From NCBI GenBank assembly GCA_025056255.1, contig JANWVT010000002.1:186001-250000 (forward strand): a stretch of DNA of 64,000 nt, read 5' to 3'. This document shows positions 1-64,000 of this stretch, in pieces (the first letter of the stretch is position 1; each line of letters starts with the position of its first letter). Both the position numbers and the translations under genes were made by a program. Under the pieces are notes generated by a model. The model had not been told where the DNA came from, did no database searches, and was given only the letters and a program-made list of their open reading frames with translations. The DNA comes from Bernardetiaceae bacterium (GTDB lineage: Bacteria; Bacteroidota; Bacteroidia; Cytophagales; Thermoflexibacteraceae).

Positions 1-782
1 ACTACAAAATTAGCAGCTTTATGGGATAGTTTATGACATTTTGGCAGAAAAATGTAGGCTTATCGTATGAAAAGTGACTTACCTTTACGCTACATGATGC
101 ACCATCAAATTTTTCCTATACCAACATCATTTAAGCACATTTTTAGGTTTTATAGTAGCAAACATGTGGATAGAAACCTAAATTACTATTTTAAACAGGA
201 TGACAGCATGAACAAGATTGCAGTATTTGAATAGCTGAAAAACAACCTCGCCACATCGTAGCGCTTGTTCTTACTTGCAAACAGGGTTGCTCTCATGAGC
301 CCACACAGCAACGGCAGGTTTACCTTCATGAAGGTAGAATTCAGCAAAATGAACCCTACAAAAAAATTAAACAACTATGTAGTATAGTTGCTTTTTCATC
401 TAAATCAGCCCTTTTTAACAATGCACTTTACACACTTTTCCAGAAAATATCTTGCATACGCAACATTGCCTAAATTGCGCAAGTTCTGTAATGCTTTATT
501 TTCACAGCTTTTATTTACATTTTTAGATATAAACAGCATTAAAATATTTACACATATCTAAAATCTTGTTTTTTAACAAAAAAACAAGCAAATGCACAAA
601 AGTAAATATTTTTTAACCAACTATTTAAGTTGTATTTTGCTTAAAGCAACCCTTCTTATAATTTAATGCAAAACCGAGTAGGTCTGAGCACTTGTCAGGT
701 TTTTGCATATTTAAGCTCGGTAGCAATACTCAGCAAATGAAACGGTAAAAAGCTTACAAGCAACTACCAGAAACTACCAGAA
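1..782. other. AT-rich non-coding leader region
   Basis: I see no convincing gene in this stretch. The only open frame of note, about 60 codons on the minus strand near 186-374, has no recognisable motif. The sequence is AT-rich with scattered A and T runs. A 10-bp direct repeat (ACTACCAGAA, positions 763-782, two copies) abuts the stop codon of the following minus strand gene. One near-match to a DnaA box (TGTGGATAG, near 165) stands alone, so it does not support an origin. Confidence 0.5.
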
Positions 783-1592
783 TCATCCTTTAAGCGGTGC
801 GTTTGCTTCTCGTGCCATATATTTAAGCACAACGGTATCCATCCACCCGGGAAACCACTTATTGAAAAATACGGTCAGTTTGCCAACGGTAGTAAGAATG
901 AGTATTTTTTTGCGTTTTACTACTGCTCTGTAAATATGCTCAGCACACTCTTCCGCACTCATCATTTTAGACTCGTCACGAGGAGACTCGCCCTGCGGAG
1001 TGCCATCTTTTGTTAAAGAACGCATGCGAATGTTGGAGGCTGTGAAACCCGGGCAGGCTGTTAGTACATGTACGCCTTTGGGTATCATTTCGGTACGCAA
1101 TACCTCTAAAAAACCTTGCAAGGCAAATTTAGAGGCTGAGTAGCCAGTTCTCCCGGGTAGCCCTCTATAGCCAGCAATAGAGGAAATACCTACCACCGAG
1201 CCTTTGTTGGCAATAATAGAAGGCAGGCAAGCCTTCGTAGCGTAAAGGGCTCCGTAAAAATTAATATCCATTACTTTTTTAACAACCTGCAAATCTACCT
1301 CTTCAAAAAGTGCACGCATAGAAATGCCTGCATTGTTAATCAGAATATCTATTTTGCCAAAATGCTCTATGGTAGTTTGTGCCATTCTTTCGTTGTCTGC
1401 CGGAATGGTAACATCTGCTTGTATGGGCAATACAGTAATGCCCAAATTGCTCAAATGTTGCGCAGCCCGATGCAAGGCATCTATGTCCCTGCCAGTAATG
1501 ACTACTTGTGAGCCGTTGCGTCCAAAAACCTCTGCCAGTGCCTTTCCAATTCCTGATGAGCCACCGGTAATAACAACAACTTTTCCTTTCAT
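783..1592 (-). CDS. SDR family oxidoreductase
   Basis: This is a classical short-chain dehydrogenase/reductase of 269 residues, the usual length for the family. The N-terminal Rossmann motif TGGSSGIG sits at residues 9-16, NNAG at 86-89, and the catalytic Ser138, Tyr151 and Lys155 (YSASK) are all present. It is expected to be a cytoplasmic NAD(P)H-dependent oxidoreductase, but the substrate cannot be read from sequence. The C-terminal extension (WFPGWMDTVVLKYMA) resembles the membrane-associated tail of DHRS7-like SDRs. It is monocistronic and divergent from the DUF4175 gene. A promoter-like -7 element lies just upstream. Confidence 0.85.
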   Translation of the reverse strand: MKGKVVVITGGSSGIGKALAEVFGRNGSQVVITGRDIDALHRAAQHLSNLGITVLPIQADVTIPADNERMAQTTIEHFGKIDILINNAGISMRALFEEVDLQVVKKVMDINFYGALYATKACLPSIIANKGSVVGISSIAGYRGLPGRTGYSASKFALQGFLEVLRTEMIPKGVHVLTACPGFTASNIRMRSLTKDGTPQGESPRDESKMMSAEECAEHIYRAVVKRKKILILTTVGKLTVFFNKWFPGWMDTVVLKYMAREANAPLKG

Positions 1593-1606
1593 TTTTGTTA
1601 AAAAAG

Positions 1607-1635
1607 CAAAACTACAGAACTAATTTGTTAAGCAA
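1607..1635 (-). promoter_or_regulatory. Bacteroidota-type promoter of the SDR gene
   Basis: On the minus strand TAGTTTTG (1614-1607) fits the phylum's -7 consensus TAnnTTTG. A TTG (1635-1633) lies 18 nt upstream, close to the usual 19-21 nt spacing for the -33 element. The start codon follows 14 nt after the -7 element, giving a very short leader. Confidence 0.4.
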
Positions 1636-1767
1636 CGACTTTAATTATGCAAATTAAGATTTAATTTCGGTGTTTAATTTGAACAAATATTCATTTTTAT
1701 TAATTTTATTGATTATATTCTGGCAAACAAAAGTAACGTTTTACCTCTTTGTTGCGTATAATGCGAT

Positions 1768-4700
1768 ATGATGCCCTCAAGTGTTGTATATGAGCAAATA
1801 GTACAAAAATTAAATGCCTACAAGAGAAAATACTACAAAAACATTCTTTTGAAAGGCATTATGCTAACAATAGGCGCCTTGACCGCCTCCTTCATACTGG
1901 TCAATGGCATCGAATATGTGGGAAATTTTAGTTCGTGGGTGCGGGCAATTCTATTTTTCTCCTTCCTTGCAATAACAGCTATTAGTATTTATCAATGGAT
2001 TGTAATTCCCATATTACGGCTTTTTAACTTAAATCGACCGCTTACCAACGAAGAAGCAGCTATTCAAATTGGCAAATACTTTCCTGAAATCAACGACCGC
2101 CTGCTCAACATTCTTCAACTGGGCAAACTCAATACAGAGCAAACAGATTTAATAGCAGCCAGCATAGAACAAAAAGCAAAAACACTGTCCCCCATTGATT
2201 TCCGTGCTGCTATAGACTATACACAGAACAAAAAATACTTACGCTACTTCATTCCGCCTGTACTAATATTACTGTTACTGGCAGCTCTTATTCCACAGAT
2301 TTTTACTGAAACCACACCTCGTTTAATCTATTACTCCAAAACATTTGCACCCAAAGCCCCTTTTTCATTTCAAATACCTGAAAGCCAGCTTATTGTATTT
2401 AAAAATGAGGATTTTACCCTTCAAGTTCGCTTGGTTGGGAGCGCCCTACCATCTGAAGCCTATATTCTATACAACGACCGGCGGGTGAAGATGGAAACCT
2501 TAGATAAACCCGGCATGTTTACTTTTACATTTAAAAATGTACAGAAAGATATTCCTTTTTCCATAGAAGCCTCTGGATTCATCTCTAAGGAATACCTGTT
2601 AAAATTACAGGAAAGACCCAATATGAGCAGCTTTACTGCTTTTCTGGACTTTCCAGCCTATCTGAGAAAAGCAAATGAAAAACTCGCGAACACAGGCAAT
2701 CTTATTGTTCCCCAAGGAACAATAATTAAATGGGTATTCAACACCCAACAAACAGAGCAACTAATTGTTAAATTTCAATCAGACACAGCTGCACAGTTTG
2801 CAAAAGCTAACGGGAATGTGTTTGAGTTTACCAAAAAAGCTATGCAGTCGGGAACTTACACAGTGCAGCTAAAAAACCGCCACAGCACCAACAAAGATAT
2901 CATCGAATATTTTCTCGATGTAATCCCCGACGAATATCCCAGTATTAGCCTAAATCAACTCAAAGATACCGCCCTTTACAACTTTATAGCAATAGCAGGT
3001 AATATCTCCGACGACTATGGCATCAGTCGGTTAGAGCTTAAATACCGTATTTTGAAAAAAGCTAACAACGCTGATAATGCCTACAATAGCATCAAGATAA
3101 ACTTCAATCCTAACCTAATTAGCCAAAGCTACTATCACGAGTTTAACGTAGATAATTTTGGATTAGAGCAAGGCGATAAGTTAGAGTACTTTGTACAAGT
3201 ATGGGATAATGACGGGGTCAATGGCGCCAAAAGTAGCAAAACAGCTATCCAACAATTCAGTATCCCCGACCGACAAGAATTTGCCAAAGAGCTTGAAAGA
3301 GCAGCATCTTCTGCTAAAAATCAACTCGAAAAAGCCTTGCAAAAAGCAGAAGAACTCAAAAAGAGCCTAAGCGAGTTGCAAGATAGATTCAAAGGTAAGA
3401 AAAGGCTGAACTGGCAAGACAAACAAGCCTTAGAGGAACTTATCAAGCGACGTGAAGAACTCACCAAAGAAATTCAGGAGCTGCAAAAGCAAAATGAAAT
3501 CTTTAACCGTAAGCAAGAACGATTTGGTGAACGAGACAGGGAAATTGCTGAAAAAACCGAGCAACTACACGCCCTTATGGAAGAGTTGCTTGACGAAGAA
3601 ACCAAAAAACTTTATGATGAGCTAAATAAACTTTTGCAGCAAGAACTGCAAAACCCCAATAACCTCCAAAATATTTTGGAGGAAATGGAGAAGCGCGAAA
3701 AAAACATAGTTCGCGAGTTAGACCGCGCGCTCGAAATGTTTAAAAAACTCCAATTAGAACAAAAAACCAAAGAAGCAATTAGCAATTTACAAGAGCTGAG
3801 CAAAGAACAAAAGGAGATAGCTGAACAAACTAACGAAAACGCACTTCCCTCAGAGCAGCTCAAGGAAAAACAAGAAGAACTCAACCAAAAATTTGAACAG
3901 CAACAACAACAACTCAAGCAGATAGAACAACTTGCTAAGGAACTACAAAAGCAAGAACAGAAGAATCTGATGGAAGAATTGCAAAACGACCAACAGCAAA
4001 TTGAGCAAAATCAAAAAGAGAGCATTCGGCAATTAGAACAAAAACAGAACCAAAAAGCATCTGATCTCCAACGAAACGCTGCTCAAAAAATGCAGCAAAT
4101 CAGTCAAAAGATGCAACAGATGCAACAATCTGCCGAAGCTAAACAACAAGTTGAAGACTATAACGCCTTGCGCCAGATATTAGAAAATCTCATCAAATTA
4201 TCGTTCGACCAAGAAAACTTGATGCTGCAATTTAAAAACGTTAGACAAGAAGATCCACGTTTTATAGAATTAGGACAACAGCAACTTAGAATTAAAGAAA
4301 ACGCCAAAATTGTAGAAGACAGTTTACTTGCACTTTCCAAAAGAGTATTTCAAATCAAGTCGTTTGTAACTCGCGAAGTAAGCGATATGAACGACTACAT
4401 CAACCAGAGCTTAGAAGAAATAAAAAAACGACATAATAACGTAGCCGCCGGCAAACAGCAGTTTGCCATGAGAAGTATTAATAACTTAGCCCTCATGCTC
4501 GACGATGTGTTGCACCAAATGCAACAAGAAATGGGACAGCAAATGGGGGGGCTCCAATTAGTCAATAAAAAACGAAAAGACCGCCAACAGCAAAACCTTA
4601 GCGAAATGCAGCAATCGCTCAATCAACAAATACAAGAGTTGATGAAAAGCGGTAAACAAGGTAAAGAAATATCGGAACAGTTGGCTAAACTCGCTGCCCA

Positions 4701-5139
4701 GCAAGAAATGATACGCAGAGCCTTGCGCAAAGCAACCGAAGGAAAAATGTTTGATAAAAACGGACAACAAAAAAATGGAAAAGATGGCAGCGGCGGCGAC
4801 ATAGCTAAACTATTGGAAGAAATGGAAAAAACAGAAGAAGACTTGGTAAATCGGCGCTTAACACAAGATTTGATTAAACGGCAAAAAGAAATCGTTACCC
4901 GACTACTCGAGTCGGAGAAGGCGTTGCGCGAACGTGAACAAGACGAGCAACGGGAGGCAGAACATGCCAAGGAGAAAAACAAAACATCGCCAGGCAACTA
5001 TGAAAACTATTTGAAGGAAAAAGCCAAACAAATAGAATTACTCAAAACAGTGCCTCCTTCATTGAATCCTTATTACAAACAAGAAGTCAATGAGTATTTC
5101 AAAAAGATAAATGAATCAGCACCATCAATTAACGATTAA
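1768..5139 (+). CDS. DUF4175-like membrane protein with long coiled coil
   Basis: This 1123-residue protein matches the Bacteroidota DUF4175 family in size and layout. Two hydrophobic segments lie near residues 28-45 and 55-80 and a third near 155-172. A beta-rich extracytoplasmic region (about 180-500) follows, then a very long coiled coil (about 505-950) rich in Gln, Glu and Lys with many heptad-like repeats. The charged C-terminus ends in INESAPSIND. The molecular function is unknown; a structural or scaffolding role in the envelope is inference from architecture. Two in-frame ATG codons (1768 and 1771) could start it. It precedes the RsbW-like gene by 24 bp, with a TAACTTTG promoter-like element overlapping its stop codon, so the downstream genes may also have their own promoter. 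Confidence 0.75.
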   Translation: MMPSSVVYEQIVQKLNAYKRKYYKNILLKGIMLTIGALTASFILVNGIEYVGNFSSWVRAILFFSFLAITAISIYQWIVIPILRLFNLNRPLTNEEAAIQIGKYFPEINDRLLNILQLGKLNTEQTDLIAASIEQKAKTLSPIDFRAAIDYTQNKKYLRYFIPPVLILLLLAALIPQIFTETTPRLIYYSKTFAPKAPFSFQIPESQLIVFKNEDFTLQVRLVGSALPSEAYILYNDRRVKMETLDKPGMFTFTFKNVQKDIPFSIEASGFISKEYLLKLQERPNMSSFTAFLDFPAYLRKANEKLANTGNLIVPQGTIIKWVFNTQQTEQLIVKFQSDTAAQFAKANGNVFEFTKKAMQSGTYTVQLKNRHSTNKDIIEYFLDVIPDEYPSISLNQLKDTALYNFIAIAGNISDDYGISRLELKYRILKKANNADNAYNSIKINFNPNLISQSYYHEFNVDNFGLEQGDKLEYFVQVWDNDGVNGAKSSKTAIQQFSIPDRQEFAKELERAASSAKNQLEKALQKAEELKKSLSELQDRFKGKKRLNWQDKQALEELIKRREELTKEIQELQKQNEIFNRKQERFGERDREIAEKTEQLHALMEELLDEETKKLYDELNKLLQQELQNPNNLQNILEEMEKREKNIVRELDRALEMFKKLQLEQKTKEAISNLQELSKEQKEIAEQTNENALPSEQLKEKQEELNQKFEQQQQQLKQIEQLAKELQKQEQKNLMEELQNDQQQIEQNQKESIRQLEQKQNQKASDLQRNAAQKMQQISQKMQQMQQSAEAKQQVEDYNALRQILENLIKLSFDQENLMLQFKNVRQEDPRFIELGQQQLRIKENAKIVEDSLLALSKRVFQIKSFVTREVSDMNDYINQSLEEIKKRHNNVAAGKQQFAMRSINNLALMLDDVLHQMQQEMGQQMGGLQLVNKKRKDRQQQNLSEMQQSLNQQIQELMKSGKQGKEISEQLAKLAAQQEMIRRALRKATEGKMFDKNGQQKNGKDGSGGDIAKLLEEMEKTEEDLVNRRLTQDLIKRQKEIVTRLLESEKALREREQDEQREAEHAKEKNKTSPGNYENYLKEKAKQIELLKTVPPSLNPYYKQEVNEYFKKINESAPSIND

Positions 5140-5144
5140 CTTTG
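5137..5144 (+). promoter_or_regulatory. Candidate -7 element before the RsbW-like gene
   Basis: TAACTTTG fits TAnnTTTG and overlaps the TAA stop of the DUF4175 gene, 19 nt before the next ATG. No clear TTTG -33 element is present at the expected spacing, so this is tentative. Confidence 0.3.
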
Positions 5145-5163
5145 TTGCCTAACCAAAACTATT

Positions 5164-5571
5164 ATGAACGCAGTACAACAACAGCTACGAATTCCCTCTG
5201 TTCCAGAGAATATAAGAGTAGTGGAACAATTTATAGAAGAGCTGAAAGAAAAACTGCATATTAAAGACGACATCTACGGCAATATTATGATTGCAGTAAC
5301 TGAATCGGTGAATAATGCTATTATTCATGGCAACAAGTCAGACCACAAAAAACTGGTTGACCTTTCCATGAAAATAGATGATAAGAAGATATCTTTTAGT
5401 ATTAAAGACGAAGGAGCGGGGTTTAATTACAACGACTTGCCCGATCCTACTGCACCGGAAAATTTATTGGCTCCCGGAGGAAGAGGTATCTTCATTATCA
5501 AACATTTGGCAGACGAAGTTGAGTTTCTTTCACACGGAAGTCAAATAAACCTTACCTTTTATCTGACTTAG
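5164..5571 (+). CDS. RsbW-like ATP-binding protein (serine kinase / anti-sigma type)
   Basis: This 135-residue protein is a stand-alone GHKL ATPase domain of the RsbW/SpoIIAB type. The N box reads ESVNNAIIHGN (about residues 47-57), the G1 box DEGAGF (about 80-85), and the ATP-lid/G2 region GGRGIFIIKHLAD (about 107-119). It has no transmembrane or phosphoacceptor domain. Such proteins phosphorylate an anti-sigma-factor antagonist (STAS protein) or bind a sigma factor. No STAS or sigma gene lies beside it, so the partner is unknown. It sits between the DUF4175 gene and ybeY on the same strand. It is typical in length and intact. Confidence 0.8.
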   Translation: MNAVQQQLRIPSVPENIRVVEQFIEELKEKLHIKDDIYGNIMIAVTESVNNAIIHGNKSDHKKLVDLSMKIDDKKISFSIKDEGAGFNYNDLPDPTAPENLLAPGGRGIFIIKHLADEVEFLSHGSQINLTFYLT

Positions 5572-5628
5572 TACACCTACTAAAATGTTTTGACTGATTT
5601 TCGATAACACTAAAACTTGAAAAGTAAA

Positions 5629-6114
5629 ATGAGCAGAAAAGTGCATTTCTTTACGGAGAACATCATTTTTAAATTACCCTCCAAAAAAATCTACAAGGAA
5701 TGGATAGCCCATTTGATTGAAAACGTATATCACAAGAAGGTGGGAGAACTAAATTATATCTTTTGTTCAGACCACTATTTACACAGCATTAATATGCAAT
5801 ATCTGAACCATGACACCTATACAGATATTATCACTTTTGATAATTCGGAAAAGGGTTCTAATGAGATTTCAGGCGACGTATTCATTAGCATCGACCGTGT
5901 AACGGAGAATGCGAAGAAATATAACAAAGAAATGCTTAACGAATTAGCACGTGTAATGGTTCACGGCGTACTGCATCTATGCGGCTTTAACGACAAAAAC
6001 GCAAGCGACCAAAAAGCAATGCGTAAAGAAGAGGATAATTGCATACAAATATTAGAAAAGATGCTAAAAGAAGCAGCCGAAGCAAAAGCAGCAGCTATGA
6101 GTCAAAATGTGTAA
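5629..6114 (+). CDS. ybeY: Endoribonuclease YbeY
   Basis: YbeY is a single-strand-specific endoribonuclease involved in 16S rRNA 3' end maturation and ribosome quality control. The metal site is visible as HGVLHLCGF followed by NDKNASDQKAM. The two HxxxH histidines are kept, while the third ligand, His in E. coli (GYDHE), lies in an N-D-K sequence where Asp is the likely substitute. I believe this is common in the phylum. An upstream in-frame TTG at 5617 exists, but ATG 5629 (MSRKVHFF) is the better start, giving 161 residues. The stop codon TAA (6112-6114) is directly followed by a parS site. Confidence 0.9.
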   Translation: MSRKVHFFTENIIFKLPSKKIYKEWIAHLIENVYHKKVGELNYIFCSDHYLHSINMQYLNHDTYTDIITFDNSEKGSNEISGDVFISIDRVTENAKKYNKEMLNELARVMVHGVLHLCGFNDKNASDQKAMRKEEDNCIQILEKMLKEAAEAKAAAMSQNV

Positions 6115-6130
6115 TGTTCCACGTGAAACA
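6115..6130. other. parS: parS centromere site 1
   Basis: TGTTCCACGTGAAACA is a 16-of-16 match to the broadly conserved parS consensus bound by ParB (Spo0J). It begins on the base immediately after the ybeY stop codon. ParB loads at such sites and spreads, and ParA and SMC then segregate the origin region. parS sites usually lie near oriC, so this segment is probably origin-proximal. No parA or parB gene lies in the window. Confidence 0.88.
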
Positions 6131-6160
6131 TATCTAAAACTTCTTCTTTTGAAACACACC

Positions 6161-6200
6161 CACCAAAGGCAATGTTCCACGTGGAACATTGCCTTTGGTG
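6161..6200. repeat. parS: Perfect 40-bp palindrome containing parS site 2
   Basis: The left arm CACCAAAGGCAATGTTCCAC (6161-6180) is exactly mirrored by the right arm GTGGAACATTGCCTTTGGTG (6181-6200) with no spacer. Its centre (6173-6188) is TGTTCCACGTGGAACA, a fully symmetric parS variant. The centre-to-centre distance to site 1 is 58 bp. The flanking 12 bp on each side are not part of the parS consensus, so the extended symmetry is additional. As RNA it would form a long hairpin, but no T-run follows, so a simple intrinsic terminator is unlikely. The right arm contains the -33 element of the mnmG promoter. Confidence 0.9.
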
Positions 6201-6218
6201 CATAATGCGCTAACTTTG
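6188..6218 (+). promoter_or_regulatory. mnmG promoter overlapping the parS palindrome
   Basis: ATTG (6188-6191), 19 nt spacing, then TAACTTTG (6211-6218) fits the Bacteroidota primary sigma promoter TTG-N19-21-TAnnTTTG. The -33 element lies within the right arm of the 40-bp palindrome and directly adjoins the parS core. The likely transcript start is near 6224, about 17 nt before the ATG. Confidence 0.6.
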
Positions 6219-6240
6219 TAAAAAACGAATCAGCATAGGT

Positions 6241-8103
6241 ATGTATCCAAAATATGACATCATTGTAGTAGGAGCGGGACACGCCGGATGCGAGGCAGCC
6301 CATGCTGCTGCAACCATGGGAGCAAAGGTGTTGTTGGCTACCATGAACATGCAAACCATTGCACAAATGAGCTGTAACCCAGCAATGGGTGGTGTTGCAA
6401 AAGGACAAATCATCCGCGAAATCGATGCCTTGGGTGGTATGTCTGGTATCATCACCGACCAAACCATGATCCAATTTAGGATGCTTAACCGCTCCAAAGG
6501 ACCAGCCATGTGGAGCCCAAGAGCTCAAAGCGACCGCATGCGTTTTGCCGAAGCATGGCGACTTGCCTTAGAAAAAAATCCTAATGTGGATTTTTGGCAA
6601 GAAATGGTTACAGGATTGCTCATAGAAAAAGGAAAGGTAAAAGGAATTAGAACAGCCCTCGGTATTACTTTTGAAGCAAAAGCCGTCATTCTAACCAATG
6701 GCACTTTTTTAAACGGTCTTATCCATATTGGCGAGAAACAATTTGGAGGCGGTAGAACCGCAGAAAAAGCCGCATTTGGAATTACTGAACAATTGGTGAG
6801 TTTAGGTTTTGAAGCTGGTAGAATGAAAACCGGAACACCTCCACGCGTAGATGGAAGAACACTTCGCTACGAAGCCATGGAAGAACAAAAAGGTGATGAA
6901 CCAGCAGGTAAATTTTCCTATACGGATACCCCCCCACTTACTCACCAAAGAAGCTGCTACATTACCTACACCAACCCCAAAGTACATGAAACGTTAGCTT
7001 CTGGGTTTGACCGCTCGCCCATGTTCAATGGAACAATCAAATCAATCGGTCCTCGTTATTGCCCTTCCATAGAAGACAAAGTCAACCGTTTTGCCGAACG
7101 CGAGCGGCACCAAATATTTGTAGAACCCGAAGGCTGGAATACAATAGAAGTGTATGTAAACGGATTTTCCACTTCCTTACCAGAAGATGTACAATATAAA
7201 GCCCTGCGGATGATTCCCGGATTTGAAAATGCCCGCATGTTTCGCCCGGGATATGCTATTGAGTATGACTACTTCCCTCCTACCCAACTACACCCTACAC
7301 TGGAAACTAAGTTGGTTGAAAACCTATATTTTGCAGGACAAATAAACGGCACCACTGGCTACGAAGAAGCTGCTTGCCAAGGACTGATAGCAGGCATTAA
7401 TGCTTACAATAAAATTTTTGAAAAAGAACCCTTCGTATTAAAACGTTCCGAAGCCTACATCGGTGTACTTATTGATGACCTCATCAATAAAGGGACAGAA
7501 GAGCCTTACCGCATGTTTACCTCGCGCGCAGAGTATCGAATACTGCTGCGGCAAGACAATGCAGACCTTCGCCTTACCGAAAAAGGTTACCGCATCGGAC
7601 TTGCCGATGAACAGCGATACCAAAAAATGTTGCAAAAAAAACAACAAACAGAAAAACTGCTGCAATACCTCAAACAATACAGCGTATCTCCCGAAGAAGT
7701 TAATGGTGGATTGCAGCAAATAAACTCTGCCCCCTTAAGTCAAAAAGTAAAGGCAGAACAAATTATTAAACGCCCTGAAATTAGCTTATTACAACTGGCT
7801 CAAATAGATACCCGATTGGGGCAAGAATTAGCTAATTATAACCAAGAAGCCATAGAACAAGCTGAGATTTTGATAAAATACGATACTTACATTGAAAAAG
7901 AAGAACGTTTAGCTATTCGCCTAAGTAACTTAGATAATATTAAGTTGCATCCATCGCTTAACTACCACGAAATCAAAGCGCTCTCCAATGAAGCACGTGA
8001 AAAATTAAGTCGGTTACGCCCTCAAACATTAGGGCAAGCCTCCCGCATCAGCGGTGTTTCGCCTGCTGATATTTCCATCATTATGGTTTATTTAGACAAG
8101 TAA
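6241..8103 (+). CDS. mnmG: tRNA uridine-5-carboxymethylaminomethyl modification enzyme MnmG (GidA)
   Basis: MnmG is the FAD-dependent partner of MnmE. Together they install the (carboxymethyl)aminomethyl group on wobble U34 of certain tRNAs, using methylene-tetrahydrofolate. The 620-residue length is standard. The N-terminal dinucleotide-binding motif [10 protein letters not shown] is at residues 11-20. The conserved blocks SCNPAMGG (44-51), [13 protein letters not shown] and [18 protein letters not shown] are present, as is the C-terminal helical region ending [18 protein letters not shown]. It is followed 3 bp later by an Ig-like lipoprotein gene, suggesting co-transcription. In many bacteria gidA is close to oriC, which fits the parS sites just upstream. 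Confidence 0.97.
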
Positions 8104-8106
8104 TCC

Positions 8107-9783
8107 ATGTTGCAAAAAATCATTGTTGGAATAGTATTTCTTTGTCTACTGGTTGCATGTGCCAACATGAGCACCCCACCTTCCGGTGGACCTAAAGATA
8201 TAACCCCTCCTAAACTTTTGTATAGTGTCCCCAAAGACCAAAGCATATTATTTAATGGCAAAGTCATCAAATTGGTTTTTGATGAGTATATAGAAGTGAA
8301 AAACCTTAAATCAGGACTCATCATCACTCCTACTGTGGGTGAATATGAATTTAGTCTAAAAAAAAATATACTCACATTAACTTTCGAGGAGGACTTTGCC
8401 CCTCAAACTACGTATGTACTCGACTTCGGACAAACCATACAAGATGTGAACGAACGCAATGTAGCTGAAAACCTGCGCATTGCTTTTTCTACAGGCGACA
8501 GAATAGATACAGCCAACATCAGCGGTCGCGTTACACAACTGCAAACCGGTCTGCCTGAAATAAAAGCGTCTGTCCTACTCTATCGAAAAGATGACACCCT
8601 TGACATTTTCAAGCACAAGCCTATGTACCAAACACGTACAGACTCCACAGGTAAATATCATATAAAAAATGTTAAACCCAGTCAATACAAAATTTATGCC
8701 CTACAAGAAGGTACCAAAAGTGATTTAATTTACAACAATACCCAAGAAGCCATTGCTTGGGATACCAACACGGTAGATTTAGAAAATCGCTCGTTTAAGA
8801 TAGTCAACCTGCAAACAGTGCGATATGACACCCGCCCTTTTCGACGTACGCAAGCACGCGCCGCACGACAGTACTATGAAGTTAAATATAACAAAGGCTT
8901 GTACAGGCTCCATTTGCAATATGCCGACAGTCAGTTTTACAACAAAGCCATATGGATACTTGAAAACGATTTGATAAGATTTTATCGCACCGATGCATAT
9001 AATTTAGGCGACAGCACTAAGATATATTTGTTTGCCACAGATTCAGCCAACAACCAACTTTCTGATACGCTTACCCTATCTTTTGCTGATATATCTAAGG
9101 AAAAAAATATTCGTAAAACTTCTTTTGAAGTTAAAGAACTTCCCTCAGCAGGGGCGCTTGTAACACCTGCTATGAATAAACTGAGCTTTGTGCTCAAATT
9201 TAACAAGCCCGTTGTTCAATACTCGGTTGATAGTATTGATTATCAGGTAGTTATAGGTAAAGATACTTTAAAAAAACAAAAACTTAGCCCCCAAGACTAC
9301 TCTTGGAATCAGAACTTTACCCAATTGAGCTTCAAAAAAGATTTCGGCAAAAATGTAAAAGAGTTTAAAATGCAAATTGGTAAAAATGCCTTTATTTCAG
9401 TAGAATCCGATACCCTTAAACCCAAAGAAATTTCTTACAAAGAACGCGACCCTAACGACCTTGCTACTATTAGTGGAGAAATACGCACCGACTTCCCCTA
9501 CTTTATTGTACAACTTACCTCAGAAAAGTTCAGTGTAGAGCAGGAATTATTCAATACTAAAAACTTCAAGTTTGAATATGTTACCCCCGGCGATAAACGC
9601 ATCCGTATCATTGGCGATTTAAACAACAATGGGAAGTGGGATGCAGGCAATCCAGCAAAGGGTATATTACCTGAACCTATCTACGTGTTTGAAGAAATAT
9701 TTAAAGTAAAACCCAAATGGGACTATGAAGATAATATTATAGACACAAGCAAAGAACCTGTTCCCGTACGCCCTGCTAAATAA
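8107..9783 (+). CDS. Ig-like domain lipoprotein (SbsA-type N-terminal Ig domain)
   Basis: This 558-residue protein has a lipoprotein signal peptide with lipobox LVAC (Cys18), followed by ANMSTPPSGGPKDITPPK. That start is very typical of a widespread Bacteroidota outer-membrane lipoprotein family. An SbsA-like Ig domain follows (about 30-130, FDEYIEVKNLKSGLIITP), then a carboxypeptidase-regulatory-like fold (about 133-210). The C-terminus carries GDLNNNGKWDAGN (about residues 500-512), typical of this family. It probably faces the periplasm or cell surface; the precise role is unknown. It is coupled to mnmG with a 3-bp gap. Confidence 0.8.
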   Translation: MLQKIIVGIVFLCLLVACANMSTPPSGGPKDITPPKLLYSVPKDQSILFNGKVIKLVFDEYIEVKNLKSGLIITPTVGEYEFSLKKNILTLTFEEDFAPQTTYVLDFGQTIQDVNERNVAENLRIAFSTGDRIDTANISGRVTQLQTGLPEIKASVLLYRKDDTLDIFKHKPMYQTRTDSTGKYHIKNVKPSQYKIYALQEGTKSDLIYNNTQEAIAWDTNTVDLENRSFKIVNLQTVRYDTRPFRRTQARAARQYYEVKYNKGLYRLHLQYADSQFYNKAIWILENDLIRFYRTDAYNLGDSTKIYLFATDSANNQLSDTLTLSFADISKEKNIRKTSFEVKELPSAGALVTPAMNKLSFVLKFNKPVVQYSVDSIDYQVVIGKDTLKKQKLSPQDYSWNQNFTQLSFKKDFGKNVKEFKMQIGKNAFISVESDTLKPKEISYKERDPNDLATISGEIRTDFPYFIVQLTSEKFSVEQELFNTKNFKFEYVTPGDKRIRIIGDLNNNGKWDAGNPAKGILPEPIYVFEEIFKVKPKWDYEDNIIDTSKEPVPVRPAK

Positions 9784-10147
9784 CATGAATATTTCGTGAA
9801 CAAAGTATGTACAACACCAGCACAGCACTATCAACAAAGTGAATTGCATGGCTCATTTACTCAAGTCGATGCAACAATAACATCCGATGTTCAATAGTAT
9901 GCAATACTTATTCAACAGGTCCTGATAAATTTAAATACGTGAACAGCGAACTTCAAATCTGCTTCATTCGTTGAATAGGTAAGTTAAGTTGCTATTAATA
10001 ACGCAGTTAGTTTTCATGTATCAATGAATAAGCCTTGCATATTTGTTACATTCCTTGAAAAGCCAAGTACAAATGCAGGCTGTTCAACTTCTACACTAAG
10101 CAACAACAAAAACTTTAAAATTTTTATAGCCTATAGAATTGTTTGAT
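9784..10147. other. Intergenic region without recognised feature
   Basis: These roughly 360 AT-rich bases separate the Ig-like lipoprotein from the TPR gene. I see no strong hairpin, T-run terminator or TAnnTTTG element at a useful position. The only open frames are short and have no motif. Confidence 0.4.
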
Positions 10148-11968
10148 ATGGTGAATAACATTAAACGTATTTTGTTATTACTGTTTTTGGGAGTAGGGTG
10201 GGCTATTTGCTTACAAGCGCAAGACGAGATAGAGCTTGCCAATGAATATTACATGAATGGAGAGTTTGACAAAGCCATATCTATCTATTCCAAACTTGTG
10301 CGCAATAAGCAATATGTTTATGAGGTACACAAAAACTACTTAGATGCCCTTTTAAAGCTGCAACAGTTAGACGAAGCTGAAAAATACTTGCGCCGACAAA
10401 TCAGAGCATATCCTACCGAAGGGTTATTTAATGTGGACTATGGCATAGTTTTAGGACTGATGGGGCGCCGCGAGGAGGCTCAAAAACATTTTGAGTCTTT
10501 TATTGCTTCCATTCGCAAAGACGATAACCTAATTAAATATGCAGCACGCTATTTTATCAACGCCAACTTATTCGATTATGCCGAGCAACTGTACTTAATG
10601 GGTAGAAAAAACGGCAACGACAAATTTATTTACGAGTTGGCTGTGCTATACTCACTTTCGGGTAAAATTGACAAAATGATTGAGGAGTACATGGAATTGC
10701 TTACCGAGGGTGAGCGACAATTAGACTATGTACAAAGTGTGTTGCAATCCAGAATTCGCGATGAGGAGTCCTTTGCCAAAATGGAGAACATCCTGATTCG
10801 TTACCTACAAAAATACCCCGACCAGATTGTTTTCAACGAAATGATGCTTTGGTACTACATCCAACTGAAAGACTTCAACAAAGCTCTGATACAAGCCAAA
10901 GCCATAGACCGCCGTAAAAAACTTGAAGGCATGGGACTTTACGAATTAGGCATGATTGCCATAGAAAACAAAGACTATCAAAATGCTATTAAAATATTTG
11001 AATACATTGTAGAAAAGTATCCGTCCGGAGATTTGTACCCCATAGCGCGCAGAATGTTGATTAAGTCGCGCGAAGAGGTTGTTAAAAATACATTTCCTAT
11101 TGATATACAAAAAATTAGGCAATTGGCAAATGACTATGCCAAGATGCTGTCAGAAGTGGGATTGCGCGAGTCTACTGCCGAGGCTGCCCGTAGCATGGCT
11201 CTTTTACAAGCTTTTTATTTAGACAATAAGGATACTGCAATTGCCATATTAGAAAAAATCATTGTTTCGCCGGCTACTGCTGGCAAACGTGAACTTGTTG
11301 CACAGGCAAAATTGGATTTGGGAGATATCTATTTGCTAAAAGGAGAGCCTTGGGAAAGTACGTTGCTGTATGCTCAGGTAGAAAAAGCTGAAAAAAATAC
11401 TAACATCGGACAATTGGCAAAGCTGCGCAATGCACGGCTATCTTATTTTAAAGGCGATTTTGAATTTGCCAAAGAATACTTAGACGTTCTCAAAGAAGCT
11501 ACCTCTCGTGAAATAGCCAATGATGCCATGCAGCTGTCTTTGCTTATTGGCGATAATTTAGAATTAGATACAGCTGAAACTACCCTACGCGAATTTGCCG
11601 CTATTGAACTACTGGTATTTCAAAATAAATTTGATGAAGCCCTTGCCCGCTATGCAAAAATGTTGCTTACCTACCCGGGGCATTCTCTGACCGATGAAAT
11701 CTACTGGGCACAAGCCAATATCTACATAAAACGCGGACAGTTTGGGCAAGCTATTGAACGCCTTAAAAAAATTGCCGAAGAGCATGCCGATGATATTCTT
11801 GCCGACGATGCCATTTTCACAATGGGCAAAATCTACGAAGAAAATCTCAAAGACAAGGCAATGGCTATGCAAATGTATCAAGACGTACTAACCAAATGTA
11901 AAGGCAGTGTGTACACAGCTGAAGCTCGCAGAAGATTTCGAACTTTGCGCGGCGATAATATCAACTAA
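10148..11968 (+). CDS. Tetratricopeptide repeat protein, secreted
   Basis: This protein of about 606 residues has an N-terminal signal peptide (VNNIKRILLLLFLGVGWAIC, then LQAQ as likely cleavage region). TPR-like helical hairpins run almost to the end, for example DEIELANEYYMNGEFDKAISIYSK, KDYQNAIKIFEYIVEKYPSG and FGQAIERLKKIAEEHADD. It is probably periplasmic and acts as a scaffold. The C-terminal part resembles BamD/YbgF-like TPR domains. ATG 10148 is preferred over the in-frame TTG at 10139. It is followed by the FAD oxidoreductase gene after a 2-bp gap, so the two are probably co-transcribed. Confidence 0.8.
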   Translation: MVNNIKRILLLLFLGVGWAICLQAQDEIELANEYYMNGEFDKAISIYSKLVRNKQYVYEVHKNYLDALLKLQQLDEAEKYLRRQIRAYPTEGLFNVDYGIVLGLMGRREEAQKHFESFIASIRKDDNLIKYAARYFINANLFDYAEQLYLMGRKNGNDKFIYELAVLYSLSGKIDKMIEEYMELLTEGERQLDYVQSVLQSRIRDEESFAKMENILIRYLQKYPDQIVFNEMMLWYYIQLKDFNKALIQAKAIDRRKKLEGMGLYELGMIAIENKDYQNAIKIFEYIVEKYPSGDLYPIARRMLIKSREEVVKNTFPIDIQKIRQLANDYAKMLSEVGLRESTAEAARSMALLQAFYLDNKDTAIAILEKIIVSPATAGKRELVAQAKLDLGDIYLLKGEPWESTLLYAQVEKAEKNTNIGQLAKLRNARLSYFKGDFEFAKEYLDVLKEATSREIANDAMQLSLLIGDNLELDTAETTLREFAAIELLVFQNKFDEALARYAKMLLTYPGHSLTDEIYWAQANIYIKRGQFGQAIERLKKIAEEHADDILADDAIFTMGKIYEENLKDKAMAMQMYQDVLTKCKGSVYTAEARRRFRTLRGDNIN

Positions 11969-11970
11969 AC

Positions 11971-13110
11971 ATGCTCAGTTTTTGGGAAAAAACATCTTTT
12001 ACTGATTACGACTACCTAATCATTGGCGGAGGTATTGTTGGACTTTCTACAGCAGCTGCACTTGCAGAACGCCAGCCCGATAAGCGCATTTTAGTTATTG
12101 AACGTGGCATATTGCCTCTGGGAGCAAGTACCAAAAATGCCGGCTTTGCTTGTTTTGGGAGCCTAACTGAATTGTTGGCTGACCTTCGTGTGATGTCCGA
12201 AGAACAGCTACTGGCACTAGTAGAGTTGCGTTGGAAAGGTTTGCTTCGCTTGCGTCAAAGGCTAGGCGACCAACGTATTGGTTATGAACCTGTTGGCGGC
12301 TACGAACTTATTGATGAACAATCTGTGCATAACTTAGAACAACTACCTTCGGTAAATTTCAAGTTGTTCAAGTTGTTCAAACAAACAGTATTCACTTTAG
12401 AAAATGATAAAATTCGCGAATTTGGCTTCAACGCTCAGTATTGTAAGTCTTTGTTATTCAATAATTTAGAAGGTGTTTTGCACACTGGTCGGATGATGAA
12501 AAGCCTTTGGCAATACGTTTCTGAGCGTGGCGTGCATATTGTAACTGGTTGCCAAGTACGTGAATTGCATGAACAAGCAGGAAAAATCCGCGTGGCTTGT
12601 CAAAGCATAGCGCAAACAATGGTGTTTGACGCTGAAAAAGTAGCAGTCTGTACCAATGCTTTTACTCGAGAGTTGTTTCCAACATTAGATATACAACCCG
12701 GAAGAGGACAAGTACTCATTACTGAACCGATTCCACATTTGCGCGTGCGCGGTGCTTTTCATATGCAAGAAGGTTATTATTACTTTCGTCACGTAGGCAA
12801 TTGCTTGCTGTTTGGTGGTGGTCGGAATGCAGATTTTGAGGGTGAATCTACTACACGTTTTGAAACCACTCCACTCATCATGGATTTGTTGGAAGAAAAA
12901 CTTCGGCATATCATTCTTCCTAATACAAATTTTCGAGTTGCTATGCGCTGGGCGGGTATTATGGCGTTTGGTTCAGACAAGCAGCCGATTGTTTGCCCAC
13001 ATCCTACGTTGCCGCAGGTATTTCTTGGCGTACGCATGGGGGGGATGGGGGTTGCCATCGGCTCTATGATTGGTGAGCAACTCGCCGATATGATGCAGCA
13101 TGCATCCTAA
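11971..13110 (+). CDS. FAD-dependent oxidoreductase (DAO family)
   Basis: This 379-residue flavoprotein has the Rossmann motif YLIIGGGIVGLSTAAALAE near the N-terminus and the dinucleotide-contacting segment ILVIERGILPLGASTKNAGFACFG. Its late part (WAGIMAFGSDKQPIVC and GVRMGGMGVAIGS) is as in the D-amino-acid oxidase/glycine oxidase superfamily. The substrate is probably an amine or amino acid, but this is inference. It is cytoplasmic with no signal peptide. It starts 2 bp after the TPR gene. In related bacteria similar FAD oxidoreductases sit near envelope genes, but no pathway partner is visible here. Confidence 0.82.
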   Translation: MLSFWEKTSFTDYDYLIIGGGIVGLSTAAALAERQPDKRILVIERGILPLGASTKNAGFACFGSLTELLADLRVMSEEQLLALVELRWKGLLRLRQRLGDQRIGYEPVGGYELIDEQSVHNLEQLPSVNFKLFKLFKQTVFTLENDKIREFGFNAQYCKSLLFNNLEGVLHTGRMMKSLWQYVSERGVHIVTGCQVRELHEQAGKIRVACQSIAQTMVFDAEKVAVCTNAFTRELFPTLDIQPGRGQVLITEPIPHLRVRGAFHMQEGYYYFRHVGNCLLFGGGRNADFEGESTTRFETTPLIMDLLEEKLRHIILPNTNFRVAMRWAGIMAFGSDKQPIVCPHPTLPQVFLGVRMGGMGVAIGSMIGEQLADMMQHAS

Positions 13111-14024
13111 GTATTTGTGGAAAGTAATGCTTGTTTTACAATATTCTGCCTCACAATTATGTATTTAAGTGGTTGTTTAGTTTTTTGTTAGGTCAACTTT
13201 GCTAAACTCATATTTATGATGGCAAACTTGTCGGTATTCGTAGGAACACGAACAACCTTCTTATAAGTAGGTGCTACAATGTAGCAAAGCTGTGTTTAGC
13301 TACCCAATCCCGTTCATCTTTTAGGAGATTTAGGCGCTTTTTATCCTCCTTGTTTGCACCTACACAACCTAAACATGCTCTAAGTGTTAGAGAAATCCAA
13401 CTTTTATTGCTGCTTGCATTTTTGCCAGCGATACATTTGCATAGTAGCAAATATTTTTTTGCGATGCGATTAATGTAATTAATCATTTGAAAGTACAATT
13501 TCTATTTACCATTGCCCGTTACTATTGCTTGCGCTGTTGTTCGTGTTTCACCAATAGACATCTGTTTTTGTGTGATATATTAAAAGGTAGAAGATTTTTT
13601 ATATTATGGCTTACTATTGACTCGGTGAAACATCGAAAATTGTTTTCTTTGAAAAGTTCAAAATTAAGATGTATCTTTCGGCTAATCCTTATTCTGGTAG
13701 TTTGCTATTTATAAGTAACCGCTATCAAGCTAATCTTAAATAATTCGCATAAAAAACGACAGGTTTACAAAATTGATGAGGTAGCCTACGTAAAGTAGTT
13801 AAGTGGTTTGTGTATTTAATAGTGCATTTTTGATAAACAAACAGCACAAAATCGCCAAATCAAACTAATGCTTTAAATTGTTCAGCTACTCGGGTTGTGT
13901 TTGTAGCAAATCTGTATAAACCTCCTCTGTTACCAAACCTGCTGGGTTGGGTTGCAAATAAAAGCACAACTGGAAACACTAAGTAAGAACGTAATTTCAT
14001 GTTCAGCTGTAGGCACAACTGTGT
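13111..14024. other. Large intergenic region
   Basis: These 914 AT-rich bases hold no convincing gene. Two short open frames (about 13274-13498 minus and 13487-13714 plus) lack motifs and look like chance. The left part (13172-13227) is one copy of a diverged repeat whose other copy lies at 36046-36101. The rest shows nothing I can name. Confidence 0.5.
13172..13227 (+). repeat. Intergenic repeat copy A
   Basis: These 56 bases align without gaps to 36046-36101, with 48 of 56 identical by my count. The first 17 bases (GTTGTTTAGTTTTTTGT) are identical. Downstream of both copies there are further loose similarities (GTTCATC and CCTAAACATG strings at comparable distances), so the original element may have been about 200 bp. 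Both copies lie right after the 3' end of a + strand gene. Confidence 0.6.
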
Positions 14025-15191
14025 ATGATTAATTTGCAAGAAAATCCCACTCGATTCAATATTGTAGTGTTAATAATGGCTGCCATTATAGGCATAGGCT
14101 CTATTATCTACACTAACTCGTTGGTAGGTCGCATTTTAGAACAAGAAAAGCAGCAAACTTCTATTTTTGCCAAAGTACAGGAGTACATCGCTTCTGTGGA
14201 GGCGAATGAAAATGTAAATACACTTATTGAAGTAATTGATGCCAATTATACCTACCCTGTTATTTTAACCGATGAAAATGATAAAGTATTAGGGCATCGG
14301 AATATTCGTTTTTCCAAAGGGAAAGATTCATTAAAGCATTTGGCAAGCGAATTAGAAGAAATGAAGGCGGCTCACCCTCCTATTGTAGTGGAGCCTGCTC
14401 CCGGACTAAAAAATTTCATTTATTACAAAAACTCAGATTTGGTAACCCAGTTGCAAATTTATCCTTATGTAGAACTATTTATTATTGCCGTATTTTTCTT
14501 GATTGTGTACATTTTATTCAACGCTTCGCGCAAAGCTGAGCAGAACAAAGTTTGGGTAGGACTGGCTAAGGAAACAGCTCATCAGTTAGGCACGCCTATC
14601 TCTTCACTAATGGCTTGGATGGAATATTTCAAAACCGACAGTTCTATAGATGAGAGCATTATAGCTGAGTTGGAAAAAGATGTTACACGTTTGGAAATGA
14701 TTACAGCTCGATTTTCTAGTATTGGCTCACCGCCTGTTCTCAAATTTGAGAATGTTGAACAATTGGTAAAAGAAAATATTGACTACCTACAAAAGCGCAT
14801 ATCTTCAAAAGTACAAATCAATATTAGAAACTTGTCAAATGTGCCCTTAGATGCACCACTTAATCGTGGGTTGTTTGAGTGGGTTATTGAGAATGTGTGT
14901 AAAAATGCAGTAGATGCTATGGGGGGCGTTGGGAAAATCAATATTTTTTTGAGTTATGCTCGCGACGGCAAGCATTTGCAAATTGATATTGCTGATACAG
15001 GCAAGGGAATTCCTAAATCGCTTTGGAAACACATTTTTAAACCCGGCTATACAACCAAAAAACGAGGCTGGGGACTCGGACTAACGCTCGCAAAGCGTAT
15101 TGTAGAAGACTATCACAAAGGTAGCATTACAGTGTTGTCTTCTGCTCCTAACGAAGGCACTACTTTCCGCATTTTATTGCCACGCTTCTAA
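14025..15191 (+). CDS. Sensor histidine kinase
   Basis: This 388-residue membrane kinase has a transmembrane segment near residues 14-32, a periplasmic sensor loop (about 35-145), and a second transmembrane segment near 146-166. The cytoplasmic kinase core follows. The H box is KETAHQLGTPISS with phosphoacceptor His186, the N box ENVCKNAVDAM, the G1 box DIADTGKGIP and the G2 box GLGLTLAKRIVEDYHKG. The AHQLGTP form is frequent in Bacteroidota kinases. No response regulator is adjacent, so the partner is unknown. It precedes the BatA-type gene by about 48 bp. Confidence 0.88.
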   Translation: MINLQENPTRFNIVVLIMAAIIGIGSIIYTNSLVGRILEQEKQQTSIFAKVQEYIASVEANENVNTLIEVIDANYTYPVILTDENDKVLGHRNIRFSKGKDSLKHLASELEEMKAAHPPIVVEPAPGLKNFIYYKNSDLVTQLQIYPYVELFIIAVFFLIVYILFNASRKAEQNKVWVGLAKETAHQLGTPISSLMAWMEYFKTDSSIDESIIAELEKDVTRLEMITARFSSIGSPPVLKFENVEQLVKENIDYLQKRISSKVQINIRNLSNVPLDAPLNRGLFEWVIENVCKNAVDAMGGVGKINIFLSYARDGKHLQIDIADTGKGIPKSLWKHIFKPGYTTKKRGWGLGLTLAKRIVEDYHKGSITVLSSAPNEGTTFRILLPRF

Positions 15192-15239
15192 TGGCTTAGT
15201 ATGTGTGGCTTTTTAGTTGTTTTGTTGTACTTTGCAGCT

Positions 15240-17315
15240 ATGAGTTTCTTGTATCCATCGTTTCTTTGGGCGCTGGTGCTTGTTGTTGTGCCTATTGTTA
15301 TACATCTGTTCAATTTTCAACGTCCGAAGGTAGTATATTTTACCAACGTAGCTTTTTTACGTGAAGTACAGTTAGTAGCCAATGCACGCAATCGGCTTAA
15401 GCACCTGCTCATATTACTCATGCGTTGTTTGTTTGTAGTAGCGCTGGTGATAGCATTTGCACAGCCTTTTATTCCCTACGATCGGGCAGATAACTTACCT
15501 ATTGCAAGCAATCAAGCAGCTATTTACATCGATAATTCATTTAGCATGCAAAATGAGCGCGACGGTAAAAAATTACTTGACCGCTCAGTAGACTTCGCCT
15601 TGCAAATTGTGAAAGGATTTCCACAAAATGCACGTTTCTCGGTACTGAACAACAGTTTTGAAAATGACCTGAATTTCCTGTTTGAACCTGCCAAGGCAAA
15701 CGACCTGATATCTAAAACCGACTACAGCAACGTAGGGCGTACCTTAGAGAGTGTTTATGAGCGCCAAAAAAACATCCTTGCTAACTTGGCTGGTGGTGGT
15801 AGCCATCACATTTTTTGGTTGACCGATTTTCAGCACCTACCAAACAGTAATTTGGAAAAATTAGCTGCTGAATTAGATAGTGTAAACCGATTTTACTTGC
15901 TGCCTCAGCAAGCTAACGATGTATCAAATGTTTATGTCGATTCAGTGTGGTTAGAAAATCCTTTTGTGCGAGTAAATGAAAGCAACACCCTGCGTATCAA
16001 GCTACGCCACTTTGGCACCGAACCTGCTACCGAGCGATTAGTGCGCCTTTTTATAGAAGGTAAACAAGTTTCGGGAGGAACCATTAGTCTGCAGCCAAGT
16101 GAATCAGCTGAGTTGGCTCTAAACTTTGCTGTTACCTCCTCAGGACAAAAACCTTGCAAAGTGGTAGTGGAAGATACGCCTGTTATTTTCGACAATAACT
16201 ATTATTTTACGCTCAACGTTGCTCCTCAAATTAACATTTTACACATTGTAGAAGGCAAAGGCTCGCCCTATGTGCCTAATGTATATGCCAATGAACCATT
16301 TTTTAAAGTTGAATCGGTTGGAGTAGGCAGTTTAGACTATGCTCGCATCAATGCCGCCAATGTGGTGATTTTACAAGGGCTGAAAAATATTGATAGCAGC
16401 TTACAAACTGCATTGCGCAACTTCTTGGTGCGCGGTGGTGCGTTGGCAATTTTTCCTGGTCAAGTTTTTGATGCGCAAAGCTACAGCGCTCTATTAGGTT
16501 TACGCGTAGTATTTATGCCCGATGCACTTTCTACGGCTACACCTAAGTTGTCCATGAATCCGCCCGATTTACAAGCGCCATTCTTCAAAGATGTATTTGA
16601 GAAAATCAATGAACAAATGGCAATGCCAGAGGCAAAAGTAAATCTGACATGGAGCGGTACAGGCAAAGAGTTGCTGAGCTTGCGGAATGGACAGCCCTAT
16701 CTAACTGTTTTTGAACTATTCAATAGCACAGTTTTTCTCTTTGCTTCCCCCTTAGACTTGGCTTTTACAGAATTACCACAAAACGCACTTTTTGTGCCTA
16801 TTATGTACAAAATTGCCTTAGCTGGCAGGCGAAGTGGTGAACGACTGGCTTATTCCTTTGCTGAACCGTTGATAGCACTGCCATTGGCAGAGGGACAGAA
16901 CTTCTCGCGCAACGACGTGTTGAAACTTGTGCCAGTAGACTCTTTATCCATCAATCGCGAATTAATTCCTGTACAGCGTTTTGCCGATAACCAACTCATA
17001 ATTGAGCTGCCCAAAACTGAGCTTCCAGCTGGTAATTACAACTTAGTACAACGAAAAAATAATAACATAGTCGCATCACTTGCTTTAAACTACGACAAGG
17101 CTGAGTCGCAGTTTAAAACTTATACGATTGAAGAATTGAAGCGCATTTTTGCTGGCAAAAAAAACGTTCAGGTGCTAGATGAAGTAAGTGCACGCGAGTT
17201 TACTGGTGCCTTTAATGTGCTCAACTTGAATAAGCCACTTTGGCGCTATTTTATCATTGCAGCCCTACTATTCCTCCTAATTGAAGTATTGCTTATAAGA
17301 TTTTGGAAAAGCTGA
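15240..17315 (+). CDS. BatA-type VWA domain membrane protein
   Basis: ATG 15240 (MSFLYPSFLWALVLVVVPIV) gives the canonical N-terminal double-transmembrane BatA domain (helices about 5-25 and 56-76, separated by a basic RNRLKHLL stretch). The upstream in-frame ATG 15201 adds a non-conserved 13-residue extension. A VWA-like domain follows, with a MIDAS-like DNSFSM near residue 98. A long beta-rich region comes next, then a C-terminal transmembrane helix (about 666-685). The length is about 691 residues. Such proteins occur in the phylum next to MoxR/Bat genes or alone; here no moxR or bat genes flank it. Function in envelope stress or assembly is inferred. Confidence 0.8.
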   Translation: MSFLYPSFLWALVLVVVPIVIHLFNFQRPKVVYFTNVAFLREVQLVANARNRLKHLLILLMRCLFVVALVIAFAQPFIPYDRADNLPIASNQAAIYIDNSFSMQNERDGKKLLDRSVDFALQIVKGFPQNARFSVLNNSFENDLNFLFEPAKANDLISKTDYSNVGRTLESVYERQKNILANLAGGGSHHIFWLTDFQHLPNSNLEKLAAELDSVNRFYLLPQQANDVSNVYVDSVWLENPFVRVNESNTLRIKLRHFGTEPATERLVRLFIEGKQVSGGTISLQPSESAELALNFAVTSSGQKPCKVVVEDTPVIFDNNYYFTLNVAPQINILHIVEGKGSPYVPNVYANEPFFKVESVGVGSLDYARINAANVVILQGLKNIDSSLQTALRNFLVRGGALAIFPGQVFDAQSYSALLGLRVVFMPDALSTATPKLSMNPPDLQAPFFKDVFEKINEQMAMPEAKVNLTWSGTGKELLSLRNGQPYLTVFELFNSTVFLFASPLDLAFTELPQNALFVPIMYKIALAGRRSGERLAYSFAEPLIALPLAEGQNFSRNDVLKLVPVDSLSINRELIPVQRFADNQLIIELPKTELPAGNYNLVQRKNNNIVASLALNYDKAESQFKTYTIEELKRIFAGKKNVQVLDEVSAREFTGAFNVLNLNKPLWRYFIIAALLFLLIEVLLIRFWKS

Positions 17316-17441
17316 CAAGTTGATACCTACCCCCATACGGCAATTGCTGTGCAATGGAAATCATGTTCCAGCAAGGGCGTACACAGAAAAACAACATAGT
17401 TTTGTGCTAAAAAACTGTGAAAATCTGAATAAATCAATTGC

Positions 17442-17449
17442 TAACTTTG
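17442..17449 (+). promoter_or_regulatory. Candidate -7 element of the serA fusion gene
   Basis: TAACTTTG fits TAnnTTTG and lies 21 nt before the preferred ATG at 17471. No clear -33 TTTG is seen at 19-21 nt. It supports choosing ATG 17471 over the in-frame TTG at 17438, which would overlap the promoter. Confidence 0.4.
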
Positions 17450-17470
17450 CGCTTCAAATTACAAGCGCAA

Positions 17471-19369
17471 ATGGTAGCCACAGAAACAAAGTACTTCATT
17501 CTCGACTTTGACAGTACGTTCACCAAAGTAGAAGCCTTAGATGAGCTGGCAAACATTGCCTTAGAAGGTTCACCTGAGCGAGAAAAAGTGGTACAACAAA
17601 TCGCTGAACTGACCAATCGCGGAATGGATGGCAGTATTTCGTTCCGTGAGTCCTTAGAAAAACGAGTAGCATTGCTTCACGCCAACCGTTCGCATTTAGA
17701 AAAACTGATTACTTCGCTAAAAGCCAAAGTTTCCGACTCTATTAAACGCAATCGGATATTTTTTGAAACCTATGCCGATAACATCTTAATCATTTCTAGC
17801 GGATTTCGAGAATTCATTGTGCCAGTTGTTTCTGAGTACGGCATCAAACCGCAGAATGTTTATGCTAACGAATTTATTTTCGATGAAAAAGGCAACATCG
17901 TTGGCTTTCGCGACGATATACCACTTGCTCACAACAACGGAAAAGTAACCCAATTAGCAAGTTTAAACTTACAAGGCGAAGTATATGTTATTGGTGATGG
18001 CTACACTGACTACGAAATGCGCAAAGCTGGGCTTGCTAATAGTTTCTATGCTTTTACTGAAAATGTGGTGCGGGAAAGCGTAACAGGTATTGCTGACCAC
18101 GTTACACCCAGTTTAGACGAATTTTTGTACATTAATAAGCTGCCGATGGCTATTTCTTATCCGAAAAGCCGCATTAATGTATTAATTTTAGAAAATATTC
18201 ATCCCGAAGCTGCACGCATTTTCAAAGAAGAAGGTTACAATATTGAAATCATCAACTCTGCCTTAGATGAAAACGAACTTTGTGAAAAAATTAAAAATGT
18301 TTCCATTCTTTGCATTCGCTCGAAAACCAATGTAACGCGCAAAGTAATTGAACACGCTAACAAGCTTATGGCTATTGGTGCATTCTGTATTGGCACCAAT
18401 CAAATCGATTTAGATGCTTGTTTGGAAAGAGGTATTGCTGTATTCAATGCACCGTATAGCAATACGCGTAGTGTTGTGGAGCTTGCTATTGGCGAAATTA
18501 TCATGCTGATGCGCAACATTCCTGATAAAGCAATGGGCATGCACGCCGGCAAGTGGGATAAATCTGCAACGGGTAGCTACGAGGTGCGTGGCAAAAAGTT
18601 GGGCATTATAGGTTATGGCAACATAGGTGCACAGCTTTCTGTTGTTGCCGAGGCGCTGGGTATGGATGTATACTTTTACGACATTGTAGATAAATTAGCA
18701 ATTGGCAAGGCACAAAAATGCCGCTCGCTAAAAGAGTTGCTCAACATTGCCGATGTGGTGTCTTTACACGTAGATGGACGTAAACAAAACCGCCACCTGA
18801 TTGGTGCAGCTGAGTTTGCTGAAATGAAAGATGGCGTTATTTTTCTCAACCTTGCACGAGGAGAGGTAGTAGATGTAGAGGCATTAGTAGAGGCGCTCCG
18901 CTCAGGGAAAGTACGTGGGGCAGCAGTGGACGTATTTCCACAAGAGCCTAAAAACAACAAAGAAGAGTTTATTTCGCCCTTGCGTGGCATGAAAAACGTA
19001 CTGCTTACTCCTCACATTGGCGGCAGTACGATGGAAGCCCAAATCAATATTGCTCAATTTGTTCCCAATAAACTGATAGAGTACATCAACACTGGCAATA
19101 CGTTTATGAGCGTAAATTTTCCTAATATCCAGTTGCCCGTACTGGAAAACGCTCATCGGCTTATTCACGTGCACAAAAATGTATCGGGCATTTTAGCCCA
19201 AATTAACAATGTGCTGGCTAAACATCAGATTAACATCGTAGGGCAATACCTAAAAACAAACGAAAAAGTCGGCTATGTAATTACTGATATTGACAAAGCC
19301 TATAACAAAGATGTTATCAAAGACCTCAAAGCAATTGATAACACGATTAAGTTCAGGGTGTTGTACTGA
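17471..19369 (+). CDS. serA: Phosphoserine phosphatase-like/phosphoglycerate dehydrogenase fusion
   Basis: About 632 residues. Residues 1-225 form a HAD-IB hydrolase like SerB: the nucleophile motif is DFDST (Asp12, Asp14), with SSGF and GDGYTDYEM later as motifs II-III/IV. Residues about 232-560 are a full D-3-phosphoglycerate dehydrogenase: GYGNIGAQ binds NAD, NLARGEVVD carries the substrate Arg, and TPHIGGST carries the catalytic His near 514. Residues about 560-632 form an ACT domain (VSGILAQINNVLAKH) for likely serine feedback. The fusion would join the first and last steps of serine synthesis. SerC is not nearby. Whether the HAD part is an active phosphoserine phosphatase is inference. 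Confidence 0.88.
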   Translation: MVATETKYFILDFDSTFTKVEALDELANIALEGSPEREKVVQQIAELTNRGMDGSISFRESLEKRVALLHANRSHLEKLITSLKAKVSDSIKRNRIFFETYADNILIISSGFREFIVPVVSEYGIKPQNVYANEFIFDEKGNIVGFRDDIPLAHNNGKVTQLASLNLQGEVYVIGDGYTDYEMRKAGLANSFYAFTENVVRESVTGIADHVTPSLDEFLYINKLPMAISYPKSRINVLILENIHPEAARIFKEEGYNIEIINSALDENELCEKIKNVSILCIRSKTNVTRKVIEHANKLMAIGAFCIGTNQIDLDACLERGIAVFNAPYSNTRSVVELAIGEIIMLMRNIPDKAMGMHAGKWDKSATGSYEVRGKKLGIIGYGNIGAQLSVVAEALGMDVYFYDIVDKLAIGKAQKCRSLKELLNIADVVSLHVDGRKQNRHLIGAAEFAEMKDGVIFLNLARGEVVDVEALVEALRSGKVRGAAVDVFPQEPKNNKEEFISPLRGMKNVLLTPHIGGSTMEAQINIAQFVPNKLIEYINTGNTFMSVNFPNIQLPVLENAHRLIHVHKNVSGILAQINNVLAKHQINIVGQYLKTNEKVGYVITDIDKAYNKDVIKDLKAIDNTIKFRVLY

Positions 19370-20011
19370 GCATTTGCACAAGCTTCAAATAACAAGCCAT
19401 TACCGCCACTTGTGCGATTAAAGATAACTGCACGCGCCGTTGCACGCGCCGTTGCACGCGCCGTTGTTTGCGAATCACAAACAGCGGCGTTTTGTATTTT
19501 TGCTAAAAAAACGTTTCCTACCTCAAAGCGCCAGCCTTTGGATTTTCGGAAGGAACGTTTATCATTTAGGATACTTCTTGCAGTAGAGCTCCCAACCCCC
19601 ATTCCTATTACAAAGCCTTGCATATATTTTAACTGCCTGCTGCCAAATAGTGGACTACCATAGAATGCTGCAACTCCAGCTCCGACTGCAATATTGACAG
19701 TACTCCATAACAATGCCCGCCCTACCGGATTTTTACGCGGAAGAAAAATAGCTTGGGTATATTCCAGATTAATGGCATGTGATGATGTCTCTGCACCGCC
19801 AAAATGCCAGTATAGGTTGTCCTTCCTGAGTAAACTGTAATATTCCCGATATACTTAAACCGGGTCCATACTGCACTTCCAATAAATCCCCCTTAGATAT
19901 AACACGAGTTCGCTTACCTTTGGTAAGAATAATAGACTCTTGTGCTAAGGCAGAGAAGCTGAAAGTGATGATGAACATCACGGCAATGGATAACAAAACT
20001 TTGATTTTCAT
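19300..20011 (-). pseudogene. Frameshifted secreted protein gene
   Basis: ATG 20011 opens a protein with a clear signal peptide (MKIKVLLSIAVMFIITFSFS, then ALAQ) and a short beta-rich segment (KGKRTRVISKGDLLEV). That frame ends at 19769 after FWRCRDIITCH. The downstream frame, one base over, continues sensibly with DNLYWHFGGAETSSHAINL, a hydrophobic glycine-rich segment (TVNIAVGAGVAAFYG) and a basic tail. Treating one G of the GG complementary to 19821-19822 as extra restores a continuous protein (TQEDNLYWHFGG). The tail contains a TARA repeat encoded by a 12-bp tandem repeat. The 3' end overlaps the serA 3' end by 70 bp, convergently. I do not recognise the family. It could be real decay or a sequencing indel. 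Confidence 0.65.
19429..19464. repeat. 12-bp tandem repeat, three perfect copies
   Basis: TGCACGCGCCGT occurs three times in a row without mismatch. On the minus strand, in the frame of the broken gene, it encodes repeated Thr-Ala-Arg-Ala. The length is a multiple of three, so copy-number change would keep the frame. Confidence 0.9.
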
Positions 20012-20292
20012 AAGATTGATTGATTTGAAGCAAAATATCAGCTTTTCGCCGGTAAAACAATAATTATTCAAACGCCTTGATGTTTTTTTTTGCAAAGTAG
20101 TTTCTACATATTTCAACAATCTATCCGGCTATGCTGTCAATCATTTAAAATCGTCCACCCATTTGCCAATCAAGACTGATTTCAAATTGCGGTATTTTTT
20201 GCAATACAGGTGCGGAAGTCCGTAAATTAGCCGCGTTGACAGACCTATTTTTTTGTCAATCGCCAATCACAAATCGTCAATCACATAAATTC

Positions 20293-23200
20293 ATGGATGC
20301 AATCATTGCATTTTCGGTGCGCAACAAACTGATTATCGGTTTGCTGATGCTCATCTGGGTAATTTGGGGCTTATACGCGGCTACCAAAATTGCACTGGAT
20401 GCCGTGCCCGACATCACCAATAATCAGGTGCAGGTGATTACCCAATCGCCTTCACTTTCCCCGCAAGAGGTAGAAAAATTTATCACATTTCCCATAGAAC
20501 TGGCGATGGCCAATGTGCAGCGCAAAGTGGAAATCCGTTCCATTTCGCGCTACGGGCTATCAGTTGTTACCATCGTTTTTGAAGAAGGCATGGACATTTT
20601 GCAGGCACGCCAACTGGTAGCCGAGCAAATGCGCATTGCCGAGGCCAACATTCCGCCCGAATTCGGTAAACCCGAAATGATGCCGATTACTACGGGGCTT
20701 GGCGAAATTTATCAGTACGTATTGCAGGTACAACCGGGCTACGAAAGCCGCTATTCGCCTATGGAATTGCGCACCATTCAGGACTGGTTGGTGAAACGCT
20801 ACCTGGCGGGCATTTCCGGCATTGCCGATGTGAGCAGCTTCGGCGGCTTTGTGAAACAATACGAAGTTTCCGTACTGCCCGACCGCTTGCGCAGTTTCGG
20901 GCTAACACCCATGGACTTGTTTCGCGCTTTGCAAGCGAACAATCAGAACACGGGTGGCAGCTATATGGAACGCGGTCAGCGGGCATTTTATATCCGCGCC
21001 GAGGGGCTGGCACAAGGCATCGCCGATATTGAAAAAATTGTAGTTGCACGCAAAGGCAACCTGCCCGTGCTGGTGCGCGACGTGGCAACCGTGCAGTTGG
21101 GTTATGCTCCGCGCTTCGGTGCAATGACCAAAGACGGCAAGGGCGAAGTAGTCGGCGGCATTACGCTCATGCTGAAAGGTGCCAACTCATCCGATGCCAT
21201 TGCCAATGTGAAGGCACGGGTGGCACAGGTGCAGCAAATCCTACCCGAAGGCATCCGCATAGAGCCGTATTTAGACCGCAGCGTTTTGGTAGAAAAAACC
21301 ATCCGAACAGTGGCGCAAAATTTGGCAGAGGGAGGGCTGATTGTCGTCGCGGTGCTGGTGCTGATGCTGGGCAATTTGCGGGCGGGCTTGGTAGTGGCTT
21401 CCGTGATTCCACTGTCATTCCTCTTTGCGTTGGGCATGATGGACTTATTCGGCGTATCTGCCAACCTGATGAGCTTAGGCGCGATAGACTTCGGGCTGAT
21501 TGTGGATGGCGCGATTATCATCGTAGAGGCCATGATGCACCGCCTGCACAGCGGCGATTTGCCGCATCGGCTCACCAAGTCCCAAATGGATGATGAGGTC
21601 ATCCTGACTGCCGCTAAAATCCGCCGTTCGGCAGCCTTTGGCGAACTGATTATCCTGATGGTATATCTGCCGATTCTGGCGCTGACAGGCATTGAGGGCA
21701 AGATGTTCAAGCCGATGGCGCAAACCGTAGGTTTTGCCATTTTCGGGGCGCTGTTGCTCTCTTTCACCTACGTACCAATGGCTTCCGCGCTGTTTTTATC
21801 TAAACATACGGTCAAAAAAGTTAATTTTTCCGACCGCATGGTTGAATGGCTGCACGGCTTTTATCGCCCTGTGCTGTTGCTGGCTTTGCGCCAAAAAGCA
21901 ATTTTCCTGACGCTGATTGTGGCAATATTTGCAGGCTGTCTGTGGCTGTTTTCGCGCATGGGCGGCGAATTCATCCCGACGCTGGATGAGGGCGACCTTG
22001 CTTGTCAGCAGGTTGTTCCCGTCGGTACGTCGCTATCGGAAAGCATCCGCACATCGTTGGAAATGCAGAAAATTCTGATGAAACACTTTCCCGATGAAGT
22101 GAAAACAATTGTCGCTAAAACGGGTTCAGCGGAAATACCTACCGACCCCATGGGCGTGGAAGATTCCGATATTGCCATTGTGATGCACCCGCGTGCGCAG
22201 TGGAAAAAAGCACAAGACCGCGAAACAATTTCCAACCTGATGAAAGCCAAATTAGCCGAATACATGCCTTGGGTGAGCTACGAATTCACGCAGCCTATTC
22301 AGTTGCGCTTCAACGAGCTGATGACGGGCGTAAAAAGCGATGTTGCCATTAAAATTTTTGGTGAAGATTTAGATGTGCTGGCAGCAAAAGGCGCTGATGC
22401 GGCACAATTAATCGCCAAAATTCAGGGCGCAGGCGATGTGCGCGTAGAACAAACCGAAGGTATGCCGCAATTAGTCGTGCGCTACAAGCGCGACAAGATA
22501 GCGCAATACGGGCTTTCCATAGAAGAACTCAACCGCACCGTGCAAATTGCCTTTGCAGGACTTTCTGCCGGAACGGTTTACGAAGGCGAGCGTCGTTTTG
22601 ACTTGGTAACAAGGCTGCCGCCAGACATGCGCCATCAGCTCAACGACATTGCCAACCTGTACGTAAATCTGCCCGACGGCAATCAGGTGTTGCTCAAAGA
22701 AGTAGCTGACATTGTAGAGGAACAGGGCGTTTCACTCATCACCCGAGAGGATACGCGCCGCCGCATTGTCATTGGGGTAAACGTTCGCAACCGCGATGTA
22801 GAATCTTTTATCGGTGAGGTAGAAAAAATATTAGCTGCCCGCCTGAAACTGCCGCCCGGTTACAGCATTGTGTACGGTGGTCAATTTGAGAACTTACAGG
22901 CTGCCAAACAGCGTTTAAGCATTGCCGTTCCTGCGGCACTGGGGCTGATTCTGATTCTCTTGTATTTCACTTTCGGCTCTATGCGGCAATCGTTGCTCAT
23001 ATTTTCTGCCGTTCCGCTGGCAGCCATCGGCGGCATTCTGGCGCTGTGGTTGCGCGACATGCCTTTCAGTATTTCAGCCGGCGTTGGCTTTATTGCCTTG
23101 TTTGGCGTTGCCGTACTGAACGGCATCGTGCTCATCGGGCAGTTTAACCACCTCAAACAGGATGGCATCGGCGATGTTCGCAGCCGCGTGCTGGAAGGTA

Positions 23201-23412
23201 CGCACATTCGCTTCCGCCCGATTCTGACCACTGCACTGGTAGCGGCGCTGGGTTTTTTGCCAATGGCAACTTCTACACAAGCAGGCGCTGAGGTGCAAAA
23301 ACCACTAGCAACCGTCGTTATCGGCGGGTTGATAACCGCACTTTTGCTTACTTTGCTTGTATTGCCCGTTTTGTATGAATGGGAAGAGCGAGCAACAGAA
23401 AAAACTAAGTAA
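20293..23412 (+). CDS. czcA: CzcA-type heavy-metal RND efflux pump
   Basis: About 1039 residues, a typical heavy-metal-efflux RND transporter using the proton gradient to export divalent cations from periplasm or cytoplasm. ATG 20293 (MDAIIAFSVRNKLIIGL) is the canonical start. Transmembrane helix 4 carries Asp399, Asp405 and Glu412 in DFGLIVDGAIIIVE, the pattern of CzcA/CnrA (Zn, Co, Ni) rather than CusA (Cu, Ag). Further marks are the N-terminal ALDAVPDITNNQVQV and the duplicated 6-TM layout. The adaptor gene follows. No outer-membrane factor or metal-responsive regulator is nearby. The coding sequence is clearly GC-richer than genes to its left (35 of 60 G+C in the line at 21301, against 23 of 60 at 2761). 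Confidence 0.92.
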   Translation: MDAIIAFSVRNKLIIGLLMLIWVIWGLYAATKIALDAVPDITNNQVQVITQSPSLSPQEVEKFITFPIELAMANVQRKVEIRSISRYGLSVVTIVFEEGMDILQARQLVAEQMRIAEANIPPEFGKPEMMPITTGLGEIYQYVLQVQPGYESRYSPMELRTIQDWLVKRYLAGISGIADVSSFGGFVKQYEVSVLPDRLRSFGLTPMDLFRALQANNQNTGGSYMERGQRAFYIRAEGLAQGIADIEKIVVARKGNLPVLVRDVATVQLGYAPRFGAMTKDGKGEVVGGITLMLKGANSSDAIANVKARVAQVQQILPEGIRIEPYLDRSVLVEKTIRTVAQNLAEGGLIVVAVLVLMLGNLRAGLVVASVIPLSFLFALGMMDLFGVSANLMSLGAIDFGLIVDGAIIIVEAMMHRLHSGDLPHRLTKSQMDDEVILTAAKIRRSAAFGELIILMVYLPILALTGIEGKMFKPMAQTVGFAIFGALLLSFTYVPMASALFLSKHTVKKVNFSDRMVEWLHGFYRPVLLLALRQKAIFLTLIVAIFAGCLWLFSRMGGEFIPTLDEGDLACQQVVPVGTSLSESIRTSLEMQKILMKHFPDEVKTIVAKTGSAEIPTDPMGVEDSDIAIVMHPRAQWKKAQDRETISNLMKAKLAEYMPWVSYEFTQPIQLRFNELMTGVKSDVAIKIFGEDLDVLAAKGADAAQLIAKIQGAGDVRVEQTEGMPQLVVRYKRDKIAQYGLSIEELNRTVQIAFAGLSAGTVYEGERRFDLVTRLPPDMRHQLNDIANLYVNLPDGNQVLLKEVADIVEEQGVSLITREDTRRRIVIGVNVRNRDVESFIGEVEKILAARLKLPPGYSIVYGGQFENLQAAKQRLSIAVPAALGLILILLYFTFGSMRQSLLIFSAVPLAAIGGILALWLRDMPFSISAGVGFIALFGVAVLNGIVLIGQFNHLKQDGIGDVRSRVLEGTHIRFRPILTTALVAALGFLPMATSTQAGAEVQKPLATVVIGGLITALLLTLLVLPVLYEWEERATEKTK

Positions 23413-23439
23413 ATTATACCTGTCAAGTCGTTATGATTT

Positions 23440-23600
23440 CCTTTCGGGGCGTTCCCCTCGCCATTTTCGCTATCGCTCAAAGGGCTTCGGGTCGGGCTTT
23501 TCAGGGCTTCGCTGACGCTTCGGTGCTGTGCACCAAACCCTTCGGGTTTGCCCTTCCAATCCCTAACGCATCAACCCGTAAACGCCTAACGGTCGTCAGC
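23440..23600. repeat. GC-rich hairpin cluster between czcA and czcB (REP-like)
   Basis: Three small hairpins lie in a row: GGGG-cgtt-CCCC (23446-23457), GTGC-tgt-GCAC (23523-23533) and AAACCC-ttc-GGGTTT (23535-23549). The spacer is dominated by GCTTCG and TCGCT strings and ends with two CCTAACG-type motifs. The composition and structure resemble dispersed palindromic intergenic elements known in Bacteroidota genomes; the assignment is by resemblance only. It separates the pump and adaptor genes and could attenuate read-through. Confidence 0.5.
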
Positions 23601-23642
23601 TTTGAAAAATAGTCAAACAATTGTAAAATAATTCGTTCAACT

Positions 23643-24794
23643 ATGCGCAACATCTTATTATATACACTTTTGCTGATGACAGTTTGGGGGTGCTCCCAAA
23701 CTCAGGAAAAAACGAGTGCTGGCCAGCAAATCGCCAAAGAAACAACACCTGCTAACTCGGTAACCATCAGTACGCAACAGGCAGCGCAGGCGGGTATCGT
23801 TTGGGATACACTCCGCTTGCGCAATATCGGCGTAGCAGTAGCAGCCAATGGCACGCTGGAAACACCGCCTTCCGACAATATTTCCATCACCGCCGTAATG
23901 GGCGGCATTGTCAAAAAAACAGACCTTTTAGCGGGAATGTCTGTTAAAAAAGGCGATGTGTTGGCTGTGCTTGAACATCCCGACTACATCCGTTTGCAAC
24001 AGAGTTATTTGGAAGCCCGCAACCAACTCACCTACGCCGAAAAAGAACTGCGCCGCCAAGAAGAACTAATGGCTGCCAATGCCACTGCTGCACAAAAACA
24101 GGAAGCAGCAGAAAATGCTTACAACACCGCCCGCATCCAAGTACGCAGCTTGGGCAGCCAATTGGAAATGTTGGGAATAGATATGAACGCCCTCAACAAA
24201 GGCGATATTCAGTCACAAATTGTTATCCGCGCACCCATCAGCGGAACGGTTACGGAAGTGGGCATCAATACCGGTAAATTTGTAGCAGCCAACGAAATGA
24301 TTTGCAAAATCATTAGCAAAGAGCATTTACATATTGTGCTGAAAGTTTTTGAACGAGATGTAATGAAAGTGCGTGTGGGGCAGCCCGTAACGGTGCGCAT
24401 CATGGGTGCTGAGAAAGCGTATCAAGCCAAAATTATTTTGGTCAATCGCGCATTTGACAACGCCACCAAAAGCATAGAAGTACAAGCCCACTTTGACCGC
24501 GACGATGCCACGCTCAAACCCGGCATGTTTGTAGAAGCGCAAATTCACACCAACGATGCCTCCTACGAATCGCTGCCCGACGATGCCTTAGTAAATGAAG
24601 ATGGCAAACCGTATGCTTTCGTATTAAAAGAACAAACCCCGGACAAACTCACCTTTGAAAAAGTTTTGGTAGAAAAAATTGCTTCTGAAAACGGTTTTTC
24701 AGCTATCACCGTCCCGCAACAGTGGAAAGGCAAGCCTTTTGTACAGGCTGGTGTGTATTACCTCACCGCTATCATGGGCAAGGAAAGCGAGTAA
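23643..24794 (+). CDS. czcB: RND efflux periplasmic adaptor lipoprotein (CzcB-like)
   Basis: This 383-residue membrane-fusion protein is anchored as a lipoprotein: the signal MRNILLYTLLLMTVWGC has its lipobox Cys at residue 17. The biotinyl-lipoyl-like halves (VMGGIVKKTDLLAGMSVKKGDVLAVLEHPDY and IVIRAPISGTVTEVGI) flank an alpha-hairpin (about 115-180, ARNQLTYAEKELRRQEELM). A beta-barrel (VGQPVTVRIMG) follows. It bridges CzcA to an outer-membrane channel, which is not encoded nearby. The order pump then adaptor is the reverse of the usual C-B-A order. It has the same raised GC content as czcA. Confidence 0.88.
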   Translation: MRNILLYTLLLMTVWGCSQTQEKTSAGQQIAKETTPANSVTISTQQAAQAGIVWDTLRLRNIGVAVAANGTLETPPSDNISITAVMGGIVKKTDLLAGMSVKKGDVLAVLEHPDYIRLQQSYLEARNQLTYAEKELRRQEELMAANATAAQKQEAAENAYNTARIQVRSLGSQLEMLGIDMNALNKGDIQSQIVIRAPISGTVTEVGINTGKFVAANEMICKIISKEHLHIVLKVFERDVMKVRVGQPVTVRIMGAEKAYQAKIILVNRAFDNATKSIEVQAHFDRDDATLKPGMFVEAQIHTNDASYESLPDDALVNEDGKPYAFVLKEQTPDKLTFEKVLVEKIASENGFSAITVPQQWKGKPFVQAGVYYLTAIMGKESE

Positions 24795-24819
24795 TTTTAT
24801 CGTATTTTAGCAGGGTAAA

Positions 24820-24840
24820 ACGTAGCGGCTACGTCTCTAC
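24820..24840. repeat. Palindrome with partial GTAGAGACG-type repeat
   Basis: ACGTAGC-g-GCTACGT (24820-24834) is a 15-base palindrome with one central base, followed by CTCTAC. The right half GCTACGTCTCTAC has the form of the GTAGAGACG...CGTCTCTAC dispersed palindromes seen in several bacterial phyla, but the left outer arm is missing here. It lies between the adaptor and gldF. Confidence 0.5.
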
Positions 24841-24881
24841 ATACTGGCAAAAAGGTCAGCAAATAAAAAACGCAAACCAAC

Positions 24882-25610
24882 GTGTGGACAATATTTAAAA
24901 AGGAACTGAACAGTTTTTTCGGCTCATTGATTGGCTACTTGGTCATCAGCATTTTTCTGGTGGGCGTTTGGCTGTTTGTCTGGCTGTTTCCCGATACGAG
25001 CATCCTCAGCTACGGCTACGCAAGCATGGATGTATTTTTTAACACTGTGCCGTTTGTGTTCCTGTTTTTGGTGCCTGCTATTTGCATGAGAGCTTTTGCC
25101 GAGGAAAAACGCAACGGTACGCTGGAATGGCTGCTGACCAAACCTTTAAGCGATTTGGAAATCGTATTGGCAAAATATTTTGCCGCATGGGCATTAACCG
25201 GCATTGCTTTGCTGCCTACACTGGTTTACTACTATTCAGTTTATCAGTTGGGTTCGCCCAAAGGCAATATTGACACGGCAGCCGTTGTCGGGTCGTATGT
25301 TGGGCTGTTCTTGCTGGGTGGTGTTTTTGCTGCTATCGGCGTGTTTGCCTCTTCGCTGACTGACAGCCAAATTGTTGCATTTATTCTGGCAGTTTTCTTT
25401 TGCTTTTTTGCCTACTTTGGGCTGGGCGCGGTGGCTTCGCTGGATTTGTGGTCGGACAGTGCCATCATTTTAGCACAGTTGGGACTGGATTATCATTACA
25501 GCGCGCTTGGTCGCGGACTGATAGATTCGCGCAATGTGCTGTACTTGTTAAGTGCTGCTGTTGTTTTTAATTATTTGACCTGGCTGGTTTTGCGCAGCCG
25601 CAAATGGTGA
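24882..25610 (+). CDS. gldF: Gliding-motility ABC transporter permease GldF
   Basis: This 242-residue permease of the ABC-2 type has six predicted transmembrane segments. It opens with MWTIFKKELNSFFGSLIGYLVI, closely resembling the GldF start. The cytoplasmic motif MRAFAEEKRNGTLEWLLTKPLSDLEIVLAKY is characteristic of GldF/NosY-type permeases. The start is GTG at 24882. GldF normally works with GldG (auxiliary membrane protein, usually the next gene) and GldA (ATPase) and is linked to gliding in Bacteroidota, though not strictly required in all. Here radA follows after 7 bp, so gldG is not adjacent. Confidence 0.85.
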   Translation: MWTIFKKELNSFFGSLIGYLVISIFLVGVWLFVWLFPDTSILSYGYASMDVFFNTVPFVFLFLVPAICMRAFAEEKRNGTLEWLLTKPLSDLEIVLAKYFAAWALTGIALLPTLVYYYSVYQLGSPKGNIDTAAVVGSYVGLFLLGGVFAAIGVFASSLTDSQIVAFILAVFFCFFAYFGLGAVASLDLWSDSAIILAQLGLDYHYSALGRGLIDSRNVLYLLSAAVVFNYLTWLVLRSRKW

Positions 25611-25617
25611 TTAGCAG

Positions 25618-27018
25618 ATGGCTGCCAAACTCAAAACTTCCTATTTCTGCCAGAACTGCGGCTATCAGTCAGCCAAATGGATGGGTAAATGCCCTTCGTG
25701 TCAGCAATGGAATACCTTCGCAGAAGAAATTATTGCCAAAGAAGACAAGGCCAAACCCACATGGCGCGGCGAAGGCAAGCAATCCGTTGCGCCGAAACCC
25801 AAGCCCATTGCAGAGATAGACTATACCGAGCAACCGCGCCACATCACACCCGACAAAGAGTTGAACCGCGTACTTGGCGGCGGCATCGTACCGGGCAGCA
25901 TTGTACTAATTGGCGGCGAACCGGGCATTGGTAAGTCCACGCTGCTGCTGCAACTTGCATTAAACATGCCCTTAAAAACCCTGTACATTTCGGGCGAAGA
26001 AAGCGAACAGCAAATCAAGATGCGCGCCGAGCGCATTGAATTGCCTGAAAACAACGCCGTTACTCCACGCTCGGAAAGTGAATGCTTCATTATGACCGAA
26101 ACCAACACGCAGCATATTTTCAAACACATTGAGCAACTGGAACCCGAATTGCTCATTGTGGATTCCATCCAGACGCTGGCCACTTCGCACATAGAGTCGG
26201 CGGCAGGCAGCGTTTCGCAGGTGCGCGAATGTACCGCCGAACTGTTGCGCTATGCCAAAGAAAGCGGCACACCTGTTTTTCTGATTGGGCACATCACCAA
26301 AGAAGGCACACTGGCAGGTCCCAAAGTACTGGAACACATGGTGGATACCGTGCTGCAATTTGAGGGCGACCGCCACCTGACTTACCGCATCTTGCGCACC
26401 ATTAAAAACCGCTTTGGTTCTACTTCCGAATTGGGCATCTACGAGATGCGCAGCAATGGGCTGCGCGAAGTGGGCAATCCTTCGGAAATACTGCTGTCGC
26501 AGCGCGATGACCACCTCAGCGGGATTAGCATCGGCACGACGCTGGAAGGCAACCGCCCGCTGCTGGTGGAAGTACAGTCTTTGGTGAGTGCAGCTACCTA
26601 CGGCACGCCGCAGCGCAGTAGCACAGGTTTTGATTCCAAACGGCTCAATATGTTGCTAGCCGTGCTGGAAAAACGCGGCGGCTATCGGCTCGGCTCGCAA
26701 GACGTTTTTCTGAACATTGCCGGCGGTTTCCGCGTGGAAGACCCTGCTATTGACCTTGCTGTATGCCTTTCCATCGTTTCATCGTATGAAGACATTGCCA
26801 TTCCGCCGCATACTTGTTTTGCAGGCGAAGTTGGGCTGGGGGGCGAAATCCGCGCTGTAAGCCGCATAGAAAACCGCATTGCCGAAGCCGAAAAACTCGG
26901 CTTTCAGCAAATTTTCATTTCCCGCTATAACCTCAAAGGACTGGAAACGAGTCGTTTCCAAATCAAAATACATCCCGTTGCACACATAGGAGAAGTGATT
27001 CAGCGACTTATAGTGTAG
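25618..27018 (+). CDS. radA: DNA repair protein RadA
   Basis: RadA (Sms) is a RecA-like ATPase/helicase that promotes branch migration during recombinational repair. The 466 residues are complete: a C4 zinc finger (Cys11, Cys14, Cys25, Cys28 in CQNCGYQSAKWMGKCPSC), Walker A GGEPGIGKST (99-108), the RadA-specific KNRFG motif (263-267), and a C-terminal Lon-protease-like domain (GGFRVEDPAIDLAVCLSIVS). It starts 7 bp after gldF on the same strand. Its base composition is GC-rich like czcA and gldF, which is odd for a core gene among AT-rich neighbours. Confidence 0.97.
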   Translation: MAAKLKTSYFCQNCGYQSAKWMGKCPSCQQWNTFAEEIIAKEDKAKPTWRGEGKQSVAPKPKPIAEIDYTEQPRHITPDKELNRVLGGGIVPGSIVLIGGEPGIGKSTLLLQLALNMPLKTLYISGEESEQQIKMRAERIELPENNAVTPRSESECFIMTETNTQHIFKHIEQLEPELLIVDSIQTLATSHIESAAGSVSQVRECTAELLRYAKESGTPVFLIGHITKEGTLAGPKVLEHMVDTVLQFEGDRHLTYRILRTIKNRFGSTSELGIYEMRSNGLREVGNPSEILLSQRDDHLSGISIGTTLEGNRPLLVEVQSLVSAATYGTPQRSSTGFDSKRLNMLLAVLEKRGGYRLGSQDVFLNIAGGFRVEDPAIDLAVCLSIVSSYEDIAIPPHTCFAGEVGLGGEIRAVSRIENRIAEAEKLGFQQIFISRYNLKGLETSRFQIKIHPVAHIGEVIQRLIV

Positions 27019-27100
27019 CTTTAACAAAAATATTCTAAACCTTTTATTTGCAGTTAGTTAGCTTTTCGCTAACTTCGTTAGGTGATGCTTGCATAACAGA

Positions 27101-27127
27101 ATTAACATTTCTTGGAGAAATGTTAAT
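27101..27127. repeat. AT-rich inverted repeat upstream of the LysM gene
   Basis: ATTAACATTTC (27101-27111) and GAAATGTTAAT (27117-27127) are perfectly complementary over 11 bp with a 5-base loop (ttgga). No T-run follows. A weaker 7-bp hairpin (AGTTAGC...GCTAACT, 27056-27074) precedes it. The placement between radA and the LysM gene fits a terminator or an operator. Confidence 0.6.
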
Positions 27128-27177
27128 GTGCCATAACAAAAAATACACTTTGGAATTGCTGTTAAACAATAAAAACT

Positions 27178-27951
27178 ATGAAACCCCATAGCGTATTTTG
27201 TTGGTTTTTTATTACTTTATTGTGGATAACGCTACCGTTAGGCGCACAAAATCCACCTAAGGAAGGTAAAAAAATAAAATATATCATCAAAAAAGGCGAC
27301 AACGTTATCGGTATTGCCCGAAAATTCGGCATGAATCCACAGGAAATACTGACACTGAACAACATTAAAAATGCTCACCACATTCGCGAAGGGCAGGAAA
27401 TTATTGTGATTGACAACCGGAATGCATCAATGGCAGTGATGCCTGTGGTAGCAACTTCCTCTGCACCTAAGGAGGTAAAAAAAGTGGAAACCAAGCGCTA
27501 CCATGCCGTTATGCAGGGGGAAACACTCAGCAGCATTGCCCGCAGCTATGGCATCACGGTAGCTCAATTGATGGAATGGAATAAACTAACGGTTGCTCAA
27601 ACAGCTTTGAAACCGGGGCAAAAACTGATAGTAGGAGATTTAAGCAACGAAGTAAAGCAAGAGCAGTTTCTCACCGGTAAAGGGCGTATAGTAAACGAGC
27701 GCGGCATGGGTATGATGATTAGCGGCGTAGATGCCAACTTAAATGTCGCTTTGCACCGTTCTGCCCCCGAGGGCAGCATGATTCGCGTTTACAATGAGAG
27801 CACTAAACGAGCAGTGCTGGCAAAAGTCATTGGTAAAATTCCCAATGTGGACAGCGATAAAAAAGTAATCGTTAAACTTTCCGCAGGTGCTTGCCGTGCA
27901 TTGGGCGTAATGAACGACCGATTCCCTGTAGAGGTTACTTACGAGAAGTAA
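27178..27951 (+). CDS. LysM and RlpA-like (DPBB) secreted protein
   Basis: This 257-residue protein has a signal peptide (about 1-23, ending LGAQ). Two LysM peptidoglycan-binding domains follow at about 34-79 (YIIKKGDNVIGIARKFG) and 108-153 (YHAVMQGETLSSIARSYG), then a C-terminal double-psi beta-barrel-like domain (about 167-255). The last part resembles the RlpA/expansin fold used by some cell-wall proteins. It is probably periplasmic, bound to peptidoglycan. No catalytic residues of a peptidase are evident. It is intact and of ordinary GC content, in contrast to radA before it. It is followed by a broken AsmA-like gene. Confidence 0.85.
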   Translation: MKPHSVFCWFFITLLWITLPLGAQNPPKEGKKIKYIIKKGDNVIGIARKFGMNPQEILTLNNIKNAHHIREGQEIIVIDNRNASMAVMPVVATSSAPKEVKKVETKRYHAVMQGETLSSIARSYGITVAQLMEWNKLTVAQTALKPGQKLIVGDLSNEVKQEQFLTGKGRIVNERGMGMMISGVDANLNVALHRSAPEGSMIRVYNESTKRAVLAKVIGKIPNVDSDKKVIVKLSAGACRALGVMNDRFPVEVTYEK

Positions 27952-28000
27952 GCCGATATACAGGTTAAATCAGTAACTTTTGTAAACTAAATTGTTACTG

Positions 28001-28439
28001 ATGACTATTTCACACAGGCGTTTTTGGCTGGTTGGCATTGTAGGCGTATTGTTCTTGGCAACCCTTGCGCCTGTCATCATCATTCATTTTTATTATCAGC
28101 GACTACATGATAGCCGAGCTGGGCAGGCAGTTGAAAGGTCGTACCGAGCTTGCCAAGTTTCATGTGGCACCCTTTGCTAATTTCCCTTACATATCAGTAG
28201 ATTTAGAAGGGCTGCAATTCTTTGGGAGTGCAACCGATACGCTGCCGATTTATCGCTTTCAGGATTTATACGTCGGTTTTGATGTTGCTGAATGGATGCG
28301 CGGCAAACTCAATATCAAACAGTTACGGGTGGAAGGCGGCGAGTGGAATATTGTGATTGAGCAAGCCGCTCGCATTAACCTTTTGGAAGCAAAAAATCCA
28401 AAGAAGAAAGAAGCCGACAGCAGCAAAACTGCCATCTAA
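28001..28439 (+). pseudogene. Frameshifted and truncated AsmA-like gene
   Basis: ATG 28001 starts MTISHRRFWLVGIVGVLFLA with one transmembrane segment, and the frame is lost near residue 30. In the next frame the sequence continues as SDYMIAELGRQLKGRTELAK and then FANFPYISVDLEGLQFF, IKQLRVEGGEWNIVI and a Lys-rich end. This is the layout of the AsmA N-terminal region (membrane anchor, then beta repeats LxLxNLxx). One extra T in the T5 run near 28087-28091 would explain the shift. AsmA proteins usually exceed 600 residues, but this one stops at about 145 and a hairpin follows at once. It is therefore probably a remnant; a natural short protein is the alternative. Confidence 0.6.
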
Positions 28440-28460
28440 TTGCACCTACAAAAGGTGCAA
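28440..28460 (+). terminator. Hairpin after the AsmA-like remnant
   Basis: TTGCACCT (28440-28447) pairs perfectly with AGGTGCAA (28453-28460) around a 5-base loop, starting on the base after the TAA stop. The tail is CTCTCTATCTT rather than a pure T-run, so termination is plausible but weak. Confidence 0.45.
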
Positions 28461-28667
28461 CTCTCTATCTTAACGCGAATTTACAATAACTCTGAAAATC
28501 AGTTGTTTACAAGTGAAAAAGCTCGGCTTTGCAGAAAAGCACATTTTAAATTGTATTTCCGACATGAATGCGTGTAGGAACAGAGGGCGTGTAACAAGCG
28601 CGCTTGGTTCAGGTCTTGTATCAAGTAAGAACTTTGCTAAGATTTACTGGATAATTTACGCTTGTTA

Positions 28668-29528
28668 TCAGTAGCGAAAGCCAGTGAGTTGTTCGCTTAT
28701 TTCCCACAGTTGGCGGGCTACTTGGGCATCAGTTGCAATAGGAATCATATGGCGGCGTAGCCGATTTTTGTAAAAATAGCCACCGCTAATGCCTTTTACT
28801 TCGGGGGCAGTAGCTAAATAAATAGCAGTAGCTGCTCCTTCTTCTGCACTAATTAAGAAGGGTTTAGCAATTTTAAACAGCCAAGCAAACCAACCGGGTG
28901 TGCTGTCGGCAAAGCCTGAATTGACTGCTCCCGGATGTAGAGAGTTAACGTAGATATTTTTGCCAGTAGTGCGGCGCGCAAGTTCAGCGGCAAACAAAAT
29001 ATTGCAAAGTTTAGAAATACAATATGCTTTAATGCCACTATATCCGCGCTCCAATTGCAAGTTATCTAACCTAAACGGTGCATAGCGATGTGCTTCGGAG
29101 GCTACGCATACTACGCGTGCTTCTCCATTTTTGGCAGCTGCTTTTTCCAAAGCTGGCATGAGCAAACCAGTTAGCAAAAAATAGCCCAGATGATTGACGG
29201 CAAAAGTAGCTTCTATACCGTCTTCGGTTAATTGGCGCTTGTCGGAGGCTAAAAAACCTGCATTATTTACCAATACATCTAAGCTATTGTATTGATTGAG
29301 GAACTGAGCAGCCGCTTGTCTAATTTGGCGTTGTGAAGCAAAATCTACCTGAATGATTTCCACCTGAGAATTACCTGAAAGCTGAATAATTTCTTGCCGA
29401 GCCGCTTCTGCCTTGGCACGGTTGCGGCACATCATTACCACCGTATCGCCGCGTTTAGCAAGTGCTGTTGCAGTTACTTTGCCTATTCCCGAGTTAGCAC
29501 CTGTTACAATACTGATTTTGTTGCTCAT
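28668..29528 (-). CDS. SDR family oxidoreductase (retinol dehydrogenase-like)
   Basis: This is a short-chain dehydrogenase of about 286 residues. The cofactor motif TGANSGIG is near the N-terminus, NNAG near residue 87, and YCISKLCNILFAAELARR gives the catalytic Tyr-x-x-x-Lys. The overall pattern (LPALEKAAAKNGEARVVCVASEAHR, LHPGAVNSGF) resembles RDH11-14 and WW-domain oxidoreductase-like SDRs. The substrate is unknown. ATG 29528 (MSNKISIVTG) is chosen over the in-frame TTG at 29537. It reads away from the M20 dipeptidase gene behind a 120-bp gap. Confidence 0.85.
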   Translation of the reverse strand: MSNKISIVTGANSGIGKVTATALAKRGDTVVMMCRNRAKAEAARQEIIQLSGNSQVEIIQVDFASQRQIRQAAAQFLNQYNSLDVLVNNAGFLASDKRQLTEDGIEATFAVNHLGYFLLTGLLMPALEKAAAKNGEARVVCVASEAHRYAPFRLDNLQLERGYSGIKAYCISKLCNILFAAELARRTTGKNIYVNSLHPGAVNSGFADSTPGWFAWLFKIAKPFLISAEEGAATAIYLATAPEVKGISGGYFYKNRLRRHMIPIATDAQVARQLWEISEQLTGFRY

Positions 29529-29650
29529 ACTGTTCAATAAAGCAGGAATAAGTTACGAAAAAGCCTTTGAGTTGAACTTGGCTTGCTATTTGGCAAATAG
29601 GTCAGCAAGGTCCAAAAAAGGTAGGCAGGTCGCTCTGCTCTGTTGGTAAA

Positions 29651-31021
29651 TTATTTACTCAACTCGGCAAAGTAGTAATAAAAATAAGGAATAGTTTCGA
29701 TGCCCTTGTAGTAGTTGAATAGCCCAAAGTTTTCATTAGGGGAATGAATGGCATCTGAATCTAACCCAAAGCCCATTAACACAGCATTCACACCGAGCAT
29801 ATCGTTGAATAGTTGTACAACAGGAATGCTGCCACCACTGCGTTGTGGAATAGGTTTTTTGCCAAAAGTTTTTTCCATTGCCATTTCTGCAGCTTTGTAG
29901 GCAATTGAGCCAACAGAGGTTACAATAGGCTCAGCGCCATGGTGAAAGTCTACTTTTACTTGTACGCCTTTGGGCGCAATGGCTTTGAAATGCTCAGTAA
30001 ATTGTTGGGCAATTTCTGCCGACGTTTGGTTAGGTACTAAGCGCATCGAGATTTTGGCATATGCCTTAGCAGGAATAACTGTTTTAGACCCTTCTCCTGT
30101 ATAGCCGCCCCAAATGCCGTTAACATCTAAGGTTGGACGTATCGAGGTGAGTTCTGGTACAGAATAGCCCTTTTCACCTGCCAGTGCTTCAACACCCAAA
30201 TCAGCTTTGTAGGTTGCTACATCGAAGGGAGCTTCTGCCATAGAAGCACGTTCAGTAGCACTCAGTTCTACTACTTTATCGTAAAAGCCGGGAATAGTGA
30301 TGCGTCCGTCGGTATCTTTTAGTTTAGCAATCATTTCGCAAAGTGCGTTGATAGGATTTACCACAGCGCCTCCATAAGTACCTGAATGCAAATCTCGGTT
30401 AGGTCCGCTTACCTCTACCTGCACGTAAGTAATTCCACGGAGCCCCACTGTAATAGAAGGTACATCGTTGGCTATCATGTTGGTGTCGGAAATGAGTAGC
30501 ACATCGGCTTTTAACTTTTCAGCATTTTGCTGAATAAAATAGGGCAGGCTTTCTGAACCAATTTCTTCTTCGCCTTCAATGATAAATTTTACATTACAAG
30601 GCAGCTCCTTAGTAGCTGTCATGGCTTCAAACGCTTTAATGTGCATATACATTTGTCCTTTGTCGTCACATGCACCGCGTGCGTATATTTTTCCGTTTTT
30701 GATGATTGGCTCAAACGGCGGCGAATCCCACAGTTCTATGGGGTCAGCAGGTTGTACATCGTAGTGCCCATATACTAACACAGTAGGGAGTTGAGGAGCA
30801 ATTATTTTTTCTGCATATACGATAGGATGGTGATTAGTAAAACATATTTCCGTGCGGTCTGCACCGGCTTGCTGCAATTGTTGTTCAATAAATGTTGCTG
30901 CACGCAGCATGTTGTCTTTATATTCAGCAGCAGCACTAACAGAAGGAATTCGAATCAGTTCAAAGAGCTCGTCGAGAAAACGTTGCTTATTAGCTTGTAT
31001 GTAATTTTGCGTTTGTTGCAT
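29651..31021 (-). CDS. M20 family dipeptidase
   Basis: This 456-residue zinc peptidase belongs to the M20/M25/M40 family and the PepV/CNDP-like dipeptidase group. Metal ligands are visible in VYGHYDVQPADP (His and catalytic Asp), ARGACDDKGQ (bridging Asp), EGEEEIGSES (general base Glu and ligand Glu) and ISDTNM. The dimerisation lid domain occupies roughly 190-330 (SGPNRDLHSGTYGGAVVNP). It is cytoplasmic and probably hydrolyses dipeptides or acylated amino acids. The ATG lies at 31021. It ends 122 bp before the SDR gene in the same direction. Confidence 0.9.
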   Translation of the reverse strand: MQQTQNYIQANKQRFLDELFELIRIPSVSAAAEYKDNMLRAATFIEQQLQQAGADRTEICFTNHHPIVYAEKIIAPQLPTVLVYGHYDVQPADPIELWDSPPFEPIIKNGKIYARGACDDKGQMYMHIKAFEAMTATKELPCNVKFIIEGEEEIGSESLPYFIQQNAEKLKADVLLISDTNMIANDVPSITVGLRGITYVQVEVSGPNRDLHSGTYGGAVVNPINALCEMIAKLKDTDGRITIPGFYDKVVELSATERASMAEAPFDVATYKADLGVEALAGEKGYSVPELTSIRPTLDVNGIWGGYTGEGSKTVIPAKAYAKISMRLVPNQTSAEIAQQFTEHFKAIAPKGVQVKVDFHHGAEPIVTSVGSIAYKAAEMAMEKTFGKKPIPQRSGGSIPVVQLFNDMLGVNAVLMGFGLDSDAIHSPNENFGLFNYYKGIETIPYFYYYFAELSK

Positions 31022-31067
31022 GATAAACCTTATAAGTATGTAAAATTATTGTTTTTGCATGAAAGAA

Positions 31068-31808
31068 TTACTGTCCCAGAAAGTTGCGGATAGCCTGCTC
31101 GGTTTGGCGAATGACTTCCTCAGAAGTTTTGCCGTTTCGTTCTATGGGAGGCAAAGCGGTGCATTTTAGATGTACGCCAATTGGGACGGGCATGAATCCA
31201 TATTTTGCTAGTTCCCAAGAGCCTTGTATAGCTACGGGAATGACCAATGCGCTTGGAGCAGCTTTGAGCAGCACGCTGAGTCCTTGCGGTTTAAAGGGCT
31301 TCATTTTGCCATCGCGCGAGCGCGTGCCTTCAGCAAAAATGCAGCCGGCATAGCGCTTGGCTTCTAAGTATTCGCCAAATTGTTTCAAAGCAGGTAACGA
31401 TTGCCGCACGTCTTTGCGGTCTATACAAACCGAACCGCCATGACGCAGATTGTATGAAATACTCGGGATGCCTCTTGCCAGTTCTACTTTCGAGACGTAT
31501 TTGGCATGATGCTTGGCAAACATAACGCCCAGCAGAGGGATATCGTACATGCTTTGGTGATTACTTACTACTATCAGTGGGCGGTTGGTAGGAAGTTCGT
31601 AGTTGAGTTGCCAAGTGATGCGCGTGCCTAACATTAGGCGCAATTGCCACAGCAAAGCATGTAGCAGTATATCCACTGATTTTTTATGTGCCTCATATCC
31701 TCCAAAGGTACGTGCTAGCACTTGCACGAGATGAAAAACAATCAACAACAAGAAAAATATTATGACAAAGAAAGGCCAAATGAGCCACGCGACAACCTTT
31801 TTCCACAT
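31068..31808 (-). CDS. plsC: 1-acyl-sn-glycerol-3-phosphate acyltransferase (PlsC family)
   Basis: About 246 residues, converting lysophosphatidic acid to phosphatidic acid at the inner membrane. Motif I is NHQSMYD (NHxxxxD), motif III FAEGTRSRDG, and motif IV is the IPVAIQGSWE region. Hydrophobic helices near residues 5-25 anchor it. ATG 31808 (MWKKVVAWLIWPFF) is preferred over the upstream TTG at 31841, which adds an 11-residue unconserved lead. It lies between porQ and the dipeptidase gene on the same strand with gaps of 92 and 46 bp. Substrate preference within the acyltransferase family is not decided. Confidence 0.87.
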   Translation of the reverse strand: MWKKVVAWLIWPFFVIIFFLLLIVFHLVQVLARTFGGYEAHKKSVDILLHALLWQLRLMLGTRITWQLNYELPTNRPLIVVSNHQSMYDIPLLGVMFAKHHAKYVSKVELARGIPSISYNLRHGGSVCIDRKDVRQSLPALKQFGEYLEAKRYAGCIFAEGTRSRDGKMKPFKPQGLSVLLKAAPSALVIPVAIQGSWELAKYGFMPVPIGVHLKCTALPPIERNGKTSEEVIRQTEQAIRNFLGQ

Positions 31809-31900
31809 CTTGTAGGTGTAATGAACCAGTTTTGCTTGCAAAAATAAGATAGCTTGTGCTGGTTGCCGATAGCCGACGGTTGCTTTTCTTGTTGATGGCT

Positions 31901-33052
31901 TTAATTATCAATTTCTACGCGCGTGCGCAGTTTTGCTGATATCCGCGACAAGTCAGCAACGATACTGAAGGCGCTAATACCACCTGCCACATGCCGCACT
32001 TGATAGCTATAAGAAATTTCTATGGTTTTCATGCTGAGCATTACACCAAAAGAAAAGCCGCTAAGTGCGCGCCTTTGTGGCAAACCGAGCTCTTGCCTGT
32101 GCAGTACGTTATAACCTGTTCGCAACTGCAAATTGGGATGTAATAACCATTCACTGCCCACTACCAAGCGCCGCGCCAGTTTTTGCCACAGCGTAGGTAC
32201 ATCAACCAGTGGATTGCCATTGAGGTCAAAGCCTGTCGGACGAGTGGGGTCGTTATAAACAATGTCGCCGCGGGGGGCTAATTGCCATGCCGTCAGTGAA
32301 AAACGAAGTGGCATTTTTTCAGGTCTGAAACTGATGCCCACTTGTGCATCAAAAGGCATTATCCATTGCGAAGCATCGGTGTAGTTACTTGCAGCAAAGC
32401 CAATGTTGCGCATAGTTAGCCCTATGCGCAGGTCTTTCTTAGGATGTTGGAATAGCGCGCCTATATCTGCCAGCAAAGCTACCGATTGAAAAGTAGCAAT
32501 GGAAGACCCCGCTCCTTTTAATGTAATCCCCAGAGTAAAAGGACTGAGTGTGTGGGCATAGTTGAAAGCAAGCACGTATTCAGCAGCCGTAAAGCTACCT
32601 GTGGGTGCGCCTGTAGCATCAAATCCCTCAAACTGTCCATAGCCGATGTATTGCAGCCCAATAGCTAATCGTTGATGCCGGCGTGTAGGTAGCACGGATG
32701 CCAGTGTGGTATGCAGTGCCTGCCCTGAAAGCAACTGCAACTGTAAAGTTGCTTGATGTTTTGCTGAGTCGGTGTTAAGTGCAGGATTGCTCAGCCATAA
32801 CGATGCATCCTTTCCTACTGATGCTACTTGTACGCCACCTTGCGCTACTGTACGGGTATTAGGGGGCAGTTGCAAAAAACTGAAACTTTGTCCGCCACCA
32901 ATTTGAGCTTGGGCAAACAGCGGTAGTAAAGCTGCTAATAAAAAAGTCTGACAAGCATTTGCTACTGCTACCCGCTTGTATTGGTTGTTATGCGAAAGCC
33001 ATGTATCGTACGCATTAGTTAGCATGCTAAAATGTTTACTCGAAGTCGGCAT
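31901..33052 (-). CDS. porQ: Type IX secretion system protein PorQ
   Basis: This 383-residue outer-membrane beta-barrel protein resembles the PorV/PorQ FadL-like family. The mature start reads IGGGQSFSFLQLPPNTRTVAQGG, and ASVGKDASLWLSNPAL follows, both characteristic of PorQ. The signal peptide (ACQTFLLAALLPLFAQA) lies unusually deep, at about residues 33-50. The true start may thus be internal, for example ATG 33025 or a non-ATG codon. PorQ works with PorU/PorV/PorZ in the attachment of secreted cargo to the cell surface. It overlaps the NamZ gene by 17 bp, so the two are probably translationally coupled. Confidence 0.8.
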   Translation of the reverse strand: MPTSSKHFSMLTNAYDTWLSHNNQYKRVAVANACQTFLLAALLPLFAQAQIGGGQSFSFLQLPPNTRTVAQGGVQVASVGKDASLWLSNPALNTDSAKHQATLQLQLLSGQALHTTLASVLPTRRHQRLAIGLQYIGYGQFEGFDATGAPTGSFTAAEYVLAFNYAHTLSPFTLGITLKGAGSSIATFQSVALLADIGALFQHPKKDLRIGLTMRNIGFAASNYTDASQWIMPFDAQVGISFRPEKMPLRFSLTAWQLAPRGDIVYNDPTRPTGFDLNGNPLVDVPTLWQKLARRLVVGSEWLLHPNLQLRTGYNVLHRQELGLPQRRALSGFSFGVMLSMKTIEISYSYQVRHVAGGISAFSIVADLSRISAKLRTRVEIDN

Positions 33053-34256
33053 ATAGCAAATATTTTTTACGCATGGCTTTATAAGCTGCTAAGTCTTCAG
33101 CCCAAGTAGCTTTAATGGCTGCTTCGCTCATGCCTGCTATAATCTGTTGGCGCAGTTGGTCGGTGCCTGCCAACTTTTCAAAAAAAGGAATGAAAAACTG
33201 GTCTTTTTGTGGTGCGAGCCGGTACATTTCCATAAGTGGCTGTAAACTAAAACCAAAATGGCTTACATCCGTTTGGCGGTAGTCTATTCCGCAGCAGATT
33301 TTATCTTTGTGAGGTGGATTTTTGGCTCCTTCGGTGCTGCGTGGGGAAAAGCAAAATTGTTTGTCTGGATTTTCTGGAAAGCCAATCACTTGAAAAGGAG
33401 CCTCTGTACCTCTGCCAACACTTACAATGGTGCCTTCCAGTAAACACAAGCTTGGGTAGAGGGCTATTGCACGGTCGTTAGGCAAATTAGGTGAAGGGCG
33501 TATTGGCAAAGAGTAGCGCTTGGTATGGTCGTAGTATAGGCATGTTATTACTTGTAACGGGCAAGTAATACCACCTGCAAGCCAACCCTCTCCGTTAATC
33601 ATATGAGCCAACTCGCCCACGGTCAAGCCATGTACAATAGGTATAGGCTGCATTCCAACAAATGATTTGTAGCGCATATCCAAAACAGGACCATCTACAT
33701 ACCAGCCATTAGGATTAGGACGGTCTAAAACAATGAGTTTTTTATTTTGTTCTGCGCAGGCTTCCATGAGCAACTGCATAGTGTTGATGTAGGTATAGAA
33801 GCGAGCTCCTACATCTTGTATGTCAAAAACTACCACATCCACATCAGCCAAATCTTCTGGCAAGGGCTTGTTGCGTTTGCCATACAAGGAAATGATGGGT
33901 AAACCCGTTTTTTTATCATATTCATTTGCCACTTTTTCGCCGGCGTCTGCAGTGCCGCGAAAGCCGTGCTCTGGAACAAAAATCTTCACTACCTGAATTC
34001 CTTGTGCCAGAAGCGTATCTAACAGATGCGTGGTGCCAACAGTTGCAGTGTGATTCACCGTCAGGGCAACTCTTTTGCCCTGCAAAGCGGACAAATACTG
34101 GTCAAAACGAGCAGCACCTACTACAATATTTTCCTGCCTAATAAACTGAACAACCTGATGAGCCGCGGGCTGTGCCACTCCACACGCAAATAGAAACAAC
34201 CATATTGCGTTTGTTGCTCCGGTAAGCAAAAATGTTTTTACTATTGAAAAACACAT
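33036..34256 (-). CDS. namZ: Exo-beta-N-acetylmuramidase NamZ (DUF1343)
   Basis: About 406 residues with an N-terminal lipoprotein-like signal (LFLFACGVAQ). The DUF1343 family includes NamZ, which releases terminal N-acetylmuramic acid from peptidoglycan fragments. Conserved blocks are visible: VFVPEHG-type (KIFVPEHGFRGTADAGE), SLYGKRNKPL, VFDIQDVGARFYTY, VLDRPNPNGW and GLTVGELA. ATG 34256 (MCFSIVKTF) is preferred to ATG 34307, because a TAnnTTTG element lies across 34305-34312 and would fall inside the longer frame. The role is recovery or turnover of cell-wall sugars. It overlaps porQ and is divergent from the LolC/E-like gene. Confidence 0.87.
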   Translation of the reverse strand: MCFSIVKTFLLTGATNAIWLFLFACGVAQPAAHQVVQFIRQENIVVGAARFDQYLSALQGKRVALTVNHTATVGTTHLLDTLLAQGIQVVKIFVPEHGFRGTADAGEKVANEYDKKTGLPIISLYGKRNKPLPEDLADVDVVVFDIQDVGARFYTYINTMQLLMEACAEQNKKLIVLDRPNPNGWYVDGPVLDMRYKSFVGMQPIPIVHGLTVGELAHMINGEGWLAGGITCPLQVITCLYYDHTKRYSLPIRPSPNLPNDRAIALYPSLCLLEGTIVSVGRGTEAPFQVIGFPENPDKQFCFSPRSTEGAKNPPHKDKICCGIDYRQTDVSHFGFSLQPLMEMYRLAPQKDQFFIPFFEKLAGTDQLRQQIIAGMSEAAIKATWAEDLAAYKAMRKKYLLYADFE

Positions 34257-34304
34257 AACAACATAATTGTACTTCACAAAAAGTGAGTTTAAATTGCTTT
34301 TCTT

Positions 34305-34312
34305 CAAAGGTA
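34305..34312 (-). promoter_or_regulatory. Candidate -7 element of the namZ-porQ operon
   Basis: On the minus strand TACCTTTG fits TAnnTTTG. Its position implies a transcript start near 34298 and supports the internal ATG 34256. No clear -33 element is seen. It also lies within the short divergent gap to the + strand permease gene. Confidence 0.35.
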
Positions 34313-34336
34313 GTGAATAGAACCTTCTGAGGGCTC

Positions 34337-35581
34337 ATGATAAGAAGAAAAAACAACAATACGCCTTTTACATGGTTAGTTGCTACTCGCTTGCAAGACA
34401 ATAAAGTGGGCAGTTTTTCTGCATTAGTGGCGCGCATTGCTATGGCAAGCATTAGTATTGGGGTTGCTGCTATGCTGCTTTCTTTTATGATTTTTGAAGG
34501 CTTTAAATGCGAAATACAAACGAAAATTTTTAGCCTTGTTGGTCATATCCGTTTAACTAAGTTCGATGGCAATGCTTCTCCAGAAGGCTCTCCACTGCCT
34601 TTGCAAACCTCTTTTCTAAAAAAAGCTCCTCAGATTCGGGGAATTGAGCGCATAGAGTTTTACAGCCAAAAATCAGTGTTGCTAAAAACCGATGAAGAAG
34701 TGATGGGTGCTTTGGTCAAAGGTATTCATCCTAATGCAGACAGTAGCTTTTTTAGCAAAAATCTTGTCAGCGGTAGGTTTCTACATTTTTCTGACAGTGC
34801 AGACCATTCTTCCGACCTGATTGTCAGCAAAAAAATCGCTGACAAGTTGCACCTACAGGTAGGCGACCGCTTAACAGCTTACTTCATTCAAAATCCTCCG
34901 CGTGCACGCCGGCTCAACGTTTGCGGTATTTACCAAACCGGACTGGAAGATTTTGACGAGCGAATTATACTGGCAGACAACCGTATGATACAACAACTCA
35001 ATCGCTGGGGAGACTCACTTACCGGTGGGTATGAAATTTATGTGCGCGACTTCAATCGCTTAAACCAAGTTGCCGAAGCTGTTTACGAAGCTATGGACTA
35101 CCAGATGCAAATGGAAACAGTAGAAAGCCGGTATGCACATTTTTTTGACTGGTTTATCATGCTTAATCGGAATGTAACAATTTTTATGACCATTATTTTA
35201 TCTGTTGCCGCTTTTAATACTATTTCCATATTGATTATCTTGATGATGGAGCGAACCCAAATGATTGGTCTGCTGAAAGCATTAGGCGCTACCAATCGAC
35301 AAATTAGGAATATCTTTTTCTGGAAAGGAATGCGCATCCTTGCTAAGGGGCTGCTTGGGGGCAACTTATTGGGATTGGGCTTAGCCGCTTTGCAGTACTA
35401 TTTTCATCTGATTCCGCTCAATCCAGAAAATTATTATATGCAAACTGTTCCTATTCAGTGGGATGGGCTTGCTTTTATTACCGTTAATATTGCAACCATA
35501 GCAGTAGTAGGAGTGGCTATGTGGCTACCTACTGTATTAATAGCTCGTATTACTCCTATTGCAGCTATTCGTTTCAACTAA
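34337..35581 (+). CDS. LolC/LolE-type ABC transporter permease (FtsX-like)
   Basis: This 414-residue permease has an N-terminal transmembrane helix (about 30-52). A MacB-like periplasmic domain follows (about 55-270, including GRFLHFSDSADHSSDLIVSKKIADKL). Three further helices (about 275-302, 325-350, 378-402) belong to the FtsX domain. The phrase MMERTQMIGLLKALGATNRQIRNIF is the typical coupling region. It resembles the LolC/E class that releases lipoproteins from the inner membrane; an MacB-like exporter cannot be excluded. The ATPase (LolD) gene is not adjacent, which is common in the phylum. Confidence 0.82.
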   Translation: MIRRKNNNTPFTWLVATRLQDNKVGSFSALVARIAMASISIGVAAMLLSFMIFEGFKCEIQTKIFSLVGHIRLTKFDGNASPEGSPLPLQTSFLKKAPQIRGIERIEFYSQKSVLLKTDEEVMGALVKGIHPNADSSFFSKNLVSGRFLHFSDSADHSSDLIVSKKIADKLHLQVGDRLTAYFIQNPPRARRLNVCGIYQTGLEDFDERIILADNRMIQQLNRWGDSLTGGYEIYVRDFNRLNQVAEAVYEAMDYQMQMETVESRYAHFFDWFIMLNRNVTIFMTIILSVAAFNTISILIILMMERTQMIGLLKALGATNRQIRNIFFWKGMRILAKGLLGGNLLGLGLAALQYYFHLIPLNPENYYMQTVPIQWDGLAFITVNIATIAVVGVAMWLPTVLIARITPIAAIRFN

Positions 35582-35654
35582 TTAGCTAGTAAATTTGCCC
35601 ACCCGCCAACTCCTAACTTACTTTTAGCTTATCGGACCTAAACCACACTCACAC

Positions 35655-36037
35655 ATGAAAAAATTTCTGATAATCAGCAGCCTCATACTGGTATTAGCGC
35701 TTATTGGTGGTGTATGGTTTGCCTACTTTGCCAGTTACAGCGAAGGTTATCGTGTTGGCAAAGTGATGAAAATCAGCCGCAAAGGAGTATTATTCAAAAC
35801 ATGGGAAGGACAGCTAAACGTGGAAGGTATTACCACTACTACTGGCAAAATTGCCGGTGGACTACCAGCACTTGGGAGTTTTCCGTAGAAGATCACCACA
35901 AAGAAGTAATTGATTCTATTCAGAAAGCCATAGACGAAGACAAACGCGTGAAATTATACTACGAGGAAAAATTTTACACTTATCCTTGGCGTGGCGACAC
36001 TAAGTATCTCATTACCAAAGTTGAAATATTAGATTGA
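35655..36037 (+). pseudogene. Frameshifted small membrane-anchored protein gene
   Basis: ATG 35655 starts MKKFLIISSLILVLALIGGV, one transmembrane anchor followed by YSEGYRVGKVMKISRKGVLFKTWEG. The frame then stops at 35888. In the next frame the protein resumes with TTSTWEFSVEDHHKEVIDSI and ends WRGDTKYLITKVEILD at 36037. Joined, this is a protein of about 128 residues with the form of a small Bacteroidota family often mis-named 6-phosphogluconate dehydrogenase. One missing base near 35860-35862 (GGTGGACT) would explain the shift. The product would have one membrane helix and a small periplasmic beta domain. Real mutation or sequencing error is undecided. Confidence 0.7.
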
Positions 36038-36045
36038 GCTTAAAT

Positions 36046-36101
36046 GTTGTTTAGTTTTTTGTAAAGTCAATTTTGCCAAATGCATATTCATGAAGGCAAA
36101 C
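36046..36101 (+). repeat. Intergenic repeat copy B
   Basis: This is the counterpart of 13172-13227, 48 of 56 identical by my count and ungapped. It begins 9 bp after the stop codon of the broken small gene. The following 170 bp include a short hairpin (AGCAAC-cct-GTTGCT, 36125-36139) and repeated ATCCTGTTCATCCTGT-like strings, and end shortly before eboE. Confidence 0.6.
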
Positions 36102-36306
36102 ACGCCTTTGTTCGCATCCTCACAAGCAACCCTGTTGCTAATAAGGAGAGGGGCTGTGCGAAGCAAGGGTATTTTTCAGCCACTCAATGCTGAAATCCTG
36201 TTCATCCTGTCGTGCTGGTTAAGTGATATTGGGTTTTTATCCATCCTGTTTAATCCTGTAAAAACCTAAACATGTTTTTAAATGTAGCAATTATTTCTAC
36301 AACCAC

Positions 36307-37512
36307 ATGCAGCTTGCAGACACTACGCATCTGACCTACTGTACCAATATCCATCCCGGTGAGAGTTGGGCAGAAACAGCAGCAGCTTTACACTACTACA
36401 TCCCTGCTGTAAAAAAGCAAGTATGCCCTAACGGTTGGTTTGGTGTTGGTTTGCGGCTTTCCGATTTGGCAAGCCGAGAATTAATTAACCCGAAAACACT
36501 GTCAACGTTTGCTCAATGGTTGCACGAGCAACAGGCATATGTCTTTACCATCAATGGATTTCCATTTGGAAGATTTCATTATCAAAAAGTAAAAGAAAAT
36601 GTCCATCTACCGGATTGGACTACCGACATGAGGGTAGATTACACCTTCCGATTAGCTGAAATTTTAGCACAACTGCTGCCAGAGGGACTGACCGGTAGCA
36701 TCTCCACCTCGCCGCTAAGCTATGCTTTGTGGTATCCATCGAGCGAACAGTGTAAAATGGCTACCCGAAAAGCAGCAGCCCAACTAGCACGTGCTGCCTT
36801 AGCTTTATTTAGAATTTTTGAACGAACGGGCAAACTGATTCATATAGACCTTGAGCCCGAACCCGACGGCATCATGGAAAACTTGCCTACTACGTTGCAA
36901 ACCTTTCAGCAATTTATTTTTCCTGCCATGGACAAGTTGGCAGAATTAGAAAAGATAGATACTGAGCACCTGCGCCGGCATGTGCAACTGTGTTATGATG
37001 TATGCCATTTTGCTGTTGCATATGAAAATCATCAGCAAGCGCTAGCACAACTCCAAGCAGCAGCAATCCCTATCGGAAAGTTTCAACTGAGTGCTGCCTT
37101 GCGCGTTGTTTGGCACAAGTTGCACCGAGAGGCGCAACGGCAAGCACTTGCCTCCTTCAATGAACCTGTATATCTGCATCAGGTAGTGGCACGCACAGCA
37201 GATAACCAGCTGCTGCGCTTTCCCGACTTACCACTAGCATTAGCAGACCATCAGGCAGCAGCGGCTGCGGAGTGGCGTGTACACTTTCACGTGCCTATTT
37301 TTTTGGCTAACTATGGGCTGATACAGTCTACTCAATCAGATATTCAAGAAGTATTGAAATGGCAGCAATTGCATCGTTACAGCTCATATTTAGAAGTAGA
37401 AACCTACACTTGGTCGGTATTACCGGCAGATATGCAGTTGCCCCTTGCCGAATCTATTGCGCGCGAGTTACAGTGGGTACTGCAAAACTACGCGCCTGCT
37501 AAGCCAGCATGA
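36307..37512 (+). CDS. eboE: Metabolite traffic protein EboE
   Basis: This 401-residue protein with a xylose-isomerase-like TIM-barrel layout matches EboE. Recognised phrases are HLTYCTNIHPGESW near the start, GVGLRLSDLASRELI, YVFTINGFPFGRFH, PEGLTGSISTSPLSY and HIDLEPEPDG. EboE is one of the six EboABCDEF proteins that help move a precursor metabolite across the inner membrane in clusters such as scytonemin, edb and related Bacteroidota ones. None of the other ebo genes is present within the window, so this copy stands alone. Substrate unknown. It has no signal peptide. Confidence 0.85.
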   Translation: MQLADTTHLTYCTNIHPGESWAETAAALHYYIPAVKKQVCPNGWFGVGLRLSDLASRELINPKTLSTFAQWLHEQQAYVFTINGFPFGRFHYQKVKENVHLPDWTTDMRVDYTFRLAEILAQLLPEGLTGSISTSPLSYALWYPSSEQCKMATRKAAAQLARAALALFRIFERTGKLIHIDLEPEPDGIMENLPTTLQTFQQFIFPAMDKLAELEKIDTEHLRRHVQLCYDVCHFAVAYENHQQALAQLQAAAIPIGKFQLSAALRVVWHKLHREAQRQALASFNEPVYLHQVVARTADNQLLRFPDLPLALADHQAAAAAEWRVHFHVPIFLANYGLIQSTQSDIQEVLKWQQLHRYSSYLEVETYTWSVLPADMQLPLAESIARELQWVLQNYAPAKPA

Positions 37513-37718
37513 GCAATTTTGTAGCTTGATAGCCAGATGTTGCTAGGAAAATGCCGAGACTGAACCTATGGAGTGTAGCTTTGTTTTTCACTTTTCAAAG
37601 AAAACTTCTTCTATAAATAGCAAGAGCAATTACATTTTGCCAGCGCTCAATTGCATAGCTATTTTTTAGCTATCTCTTCTCCTTGCAGCAAATAACAAGT
37701 ATTTTTAACCTGTTACAA

Positions 37719-38846
37719 CTAACTACGGGCTTTGTCAGCTGCGGCAGCCATTCCCAATGCCAACACTGCTACTATAAACAGCGCTATGCGTAGGCTAAAA
37801 AAATCTGCCACCCATCCAATTACAGGCGGTCCGATGAGAAACCCAGTGTAGCCCACTGTAGAAACAGCGGCAATGGCTACACCAGCAGGCATCATTTTAG
37901 AACGCCCTGCTGCACCATATACAATAGGTACCACGTTGGCTAACCCCAACCCTACCATTGCAAAACCTACTATCACCCAAAACGGAGTTGCCAGAAGTAA
38001 AGCAGCAGTCATGCCGCTGCCTGCCAAGAAACCGCTAATTCGAATTAGTTGCACTTGTCCAAGTCGTTGAAGTAGGCGGTCGCCGAGAAAGCGCCCAGAC
38101 ATCATGGTTGTGGAAAAGGCTGTGTAACCAAGAGTAGAAATTCCGGCAGTAGTACCACTTATCTCAGCCAGAAATACTGAGCTCCAATCCGCCATGGCAC
38201 CCTCGCCCAGCATGCAGAAAAATGCAATCAGTCCCAACCACCAAAGCACAGCATCAGGTTTCGCAAACAGAGGTTTGTGTTTGTCTGCAGCCACATCATA
38301 TGGCACAAGCCATTTAAAAAATATGAACAACACGGTCAGCCCCATAGCTGTTCCAACTACAAAATGTTCTAAAGGTGCAAAACCTGCCTCAGCCATAACA
38401 CCGCCAAAAGCTGCTCCTAACATCCCTCCTGTGCTGTAAAGCCCGTGAAAAGAGGACATAATAGGCTTACCCCACTGATTTTCAACCACCACTGCCTGCG
38501 CATTCATGCCGATGTTGAGAATGTCGCCTGCACCACCGAATAAAAATAACACAACTGCCAACCATACTACTGAGGGTGCTAACGCTATCAGTGGCAATAT
38601 GCAACAGTTGGCAATAGCAGCGAGAATAGTTACGCGTTTGCTGCCAAACCGCGTGATTAGCCAACCTGCTACAGGCAACGACAGTAGCGAACCTACAGGT
38701 GTTCCCAAAAGAGCAGTCCCCAGTTCGCCGGCACTGAGCTGCAGCTGTTGCTGTATAACAGGAATGCGCGATGCCCAAGTGGCAAAAGCAAATCCATTGA
38801 TAAGAAACATGGCAGCTACAGAAATGCGCGCAAGATGAGTAGTCAT
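37719..38846 (-). CDS. MFS transporter (YbjJ-like)
   Basis: This 375-residue major facilitator transporter has about 11-12 hydrophobic helices. The phrases FATWASRIPVIQQQLQLS near the N-terminus and SSFHGLYSTGGMLGAAFGG in the middle resemble the YbjJ/Bsu YfkF-like branch of MFS proteins. The inter-helix loop after helix 2 reads RFGSKRV, a version of the GxxxDRxGRR motif. The substrate is unknown. It is monocistronic on the minus strand, and an intrinsic terminator of the upstream hisA-like gene lies before it. Confidence 0.83.
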   Translation of the reverse strand: MTTHLARISVAAMFLINGFAFATWASRIPVIQQQLQLSAGELGTALLGTPVGSLLSLPVAGWLITRFGSKRVTILAAIANCCILPLIALAPSVVWLAVVLFLFGGAGDILNIGMNAQAVVVENQWGKPIMSSFHGLYSTGGMLGAAFGGVMAEAGFAPLEHFVVGTAMGLTVLFIFFKWLVPYDVAADKHKPLFAKPDAVLWWLGLIAFFCMLGEGAMADWSSVFLAEISGTTAGISTLGYTAFSTTMMSGRFLGDRLLQRLGQVQLIRISGFLAGSGMTAALLLATPFWVIVGFAMVGLGLANVVPIVYGAAGRSKMMPAGVAIAAVSTVGYTGFLIGPPVIGWVADFFSLRIALFIVAVLALGMAAAADKARS

Positions 38847-39208
38847 ATTTACTTTGACGTGATGATGTTTATGAGGATAGTGTTTTTAAAGCACAACTAT
38901 CGTTGATTTTAGTGAAAAATGCTCCTCATGAAGGCTCATAAATTCCTACAGCCAGTTGATTAGGTGTTGCCACTTACAGGCACTTGAACAGATTGTGAAA
39001 AGAGGAGTGCTTGCAGATTTGACTATGTGTGAAACAACTTATGCTTTACGGCAAAAACCCCAAGAGGTTTTCTAGCCACTTGGGGTTTGTATTTTACTAT
39101 CAAGCTTGGATTTACGTGAAGTTCTATAACATTTAGTTGGCTCGGTTACTGAATTATGCAAGTATTCCTAATGGCTTGTTGAAGTTTGCTGAACTGACTA
39201 TATCAAAT
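38847..39208. other. Intergenic region with terminator
   Basis: About 360 bp between the MFS and hisA-like genes. Apart from the hairpin at 39053-39088 I see no feature. Confidence 0.5.
39053..39088 (-). terminator. Intrinsic terminator of the hisA-like gene
   Basis: AAACCCCAAG (39055-39064) and CTTGGGGTTT (39079-39088) form a perfect 10-bp stem around a 14-base loop. Read on the minus strand the stem is followed by a run of five T. It lies about 120 bp downstream of the hisA-like stop. Confidence 0.7.
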
Positions 39209-39940
39209 TCAAGTGCGAGCATAAAATGCCTCAAAATCTTTTAGGGTAATTTTTTCTTCATAGAAAGCCTTTCCAACAATAGCAGCATAAACTCCTATAT
39301 CTTCTAACTTGCGGATATCGTCGATAGAACCAATACCACCACTTGCCATAATGCGCAGGTCTGGAAAGCGTTGTAGCAACTGGGCGTACAAATCGAAGTC
39401 TGGACCTGAGAGGGTGCCATCACGTTCGTTACTGGCACATTTCAAATAAAGTAGGCTTTGATTGTAGAACCGTTCTACAAATTCAAATAGGTCTATATTA
39501 GTGCCTTTTTGGCGCCCTTGCACGGCTATTTTATTTCCAGCAACTACATCGGCACTGAGCATCACTTTGTTGCGCCCATATGTAACTAACCAATCAGTAA
39601 ATAATTCGGGGCGTTGGGCAGCCACAGAGCCTACAGTAATCATTTTTGCGCCATATTCAAAGGCGGTAGCAGCTTCACCGTCGTTGCTGATACCTCCGCT
39701 GAAATCAACCACCAAATTAGTATGACGCACAATCATTCCCAGTACTTCGTAGTTGTGTACCTTGCCAGTGCGTGCACCCTCTAAATCTATGAGGTGTAAT
39801 CTGCGTATGCCATGTTCTTCAAATTGTTGCGCCAATTCCAGCGGGCTTACATCGTAGGTGGAGTAATCGTCGTAATTGCCTTGCCTTAGGCGCACACACT
39901 TGCCACCTAAAACAGACATGGAAGGGATTAACTCAATCAT
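39209..39940 (-). CDS. HisA-like TIM-barrel protein, catalytic residues altered
   Basis: 243 residues, full length for HisA (ProFAR isomerase). Family features include KCVRLRQGNY, RRLHLIDLEGARTGK, the phosphate loops FSGGISND and SGGIGSIDD, and a retained Asp131 in LSADV. But the first catalytic Asp (Asp8 in T. maritima, normally in AIDxxxG) is Ser9 here (IPSMSVLGGK). The Thr of T[DE]IxxDGTL (Thr164 in T. maritima) is Ala169 (CASNERDGTL). No other his genes flank it. It may be a HisA/HisF-related protein of other function, or an inactive isomerase. Alignment to known enzymes was from memory. Confidence 0.8.
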   Translation of the reverse strand: MIELIPSMSVLGGKCVRLRQGNYDDYSTYDVSPLELAQQFEEHGIRRLHLIDLEGARTGKVHNYEVLGMIVRHTNLVVDFSGGISNDGEAATAFEYGAKMITVGSVAAQRPELFTDWLVTYGRNKVMLSADVVAGNKIAVQGRQKGTNIDLFEFVERFYNQSLLYLKCASNERDGTLSGPDFDLYAQLLQRFPDLRIMASGGIGSIDDIRKLEDIGVYAAIVGKAFYEEKITLKDFEAFYART

Positions 39941-40054
39941 TTCTTTTTGTTTAGAGGTTGTAACTACACCCCAATATAAACGAAAAAATACAAAATCCTA
40001 CGAGAAGGGTTAATTTTAATAGTTAAGTTTGTATGAATATGCACAACAGTGGCT

Positions 40055-40873
40055 TTAAAGTCGCTTAGTAAGAGGTATTCGGTAATACAAATGGTAGCTA
40101 AAAGATAGCTTCATGTTGCTGCGTACAGTTCCAAAACCGGGAATTTCATTAGGAAGCATCCGATTGACTTCGTTTGCTTTTCCTGCCAATTTGATGCGAA
40201 AAGTATAGCCTAGATAGAGTTCGCGCCAAACAGCTACTCGCAGTCCCGTAACCATCTCCCACCATCGATAAGAGAGTTGTTCGCTAATGGTTTCTGAAAA
40301 AGCAGGCGAGGCAGGCGTGCCACCGAAGCCCCAAGGTGTGCTGATGGCTATGTAGGTAGCTTGCTGTTCAAAATTTGCACGTCCGTAGCGAAACCCAAGC
40401 AAGAGAGCACTTTGCCGGTCGGTAAAGGTTTTGTGCAACACGTTGTAGTCCCACCCAACTCGCCAATAAGTACCAGTATTGTGATAGCTAATGTTTCGCA
40501 AGTTATCCTCAGCGTTGCGTTCGCGTTTGGTGCTAGCATAGCCCCAGTCGGCAACTATAAAATGTTTGTTGCGATTAAATGCCAAATCAGCTGTGAGTTC
40601 GAAGCGCAATGTGTTGGCATAAAAACTTTTTAGGTTTTCGCCAATGGAGCGGCGTCCAAAAGGTGCGCTTACTGCACCATTAAGCCAGTAAGAGAGGTCT
40701 GTACCCAACCGAAGAGCATAAGGTTGAAACGAGATATCTCTTGCCCATGCGCGTAACTGTTGCCCAAGCGGTAAACGGAGCGTATCGGGCAGAAGGGGCT
40801 GAGGTTGTGCTTGCAACGGTGTTGTTAAGCATGTAAAAAGTGCAAGGATAATTATACTATTGCGCAATTTCAT
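40055..40873 (-). CDS. DUF6048-like outer-membrane protein
   Basis: This 272-residue protein has a signal peptide (MKLRNSIIILALFTCLTTPL, then QAQ). The remainder has alternating hydrophobic strands typical of an outer-membrane beta-barrel, ending in MKLSFSYHLYYRIPLTKRL. It resembles the Bacteroidota DUF6048 family, usually found next to a DUF6452 lipoprotein gene as here. Function unknown; it probably sits in the outer membrane. It starts on the base at which the upstream lipoprotein frame ends, so the two genes overlap by 1 bp and are probably translationally coupled. Confidence 0.65.
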   Translation of the reverse strand: MKLRNSIIILALFTCLTTPLQAQPQPLLPDTLRLPLGQQLRAWARDISFQPYALRLGTDLSYWLNGAVSAPFGRRSIGENLKSFYANTLRFELTADLAFNRNKHFIVADWGYASTKRERNAEDNLRNISYHNTGTYWRVGWDYNVLHKTFTDRQSALLLGFRYGRANFEQQATYIAISTPWGFGGTPASPAFSETISEQLSYRWWEMVTGLRVAVWRELYLGYTFRIKLAGKANEVNRMLPNEIPGFGTVRSNMKLSFSYHLYYRIPLTKRL

Positions 40874-41385
40874 TACCAGAAAAGGCGAATGTGAACAGTG
40901 TCGGAACGAAGGATAAAATTTCGGGCAGCTATTTGTGCCGAATCGTAGGTATTTTTAAGTATTTGCAAGTTTTCTATGCGTTGTTCATAGCCGCAGTCCG
41001 GAGAGATAAAATTAAGTATTCTCCGGTAACGCAGTATCAGTGTATCGCGCTGAGGAAGCGAGTTTGCTGGTGCCCCCGGTCTTCTGCCAAAAAAGATAAA
41101 TGCAGATGTATCGCGCGAGGGGTCTAAGGGGAGTGCCAAACTGTTGGGGAGTGTGGTTTCGGAAGTGATGCTGCTGTATAAAATACGTCCACTTCGATAA
41201 ATGGTAATACCTTTACCCGTTTGTACCGAGTCAAAACTAGGAGCAAGTGCTCGCATACTTCCCTTTCTGTAAAAACGAACTATTGGCTCGTTGGAGTAGC
41301 GAGAAGAGAAGATACAATCTTCACAAGCAAACAATCCCAACAGGCTGATTATTAAGGAAAAAACTTTGCCGATAGGTTTCATCAT
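40873..41385 (-). CDS. DUF6452-like lipoprotein
   Basis: About 170 residues starting at ATG 41385 (MMKPIGKVFSLIISLLGLFA). The signal peptide ends in lipobox LFAC with Cys at about residue 21, then EDCIFSSRYSNEPIVRFYRKG. A second Cys pair (EDC and PDCGYEQR) occurs. The size and CxxC-type spacing resemble DUF6452, whose gene pairs with DUF6048. The in-frame TTG at 41403 is less likely. It is divergent from rodA with about 100 bp between. Function unknown; probably an outer-membrane lipoprotein. Confidence 0.65.
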   Translation of the reverse strand: MMKPIGKVFSLIISLLGLFACEDCIFSSRYSNEPIVRFYRKGSMRALAPSFDSVQTGKGITIYRSGRILYSSITSETTLPNSLALPLDPSRDTSAFIFFGRRPGAPANSLPQRDTLILRYRRILNFISPDCGYEQRIENLQILKNTYDSAQIAARNFILRSDTVHIRLFW

Positions 41386-41487
41386 AGCTGCAAAGCTATT
41401 CAATATTAATAGTTTATCAGGACGTTAGCTGTTAAATCAACTGAAAGATGTGGATAAGTGTGTAAATTGCAACGTTGTTTTACAAAC

Positions 41488-42789
41488 ATGGAACGCTCTG
41501 GCAGACGCATCGTAAGGGGATTGTTGAATCAGTTAGACAGTACATTGTTGCTGTTGTATTTTGCAGGTGTGGTGACAGGTTTGATAAATATTTATGCCGC
41601 TGTTTACGACCCAGAAACTGAACGCTCTTTTTTCGATTTAACTATTAACTCTGGCAAGCAGTTCGTTTGGATATGCTGTGCATTGGCTATTGCCTTGTTT
41701 ATCTTATTGTTAGATGTGAGGCTATACGTAAAACTTGCCTATCCTGCCTATGGAGCGATCTTGCTGATGTTGGTAGGGGTATTATTATTTGGGCGAGAAA
41801 TTGCTGGCTCTAAATCGTGGTTTGACTTAGGATTCATGCGCTTTCAACCTTCTGAACTTGCCAAGGTGGGCACGGTGCTAGCGCTTGCTCGCTTTTTGAG
41901 TGACCCAAACACTAAACTGATGCGACCGGTCAACTTAATGACTGTGTTGCTTATTATTGCTGCGCCCGCCATTTTGACTCTGTTGCAAGGCGATACAGGT
42001 TCGGCACTTGTGTTTGCTTCTTTAAGCATCATGCTGTATAGAGAAGGTTTGCCTGGGCAAGTGCTCGCGCTGGGGCTGATGGCAGGCGTTCTGCTTATTT
42101 TAACTTTGGTTTTCAAAGCCTACTTGTTTGAACTTATGCTTGCTATTGCTGGCTGTGGAATACTATACATAATTTTATTTAATCGTCGCAAGTGGAAACA
42201 AGCTATTGGTAGTGCTTTGTTGACCGCACTTGCTATTGCTGTTGTATTTAGTGTAGATTTTTTTGTCTATAACGTACTCAAGCCACATCAACAAAAGCGA
42301 ATAGAGGTGCTCATCAACCCTAATGCCGATGTAAAAGGTGTAGGCTGGCAAGTTAATCAGTCCAAAATAGCTATTGGCTCGGGTGGGTTTAGTGGCAAAG
42401 GCTTTTTAGAGGGTACACAAACCAAATTTAAGTTTGTACCCGACCAAAGCACCGACTTTATTTTTTGTACTATTGCAGAAGAATATGGCTGGTTGGGTAG
42501 CTTAGCACTCATTACATTTTTTGCCGTATTACTCAATCGGCTAATTGTTATTGCTGAGCGTCAGAAATCGCGTTTTACTCGTGTATATGCCTACGGAGCT
42601 GTATCTATTCTTTTCTTTCATTTTGCGGTCAATATCGGAATGACGATTGGGCTGTTTCCTGTGATTGGTATTCCGCTCCCGTTTTTTAGTTATGGAGGCT
42701 CTTCGCTTTGGTCGTTTACCATTTTGCTTTTCATATTGCTCAAATTAGATATGCACCGCAAAATGCCAATTACAAGTAACTTTTTCTAA
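41488..42789 (+). CDS. rodA: Rod shape-determining protein RodA
   Basis: About 433 residues, a SEDS-family peptidoglycan glycosyltransferase that polymerises lipid II during cell elongation together with PBP2. About ten transmembrane segments are visible. The extracellular loop segment GREIAGSKSWFDLGFMRFQPSE and the C-terminal IGIPLPFFSYGGSSLW are diagnostic. ATG 41488 (MERSGRRIVRG) is preferred over the upstream GTG at 41458. It is not in a mre operon here; mreBCD and pbp2 are absent from the window. The + strand response-regulator gene follows. Confidence 0.94.
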   Translation: MERSGRRIVRGLLNQLDSTLLLLYFAGVVTGLINIYAAVYDPETERSFFDLTINSGKQFVWICCALAIALFILLLDVRLYVKLAYPAYGAILLMLVGVLLFGREIAGSKSWFDLGFMRFQPSELAKVGTVLALARFLSDPNTKLMRPVNLMTVLLIIAAPAILTLLQGDTGSALVFASLSIMLYREGLPGQVLALGLMAGVLLILTLVFKAYLFELMLAIAGCGILYIILFNRRKWKQAIGSALLTALAIAVVFSVDFFVYNVLKPHQQKRIEVLINPNADVKGVGWQVNQSKIAIGSGGFSGKGFLEGTQTKFKFVPDQSTDFIFCTIAEEYGWLGSLALITFFAVLLNRLIVIAERQKSRFTRVYAYGAVSILFFHFAVNIGMTIGLFPVIGIPLPFFSYGGSSLWSFTILLFILLKLDMHRKMPITSNFF

Positions 42790-42860
42790 GCTGCATAAGA
42801 TTGACTTTTTATGTTTTTATTCTTTATTTCGCCGTGAAATAAAATGCCTGTCCAACATAA

Positions 42861-43295
42861 ATGATAAACACCGTGAAGAAGTTTCATTCTGTAATGTTGA
42901 TTGATGACAATGATATTGACAATCTGATCAATCAAAAAATGTTGGAATCTGCCAATATTTGCGAGAATATTTACACCCATTCGGGAGCGAAAAGTGCAAT
43001 TGAATTTCTTAAAAATATGGAGAAACTATCTAAGTCGCTCCCTAATGCTCGCATCTTGCCCGATCTTATCTTTTTAGATATAGATATGCCTTTAATGGAC
43101 GGTTTCCAGTTTTTAGACCAATTTGATAAGCTGAGTGCAGAAACTAAGCGGCATTGTCAAATTATCATGTTAACTTCCTCTATTAATCAGCAAGATGTGC
43201 ACAAAGCAAAGTCTTATGGCTACGTGAAAAAATACATTAATAAGCCACTGACCATTGAAGAGATTCGCAAACTGGAACAATTGGCAAGTGAATAG
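42861..43295 (+). CDS. Single-domain response regulator (CheY-like)
   Basis: This 144-residue receiver domain has acidic pocket residues in MLIDDND (about 12-18), phosphoacceptor Asp73 in FLDIDMPLMDG, Thr in LTSS and Lys in YINKPL. There is no output domain. The phrase VMLIDDNDIDNLINQKMLE is typical of Bacteroidota stand-alone receivers, which transfer signals by protein contact. It ends 16 bp before the convergent CpsB-type phosphatase gene. No histidine kinase is adjacent. Confidence 0.9.
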   Translation: MINTVKKFHSVMLIDDNDIDNLINQKMLESANICENIYTHSGAKSAIEFLKNMEKLSKSLPNARILPDLIFLDIDMPLMDGFQFLDQFDKLSAETKRHCQIIMLTSSINQQDVHKAKSYGYVKKYINKPLTIEEIRKLEQLASE

Positions 43296-43310
43296 CTCAA
43301 TAGGGTCGCC

Positions 43311-44048
43311 TTACAGTTTATTATTGAGAATAATATTGGAGCTCAGTGCTTTTGTATAATTTTCAACGGCTTGTGCTTTTTGGTGAGCGTCTAAATGTTT
43401 TTCACGGTGGCAATCACTGCCGATAAAGCTTACTATACGCCTTTCTATTAATAGCTCTGCAACGGTTTTAGCTTCGGGTCCGTAGTAGCCCACTAGCGAG
43501 TTGGAGTTGATTTGCATCAGTACGCCCTTGTTATACAGTTCTTCCAGTTTGTGAAACTTGCCGTAAAGATAAGCATAGCGCTCTGGATGTGCCAAAACAG
43601 GTTTGTAACCGTTGGCAAACATTAGAAAAATAGCTTCTTCCAGGTAGGGCGAGTAATTGATAAAAGAGGTTTCGAATAGCAAGTAGTGGTCGCCAAAGGT
43701 AAGCAATTGCTCACCGCACTCCAGCTTTCTCATGAAAAACTCATCTAAATAATACTCTGCAGCTGCCTCTAATTGGATATCGATGCCTAATTGCTTAACA
43801 ATGTCGCTTAGTTGGTCTAACTTATTCCAAATAATTTCTGGGGAGTTGCGGTAACAATCGCCCATAATGTGGGGCGTGATGATTAGTTTTTTATAGCCCA
43901 GGTTTGCAAACCTGCGCACTATTGTTATTGCTTGTTCGAAAGTCTGTACGCCATCGTCAATACCCGGCAACAGGTGCGAATGCATATCTACTGTAATCGG
44001 GGTGACTGTGCCGTATGTTGTTTTTTTGATTCGAAACAGAGAGATCAT
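43311..44048 (-). CDS. CpsB/CapC-type tyrosine phosphatase (PHP fold)
   Basis: This 245-residue metal-dependent protein-tyrosine phosphatase of the PHP superfamily dephosphorylates the Wzc-type kinase encoded just upstream. The metal-binding motifs DMHSHLLPGIDDG (N-terminal HxH), PHIMGD, HPERY and GSDCHREKH are visible. The start overlaps the stop of the kinase gene by 4 bp (ATGA type), so translation is coupled. It is the last gene of the polysaccharide operon. Confidence 0.9.
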   Translation of the reverse strand: MISLFRIKKTTYGTVTPITVDMHSHLLPGIDDGVQTFEQAITIVRRFANLGYKKLIITPHIMGDCYRNSPEIIWNKLDQLSDIVKQLGIDIQLEAAAEYYLDEFFMRKLECGEQLLTFGDHYLLFETSFINYSPYLEEAIFLMFANGYKPVLAHPERYAYLYGKFHKLEELYNKGVLMQINSNSLVGYYGPEAKTVAELLIERRIVSFIGSDCHREKHLDAHQKAQAVENYTKALSSNIILNNKL

Positions 44049-46537
44049 TTTTTATTCCAAAGATTAATCAGTTTTTTGAACCAATGTGCTTCCTTTTCAG
44101 ACTCCTCGTAATAGCCGGCGTTTTCTTTGCCACTATAACCATATCCATAGCCGTACCCATATCCATATCCATATCCATATCCACCATAGCCGTATCCATA
44201 GCCATAAGATGGCTTTTGCCCGAAAGCATTTAACACAATGGATAATTTATTGAAATTGTTGTTTGCCATAAGGCGGTTGATGTTAGTGATGTAGTTGAGC
44301 CGAGAGAAATCGGCACGAACCACGTAAATGGGCAAATCAGCATTTCGCATCACAATTATTCCATCTGTTACAATGCCTACTGGGGGCGTATCCATCACAA
44401 TTACATCGTAGTACTCTTTCAATTCTTCGAGCATTTGGTGCATATTTTCAGACAGGAGTAACTCTGCTGGGTTGGGCGGGTGCGGTCCGGCAGTGATGTA
44501 GTCCAAAGCAGCAATGTCGGACTTTCGCACGCAATCTTGCCAACAGCTTTGCCCAATTAAGATTTTACTGATTCCGTCCAAATTTTCCACGCTAAAAGCC
44601 AAATGCACTTTAGGCTTACGCAAATCTAAGTCCAAAATGATAGAGCGAGTGCCCGAAAGTGCAATAATTCCTGCTAAATTTATAGCTACAAAGGTTTTGC
44701 CTTCGCCACTAACTGTAGAAGTAACGGCAATAGTTCGTTTGCCGCTTCGTTGACTCATGAAATCTAAATTGGTGCGAATGCCGCGCAAGGACTCGGCAAT
44801 AGATGATTTAGGATTGTGGTGAACAACTAACTGAGAATTATCCATGCGTTTGCGGGCATAATAGGGTATAATCCCCAATAGAGGGGCATTGGTTAGCCGT
44901 TCTATTTCTCTGATACTGGTAACTTTATTTTGCATGAAGTATCGTATGGCAATAAAACCAAAGCATAACACACCAGCAGCAATAGCAGCATAGAGATAGA
45001 TACTTTTTTTATCAGGGAATATAGGTACTGTTGGCAAATCGGCATAAGAGAGAATTTGGAAATTGGGTACTGTGCCGGCTTCAGAAACCCCCATTTCTAC
45101 TAATCGGTTGAGTAGCAGGTTGTATGTTTCTGTGTAAGAGGCTAAATAGCGTTGCTTTTTACGCAGTTCCATATCTGCCTCGTTAGGACTTGTCGGCATT
45201 TGTTGTTCCAAGTCGCGCATGCGTTTGTCGAGCTCATAGAGTTTGTCGGTTAGGTTCATGCGGTTGAAACTTATCAGTCGCAGCAGTTCTTGCGTTTGTC
45301 GGTCGATGTCTTGCTGGCGTTGCTGAACGGCGAAAGTGGTCGGTTTGTAAGATTTGAGCAGGCGGTCTAAATCGTCTTGTTTATTATACAGTATGCGAAT
45401 GTTTTCCCCAATTCTACTGTCAGATACGGTAGCTGCTACGGCGGCAGTAATCAGATAGCCTGAATCGGCAGCAATAAAGTCTACAATTTTGCGATAGGCG
45501 CGTAGTTCGTTGCTAATTTTAATTTTTTCTTCTTGCAAGGCTTCAATTTTGGCAAAAATCTCAGCCATTTTGGATTTAATATCCACGTTTTCACGCGGAA
45601 TGCCGTTGGCATCCATATAGTTTTGGATATCGCGTTCAGTGCGTTCTATGTAGGCTTCGGCAGTGTCTAATTGTTGTTCTAAATAGGCAATAGTTTGTTT
45701 GGTTTGTTTGTTTTTATTGTCTACGCTGCGTTTTAAGTATGCATCGCTAATGGCAGCAACAATGGCTTGAGCTTTGTAGGGGTTAGCATCTTTAAATGTT
45801 ACATTAATAATGCGAGCTTTAATATTGACTGGGGCAGCGGTAATATTAGCAGCAATATAGCTTTGCAGATAGCCTATGTCGTGGAGGTAAAAGTAGAACA
45901 ACTCTGAGCCTTTGTAGTCGGCAGCAGCAGGCGTAATCACGCACTCGAATTGAGGTAGGCGAATGGTATCGCCATAGGCGTATTCTGCACTGAACATGTC
46001 TTCTGAGTTGGCATCTTCAAAAGAAAGCTTGAACCGATTGCTGTTGACGTACTGCCAATAGATTTTTTTATAGTTGTAAAAACTGCCATCTTTTACTTGG
46101 TAATAGCTAACTCTGAAAGGCGCACTGTTGAATTTTTCGTCGTCTATAATTTTTCCTCTTACATAGTAGCTCACCCATAAGTTGAGCTTTTCAATTACGT
46201 CGGTGTAAATAACGTTAGAACGAATAAATTGCGACTCTCCTTCTAAGTAATTGGTTTGCGCTTCCTCGTCGCGGTAGATACCAATGGAAAGAGTAGGAGC
46301 AATCCCCTTCATTTCTAGTTGCAAACTGGCTACCGACTGGTAAATGGGTTTGGTGTAGCGCAAGTACAAGTAGGCAGTTGCTACACACAGTAAGCAAATC
46401 AATAGCAGCCAGAAAACACTTCTTCTGACCACCATTAGTAGCTTTTGCAGGTCTAAGGTGGACAAAAAGTCGCCTTCGCTTTCTTCTGCCAAAAGGAGAT
46501 TTTCTTTGCTATATTGCCCGATGATATTGGGAGTCAT
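44045..46537 (-). CDS. Wzc-type polysaccharide tyrosine autokinase
   Basis: 830 residues. Two transmembrane helices (about 38-57 and 510-530) enclose a Wzz chain-length domain and long coiled coils. The C-terminal BY-kinase domain has Walker A VSGEGKTFVAIN, Walker A' ILDLDLRKPK and Walker B VIVMDTPPVG. The extreme C-terminus is a Tyr-Gly tract (about 18 alternating Tyr and Gly positions) followed by YYEES, which is the autophosphorylation cluster. It regulates chain length and export of polysaccharide together with the Wza-type lipoprotein 12 bp upstream. The Tyr-Gly tract is encoded by near-perfect TATCCA hexamers on the + strand (see repeat). Confidence 0.93.
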   Translation of the reverse strand: MTPNIIGQYSKENLLLAEESEGDFLSTLDLQKLLMVVRRSVFWLLLICLLCVATAYLYLRYTKPIYQSVASLQLEMKGIAPTLSIGIYRDEEAQTNYLEGESQFIRSNVIYTDVIEKLNLWVSYYVRGKIIDDEKFNSAPFRVSYYQVKDGSFYNYKKIYWQYVNSNRFKLSFEDANSEDMFSAEYAYGDTIRLPQFECVITPAAADYKGSELFYFYLHDIGYLQSYIAANITAAPVNIKARIINVTFKDANPYKAQAIVAAISDAYLKRSVDNKNKQTKQTIAYLEQQLDTAEAYIERTERDIQNYMDANGIPRENVDIKSKMAEIFAKIEALQEEKIKISNELRAYRKIVDFIAADSGYLITAAVAATVSDSRIGENIRILYNKQDDLDRLLKSYKPTTFAVQQRQQDIDRQTQELLRLISFNRMNLTDKLYELDKRMRDLEQQMPTSPNEADMELRKKQRYLASYTETYNLLLNRLVEMGVSEAGTVPNFQILSYADLPTVPIFPDKKSIYLYAAIAAGVLCFGFIAIRYFMQNKVTSIREIERLTNAPLLGIIPYYARKRMDNSQLVVHHNPKSSIAESLRGIRTNLDFMSQRSGKRTIAVTSTVSGEGKTFVAINLAGIIALSGTRSIILDLDLRKPKVHLAFSVENLDGISKILIGQSCWQDCVRKSDIAALDYITAGPHPPNPAELLLSENMHQMLEELKEYYDVIVMDTPPVGIVTDGIIVMRNADLPIYVVRADFSRLNYITNINRLMANNNFNKLSIVLNAFGQKPSYGYGYGYGGYGYGYGYGYGYGYGYSGKENAGYYEESEKEAHWFKKLINLWNKK
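44138..44205. repeat. ATATCC hexamer tract encoding the Tyr-Gly tail
   Basis: The + strand shows repeated CCATAT and CCGTAC or CCATAG units that encode alternating Tyr-Gly on the minus strand. Several units are identical at the DNA level. This may change in copy number by slippage without loss of frame. Confidence 0.75.
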
Positions 46538-46548
46538 AAGCTAGCAAA

Positions 46549-47448
46549 TTAACGATTGCGCAAAACGTCTATCAGCACAATAGTATTAATAGTAGTAGCA
46601 ATGATGCCCAGTACAGAAGTAAAAATGCTTGTAAAACTGGTTACATCTGCTAGTGTTTCTCGCCTAATAACGCCTCTGCGAGGCTCTATGTAAATTACAT
46701 CGTTGGGTTGTACTCGCAAATTTGCCGCCTGCAAACCTTCCCAAGTGCTCAGGTCTATTACTTGCATCACGGGTTTTTCCAATACATTTCGCACAAGTTT
46801 GATTTTATCGTTGCGCGAGCGGCTGTCGGGGTTGCCTACCAGTGCAATTACTTCCAGCAGGTTCATATTTTCGTTGGGTAACAGCAATACGCGGTTGCCT
46901 AATGCCCCCAATATGGTGACGCGGTGATTGATAACGTTGCTAATAACATAACTATCCTCAAAAAACTCACTATATCGCTTGCTCAGCAGGCTATCTGCCT
47001 GATACAGTTTGAGCCCTGCCAAAGGGGTAGCACCAATAAGTGGCAGATAGGCGTTGTTGTCTTCGTTTATTGTAAAAGTGCGCAAAGTTGAAAACCCTAT
47101 GCCTGCATTACCTGCCGCCCCCACAACTCCTGCCACTCCAATATTAGGATTGGTATTTTGGTTGGCTGTTCCTTGTGCACCAATAGGCTGCTCGCCTGCC
47201 ATCCGAAAAAAAAACTCTCCGTTAGGATCGGGTATGCGCTCCCCTTTGTTGGTAAATACCTCTACTGTAATTTTATCAAAAGGCTGCAGCACATAGTTGC
47301 GTTCTACTTGTTTAAGGGTTGCCTGAAATTCGGCATTATTAAAATCCTCAGCAGTTTTTAACAGCACAGATTTTTGGTAAACGCCACAACTGCTCAACAG
47401 CAGTGCTGTGAAGAATCCTGTGCAAATACCCATGATGCTGATTTTCAT
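46549..47448 (-). CDS. Polysaccharide export lipoprotein (Wza-type)
   Basis: This 299-residue protein has signal MKISIMGICTGFFTALLLSSC, with the lipobox Cys at residue 21, and an export domain (YVLQPFDKITVEVFTNKG). SLBB-like segments follow (AYLPLIGATPLAGLKLYQAD and VTILGALGNRVLLLPNENMNLLEVIALVG). The C-terminal hydrophobic helix (SIFTSVLGIIATTINTIVLI) is typical of this family in Bacteroidota. It forms the outer-membrane or periplasmic export channel with the Wzc-type kinase, 12 bp downstream in the operon. Confidence 0.9.
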   Translation of the reverse strand: MKISIMGICTGFFTALLLSSCGVYQKSVLLKTAEDFNNAEFQATLKQVERNYVLQPFDKITVEVFTNKGERIPDPNGEFFFRMAGEQPIGAQGTANQNTNPNIGVAGVVGAAGNAGIGFSTLRTFTINEDNNAYLPLIGATPLAGLKLYQADSLLSKRYSEFFEDSYVISNVINHRVTILGALGNRVLLLPNENMNLLEVIALVGNPDSRSRNDKIKLVRNVLEKPVMQVIDLSTWEGLQAANLRVQPNDVIYIEPRRGVIRRETLADVTSFTSIFTSVLGIIATTINTIVLIDVLRNR

Positions 47449-47457
47449 AGCACGCGA

Positions 47458-47907
47458 TCATTTATTTTCCATAATTGAAAGCTTTGCAACTGGTTGCATA
47501 ACTCCTTCCGAATTCTTTTCAAAAAAGATGTGGTCTAAGCCGTTGCTAATAGCAAGCGCATGCGCAGCAATATAGTGCTGGTAGTGTAGCAACTGTTGTA
47601 ACTCTGACTCGCCAAGAGGCACATGTGCAGCTTTACATTCTAAAATTAAATAAGGCGTTAATGATGCGTCGCGATATGCCACTACGTCCGCTCGAAACAT
47701 ACTGGTTCCTTTGCCAACAGTTTGTTCTACTTTAATTAGCGACTTACTAAATCCTAAATCACCAATAAGATAATGCAGCCAATGTTGGCGTACCCACTCT
47801 TCGGGCGTTAGTTTAACCCAGCGCCTACGGCAAATATCGAACACCAGTGCTTGCCCTCTGAGGTTAGTGAGTCGCAATGGTGCGGATGGAAGATTTAAAA
47901 CTTGCAA
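47458..47907 (-). CDS. Type I restriction HsdR N-terminal-like small protein
   Basis: 149 residues. The PD-(D/E)xK-type nuclease core is visible as RADVVAYRD followed by YLILECKAAHVPL (Asp, then Glu-x-Lys). It matches the Bacteroidota proteins annotated as HsdR N-terminal domain-containing. The phrase LTPEEWVRQHWLHYLI near residue 35 is characteristic. It is probably not a restriction enzyme: no HsdM/HsdS genes are present and the protein lacks motor domains. The start appears to be TTG 47907, since the upstream frame reaches a stop without an ATG. It is 9 bp upstream of the export gene, so first in the operon. Confidence 0.85.
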   Translation of the reverse strand: MQVLNLPSAPLRLTNLRGQALVFDICRRRWVKLTPEEWVRQHWLHYLIGDLGFSKSLIKVEQTVGKGTSMFRADVVAYRDASLTPYLILECKAAHVPLGESELQQLLHYQHYIAAHALAISNGLDHIFFEKNSEGVMQPVAKLSIMENK

Positions 47908-48023
47908 AGTATTGAGTTGTGTACCGCGTAAAGTTATTGGTTTTTTCTAAATTTATCCTCTCAAAAGGCAATGCCGCTGCTCGAGAGTTGTAGCATTTCA
48001 TTGTATTACATACCCGATTGCTC

Positions 48024-49403
48024 ATGGAAAAAGAACTTGGGAAAGTACTTGTTGTAGACGATAACGAAGATATTTTATTGGCTGCCAAGTTGCTATTAAA
48101 AAAACATGCCAAATTGGTACAAATAGAAAAAGACCCGCGTAAAATCCCTTTCTTGCTCAATCAAGACAAGTACGACGTTGTTTTGTTAGACATGAATTTC
48201 ACCAAAGACACTACCACTGGCAAAGAGGGATTTTACTGGTTAGAAGAAATTCTACATCGCGACCCCCAAGCAGCTGTAGTGATGATTACAGCTTACGGAG
48301 ATGTAGAAATGGCGGTACGTGCACTGAAAGCCGGCGCCACAGACTTTGTGCTAAAACCATGGCAAAATGATAAGTTGGTAGAAACTATATGCAATGCCGC
48401 AGCAAACAAAAAAAACATCAAAACACACACTAAAGACACCGCTGCGCGAAAAGAAAAAAGTACTGCCCTCTCAGACAATCCTTTTGAAGGGATTATTGGT
48501 AAGAGCGAGGCTATGATGAACCTGTTCACCATTATTCGAAAGGTGGCTGTTACAGATGCCAACATTCTTATTTTGGGTGAAAACGGCACCGGTAAAGAAG
48601 TGATTGCCCGCGCTATTCATCAGGCATCGCCGCGCAAAAATTATCCTTTCGTGAGCGTAGATATGGGAGCCATTACTGAAACGCTGTTTGAAAGCGAATT
48701 ATTCGGACATAAGAAAGGGGCATTTACCGATGCTAAAGAAGACCGCGCCGGTCGTTTCGAATCAGCTAACAAGGGGACACTATTCTTAGATGAAATAGGC
48801 AATTTGCCACTGGCAATGCAAGCTAAATTACTTACTGTTTTACAACGGCGCGAAGTGATTCGCGTAGGCAGCAACCAACCTATTCCCATAGATATTCGGT
48901 TGGTTTGTGCTACCAACATGCCTTTGTATGAAATGGTAGAAGCCAACGAATTTCGGCAAGATTTGCTATATCGCATCAATACTGTAGAGTTGCGCCTGCC
49001 ACCTTTGCGCGAACGACAAGAAGATATTCCCCTATTGGCAGAGCACTACGCCGAAGTGTACAGCAAGCGCTACAACTTGCCTTTAAAATCATTCTCAGCA
49101 GCAGCTATGCGCAAATTGCAACAGTATCATTGGCCTGGTAACGTTCGCGAGTTGCAACATGCCGTAGAGCGGGCTGTTATCATGAGCGATGAAAATGAAT
49201 TACAAGCCGGCGACTTTCTATTCCTTCTGCAAAAAGGCGAAAGTGCCGAACTGGATATCAGCGACTACAACTTGGAAAATGTAGAAAAAATTGTTATTCA
49301 AAAGGCTATCAGCAAACATGGAGGCAATATTTCCAAAGCTGCTAAAGCCTTAGGGCTTACTCGCGCTTCGCTCTATCGTCGGTTAGAAAAACACGGCTTG
49401 TAA
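48024..49403 (+). CDS. Sigma-54-dependent response regulator (NtrC family)
   Basis: About 459 residues: receiver domain (Asp56 in VVLLDMNFT, Lys111 in VLKPW), AAA+ domain with Walker A GENGTGKE (185-192), sigma-54 loop GAFTDA (232-237), Walker B GTLFLDEIG (251-259), and a Fis-type helix-turn-helix (KHGGNISKAAKALGLTRASLYRRL). GAFTDA replaces the canonical GAFTGA; this form is, to my knowledge, frequent in the phylum. ATG 48024 is chosen over TTG 48018. No sensor kinase is adjacent. It is divergent from the polysaccharide operon, a possible target. No -24/-12 site was found. Confidence 0.93.
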   Translation: MEKELGKVLVVDDNEDILLAAKLLLKKHAKLVQIEKDPRKIPFLLNQDKYDVVLLDMNFTKDTTTGKEGFYWLEEILHRDPQAAVVMITAYGDVEMAVRALKAGATDFVLKPWQNDKLVETICNAAANKKNIKTHTKDTAARKEKSTALSDNPFEGIIGKSEAMMNLFTIIRKVAVTDANILILGENGTGKEVIARAIHQASPRKNYPFVSVDMGAITETLFESELFGHKKGAFTDAKEDRAGRFESANKGTLFLDEIGNLPLAMQAKLLTVLQRREVIRVGSNQPIPIDIRLVCATNMPLYEMVEANEFRQDLLYRINTVELRLPPLRERQEDIPLLAEHYAEVYSKRYNLPLKSFSAAAMRKLQQYHWPGNVRELQHAVERAVIMSDENELQAGDFLFLLQKGESAELDISDYNLENVEKIVIQKAISKHGGNISKAAKALGLTRASLYRRLEKHGL

Positions 49404-49404
49404 T

Positions 49405-50151
49405 TTATTTGCGCTCTAAGATATGCCACTTGGCAATACCCATTTTGGCAAGCATGTAGCGGAATGATACGCCCAGTACGCCTAAGCCGTACTTAACGCT
49501 ATTTCGGAAATTGATAGAAGAGGCTTCGTCGAAGTATTTGGTAGGGCAAGTTACCTCAGCTATCTCAAAATTGTGATAAAATATTTGTGCAATCATCTGA
49601 TTGTCAAATACAAAGTTATCCGAGTTGCGCTCGTAAGCAACTGTTTCCAATACTTGGCGCGAATAAGCGCGATAGCCTGTGTGGTATTCCGATAGTTTTT
49701 GATTCATCATTAGGTTTTGCACAAAAGTAAGGATGCGGTTGGCAACATATTTGTAAAGGGGCATGCCGCCTTTTAGTGCTCCTTTGCCCAATATGCGCGA
49801 ACCAAACACAACCGGATACAAGCCTTGTCCAATAATAGAAACCATTGCTGTAATGAGTTTAGGAGTATATTGATAGTCAGGATGCAACATCACGATGATA
49901 TCTGCTCCCAGTTCCAACGCTTTCTTGTAGCAGGTTTTCTGATTGCCACCGTATCCTTTGTTGCGTTCATGGCGAATTACATGCCGAATGCCAAGCTGTT
50001 TAGCAAGTTCGGAGGTGCTGTCTTTACTGGCATCATCTACCAAAACTAACTCATCTACAATATCAAAAGGAATTTCTCTCAGAGTTCTTTCTAATGTTTT
50101 TTCGGCATTGTAAGCCGGCATCACTACTACTACTTTTTGATTCAGGTACAT
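49405..50151 (-). CDS. Family 2 glycosyltransferase
   Basis: About 248 residues, GT-A fold. VVVMPAYNAEKTLERTLREI begins the nucleotide-sugar domain, VDDAS is the first Asp motif, and MLHPDYQY contains the HPDYQ variant of the DXD region. The C-terminus resembles dolichol-phosphate-mannose synthase-like members (GGMPLYKYVANRILTFVQN). No transmembrane segment is seen. It probably transfers a sugar to a lipid carrier or polysaccharide. ATG 50151 (MYLNQKVVVV) is chosen. It is preceded by rfbC on the same strand with a 10-bp gap. Confidence 0.86.
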   Translation of the reverse strand: MYLNQKVVVVMPAYNAEKTLERTLREIPFDIVDELVLVDDASKDSTSELAKQLGIRHVIRHERNKGYGGNQKTCYKKALELGADIIVMLHPDYQYTPKLITAMVSIIGQGLYPVVFGSRILGKGALKGGMPLYKYVANRILTFVQNLMMNQKLSEYHTGYRAYSRQVLETVAYERNSDNFVFDNQMIAQIFYHNFEIAEVTCPTKYFDEASSINFRNSVKYGLGVLGVSFRYMLAKMGIAKWHILERK

Positions 50152-50161
50152 GTTGCAAAAG

Positions 50162-50713
50162 TTAAAATTGATTACAGAACGCTGCAAATGAAGGCAGGGC
50201 GCGGTCTTTGGCAGAAATGATTTGTAATTCTGTGGGAATTTGCCAATTAATATTCAGTTGAGGGTCGTTGTAAGCAATGCCGCCTTCATGCTGCGGCGAG
50301 TAAAAATTGTCGCACTTGTAAAAAAATTCTGCCGTAGGGCTCAACACGGCAAAGCCATGTGCAAAGCCTCGTGGAATGAACAATTGTAAACGATTTTCAG
50401 CAGAAAGTTCGAGGGCAAAATGCTGCCCAAAAGTAGGAGACTCTGGGCGTATGTCTACTACAATATCCAGTACCTTGCCACTTAGCACGCGCACCAGCTT
50501 TGCCTGCGCATAGCTACCGCGTTGGAAATGTAGCCCGCGAATAACGCCATAACTCGACTTAGACTGGTTGTCTTGTACAAAATGGATGGTTTGTCCCAAA
50601 TGTTCAGCGAAAACTTGCTGATTAAAGCTTTCAAAAAAGTAACCGCGTTCATCTTCAAATACGCGCGGTTCAAATATCCACAAGCCGGGTAGAGGCGTTT
50701 GGTAGAAAGGCAT
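50162..50713 (-). CDS. rfbC: dTDP-4-dehydrorhamnose 3,5-epimerase
   Basis: About 183 residues from ATG 50713 (MPFYQTPLPGLWIFEP). The cupin epimerase signature FEDERGYFFESFNQ, the catalytic-His segment RGLHFQRG, LFIPRGFAHGFAVL and YYS-type YSPQHEGGI are visible. It converts dTDP-4-keto-6-deoxyglucose to dTDP-4-keto-rhamnose for surface polysaccharide. rfbA/B/D are not present in the window. The TTG-like upstream lead at 50746 is not needed. Confidence 0.93.
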   Translation of the reverse strand: MPFYQTPLPGLWIFEPRVFEDERGYFFESFNQQVFAEHLGQTIHFVQDNQSKSSYGVIRGLHFQRGSYAQAKLVRVLSGKVLDIVVDIRPESPTFGQHFALELSAENRLQLFIPRGFAHGFAVLSPTAEFFYKCDNFYSPQHEGGIAYNDPQLNINWQIPTELQIISAKDRALPSFAAFCNQF

Positions 50714-50743
50714 TTTTTTACTTGGATTTGTGAAATGCTGATG

Positions 50744-50751
50744 CAAAGGTA
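50744..50751 (-). promoter_or_regulatory. Candidate -7 element of the rfbC-glycosyltransferase pair
   Basis: On the minus strand TACCTTTG fits TAnnTTTG, about 30 nt before ATG 50713. No clear -33 element is present at the expected distance. Confidence 0.35.
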
Positions 50752-50793
50752 GGTAATTTTGAGCGGGAGCTGATTAGTTAAATACATCGTTGC

Positions 50794-51783
50794 ATGTTTG
50801 CTATACCATTCTCCAAACAACAGTTACTTGCTGCTGCCTTGTTAATAGGTTGTTTGTTAGCAGGTGTAAAATTTATTGCCTATTTTATTACTGCTTCCGA
50901 TGCTATTTTTACTGACGCATTAGAGTCTATAGTCAATGTAGTGGCAGGTGCAGTAGCGCTTTACAGTGTAGCAGTCTCTGCCAAACCTCGCGATAAAGGG
51001 CATCCGTATGGGCATGGCAAAATAGAGTTTCTCAGTTCGGGCTTTGAAGCGGTACTGATTATGTTAGCAGGGCTGGCAACCATTGCCAAAGCAATCTATG
51101 GCTTTTGGAAGCCCAGTCCTATTACTGCTTTAGATACAGGTGTTGCCCTAACTATTGTTACGGGCAGTATCAACTACGGCATGGGCTATTTATTGCGCTC
51201 ACAAGGGCGAAAAATACATTCCCCTTCTTTGCAAGCCGACGGCGAACACTTAATGAGCGACGGCTATACAAGTCTGGGGCTGATTATGGGTCTTTTGCTA
51301 ATTATTTTAACAGGTTGGAAATGGTTAGACGGGGCTATGGCAATTTTCTTCGGCGGTTTGATTATCTACAACGGCTGGCAAATATTCCGCCATGCCATTT
51401 CAGGCGTAATGGATGAAACCGATGAAGCACTGGTAGCGGAGGTGATTGCCATTTTAGAGCAAGAGCGAAGACCTCATTGGATTGACATTCACAATTTGCG
51501 CATTATCAAATACGGACCGCAACTCCACATTGACTGCCACCTTACTTTACCCTGGTATTTAAACGTAGAGCAAGCGCACGATGAGGTAAAAGCCATAGAA
51601 GACATCGTGAATATGGCAATGGAAAATCGGGTAGAAATTTTTATCCATACCGACCCCTGCGTGAATAACTCTTGTGCGCTTTGCACCCTTGCTGACTGCC
51701 CCGTTAGAAAAGCTCCTTTTGTCGAAAAAATATCGTGGACCAAGGACGTGGTAATGCATAATAGCAAACACCAACTTTCCTGA
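50794..51783 (+). CDS. Cation diffusion facilitator family transporter
   Basis: 329 residues with about six transmembrane helices in the first 200. The first metal-site region is TDALESIVNVVAGA, the second HLMSDGYTS (His-x3-Asp). The cytoplasmic C-terminal domain ends in a Cys-rich tail with C-x4-C-x2-C-x4-C (CVNNSCALCTLADC, then PVRK). CDF proteins export Zn, Mn, Fe or similar ions by proton antiport. Metal identity is not settled by the sequence. It is convergent with the DUF983 gene. Confidence 0.9.
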   Translation: MFAIPFSKQQLLAAALLIGCLLAGVKFIAYFITASDAIFTDALESIVNVVAGAVALYSVAVSAKPRDKGHPYGHGKIEFLSSGFEAVLIMLAGLATIAKAIYGFWKPSPITALDTGVALTIVTGSINYGMGYLLRSQGRKIHSPSLQADGEHLMSDGYTSLGLIMGLLLIILTGWKWLDGAMAIFFGGLIIYNGWQIFRHAISGVMDETDEALVAEVIAILEQERRPHWIDIHNLRIIKYGPQLHIDCHLTLPWYLNVEQAHDEVKAIEDIVNMAMENRVEIFIHTDPCVNNSCALCTLADCPVRKAPFVEKISWTKDVVMHNSKHQLS

Positions 51784-51788
51784 CAGTG

Positions 51789-52175
51789 CTACTGTTGCTG
51801 TTTCGGTTCCCCTTTATACTTTACATTCCCAAAGAAATACAACATCATAATCCGCGAGTAGCGAAAATTTACAGGAATCATCAATAACACTGCCAGCACT
51901 ATCGAACCAATAAATATACTCAGGTCTGCCTTAGGATAGAGAATATTGATGGCTGTAAAAACAGTAATAATAGTAGCCACACTAATGGCATAGCCTACGT
52001 ACATGGCGCCGTAAAAAAAGCCCGGTTCAATTTCGAATTTGAAACCACACACCGGACAGTTGCTGTGCATTTCAGTAAATTTAGTTGGGTTAAAAATGCT
52101 GTACTTGTACATGTTACCCTTGCGGCAACTGGGGCATTTGCCTTGTACCAGTGCCTGCCAATAATTAAGTGCCAT
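51789..52175 (-). CDS. DUF983 family membrane protein
   Basis: 128 residues. Two CxxC zinc-finger-like motifs (KCPSCRKG and CPVCGFKF) precede EPGFFYGAMYVGYAISVA and two transmembrane helices. This is the ordinary DUF983 layout. Function unknown; in some bacteria the family lies near cytochrome oxidase genes, which is not the case here. A TATTTTTG element (52211-52204, minus) could be its -7 motif. Confidence 0.88.
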   Translation of the reverse strand: MALNYWQALVQGKCPSCRKGNMYKYSIFNPTKFTEMHSNCPVCGFKFEIEPGFFYGAMYVGYAISVATIITVFTAINILYPKADLSIFIGSIVLAVLLMIPVNFRYSRIMMLYFFGNVKYKGEPKQQQ

Positions 52176-52423
52176 AGCTGTTTAAAGTTGACATTGTAAG
52201 CATCAAAAATAGGTCATTTGACTGTTTTTGCCGATGCTCAGCTCAAAAAATTCAATCCCGAACAAAGTTAAGTAAACTACGCTTTTATTGGGTGATAATG
52301 TTAACAAGAACTGGGAATTACTTTTGAAAGTCTTCCAGCGAATTTGTTAGTCTGAGTTAGTGAGTAGCGTTAGGATAATTGAAAAAATTGGTTAGCATTG
52401 CAAACAAACTCATTCCAGTACAG

Positions 52424-54919
52424 ATGAAACAATTTTTGATTACATTATTATGCGCGGCGCTTAGTTGTGCGGCTGTAGCGCAGTTACAGTCGCCAGATGC
52501 CTTTTTGGGTTATCGAATAGGCGACCGATTTACGCCGCACCATCGCGTAGTAGATTACTTCCGACACGTAGCCGCCCAAGTTCCTACTCAGGTAAAACTG
52601 ATAGAGTACGGTAGTAGCTACGAAGGTCGCCCCCTTGTAGTAGCTGTTATCAGCTCAGCAGCCAACATGTCGCGCTTGGAAGACATCCGCATCAATAATC
52701 TTCGGCTAACTGGCTTAGTAGAAGGGCAAGGCACTACCAATGCTCCCGCTATTGTTTGGATGAGTTATAATGTACATGGCAATGAAGCAGTTTCTACCGA
52801 GGCAGTTATGCTCACACTTTATGAACTGCTTACCCAACGTGGTAATTGGCTAAACGAGGTGGTAGTGATTTTAGACCCTTGTGCTAATCCTGACGGGCAC
52901 TCGCGCTATGTGAACTGGTATGTGCAAATGGTAGGCGCCCGCCCTAATGTGCAGCCCGATGCCCGTGAACATTACGAGCCTTGGCCTGGTGGCAGATTCA
53001 ACCATTATAGCTTCGACCTTAACCGCGACTGGGCATGGCAAAGCCAACAAGAAACGCGCCAGCGCATAGCACTCTACCAGCAGTGGATGCCACAAGTGCA
53101 CGGCGATTTTCACGAAATGGGCGTAGAACAGCCCTATTATTTTGCTCCTGCTGCCGAGCCCTACCACAAAGAAATTACCAACTGGCAACGCGAGTTTCAA
53201 CGAGAAATAGGCAAAAATACAGCTCGATATTTCGACCAACACAAGTGGATGTATTTTACGCGTCAAACCTTTGACCTGCTCTATCCCAGTTATGGCGACA
53301 CCTGGCCTACTTTCAACGGCGCCATTGGTATGACCTACGAACAAGGCGGCTCTGGACGCGCCGGTTTAGGCATTCTAATGAACAACGGAGACACGCTCAC
53401 CTTGCGCAAGCGCATTGAACACCAGCATACAGCAGGTTTAGCCACTATCGAAACCGCTACAAAGCAAAAAAGCCGACTGCTGCAAGAATTCAAAAATTAC
53501 TTTGAACAAGCTCGCAGCAACCCAAGTGGTATTTATAAATCGTTTATTATCCCGGCAACCAACGATGCCTACAAGCTCAGCATGCTGATTGAATACTTAG
53601 ACCGCAATCAAATCCGCTATGGAACTGCAACCACAACCACCTCAGTAAAAGCGTTCAACTTTCAAACCGGCAAAGAAGAAACGGTCAATATTAGTCGCAA
53701 CGACTTGATTATCAGCTCTGCACAACCCAAGTCGGTGCTGGTAAAGGTACTTTTCAACCCGCGTACAGTCATATCCGACTCGGTTACCTACGATGCTACG
53801 GCTTGGGCTTTGCCCTATGCCATGGGGTTGCAAGCGTATGCCTCTACCGAACGACTCAGCTTGTCTGCCTACAACAAGCCGACATTTGTACCTAACACAC
53901 TGCCCTCTGAAGGCGCATATGCATATCTGACAGCATGGAACAATTTTGGACATGCACGTCTGTTGGCTGCATGGCTCAAACAAGGACTGAACGTTCGCTA
54001 TGCGGAGCAGCCTTTCTCCATCAATGGGATTTCCTACAATCGCGGAGCTTTAATGGTCAGCCGTGCCGATAACGCACACATCAGTAATTTTGACCAAAAA
54101 GTAGTAGAAACTGCTAATCAATTGCAAGTAACTATTCAAGCTACTCAATCAGGTTTGGTTTCTTCTGGAATTGACCTTGGCTCCAGCGATTTCCAGTTAA
54201 TCAGTGCACCCCGCATTGCTCTTGTGGCAGGAGAGGGCGTCTATCCTACCTCTTTTGGTGAAGTATGGCATTATTTCGACCAACTGTTAGACTATCCCGT
54301 AACAGTTATCAACAGTACTATGCTGAACCGCATAAACTGGAACAAATACAATGTGCTCATTCTCCCTGCTGGTAGCTATAACAACTTAGACCTAAATGCA
54401 CTCAAGTTGTGGATACGTAGCGGCGGCAGACTGATTGCAATGGAAAATGCCCTGAATGTATTTGCCGACAAAGAAGGTTTTTTGCTTAAAACCAAAACCG
54501 AAGACAAGGATAAAAAAGATGAAAAACCCAAACCCGAAGAGTTGCTGAAAAAATATGGTGATAAAGAGCGGAGCGCTCTTACAAATGGTGTAGAAGGCAG
54601 CATTTTCCGAGCTGAAATGGATATCACGCATCCTTTGGCTTTTGGTTATTCAGAAAGCTATTATACTTTAAAGCATATTAACAACTTCTACGAATATTTA
54701 AATGGTGGCTGGAATGTGGGAGTTTTAAGAGCAGATGCCTATGTGGATGGTTTTGTAGGTAGCAAAGCCAAAGACAAACTTAAAAATAGCCTTGTTTTTG
54801 GTGTGGAAGAAATAGGCAACGGAGCTGTAATTTATCTTGCAGACAGTCCGATTTATCGTCACTCTTGGCAAAATGGTTACTTACTGTTTAGCAATGCCGT
54901 ATTTTTAGTCGGAAGATAG
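52424..54919 (+). CDS. M14 family zinc carboxypeptidase, secreted
   Basis: About 831 residues with a signal peptide (MKQFLITLLCAALSC, then AAVAQ). The zinc-binding HGNEAVSTE lies near residues 118-126, and DLNRDWAWQSQQ and GDFHEMG follow. A long C-terminal region has a GATase1-like segment (VYPTSFGEVWHYFDQLLDYPV, ILPAGSYNNL) and a Lys/Asp/Glu-rich linker (KTEDKDKKDEKPKPEE). This architecture is common in Bacteroidota M14 peptidases. It is probably periplasmic or exported. ATG 52424 is preferred over TTG 52379. Confidence 0.88.
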   Translation: MKQFLITLLCAALSCAAVAQLQSPDAFLGYRIGDRFTPHHRVVDYFRHVAAQVPTQVKLIEYGSSYEGRPLVVAVISSAANMSRLEDIRINNLRLTGLVEGQGTTNAPAIVWMSYNVHGNEAVSTEAVMLTLYELLTQRGNWLNEVVVILDPCANPDGHSRYVNWYVQMVGARPNVQPDAREHYEPWPGGRFNHYSFDLNRDWAWQSQQETRQRIALYQQWMPQVHGDFHEMGVEQPYYFAPAAEPYHKEITNWQREFQREIGKNTARYFDQHKWMYFTRQTFDLLYPSYGDTWPTFNGAIGMTYEQGGSGRAGLGILMNNGDTLTLRKRIEHQHTAGLATIETATKQKSRLLQEFKNYFEQARSNPSGIYKSFIIPATNDAYKLSMLIEYLDRNQIRYGTATTTTSVKAFNFQTGKEETVNISRNDLIISSAQPKSVLVKVLFNPRTVISDSVTYDATAWALPYAMGLQAYASTERLSLSAYNKPTFVPNTLPSEGAYAYLTAWNNFGHARLLAAWLKQGLNVRYAEQPFSINGISYNRGALMVSRADNAHISNFDQKVVETANQLQVTIQATQSGLVSSGIDLGSSDFQLISAPRIALVAGEGVYPTSFGEVWHYFDQLLDYPVTVINSTMLNRINWNKYNVLILPAGSYNNLDLNALKLWIRSGGRLIAMENALNVFADKEGFLLKTKTEDKDKKDEKPKPEELLKKYGDKERSALTNGVEGSIFRAEMDITHPLAFGYSESYYTLKHINNFYEYLNGGWNVGVLRADAYVDGFVGSKAKDKLKNSLVFGVEEIGNGAVIYLADSPIYRHSWQNGYLLFSNAVFLVGR

Positions 54920-55048
54920 CAAAGTAAGCCACCTATTTTGACAAAACACAACTTCGCAACTGTTATAAGCAACCCAATTACGCTACAACCCTCTAACAGC
55001 AATTGCTACTTAGATTGCACCAAATCAAGTTGAGTTGATGCATTGCCA

Positions 55049-55080
55049 AAACCCGACAGAGCTAAAAATCTGTCGGGTTT
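55049..55080 (+). terminator. Intrinsic terminator after the M14 peptidase
   Basis: AAACCCGACAGA (55049-55060) pairs perfectly over 12 bp with TCTGTCGGGTTT (55069-55080), loop of 8 bases. A short T-rich tail (TTTGTT) follows. Confidence 0.65.
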
Positions 55081-55253
55081 GTTAGTGTGGTTTGTTTATG
55101 GTAGTATTCTGCCAACAAAGCAAGGTGAATCTGTAAAAAAGCATCATCAAAACTGTAACCAGTACCACTGTATTACCACTGTAAAAGCCTAAATTCCTGT
55201 TTTTATTTGCACAAAAGTCAGACGCGAACAGCTTTCCAAGCCGTTTTTTGGCA

Positions 55254-55261
55254 TAAATTTG
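55254..55261 (+). promoter_or_regulatory. -7 element adjoining the start codon of the small lipoprotein
   Basis: TAAATTTG fits TAnnTTTG and ends 3 nt before ATG 55265. If used, the transcript would start at or inside the start codon and be leaderless. No TTTG is seen at the -33 position. Confidence 0.35.
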
Positions 55262-55264
55262 CTT

Positions 55265-55687
55265 ATGAAAACCTTCGTTCGGCAACTACTGACTTTTGGG
55301 TTTATTGCAGTGCTGATGCTTGCCTGTACGAAAAAACCACGTGAAGGGCTTTACTACTGTGCGGGGAATATTTTAGAAGTAGTTTGGTTGAAGCACAACC
55401 GTATTGCATTTCAGATTATTTCCAAGCGCAACCGCCAAACACAATACATTAGTGGGAAAGCAAAACTCTACAAGGATAATTTATACGTCTCTACCGAACT
55501 TTTTGGTAACCATCATACCAATCGCCTTTTTTTTGAGTGTAAACCCGGGCAAATTCAAATTACGGAGAATAGTTTAAATCCTTCCCAAAAATTTTTTGAA
55601 GGTATTTACGATTTCTTTTCAGCAGATAAATTGCGTTCCGAAGCAATTTATTTTTGGAATACTGCTCATTTGCAACCGAAACTATGA
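55265..55687 (+). CDS. Small lipoprotein of unknown function
   Basis: About 140 residues from ATG 55265 (MKTFVRQLLTFGFIAVLMLAC). The lipobox LMLAC gives Cys at residue 21. The mature part is a short beta-rich domain (LYYCAGNILEVVWLKHNRIAF) without known motif; I do not recognise the family. Its TGA stop overlaps the ATG of the yigZ-like gene by 4 bp (ATGA), so the two are translationally coupled. Confidence 0.7.
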   Translation: MKTFVRQLLTFGFIAVLMLACTKKPREGLYYCAGNILEVVWLKHNRIAFQIISKRNRQTQYISGKAKLYKDNLYVSTELFGNHHTNRLFFECKPGQIQITENSLNPSQKFFEGIYDFFSADKLRSEAIYFWNTAHLQPKL

Positions 55688-56301
55688 CTGATACGTACTA
55701 CGTTTTGAAAAGTGCTGTTGAGTTTCAGTTCAAGGAAAAGGGCAGCCACTTTCTTGCTTATGCTTTTCCTGTTGAAACCGAAGAAGAGGCAAAACAAAAG
55801 CTGGCTGAGTTGCGCAAAAAGTATTACAATGCTACTCACCACTGTTATGCCTATACAGTAGGGTATCCAAAAGCCATTATCCGCCAGAGCGATGATGGAG
55901 AACCCTCAGGAACAGCAGGTTTGCCTATTCAGAACCTCATTAGGGCAAGAGGCATACAGAATGTACTAATAGCAGTGGTGCGTTACTATGGAGGTATTAA
56001 ATTAGGAACGTCTGGATTAATACAGGCATATAAAGCTGCTGCAGCAGGAGTGCTAAATCAAGCTATTTTGCAGGCAAAATATCTCAAGAAAAAAGTATTA
56101 GTGAAAGTGCCTTTCGAAAACCTGAATGAGGTAATGAAAATTGCCAAAAAGCACAAACAGCAACCAGATTGGCAAACTTTTTTAGAAGACAATTATGGAA
56201 AGCAACAGCTCACTTTTCAGGTGAGGCATAGCGAGTTACCTGCTTTCGAAATTTCACTTCGCAACTTGCCTTACGTTGAAGTAGATATTGAAACAATTTA
56301 A
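55684..56301 (+). CDS. YigZ family protein (IMPACT family)
   Basis: About 205 residues from ATG 55684 (MTDTYYVLKSAVEFQFKEKG). The UPF0029/IMPACT N-terminal domain shows FLAYAFPVETEEEAKQKL, CYAYTVGY, SDDGEPSGTAGLPI and RYYGGIKLGTSGLIQAY, which are diagnostic. The C-terminal domain (about 145-205) is the ferredoxin-like YigZ domain. The function is not firmly established; a role in translation or stress regulation is suggested by eukaryotic IMPACT. It is translationally coupled to the upstream lipoprotein. Confidence 0.92.
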   Translation: MTDTYYVLKSAVEFQFKEKGSHFLAYAFPVETEEEAKQKLAELRKKYYNATHHCYAYTVGYPKAIIRQSDDGEPSGTAGLPIQNLIRARGIQNVLIAVVRYYGGIKLGTSGLIQAYKAAAAGVLNQAILQAKYLKKKVLVKVPFENLNEVMKIAKKHKQQPDWQTFLEDNYGKQQLTFQVRHSELPAFEISLRNLPYVEVDIETI

Positions 56302-56318
56302 AACAAGACCTCAACTTA

Positions 56319-56326
56319 TAAATTTG
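56319..56326 (+). promoter_or_regulatory. Candidate -7 element of the 56.3-kb lipoprotein gene
   Basis: TAAATTTG fits TAnnTTTG, 21 nt before ATG 56348. No clear -33 match. Confidence 0.3.
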
Positions 56327-56347
56327 CAATATAAAATTTGAATCAAA

Positions 56348-56908
56348 ATGATAACGAAAAAATTTGCATCTCTAATAGGAGTAGTACTGGTCGGTTTGTT
56401 AGGTAATGCTTGTAAAGAGAATGTTGTACAAATACCGCCACCCGATTTTGCCCAGATTATGGTAGACAACGGACCTTTCATAGGCTTCAAAACAACCAAC
56501 GACCAAGATTTTTCGCGCTACACACAAGTAGTAGTACGTAAAGCACCTGTGAACAATCAGGTTATTTTTGAAGAAACGTTCTTAGAGGCAGGGCAACCTC
56601 GTACTATGACCTATACGGTGAAGTTTGGCAGAATTGGCAGCAATGCAGTTGAGCTTTCTATTGACCAACAGTCGGTAGGAGGAAATGAAACAGTAATTGG
56701 CATAACCATGCCAGGCGAAACGAATCCGGCATCTACTGTTCATGGACAGTTTATCGGATTTGATGCTAATAAGCAGAAAGTTAATAAGTTGCAGTTTGCC
56801 TTAGCTACCAATCCCGGCACGCCACGTGCACGCCGTTGGCTCTACGACTTTCCGCAGCCTTGCCCCTCCAATCGTCCGCGCTGGAACGGCAGCGATTGCG
56901 TTCAATAA
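56348..56908 (+). CDS. Hypothetical lipoprotein
   Basis: 186 residues. The signal MITKKFASLIGVVLVGLLGN is followed by lipobox NAC (Cys22). The mature part is beta-rich (FIGFKTTNDQDFSRYTQVVV, TYTVKFGRIGSNAVELSI) without a known motif and ends in CPSNRPRWNGSDCVQ with two cysteines. I do not recognise it. It ends 2 bp before the cutC start, so the two are probably co-transcribed. Confidence 0.6.
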   Translation: MITKKFASLIGVVLVGLLGNACKENVVQIPPPDFAQIMVDNGPFIGFKTTNDQDFSRYTQVVVRKAPVNNQVIFEETFLEAGQPRTMTYTVKFGRIGSNAVELSIDQQSVGGNETVIGITMPGETNPASTVHGQFIGFDANKQKVNKLQFALATNPGTPRARRWLYDFPQPCPSNRPRWNGSDCVQ

Positions 56909-56910
56909 GC

Positions 56911-57648
56911 ATGCGTTTGTTAGAAGTATGTGTAGATAATTGGCAAGGAGCATTAGCTGCTGACAAGGGAGGGGCAGACCGCCTTGAACTCTGTGCATCA
57001 TTAGCCGATGGAGGTATCACCCCTTCATCGGCTTTTATTGTAGCTGTTAAAAAAGCCGTTAAAGCGCCTGTTTACGTGATGGTGCGCCCTCGTAGCGGCG
57101 ACTTTACTTATTCAGAGGCAGAGTTTGCAATTATGCTGCAACAGATTGAGGAGGTGAAACAAGCAGGTGCCGACGGTATTGTTACAGGCGTCATCAATCA
57201 GCAGGGTGAGTTGTGTTTGCAAAAAAACGCTGCCCTTATTGCTGCTGCCCGCCCGCTGGGCGTAACCTTGCATCGCGCCTTTGATGTAACCCCTAATCTT
57301 TCCGATGCACTTGAAGCAGCTATTGGATTGGGCTTTGAGCGCATCTTAACCTCCGGTGGAAAGGCAAATGCGTTTGAAGGACTACATAGCATTGCACAAC
57401 TCGTGCAGCAAGCAGCAGGGCGTATTAGTATTATGCCCGGTAGTGGCATTAATACAGCCAATATTCGGCTAATAGTGCAAATTACCCGTGCTCATGAGTA
57501 TCATTTTTCTGCTAAAATAAACCAACCAAGCCCGCTTTTACACCTCTACCAAACTCATCCTGCTGCCTTAGCACAAAATATCGGTTATTTAACTACTGCC
57601 GACGAAGATACGGTACGCCGCATGAAACAGGCATTACTTACAATTTAG
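56911..57648 (+). CDS. cutC: Copper homeostasis protein CutC
   Basis: About 245 residues from ATG 56911 (MRLLEVCVDNWQGALAADKG). The CutC TIM-barrel signature is visible: GADRLELCASLADGGITPS, VMVRPRSGDFTYS, GADGIVTGVI, LHRAFDVTPN and RILTSGGKANA. The name follows the E. coli family; copper handling is not proven for most members. The upstream in-frame codons from 56836 overlap the lipoprotein gene and are ignored. Its 3' end overlaps the convergent aminotransferase gene by 11 bp. Confidence 0.93.
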   Translation: MRLLEVCVDNWQGALAADKGGADRLELCASLADGGITPSSAFIVAVKKAVKAPVYVMVRPRSGDFTYSEAEFAIMLQQIEEVKQAGADGIVTGVINQQGELCLQKNAALIAAARPLGVTLHRAFDVTPNLSDALEAAIGLGFERILTSGGKANAFEGLHSIAQLVQQAAGRISIMPGSGINTANIRLIVQITRAHEYHFSAKINQPSPLLHLYQTHPAALAQNIGYLTTADEDTVRRMKQALLTI

Positions 57649-58783
57649 CCAACCTTTCAACAGCCCGCTCTAAGGTTTCATCTGTTTTAGCAAAGCAGAA
57701 ACGCAAGAAATGCTCTTGTTTAGGCAGGCGATAAAATACCGAAACCGGCACAGTGGCTACCCCAATTTCTTTGGTTAGCCAAATAGCAAAGGTTGTATCG
57801 GGCTCGCTAGATATAGCCGAATAATTGGCTAATTGAAAGTAAGTCCCTTTGCAAGGCATTAAGCTGAAGCGAGTAGCCTGCATGAGCTGGCAAAATGTAT
57901 CGCGTTTCTGTTTGTAGAAGCTCGACACTTCAAGATACCTTTCGGGCTGTTGTAAATATTCGGCAATAGCATATTGCAAGGGTGTGGCTGTACTGAAAGT
58001 AAGAAACTGATGTACTTTTCGAAACTCGCGCATCAAAGGTGCTGGTGCTATAGCGTAGCCTACTTTCCAACCAGTTATATGAAACGTTTTTCCGAATGAA
58101 GATATTACTACACTTCTTTCAGCAAGGCGTGGGTATTTAAGTACACTTTCGTGTGTGCCCGCAAAAATGATATGCTCATACACTTCGTCGCTAATGAGTA
58201 TAATGTCTGTATTGCTTAGTAGATTTTCCAACCAAAGCATATCGGCTTGGGACATTATCGCGCCTGTAGGGTTGTGCGGCGAGTTGATAATAATGGCTCG
58301 CGTGCAAGGCGTGATGGCTGCTGCCAATGCTACTCTGTTCAGTTCAAAATGTGGGGCAATAAGAGGTACCCCAATCACTTTTCCTCCATTGAGCTCAATA
58401 GCAGGCATGTAGCTATCGTAACAAGGTTCTAATACAATCACCTCATCGCCTTGTGTTACAAAGGCAGCAATTGCGGCATAGAGTGCTTCTGTGGCGCCAG
58501 AGGTAATGGTTATCTCTGTTTCAGGATGAGGACTGTAGCCGTAAAGTGCTTCTGTTTTTGCTGCAATTCGCTCGCGTAAGGGCATAATGCCTGGCATAGG
58601 AGCGTACTGATTCATTCCCTTTTTCATATAGGCATACGCCAGAGCGGCTAAGTGCTCGTCGGTACCAAAATCGGGAAATCCTTGCGACAAATTGATGGCT
58701 CCACATTCAGCAGCCAGTGCCGACATAACTGTAAAAATAGTAGTGCCTATGTGCGGTAATTTACTTGGTACAGCTTGATTCAT
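57638..58783 (-). CDS. Methionine aminotransferase (YbdL-type, class I/II)
   Basis: 381 residues, PLP-dependent fold type I. INLSQGFPDFGTDEHL near residue 31, NSPHNPTGA and SDEVYEHIIF, and the Lys segment SSFGKTFHITGWKVGYAI (Schiff-base Lys) are present. The pattern resembles the YbdL/kynurenine aminotransferase-like group that acts on methionine and aromatic amino acids. It is convergent with cutC. Confidence 0.9.
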   Translation of the reverse strand: MNQAVPSKLPHIGTTIFTVMSALAAECGAINLSQGFPDFGTDEHLAALAYAYMKKGMNQYAPMPGIMPLRERIAAKTEALYGYSPHPETEITITSGATEALYAAIAAFVTQGDEVIVLEPCYDSYMPAIELNGGKVIGVPLIAPHFELNRVALAAAITPCTRAIIINSPHNPTGAIMSQADMLWLENLLSNTDIILISDEVYEHIIFAGTHESVLKYPRLAERSVVISSFGKTFHITGWKVGYAIAPAPLMREFRKVHQFLTFSTATPLQYAIAEYLQQPERYLEVSSFYKQKRDTFCQLMQATRFSLMPCKGTYFQLANYSAISSEPDTTFAIWLTKEIGVATVPVSVFYRLPKQEHFLRFCFAKTDETLERAVERLAKL

Positions 58784-58934
58784 CAGCTTTCTTACTTGAT
58801 TATCAGCCTAAATTAAATTAAATGTTACAACGGGTATGTACTTGTGTAATAAATGAACGAAATTTGTTTTGATTAGCCAATAGCTATTTGGTAGCTTTAT
58901 TTCGTTCAAATTATATGTTCACCCCGGCAATTTT

Positions 58935-60716
58935 ATGAGAGAATTTATTCATTCTCTTTTCCGCTATGCGAATATTTTTTTACGCGACATTCCTAAGCAG
59001 GGACGTAGTCGCTATGAAATCTATCAAATTAAGATTTTCAATCAAATCCTCTTGTACACACCGCTTGTAGCATTAGCTGCTGTTTTACTGCTTGGCTGGG
59101 AGAGCAATTTTATTGAAAGAATAGCATTAGTCGGCATACTCGCTGCTATCTTTTGGGGGCTGATATGGCTTAATAAGAGCGGTTTTGACCACATTGCGCG
59201 ACCGATATATATTACTACTGCATCTTTGGCTAATGGATATATTGCATATCGGGAAGGACATCAAATCAACGTGAATTTGTTTTTTTTCCTGCTTCCGATG
59301 CTAGGTTTTGCAATTACGCCACGCCGCCGTCTGGCAGATATGGGGTTTAATATTGCATTCCCTTTAGCAGTTTTGGTTTGTACGCTTTGGGTGGATATTC
59401 CGTGGATAAAAACCATTCAGCGCCCCAAAGAAGAAATCCAACTGTATGCTAACATAAGCACGTTGGTCTTTTTTGTACTTTTTGTTTATGCTGCTTGGTT
59501 ATTGGCTGACCTCAACCATCAGACATATGAGCAGTTGATAAGTAAGATAGAAAATAATCGAAAAATTCAACAGAAGCTGCTCAAACAAGCCAAAGAGCTA
59601 CGGATTGCCCAACAATTAGCTAAAATAGGCTTTTGGGAACTCAATGCAAAGGGGAGCATATATTGCAGCAAAGAGGCATGCGAGATTTTGCATGTTCCTT
59701 TTGGAGAAAAAATTACCAGACAAACTATTGCTGCTCTGGTGCATCCTGAGGAGGTTGACTTTGTTATTCAGAATTTGCTCAGAAACCCCGAAGAGGGCAA
59801 TGTATACACCTTCAGTTTTAGGCTGAATCCTAAGTATGGCGAGCGTTGGGTTGCCATTTCTTGTATAGAGGCTACTTTTATTCCCGAATACAATGCTTTC
59901 CACAGTAAAGGAATTGTGCAAGACATCACTGCGGTGAAACAGACCGAACAGCAATTGTTGCAAACCATTGCCGAAAAAGACCGCATTTTGGCAACCGTAA
60001 GCCATGACTTGCGCAGCCCTATTGCTACCACATTGCAACTGCTCGACTTGGCAGCAAAAGAACTTAGAAACGCCAATTATAGCAGGGGGCATAAGCTACT
60101 GTTAGAGTACCAAGAAATGATGCGGCAAAGCCAACAACGAACATTGTCTATCATTGAAGACTTGTTAGAGCTTTGCACACAAAAAAACATTGTGCATTTG
60201 TCTGGTCAGCCAACCGACTTATTTAGCCTTGTAGAGCAAACAGTTAATCCGCAAATATATCGTGCTACCAAAAAAGGTATCCTGCTACAGCTGAAACCTG
60301 CTAAACATGATATTATCATTAACGCTGTACCCGATAAAATTGCCCGTGCACTGGAAAACTTATTGGTAAATGCTATTAAGTTTACACCAATGGGCGGGAA
60401 AATTACTGTATCGGTAGAAAAATCAGAGGGTTTTGCCCTTGTTGCAGTTGCCGACACTGGCATTGGCATTCCTGATGAGCTGAAAAAACATCTGTTCGAA
60501 CAATCTGGTGTAGCACGGCGCCACGGTACAGAAGGCGAAAACTCTACTGGGTTAGGGCTTTCCATTGTTAAGCAGTGGGTAGAAATGCACAATGGAACAA
60601 TTTGGTGCGAAGACAATAAGCCACAGGGTACTGTTTTCTACATGTCTTTTCCGTTGATAATAGAAGATAAGTTGCCAAACGAGTTAGACAACAATCGTTT
60701 GGCAACTACTTTTTAG
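58935..60716 (+). CDS. PAS domain sensor histidine kinase
   Basis: 593 residues. About six hydrophobic segments lie within residues 35-195, then a coiled linker and a PAS domain (about 225-325, ELRIAQQLAKIGFWELNAKG to GIVQDITAVKQ). The HisKA domain follows with His357 in VSHDLRSPIATTLQLL. HATPase has N box LENLLVNAIKFTPMGG, G1 VADTGIGIP and G2 GLGLSIVKQWVEMHNG. No adjacent regulator is present. The downstream prolyl oligopeptidase gene is convergent, 3 bp apart. Confidence 0.92.
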   Translation: MREFIHSLFRYANIFLRDIPKQGRSRYEIYQIKIFNQILLYTPLVALAAVLLLGWESNFIERIALVGILAAIFWGLIWLNKSGFDHIARPIYITTASLANGYIAYREGHQINVNLFFFLLPMLGFAITPRRRLADMGFNIAFPLAVLVCTLWVDIPWIKTIQRPKEEIQLYANISTLVFFVLFVYAAWLLADLNHQTYEQLISKIENNRKIQQKLLKQAKELRIAQQLAKIGFWELNAKGSIYCSKEACEILHVPFGEKITRQTIAALVHPEEVDFVIQNLLRNPEEGNVYTFSFRLNPKYGERWVAISCIEATFIPEYNAFHSKGIVQDITAVKQTEQQLLQTIAEKDRILATVSHDLRSPIATTLQLLDLAAKELRNANYSRGHKLLLEYQEMMRQSQQRTLSIIEDLLELCTQKNIVHLSGQPTDLFSLVEQTVNPQIYRATKKGILLQLKPAKHDIIINAVPDKIARALENLLVNAIKFTPMGGKITVSVEKSEGFALVAVADTGIGIPDELKKHLFEQSGVARRHGTEGENSTGLGLSIVKQWVEMHNGTIWCEDNKPQGTVFYMSFPLIIEDKLPNELDNNRLATTF

Positions 60717-60719
60717 AGC

Positions 60720-62831
60720 CTATCGACTAGGGTTCATACCCAGTTCATTCATAATAAATCGCCAGAAATGGTCTTGTTGGGCAATGGCTTGTTCGGTGCT
60801 TTTGCCGCTGCCGTGTCCGCTGTCATAGTCCATGTAGAGCATGAAAGGGCTTTGCTGCCCAATGTTGTTTTGCACGGCTGCCACAAATTTTTTAGCATGC
60901 AGCGGGTCAACGCGAGTGTCGTTTTCACCTGCTGTTACCATTGTGGTCGGCATATTGACCCCCGTGCGGATGTTGTGGTAAGGCGAATATTGTAGAATGT
61001 TGTAAAAATCCTCTGCCTTATCAGGATCGCCATATTCGGGAATCCAATAGCGAGCAATCAGGAACTTGTGGAAACGCACCATATCCAGCAGCGGAACAGC
61101 GCACACTGCCGCTTTGAACAAATCGGGACGCTGGGTGAGCATGGCACCAATGAGCAAGCCGCCGTTGCTGCCGCCGTAAACGGCTAATTTTTCGCGCTGC
61201 GTGTATTTTTCGGCAATCAGGTATTCGGCTGCGGCAATAAAATCGTCAAAGCAGTTTTGTTTTTTGTTTAACATGCCGTCTAAATGCCACTGTTCGCCGT
61301 ACTCATCGCCGCCGCGGATGCCTGCAATGGCATAAACCCCGCCGCGATTGATAAAGGAAGCATTTAAGCCTACAAAACTTGGCGAAATGCCGATTTGGAA
61401 ACCGCCGTAGCCGTAGAGCAGCGTCGGGTTTTGTCCGTTCAGCTCAATGCCTTTTTTGTGAATAATGAACAAGGGGACTTTGGTGCCGTCTTTGGAAGAA
61501 TAGAACACGATTTTGCCTTCTATTTGGTCGGTATTCACGGGCACTTTTGCCTGATAGAACAACTCCCACTTTTGCAGGTCTTTCACATTGCTTTTGAAAA
61601 TTTTGGTTGTGCTGGTAAAGGTACTTAATGTCATGAACACCGTGCCGCTTTCGCGGTGCATGTAGAGGGAAGAAACGTTGCCAAATTCGGGTGTTTCTAT
61701 TTTGCGGATGAAATTGCCTTGCAAGTCGTACAGCATGGCAGAGGTAAGCACATCTTTCTTTTCCAAAACGGCAATTTTGTCATCCAATATTTCAAAGCCT
61801 TCTATAACTACATCTTTGCGCTCAGGGATAAGTGTTTTCCAATGTTCAAATGTTGGGCTGGCTTTGTCTGCCACCATAATTTTGTAGTTAGGTGCTTCGT
61901 GGTTGGTATAAAAGTAAATTTTGTTACCAATGGCAGTAGGGCTAACTTGATATTTTCGACTGCTGTAAATTTCTACTGCGGGTTCTTCTGTTCCAGCTTT
62001 GCGCATTTTGAGCGAGTGCGTGGCGTAAAAATCGCCTTCGGAAATAAAAGTAAGGTCAGAATAGCGCGTATCGTAAATGTTGGCAAAATTTTTAGCATCG
62101 GCAGGTGCAATCAGGAACTTATCGGTGTTGCGGTCTGCGCCAAGGCGATGCAGATAGGTTTTCAGCGGAATTTGCTTTTCCAGCATTTCCTTTGTTCCTA
62201 CGGTGATGTAGGCATGCTTGCCGTCTTTGGTGAAGCTGAATCCGCGCAGCCCTTCAATGGGTTTGTAGAGTTGCTTGCCCGTTTGGGTATCAATAATGTA
62301 GTAGGTGCTGATTTCCGCACCTTTGCTTTGTAAACCGATTCCTGCAATGGCAGCATTTTCGGTATAGGCAATGCCTGTAATGGATGATTTGCCCGAAGGG
62401 TCAATTTTTTCGGGATCGAACAACAAGATATTCTTCCCATTGATGCGCGTATAAAACTTGCTTTGCTTTTCGCCTTGTTTTTTAATGGTCAAAAACTGAC
62501 GGTCGGCAACTAACGTGGGGGCGCTTTCAATGTCGCGGTTGATGTAGGCAGCGATTTCTTCTTTCAGCCCGGGAATCGGTGGGCAGTGTTTGTCCAAATA
62601 TTCCAACGTGGCATCGTGCTGGCTGCGCGTCCAGCTAATTACCTCAGGATTGGTTTTGTCTTCCAACCATTCGTAGGGGTCTGTTAGCAGCGTGCCATGC
62701 ACGTTGTGCGTAACAGGTTTTGCAGGAGTAGCAGGTGGCGTGAATTTTTTTGGCAGTATTTGTGCATGTAACGCGGTAGCCATAAGCCAAACACAAAATA
62801 AAGCTGACAGGGATTTTGTTTTCATATGCAT
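60720..62831 (-). CDS. Prolyl oligopeptidase, secreted
   Basis: 703 residues with a signal peptide (SLSALFCVWLMATALHAQ). The N-terminal beta-propeller begins KPVTHNVHGTLLTDPYEWLE, and the hydrolase domain carries nucleophile GGSNGG (Ser, near residue 555), ENDTRVDP (Asp, near 635) and DSGHGSG (His, near 673). This is the S9A family cleaving after Pro in peptides. A start at the second ATG 62825 (MKTKSLS) is possible. Base composition is GC-rich like czcA and radA (35 of 60 G+C in the line at 61141). Confidence 0.93.
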   Translation of the reverse strand: MHMKTKSLSALFCVWLMATALHAQILPKKFTPPATPAKPVTHNVHGTLLTDPYEWLEDKTNPEVISWTRSQHDATLEYLDKHCPPIPGLKEEIAAYINRDIESAPTLVADRQFLTIKKQGEKQSKFYTRINGKNILLFDPEKIDPSGKSSITGIAYTENAAIAGIGLQSKGAEISTYYIIDTQTGKQLYKPIEGLRGFSFTKDGKHAYITVGTKEMLEKQIPLKTYLHRLGADRNTDKFLIAPADAKNFANIYDTRYSDLTFISEGDFYATHSLKMRKAGTEEPAVEIYSSRKYQVSPTAIGNKIYFYTNHEAPNYKIMVADKASPTFEHWKTLIPERKDVVIEGFEILDDKIAVLEKKDVLTSAMLYDLQGNFIRKIETPEFGNVSSLYMHRESGTVFMTLSTFTSTTKIFKSNVKDLQKWELFYQAKVPVNTDQIEGKIVFYSSKDGTKVPLFIIHKKGIELNGQNPTLLYGYGGFQIGISPSFVGLNASFINRGGVYAIAGIRGGDEYGEQWHLDGMLNKKQNCFDDFIAAAEYLIAEKYTQREKLAVYGGSNGGLLIGAMLTQRPDLFKAAVCAVPLLDMVRFHKFLIARYWIPEYGDPDKAEDFYNILQYSPYHNIRTGVNMPTTMVTAGENDTRVDPLHAKKFVAAVQNNIGQQSPFMLYMDYDSGHGSGKSTEQAIAQQDHFWRFIMNELGMNPSR

Positions 62832-63270
62832 TTTTGAAGGAATGAGTGAACGCTCAAAAGTAGGTGAAAAAGTGCTTGTTTAAAGGCAGGTGTTGTTGTA
62901 AGAAGACGCGCCACAGAACCAGCCAAGCCACTTGGAGCAGCAGCTCAACAGAATGGTCGAACTCATTAGTGCTTGGCAGATAAAATGAAATCGAGCTTAG
63001 GAATTTGGAACAACATTTAAATTTGCTTAGCTCCACAAGCAAAATCGGTCGAAAAAAGCAAGTTTTTATTTTGCTTTTTCCCAGATAAAATTATTTGCCG
63101 CCATGCTCATGAGTTGTTTGTGAAGCGGGAAATAGCAGCGTGCAAAGGCGCATACAACAGCGGCTTAGCACGCTAATTTTTCGAATGCATAACTCATGCC
63201 CTTCCATGAAAACGCTAATTTGCAGATACTTGTATATAGTAAGGAAGAGAACAACTCAATTGCTCGTTTG
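62832..63270. other. Intergenic region without recognised gene
   Basis: These 439 bp show no convincing gene. An interrupted palindrome TGAG-tgaacg-CTCA (62843-62856) just upstream of the prolyl oligopeptidase start resembles a TetR-type operator but is short. Nothing else is seen. Confidence 0.4.
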
Positions 63271-63597
63271 TTATACTAATTCTTGCTCTGGGTCCCAGAA
63301 AACCTCTTTAAAATTGACTACGCAATCATTTTCCACCTGTACGCCTTCTGCCTCTAAGGCTTCTTGCATAGCAGTAGGAGAACCAAAATGATGCTTTCCA
63401 GTGAGCAACCCATTGCGATTGACTACGCGGTGAGCAGGTATCTCTGGACGCGTGTGAGCAGCATTCATTGCCCAGCCAACCATGCGAGCACTCATTTTGC
63501 TGCCCAAATATTTAGCAATGGCACCATAACTGGTTACTCTTCCAGAAGGAATCAAACAAACAACTTGATAGACGTCTTCAAAAAAATTTTTTTTCAT
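63271..63597 (-). CDS. Alkyltransferase-like protein (MGMT family, ATL)
   Basis: About 108 residues. The phrases IPSGRVTSYGAIAKYLG and RMVGWAMN are MGMT/Ada-C features, but the active-site PCHRV is PAHRV here (Ala55 in IPAHRVVNRNG). The catalytic Cys is thus absent. ATL proteins bind O6-alkylguanine and hand the lesion to nucleotide excision repair (UvrA) rather than removing the alkyl group. Start ATG 63597 is preferred over TTG 63600. It is divergent from the cold-shock gene. Confidence 0.9.
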   Translation of the reverse strand: MKKNFFEDVYQVVCLIPSGRVTSYGAIAKYLGSKMSARMVGWAMNAAHTRPEIPAHRVVNRNGLLTGKHHFGSPTAMQEALEAEGVQVENDCVVNFKEVFWDPEQELV

Positions 63598-63634
63598 CAA
63601 GCCTCCTTTTTTATTAACATTACTAAAAAAGCCT

Positions 63635-63642
63635 TATATTTG
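63635..63642 (+). promoter_or_regulatory. Candidate -7 element of the cold-shock gene
   Basis: TATATTTG fits TAnnTTTG, 34 nt before ATG 63677. The T-rich leader in between is AT-only over long stretches. Confidence 0.4.
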
Positions 63643-63676
63643 AGCAAGTTCTTTTTTTCAATTTAAGTTTAATTTA

Positions 63677-63874
63677 ATGAAAACCGGTAAAATTAAGTTC
63701 TTCAATGAGTCGAAGGGCTATGGTTTCATCGTAGATGATGAAACGCAAAAAGATGTGTTTGTTCACATCAGCGAATTAGGTAATGCTACATCGCTGTCTC
63801 AGAATGACTTAGTGCGTTTCGAGATTAAGATGGGCAAGAAAGGTCTCAATGCGGTCAATGTAGTGAAACTCTAA
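63677..63874 (+). CDS. Cold-shock protein (CspA family)
   Basis: 65 residues, a single cold-shock domain binding single-stranded RNA/DNA. RNP1 KGYGFIVDD (about 14-22) and RNP2 VFVHIS (about 28-33) are present. The length fits the family. It is followed by a strong terminator. Confidence 0.95.
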   Translation: MKTGKIKFFNESKGYGFIVDDETQKDVFVHISELGNATSLSQNDLVRFEIKMGKKGLNAVNVVKL

Positions 63875-63930
63875 ATGAAATTCTTGTAATAGATTTTTCT
63901 TTAGTGAAGTAACAAAATTGAATTCGGTGC

Positions 63931-63962
63931 AAAAGGGCGTTTCTTTATGAGACGCCCTTTTT
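63931..63962 (+). terminator. Intrinsic terminator of the cold-shock gene
   Basis: AAAAGGGCGT (63931-63940) pairs with ACGCCCTTTT after a short loop, followed by TTT. The stem is GC-rich and the tail T-rich, a classical intrinsic terminator. Confidence 0.85.
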
Positions 63963-64000
63963 GCGTTTAGTTTGTTTTGTACGCCAGATGGCTGCGCAAA

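Follow-up and report, generated by a model that had tools for sequence, protein, structure and literature searches.

Two parS sites between ybeY and mnmG as the predicted chromosomal centromere of a Bernardetiaceae bacterium

Two consensus parS sites in the gap between ybeY and mnmG very probably represent the centromere of this chromosome, with the ParB encoded by the parAB genes as their predicted reader. A sequence-only reading of the window (the whole stretch of 64 kb that was analysed, C30:186001–250000 of a 303.5-kb contig in a draft genome of 3,389,440 bp and 107 contigs) had proposed a candidate segregation centromere at this locus. The proposal is supported by the uniqueness of the sites, by the ParA, ParB and SMC encoded in the genome, by parS-type residues of ParB, by GC skew, and by conservation of the address among relatives.

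The sites are flanked upstream by ybeY (rRNA maturation RNase; 5629–6114, + strand; TIGR00043, E 4.1e-30), which is a frequent partner of parS in relatives, and downstream by mnmG, also known as gidA (6241–8103, + strand; TIGR00136, E 5.7e-260). The gap between the ybeY stop codon and the mnmG start at 6241 measures 126 bp. Since the stop codon occupies 6112–6114, site 1 (TGTTCCACGTGAAACA, 6115–6130, + strand) starts on the very next base. Site 2 (TGTTCCACGTGGAACA, 6173–6188) is a perfect palindrome, and the start-to-start spacing of the two sites is 58 bp. The presence of both sites, the direct contact of the first one with the ybeY stop codon and the 58-bp spacing agree with the sequence-only reading, which had also noticed no other intact parS in the window. 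This last observation can be extended to the whole draft: both 16-mers are the sole sites within two mismatches of TGTTCCACGTGGAACA in the 3,389,440 bp, and a reversed-pattern control gave 0 matches in the same search. The genome-wide search thus revealed no scatter; the two sites cluster within 58 bp at one locus. Both fit the 16-bp palindrome which we take to be the general parS consensus, and on this basis they are classed as parS.

At three mismatches one further place appears in the 64-kb window, the palindrome 2706–2721. Counted on both strands, this search of the window gives 6 rows compared with a shuffle mean of 1.17, and 2 of 100 shuffles reach this number. The additional place forms the core, three mismatches from parS, of a 24-bp palindrome (TTATTGTTCCCCAAGGAACAATAA, 2702–2725) inside a long ORF (1768–5139). 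A chance occurrence of palindromic 16-mers at the ybeY–mnmG locus is practically inconceivable, since both sites lie within 58 bp of each other, the remainder of the 3.39 Mb has no further one, and relatives carry sites at the same place. In 1.2 Mb of stretches from these relatives only 4 matches with up to two mismatches were counted as background; 3 of them are at parS loci themselves, which leaves one unrelated match. Chance and scatter were rejected because of the draft-wide uniqueness, the shuffles and this low background.

The cognate ParB is encoded on contig C74 and is the genome's sole match to TIGR00180 (E 8.1e-55). Its gene directly follows, in tandem, the ORF of a ParA-like ATPase. 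The assignment of the latter as ParA is based on the operon position and on a KGGVGKTT motif, and none of the NCBIfam ParA models scored above cut-off for this ORF. SMC is encoded on contig C85 (1065 bits). Alignment of ParB with solved ParB and Noc structures places R and G where Noc has Q and R. These positions correspond to R173 and G201, which discriminate ParB from Noc according to the accessible part of PMC7383237, and by both residues the protein is of the parS-binding type. Residues 172, 179 and 184 are N, Y and K, unlike S, T and A in Caulobacter (counted along the Noc/ParB structure alignment); Lys184 is also the Noc residue. There is a further likeness to the Noc/NBS system, since the protein matches the Noc model TIGR04285 with 242.8 bits, below the cut-off of 315 bits, and Noc chains score highest among its PDB matches. 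A Noc/NBS identity was nevertheless rejected, because the two discriminating residues are of ParB type and the DNA site is parS.

From known ParABS biology we infer how this centromere would operate. A dimer of ParB, made from the parA-parB operon on the other contig, would bind to each of the 16-bp palindromes, close into a clamp in the presence of CTP, and slide over the flanking origin region. The resulting ParB complex would pass the sister origins to ParA and would also load SMC.

Judged by GC skew only, the locus is probably origin-proximal, and the ybeY–mnmG intergenic region probably marks the replication-origin domain. The cumulative skew of contig C30 falls from the left and rises rightward, with its minimum at C30:196000 (window position ~10000), 3.8 kb from site 2. 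This minimum is broad and flat. The depth of the V over the whole contig has a block-permutation p of 0.022, and the signal is therefore modest. The earlier claim that the window lies near oriC is hence supported by skew, measured at the contig level in a 107-contig draft; on the 303.5-kb contig that carries the sites, the minimum was found close to parS and not far away. The inter-ORF stretch at the minimum (9784–10138) is a candidate origin neighbourhood. A cluster of DnaA boxes was not seen near it: TTATNCACA, presumably the DnaA box and used as such for the counts, occurs exactly four times in the 64 kb, with 3.64 expected. Consequently, an oriC of the DnaA-box type at the skew minimum was rejected.

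In the present assembly dnaA is located on contig C13 and parAB on C74, and thus neither is linked to the sites. The clearest relative is G058, with a contig of 7.66 Mb that was sampled in 40 stretches. The origin fitted by skew is at 7.204 Mb and parS at 7.220 Mb; as skew origin, parS ranks 1 of 201, dnaA 177 and parB 199 of 201. In this genome the skew origin agrees with parS and not with dnaA, and the latter was rejected as an origin marker both for this rank and for its position on another contig in our assembly. In G055 agreement is rougher, although compatible (parS rank 21 of 200). The skew of G015 (rank 71 of 200) and G020 (rank 61 of 200) fits an origin at parS/mnmG poorly, the sampling of both being sparse (20 stretches of 20 kb each). 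Weak matches to the DnaA and SMC models were also recorded (L005, L283–L289).

The best named relatives of MnmG, among the matches listed, are mostly Cytophagales (Bacteroidota). We inspected the best 80 named loci by MnmG similarity among these matches, many of them from congeners and three holding less than 600 bp of upstream sequence. A site with up to two mismatches is present within 600 bp upstream of mnmG in 78 of the 80; it is exact in 69 of these 78 loci, and 57 have at least two sites. The two loci lacking an upstream site are L065, which appears to be the same contig as that of G006, and L123. A second site is often found at the ybeY stop codon. In 70 of the 78 loci the nearest site begins 22–40 bp before the mnmG start codon, the full range being −22 to −185; for the window the corresponding value is −68, and for G002 about −450. 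Sites near mnmG are often located downstream of a TATCTTTG box, i.e. in the predicted leader of the transcript.

Within the order, exact sites occur in 37 of 59 genomes (our own included), with one to four per genome and 0 in the control. A site upstream of mnmG is present in 40 of the 59, exact in 22 and with one or two mismatches only in 18; of the 37 genomes lacking an exact site next to mnmG, 35 were searched for such degenerate ones, all but G004 and G023. In another 13 genomes the exact sites lie away from mnmG or on a different contig, a class that comprises exact matches only and that on drafts may reflect a contig break; in G009 mnmG is at a contig edge. No site was found in the remaining 6. 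Exact sites are also present in 31 of the 39 class-level genomes outside the order, all 31 being among the matches listed. Of these, 26 have a site no more than 1 kb from mnmG (upstream or flanking in 25, just downstream in G103), 4 do not, and one (G217) has no listed place of mnmG. In the phylum sample 144 of 198 genomes carry exact sites, and the control pattern matched in 1 of the 198; adjacency to mnmG was assessed for the class-level genomes, the more distant 149 genomes of the phylum being outside that tally. All tallies for order, class and phylum were counted by eye. Taken from these comparisons of gene neighbourhoods, the parS address between ybeY and mnmG is inherited and conserved in many relatives.

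Two further arrangements were observed. In eight class genomes (G173, G189, G110, G185, G236, G150, G070 and G139) parS lies on both sides of mnmG, ~1.9 kb apart. In the 1.1-Mb genome G033, mnmG, parS, parA and parB have stayed together in a block similar to the ancestral origin cluster (L040: parS at 1464, mnmG 1489–3342, parA 3885–4640; parB at G033:C14:7168–7701).

The short distance of the nearest site to the start codon in most named loci, often within the predicted leader, would also suit a ParB that tunes mnmG transcription from here, and thus the modification of tRNA, in step with segregation or with the number of origin copies. As far as PMC5521831 was available, ParB of P. aeruginosa represses promoters beside parS3 and parS4. 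Such a role is unlikely in our view. The position of the nearest site varies considerably, as described above, and the 13 order genomes with sites elsewhere have none that was found next to mnmG. In addition, parS is still beside ybeY in three genomes in which mnmG is elsewhere (G010, L027; G012, L034; G024, L023), which argues against a pure mnmG operator.

Site 2 of the predicted centromere is centred exactly in a perfect palindrome of 40 bp (6161–6200; arms of 20 bp, no spacer). With a loop of 0–8 bases allowed, no longer perfect inverted repeat occurs in the 303.5-kb contig. As RNA it would form a hairpin of −31.9 kcal/mol with a z score of −7.3 (−7.27), and the scores in all four examined genomes of the genus (our own and G001–G003) range from −6.3 to −7.3. 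An extended palindrome centred on the site between ybeY and mnmG was found in 4 of the 4 genomes, with the arm sequences CACCAAAGGCAA in the window, ATTAGGACTAA in G001 and CAAGGTAA in both G002 and G003. In an alignment of the four 40-mers, two of which have the same arms, 91.7% of the cells pair and 9 of 18 pairs are changed on both sides. None of 500 shuffles scored as high in covariation, and the signal is lost when the columns are slid by one; for one of five covariation measures, that of further pair types, 36 of the 500 shuffles matched the observed value. The parS core is nearly invariant while the arms vary. Arms that change together around a fixed core suggest selection on a hairpin around the centromere.

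Just downstream of the palindrome, TAACTTTG (6211–6218, + strand) is a likely promoter element of mnmG. This putative function is assigned because the octamer matches TAnnTTTG, which we take to be the −7 promoter element of Bacteroidota. The location of the palindrome after ybeY and just before this element suggests termination of transcription or insulation. Site 2 might hence be a dual element, namely parS and at the same time the centre of a hairpin under selection, which terminates transcription of the ybeY operon or insulates the mnmG promoter, keeping polymerases off the ParB nucleation site. This reading is compatible with the centromere and adds to it. We consider it a real possibility, somewhat short of an even chance. 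In its favour are the perfection and length of the palindrome, the double changes in the differing arms, and the hairpin scores of all four genomes. Furthermore, the stem is followed by a T-run in G001, and in G016 (L024) the site is located exactly between two convergent ORFs.

The stable stem-loop of an intrinsic terminator is present at 6161–6200. On the + (mnmG) strand, however, a T-run after the stem is absent in the window, in G002 and in G003. A scan for terminators called the palindrome on the minus strand only, with 6 calls in the region compared with a shuffle mean of 6.0. A classical intrinsic terminator is therefore not established, and a strict rho-independent terminator was rejected for the lack of the T-run on the + strand in the window. 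A known structured RNA was also rejected, as the Rfam search gave no family above the gathering score and only microRNA models far below threshold (E 0.59–0.97).

The wider collection of 186 distinct sites (our own included) points in both directions for the dual element. Arms of at least 8 nt beyond the 16-mer are present in 9 of them, compared with a null mean of 0.11 and a maximum of 2. Arms are shorter than 8 nt in the other 177, and long arms are thus a recurrent extra rather than the rule. This genus contributes four of the nine long-arm sites and one other genus two, so that about five lineages are represented, and the hairpin is consequently not general. The covariation itself also weighs less by its four sequences, of which two share their arms. 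A general extended dyad around parS was rejected, because in the 186 sites no flank positions rise above the shuffled null apart from 1–3 and, by a weak margin, 8 and 18.

Of the two sites in G001 (L035), the first has decayed (TGTTTCAGGTGAAACG) and the exact one embedded in the hairpin is intact; hence, the hairpin site may be more strongly kept. In G055 (L017:1481–1536) and G040 (L016) the single exact parS is ~25 kb from mnmG. The one of G055 is enclosed by a still longer hairpin with a 26-bp stem (−42 kcal/mol, z −11), which closely follows the 3' end of a minus-strand ORF.

More tentatively, and with the odds rather against it, the centromere of this genus may be a composite. A fixed parS core would sit within a hairpin whose arms are kept by compensatory change and which acts as a transcription barrier or terminator, or as an extruded DNA structure, shielding the ParB nucleation site between co-directional genes. 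In Bacteroidia more broadly, parS–mnmG would be a conserved origin tag, kept while dnaA and parAB moved.

Assignment of the sites to ParB is also reflected in the co-occurrence of both. Of the 52 genomes that are at least 90% complete, 46 have a ParB match of E ≤ 1e-45, and all of these carry a site; none was found in the 6 others. The six genomes without a site retain mnmG; three have no ParB and three a weak or divergent one. They belong to two families of the order (G013, G032 and G047 to one; G025, G041 and G056 to the other), so that the absences presumably represent about two events and not six. These two families appear to be without strong ParB and without parS near mnmG, and G041 encodes a divergent ParB-like protein of 282 aa (E 2.4e-41).

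The 16-mers could in principle be a cis element of ybeY/mnmG for another protein, or an RNA hairpin alone, instead of ParB sites. The leader position at mnmG and the potential to form a hairpin would fit this explanation, as would three incomplete genomes that have a site but no ParB match (G012, 62% complete; G036, 89%; G043, 84%). We regard it as very improbable, given the six genomes without strong ParB in which no site was found though mnmG remains, the 13 of 59 with the site away from mnmG, the near invariance of the core while the arms change, and the Rfam result.

The centromere predicted here is of a known kind. It shares with the chromosomal parS of ParABS (Soj/Spo0J) systems in Bacillus, Caulobacter and Pseudomonas the same 16-bp palindrome family, the small number of clustered sites, the parS-type residues of ParB, the encoded ParA and SMC, and an origin-proximal position by skew. 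It differs from these systems in that parAB and dnaA are on other contigs, that parS is located between ybeY and mnmG, and that one site is inside a 40-bp perfect palindrome with covarying arms; the latter is the feature that could become a variant. An origin gene cluster with gidA, parA, parB and others has been described (PMC2099444, as far as accessible). The gidA gene of that list is mnmG, which is near the skew minimum here too. Unlike that cluster, which the block of G033 resembles, our assembly has dnaA and parAB on contigs other than that of mnmG.

In gut Bacteroidetes, the available part of PMC10197239 already reports that parS clusters (searched with TGTTTCACGTGAAACA and 2 mismatches) together with GC skew call origins, and that the origin is not systematically at dnaA. 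The use of parS and skew over dnaA as the origin mark is the same as here. That part of the article contains no mention of mnmG, ybeY or palindromic arms. It describes no known condensin in its two Bacteroidetes, unlike the present genome with its encoded SMC. Among the matches listed from the open-licence PMC literature (title and start of abstract), we found neither a link of parS to mnmG or ybeY in Bacteroidota nor covarying hairpins at parS; the former may already show in the survey of Livny et al. 2007.

For genomes in which dnaA can mislead, a search upstream of mnmG provides a sequence handle on both origin and centromere. In the accessible text of PMC7333895, what fixes parS positions in evolution is posed as an open question. 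Our results bear on this question because the address persists here unlinked to dnaA and parAB, and in three genomes with mnmG located elsewhere. To judge from the covarying palindrome, insulation from transcription may be one of the forces fixing the position of parS.

A search for tRNA genes in the 64-kb window gave none. The segment 20001–28000 of the window has a G+C content of 0.50 and 0.47 in its 4-kb bins compared with 0.42–0.44 in the neighbouring ones, and was possibly acquired.
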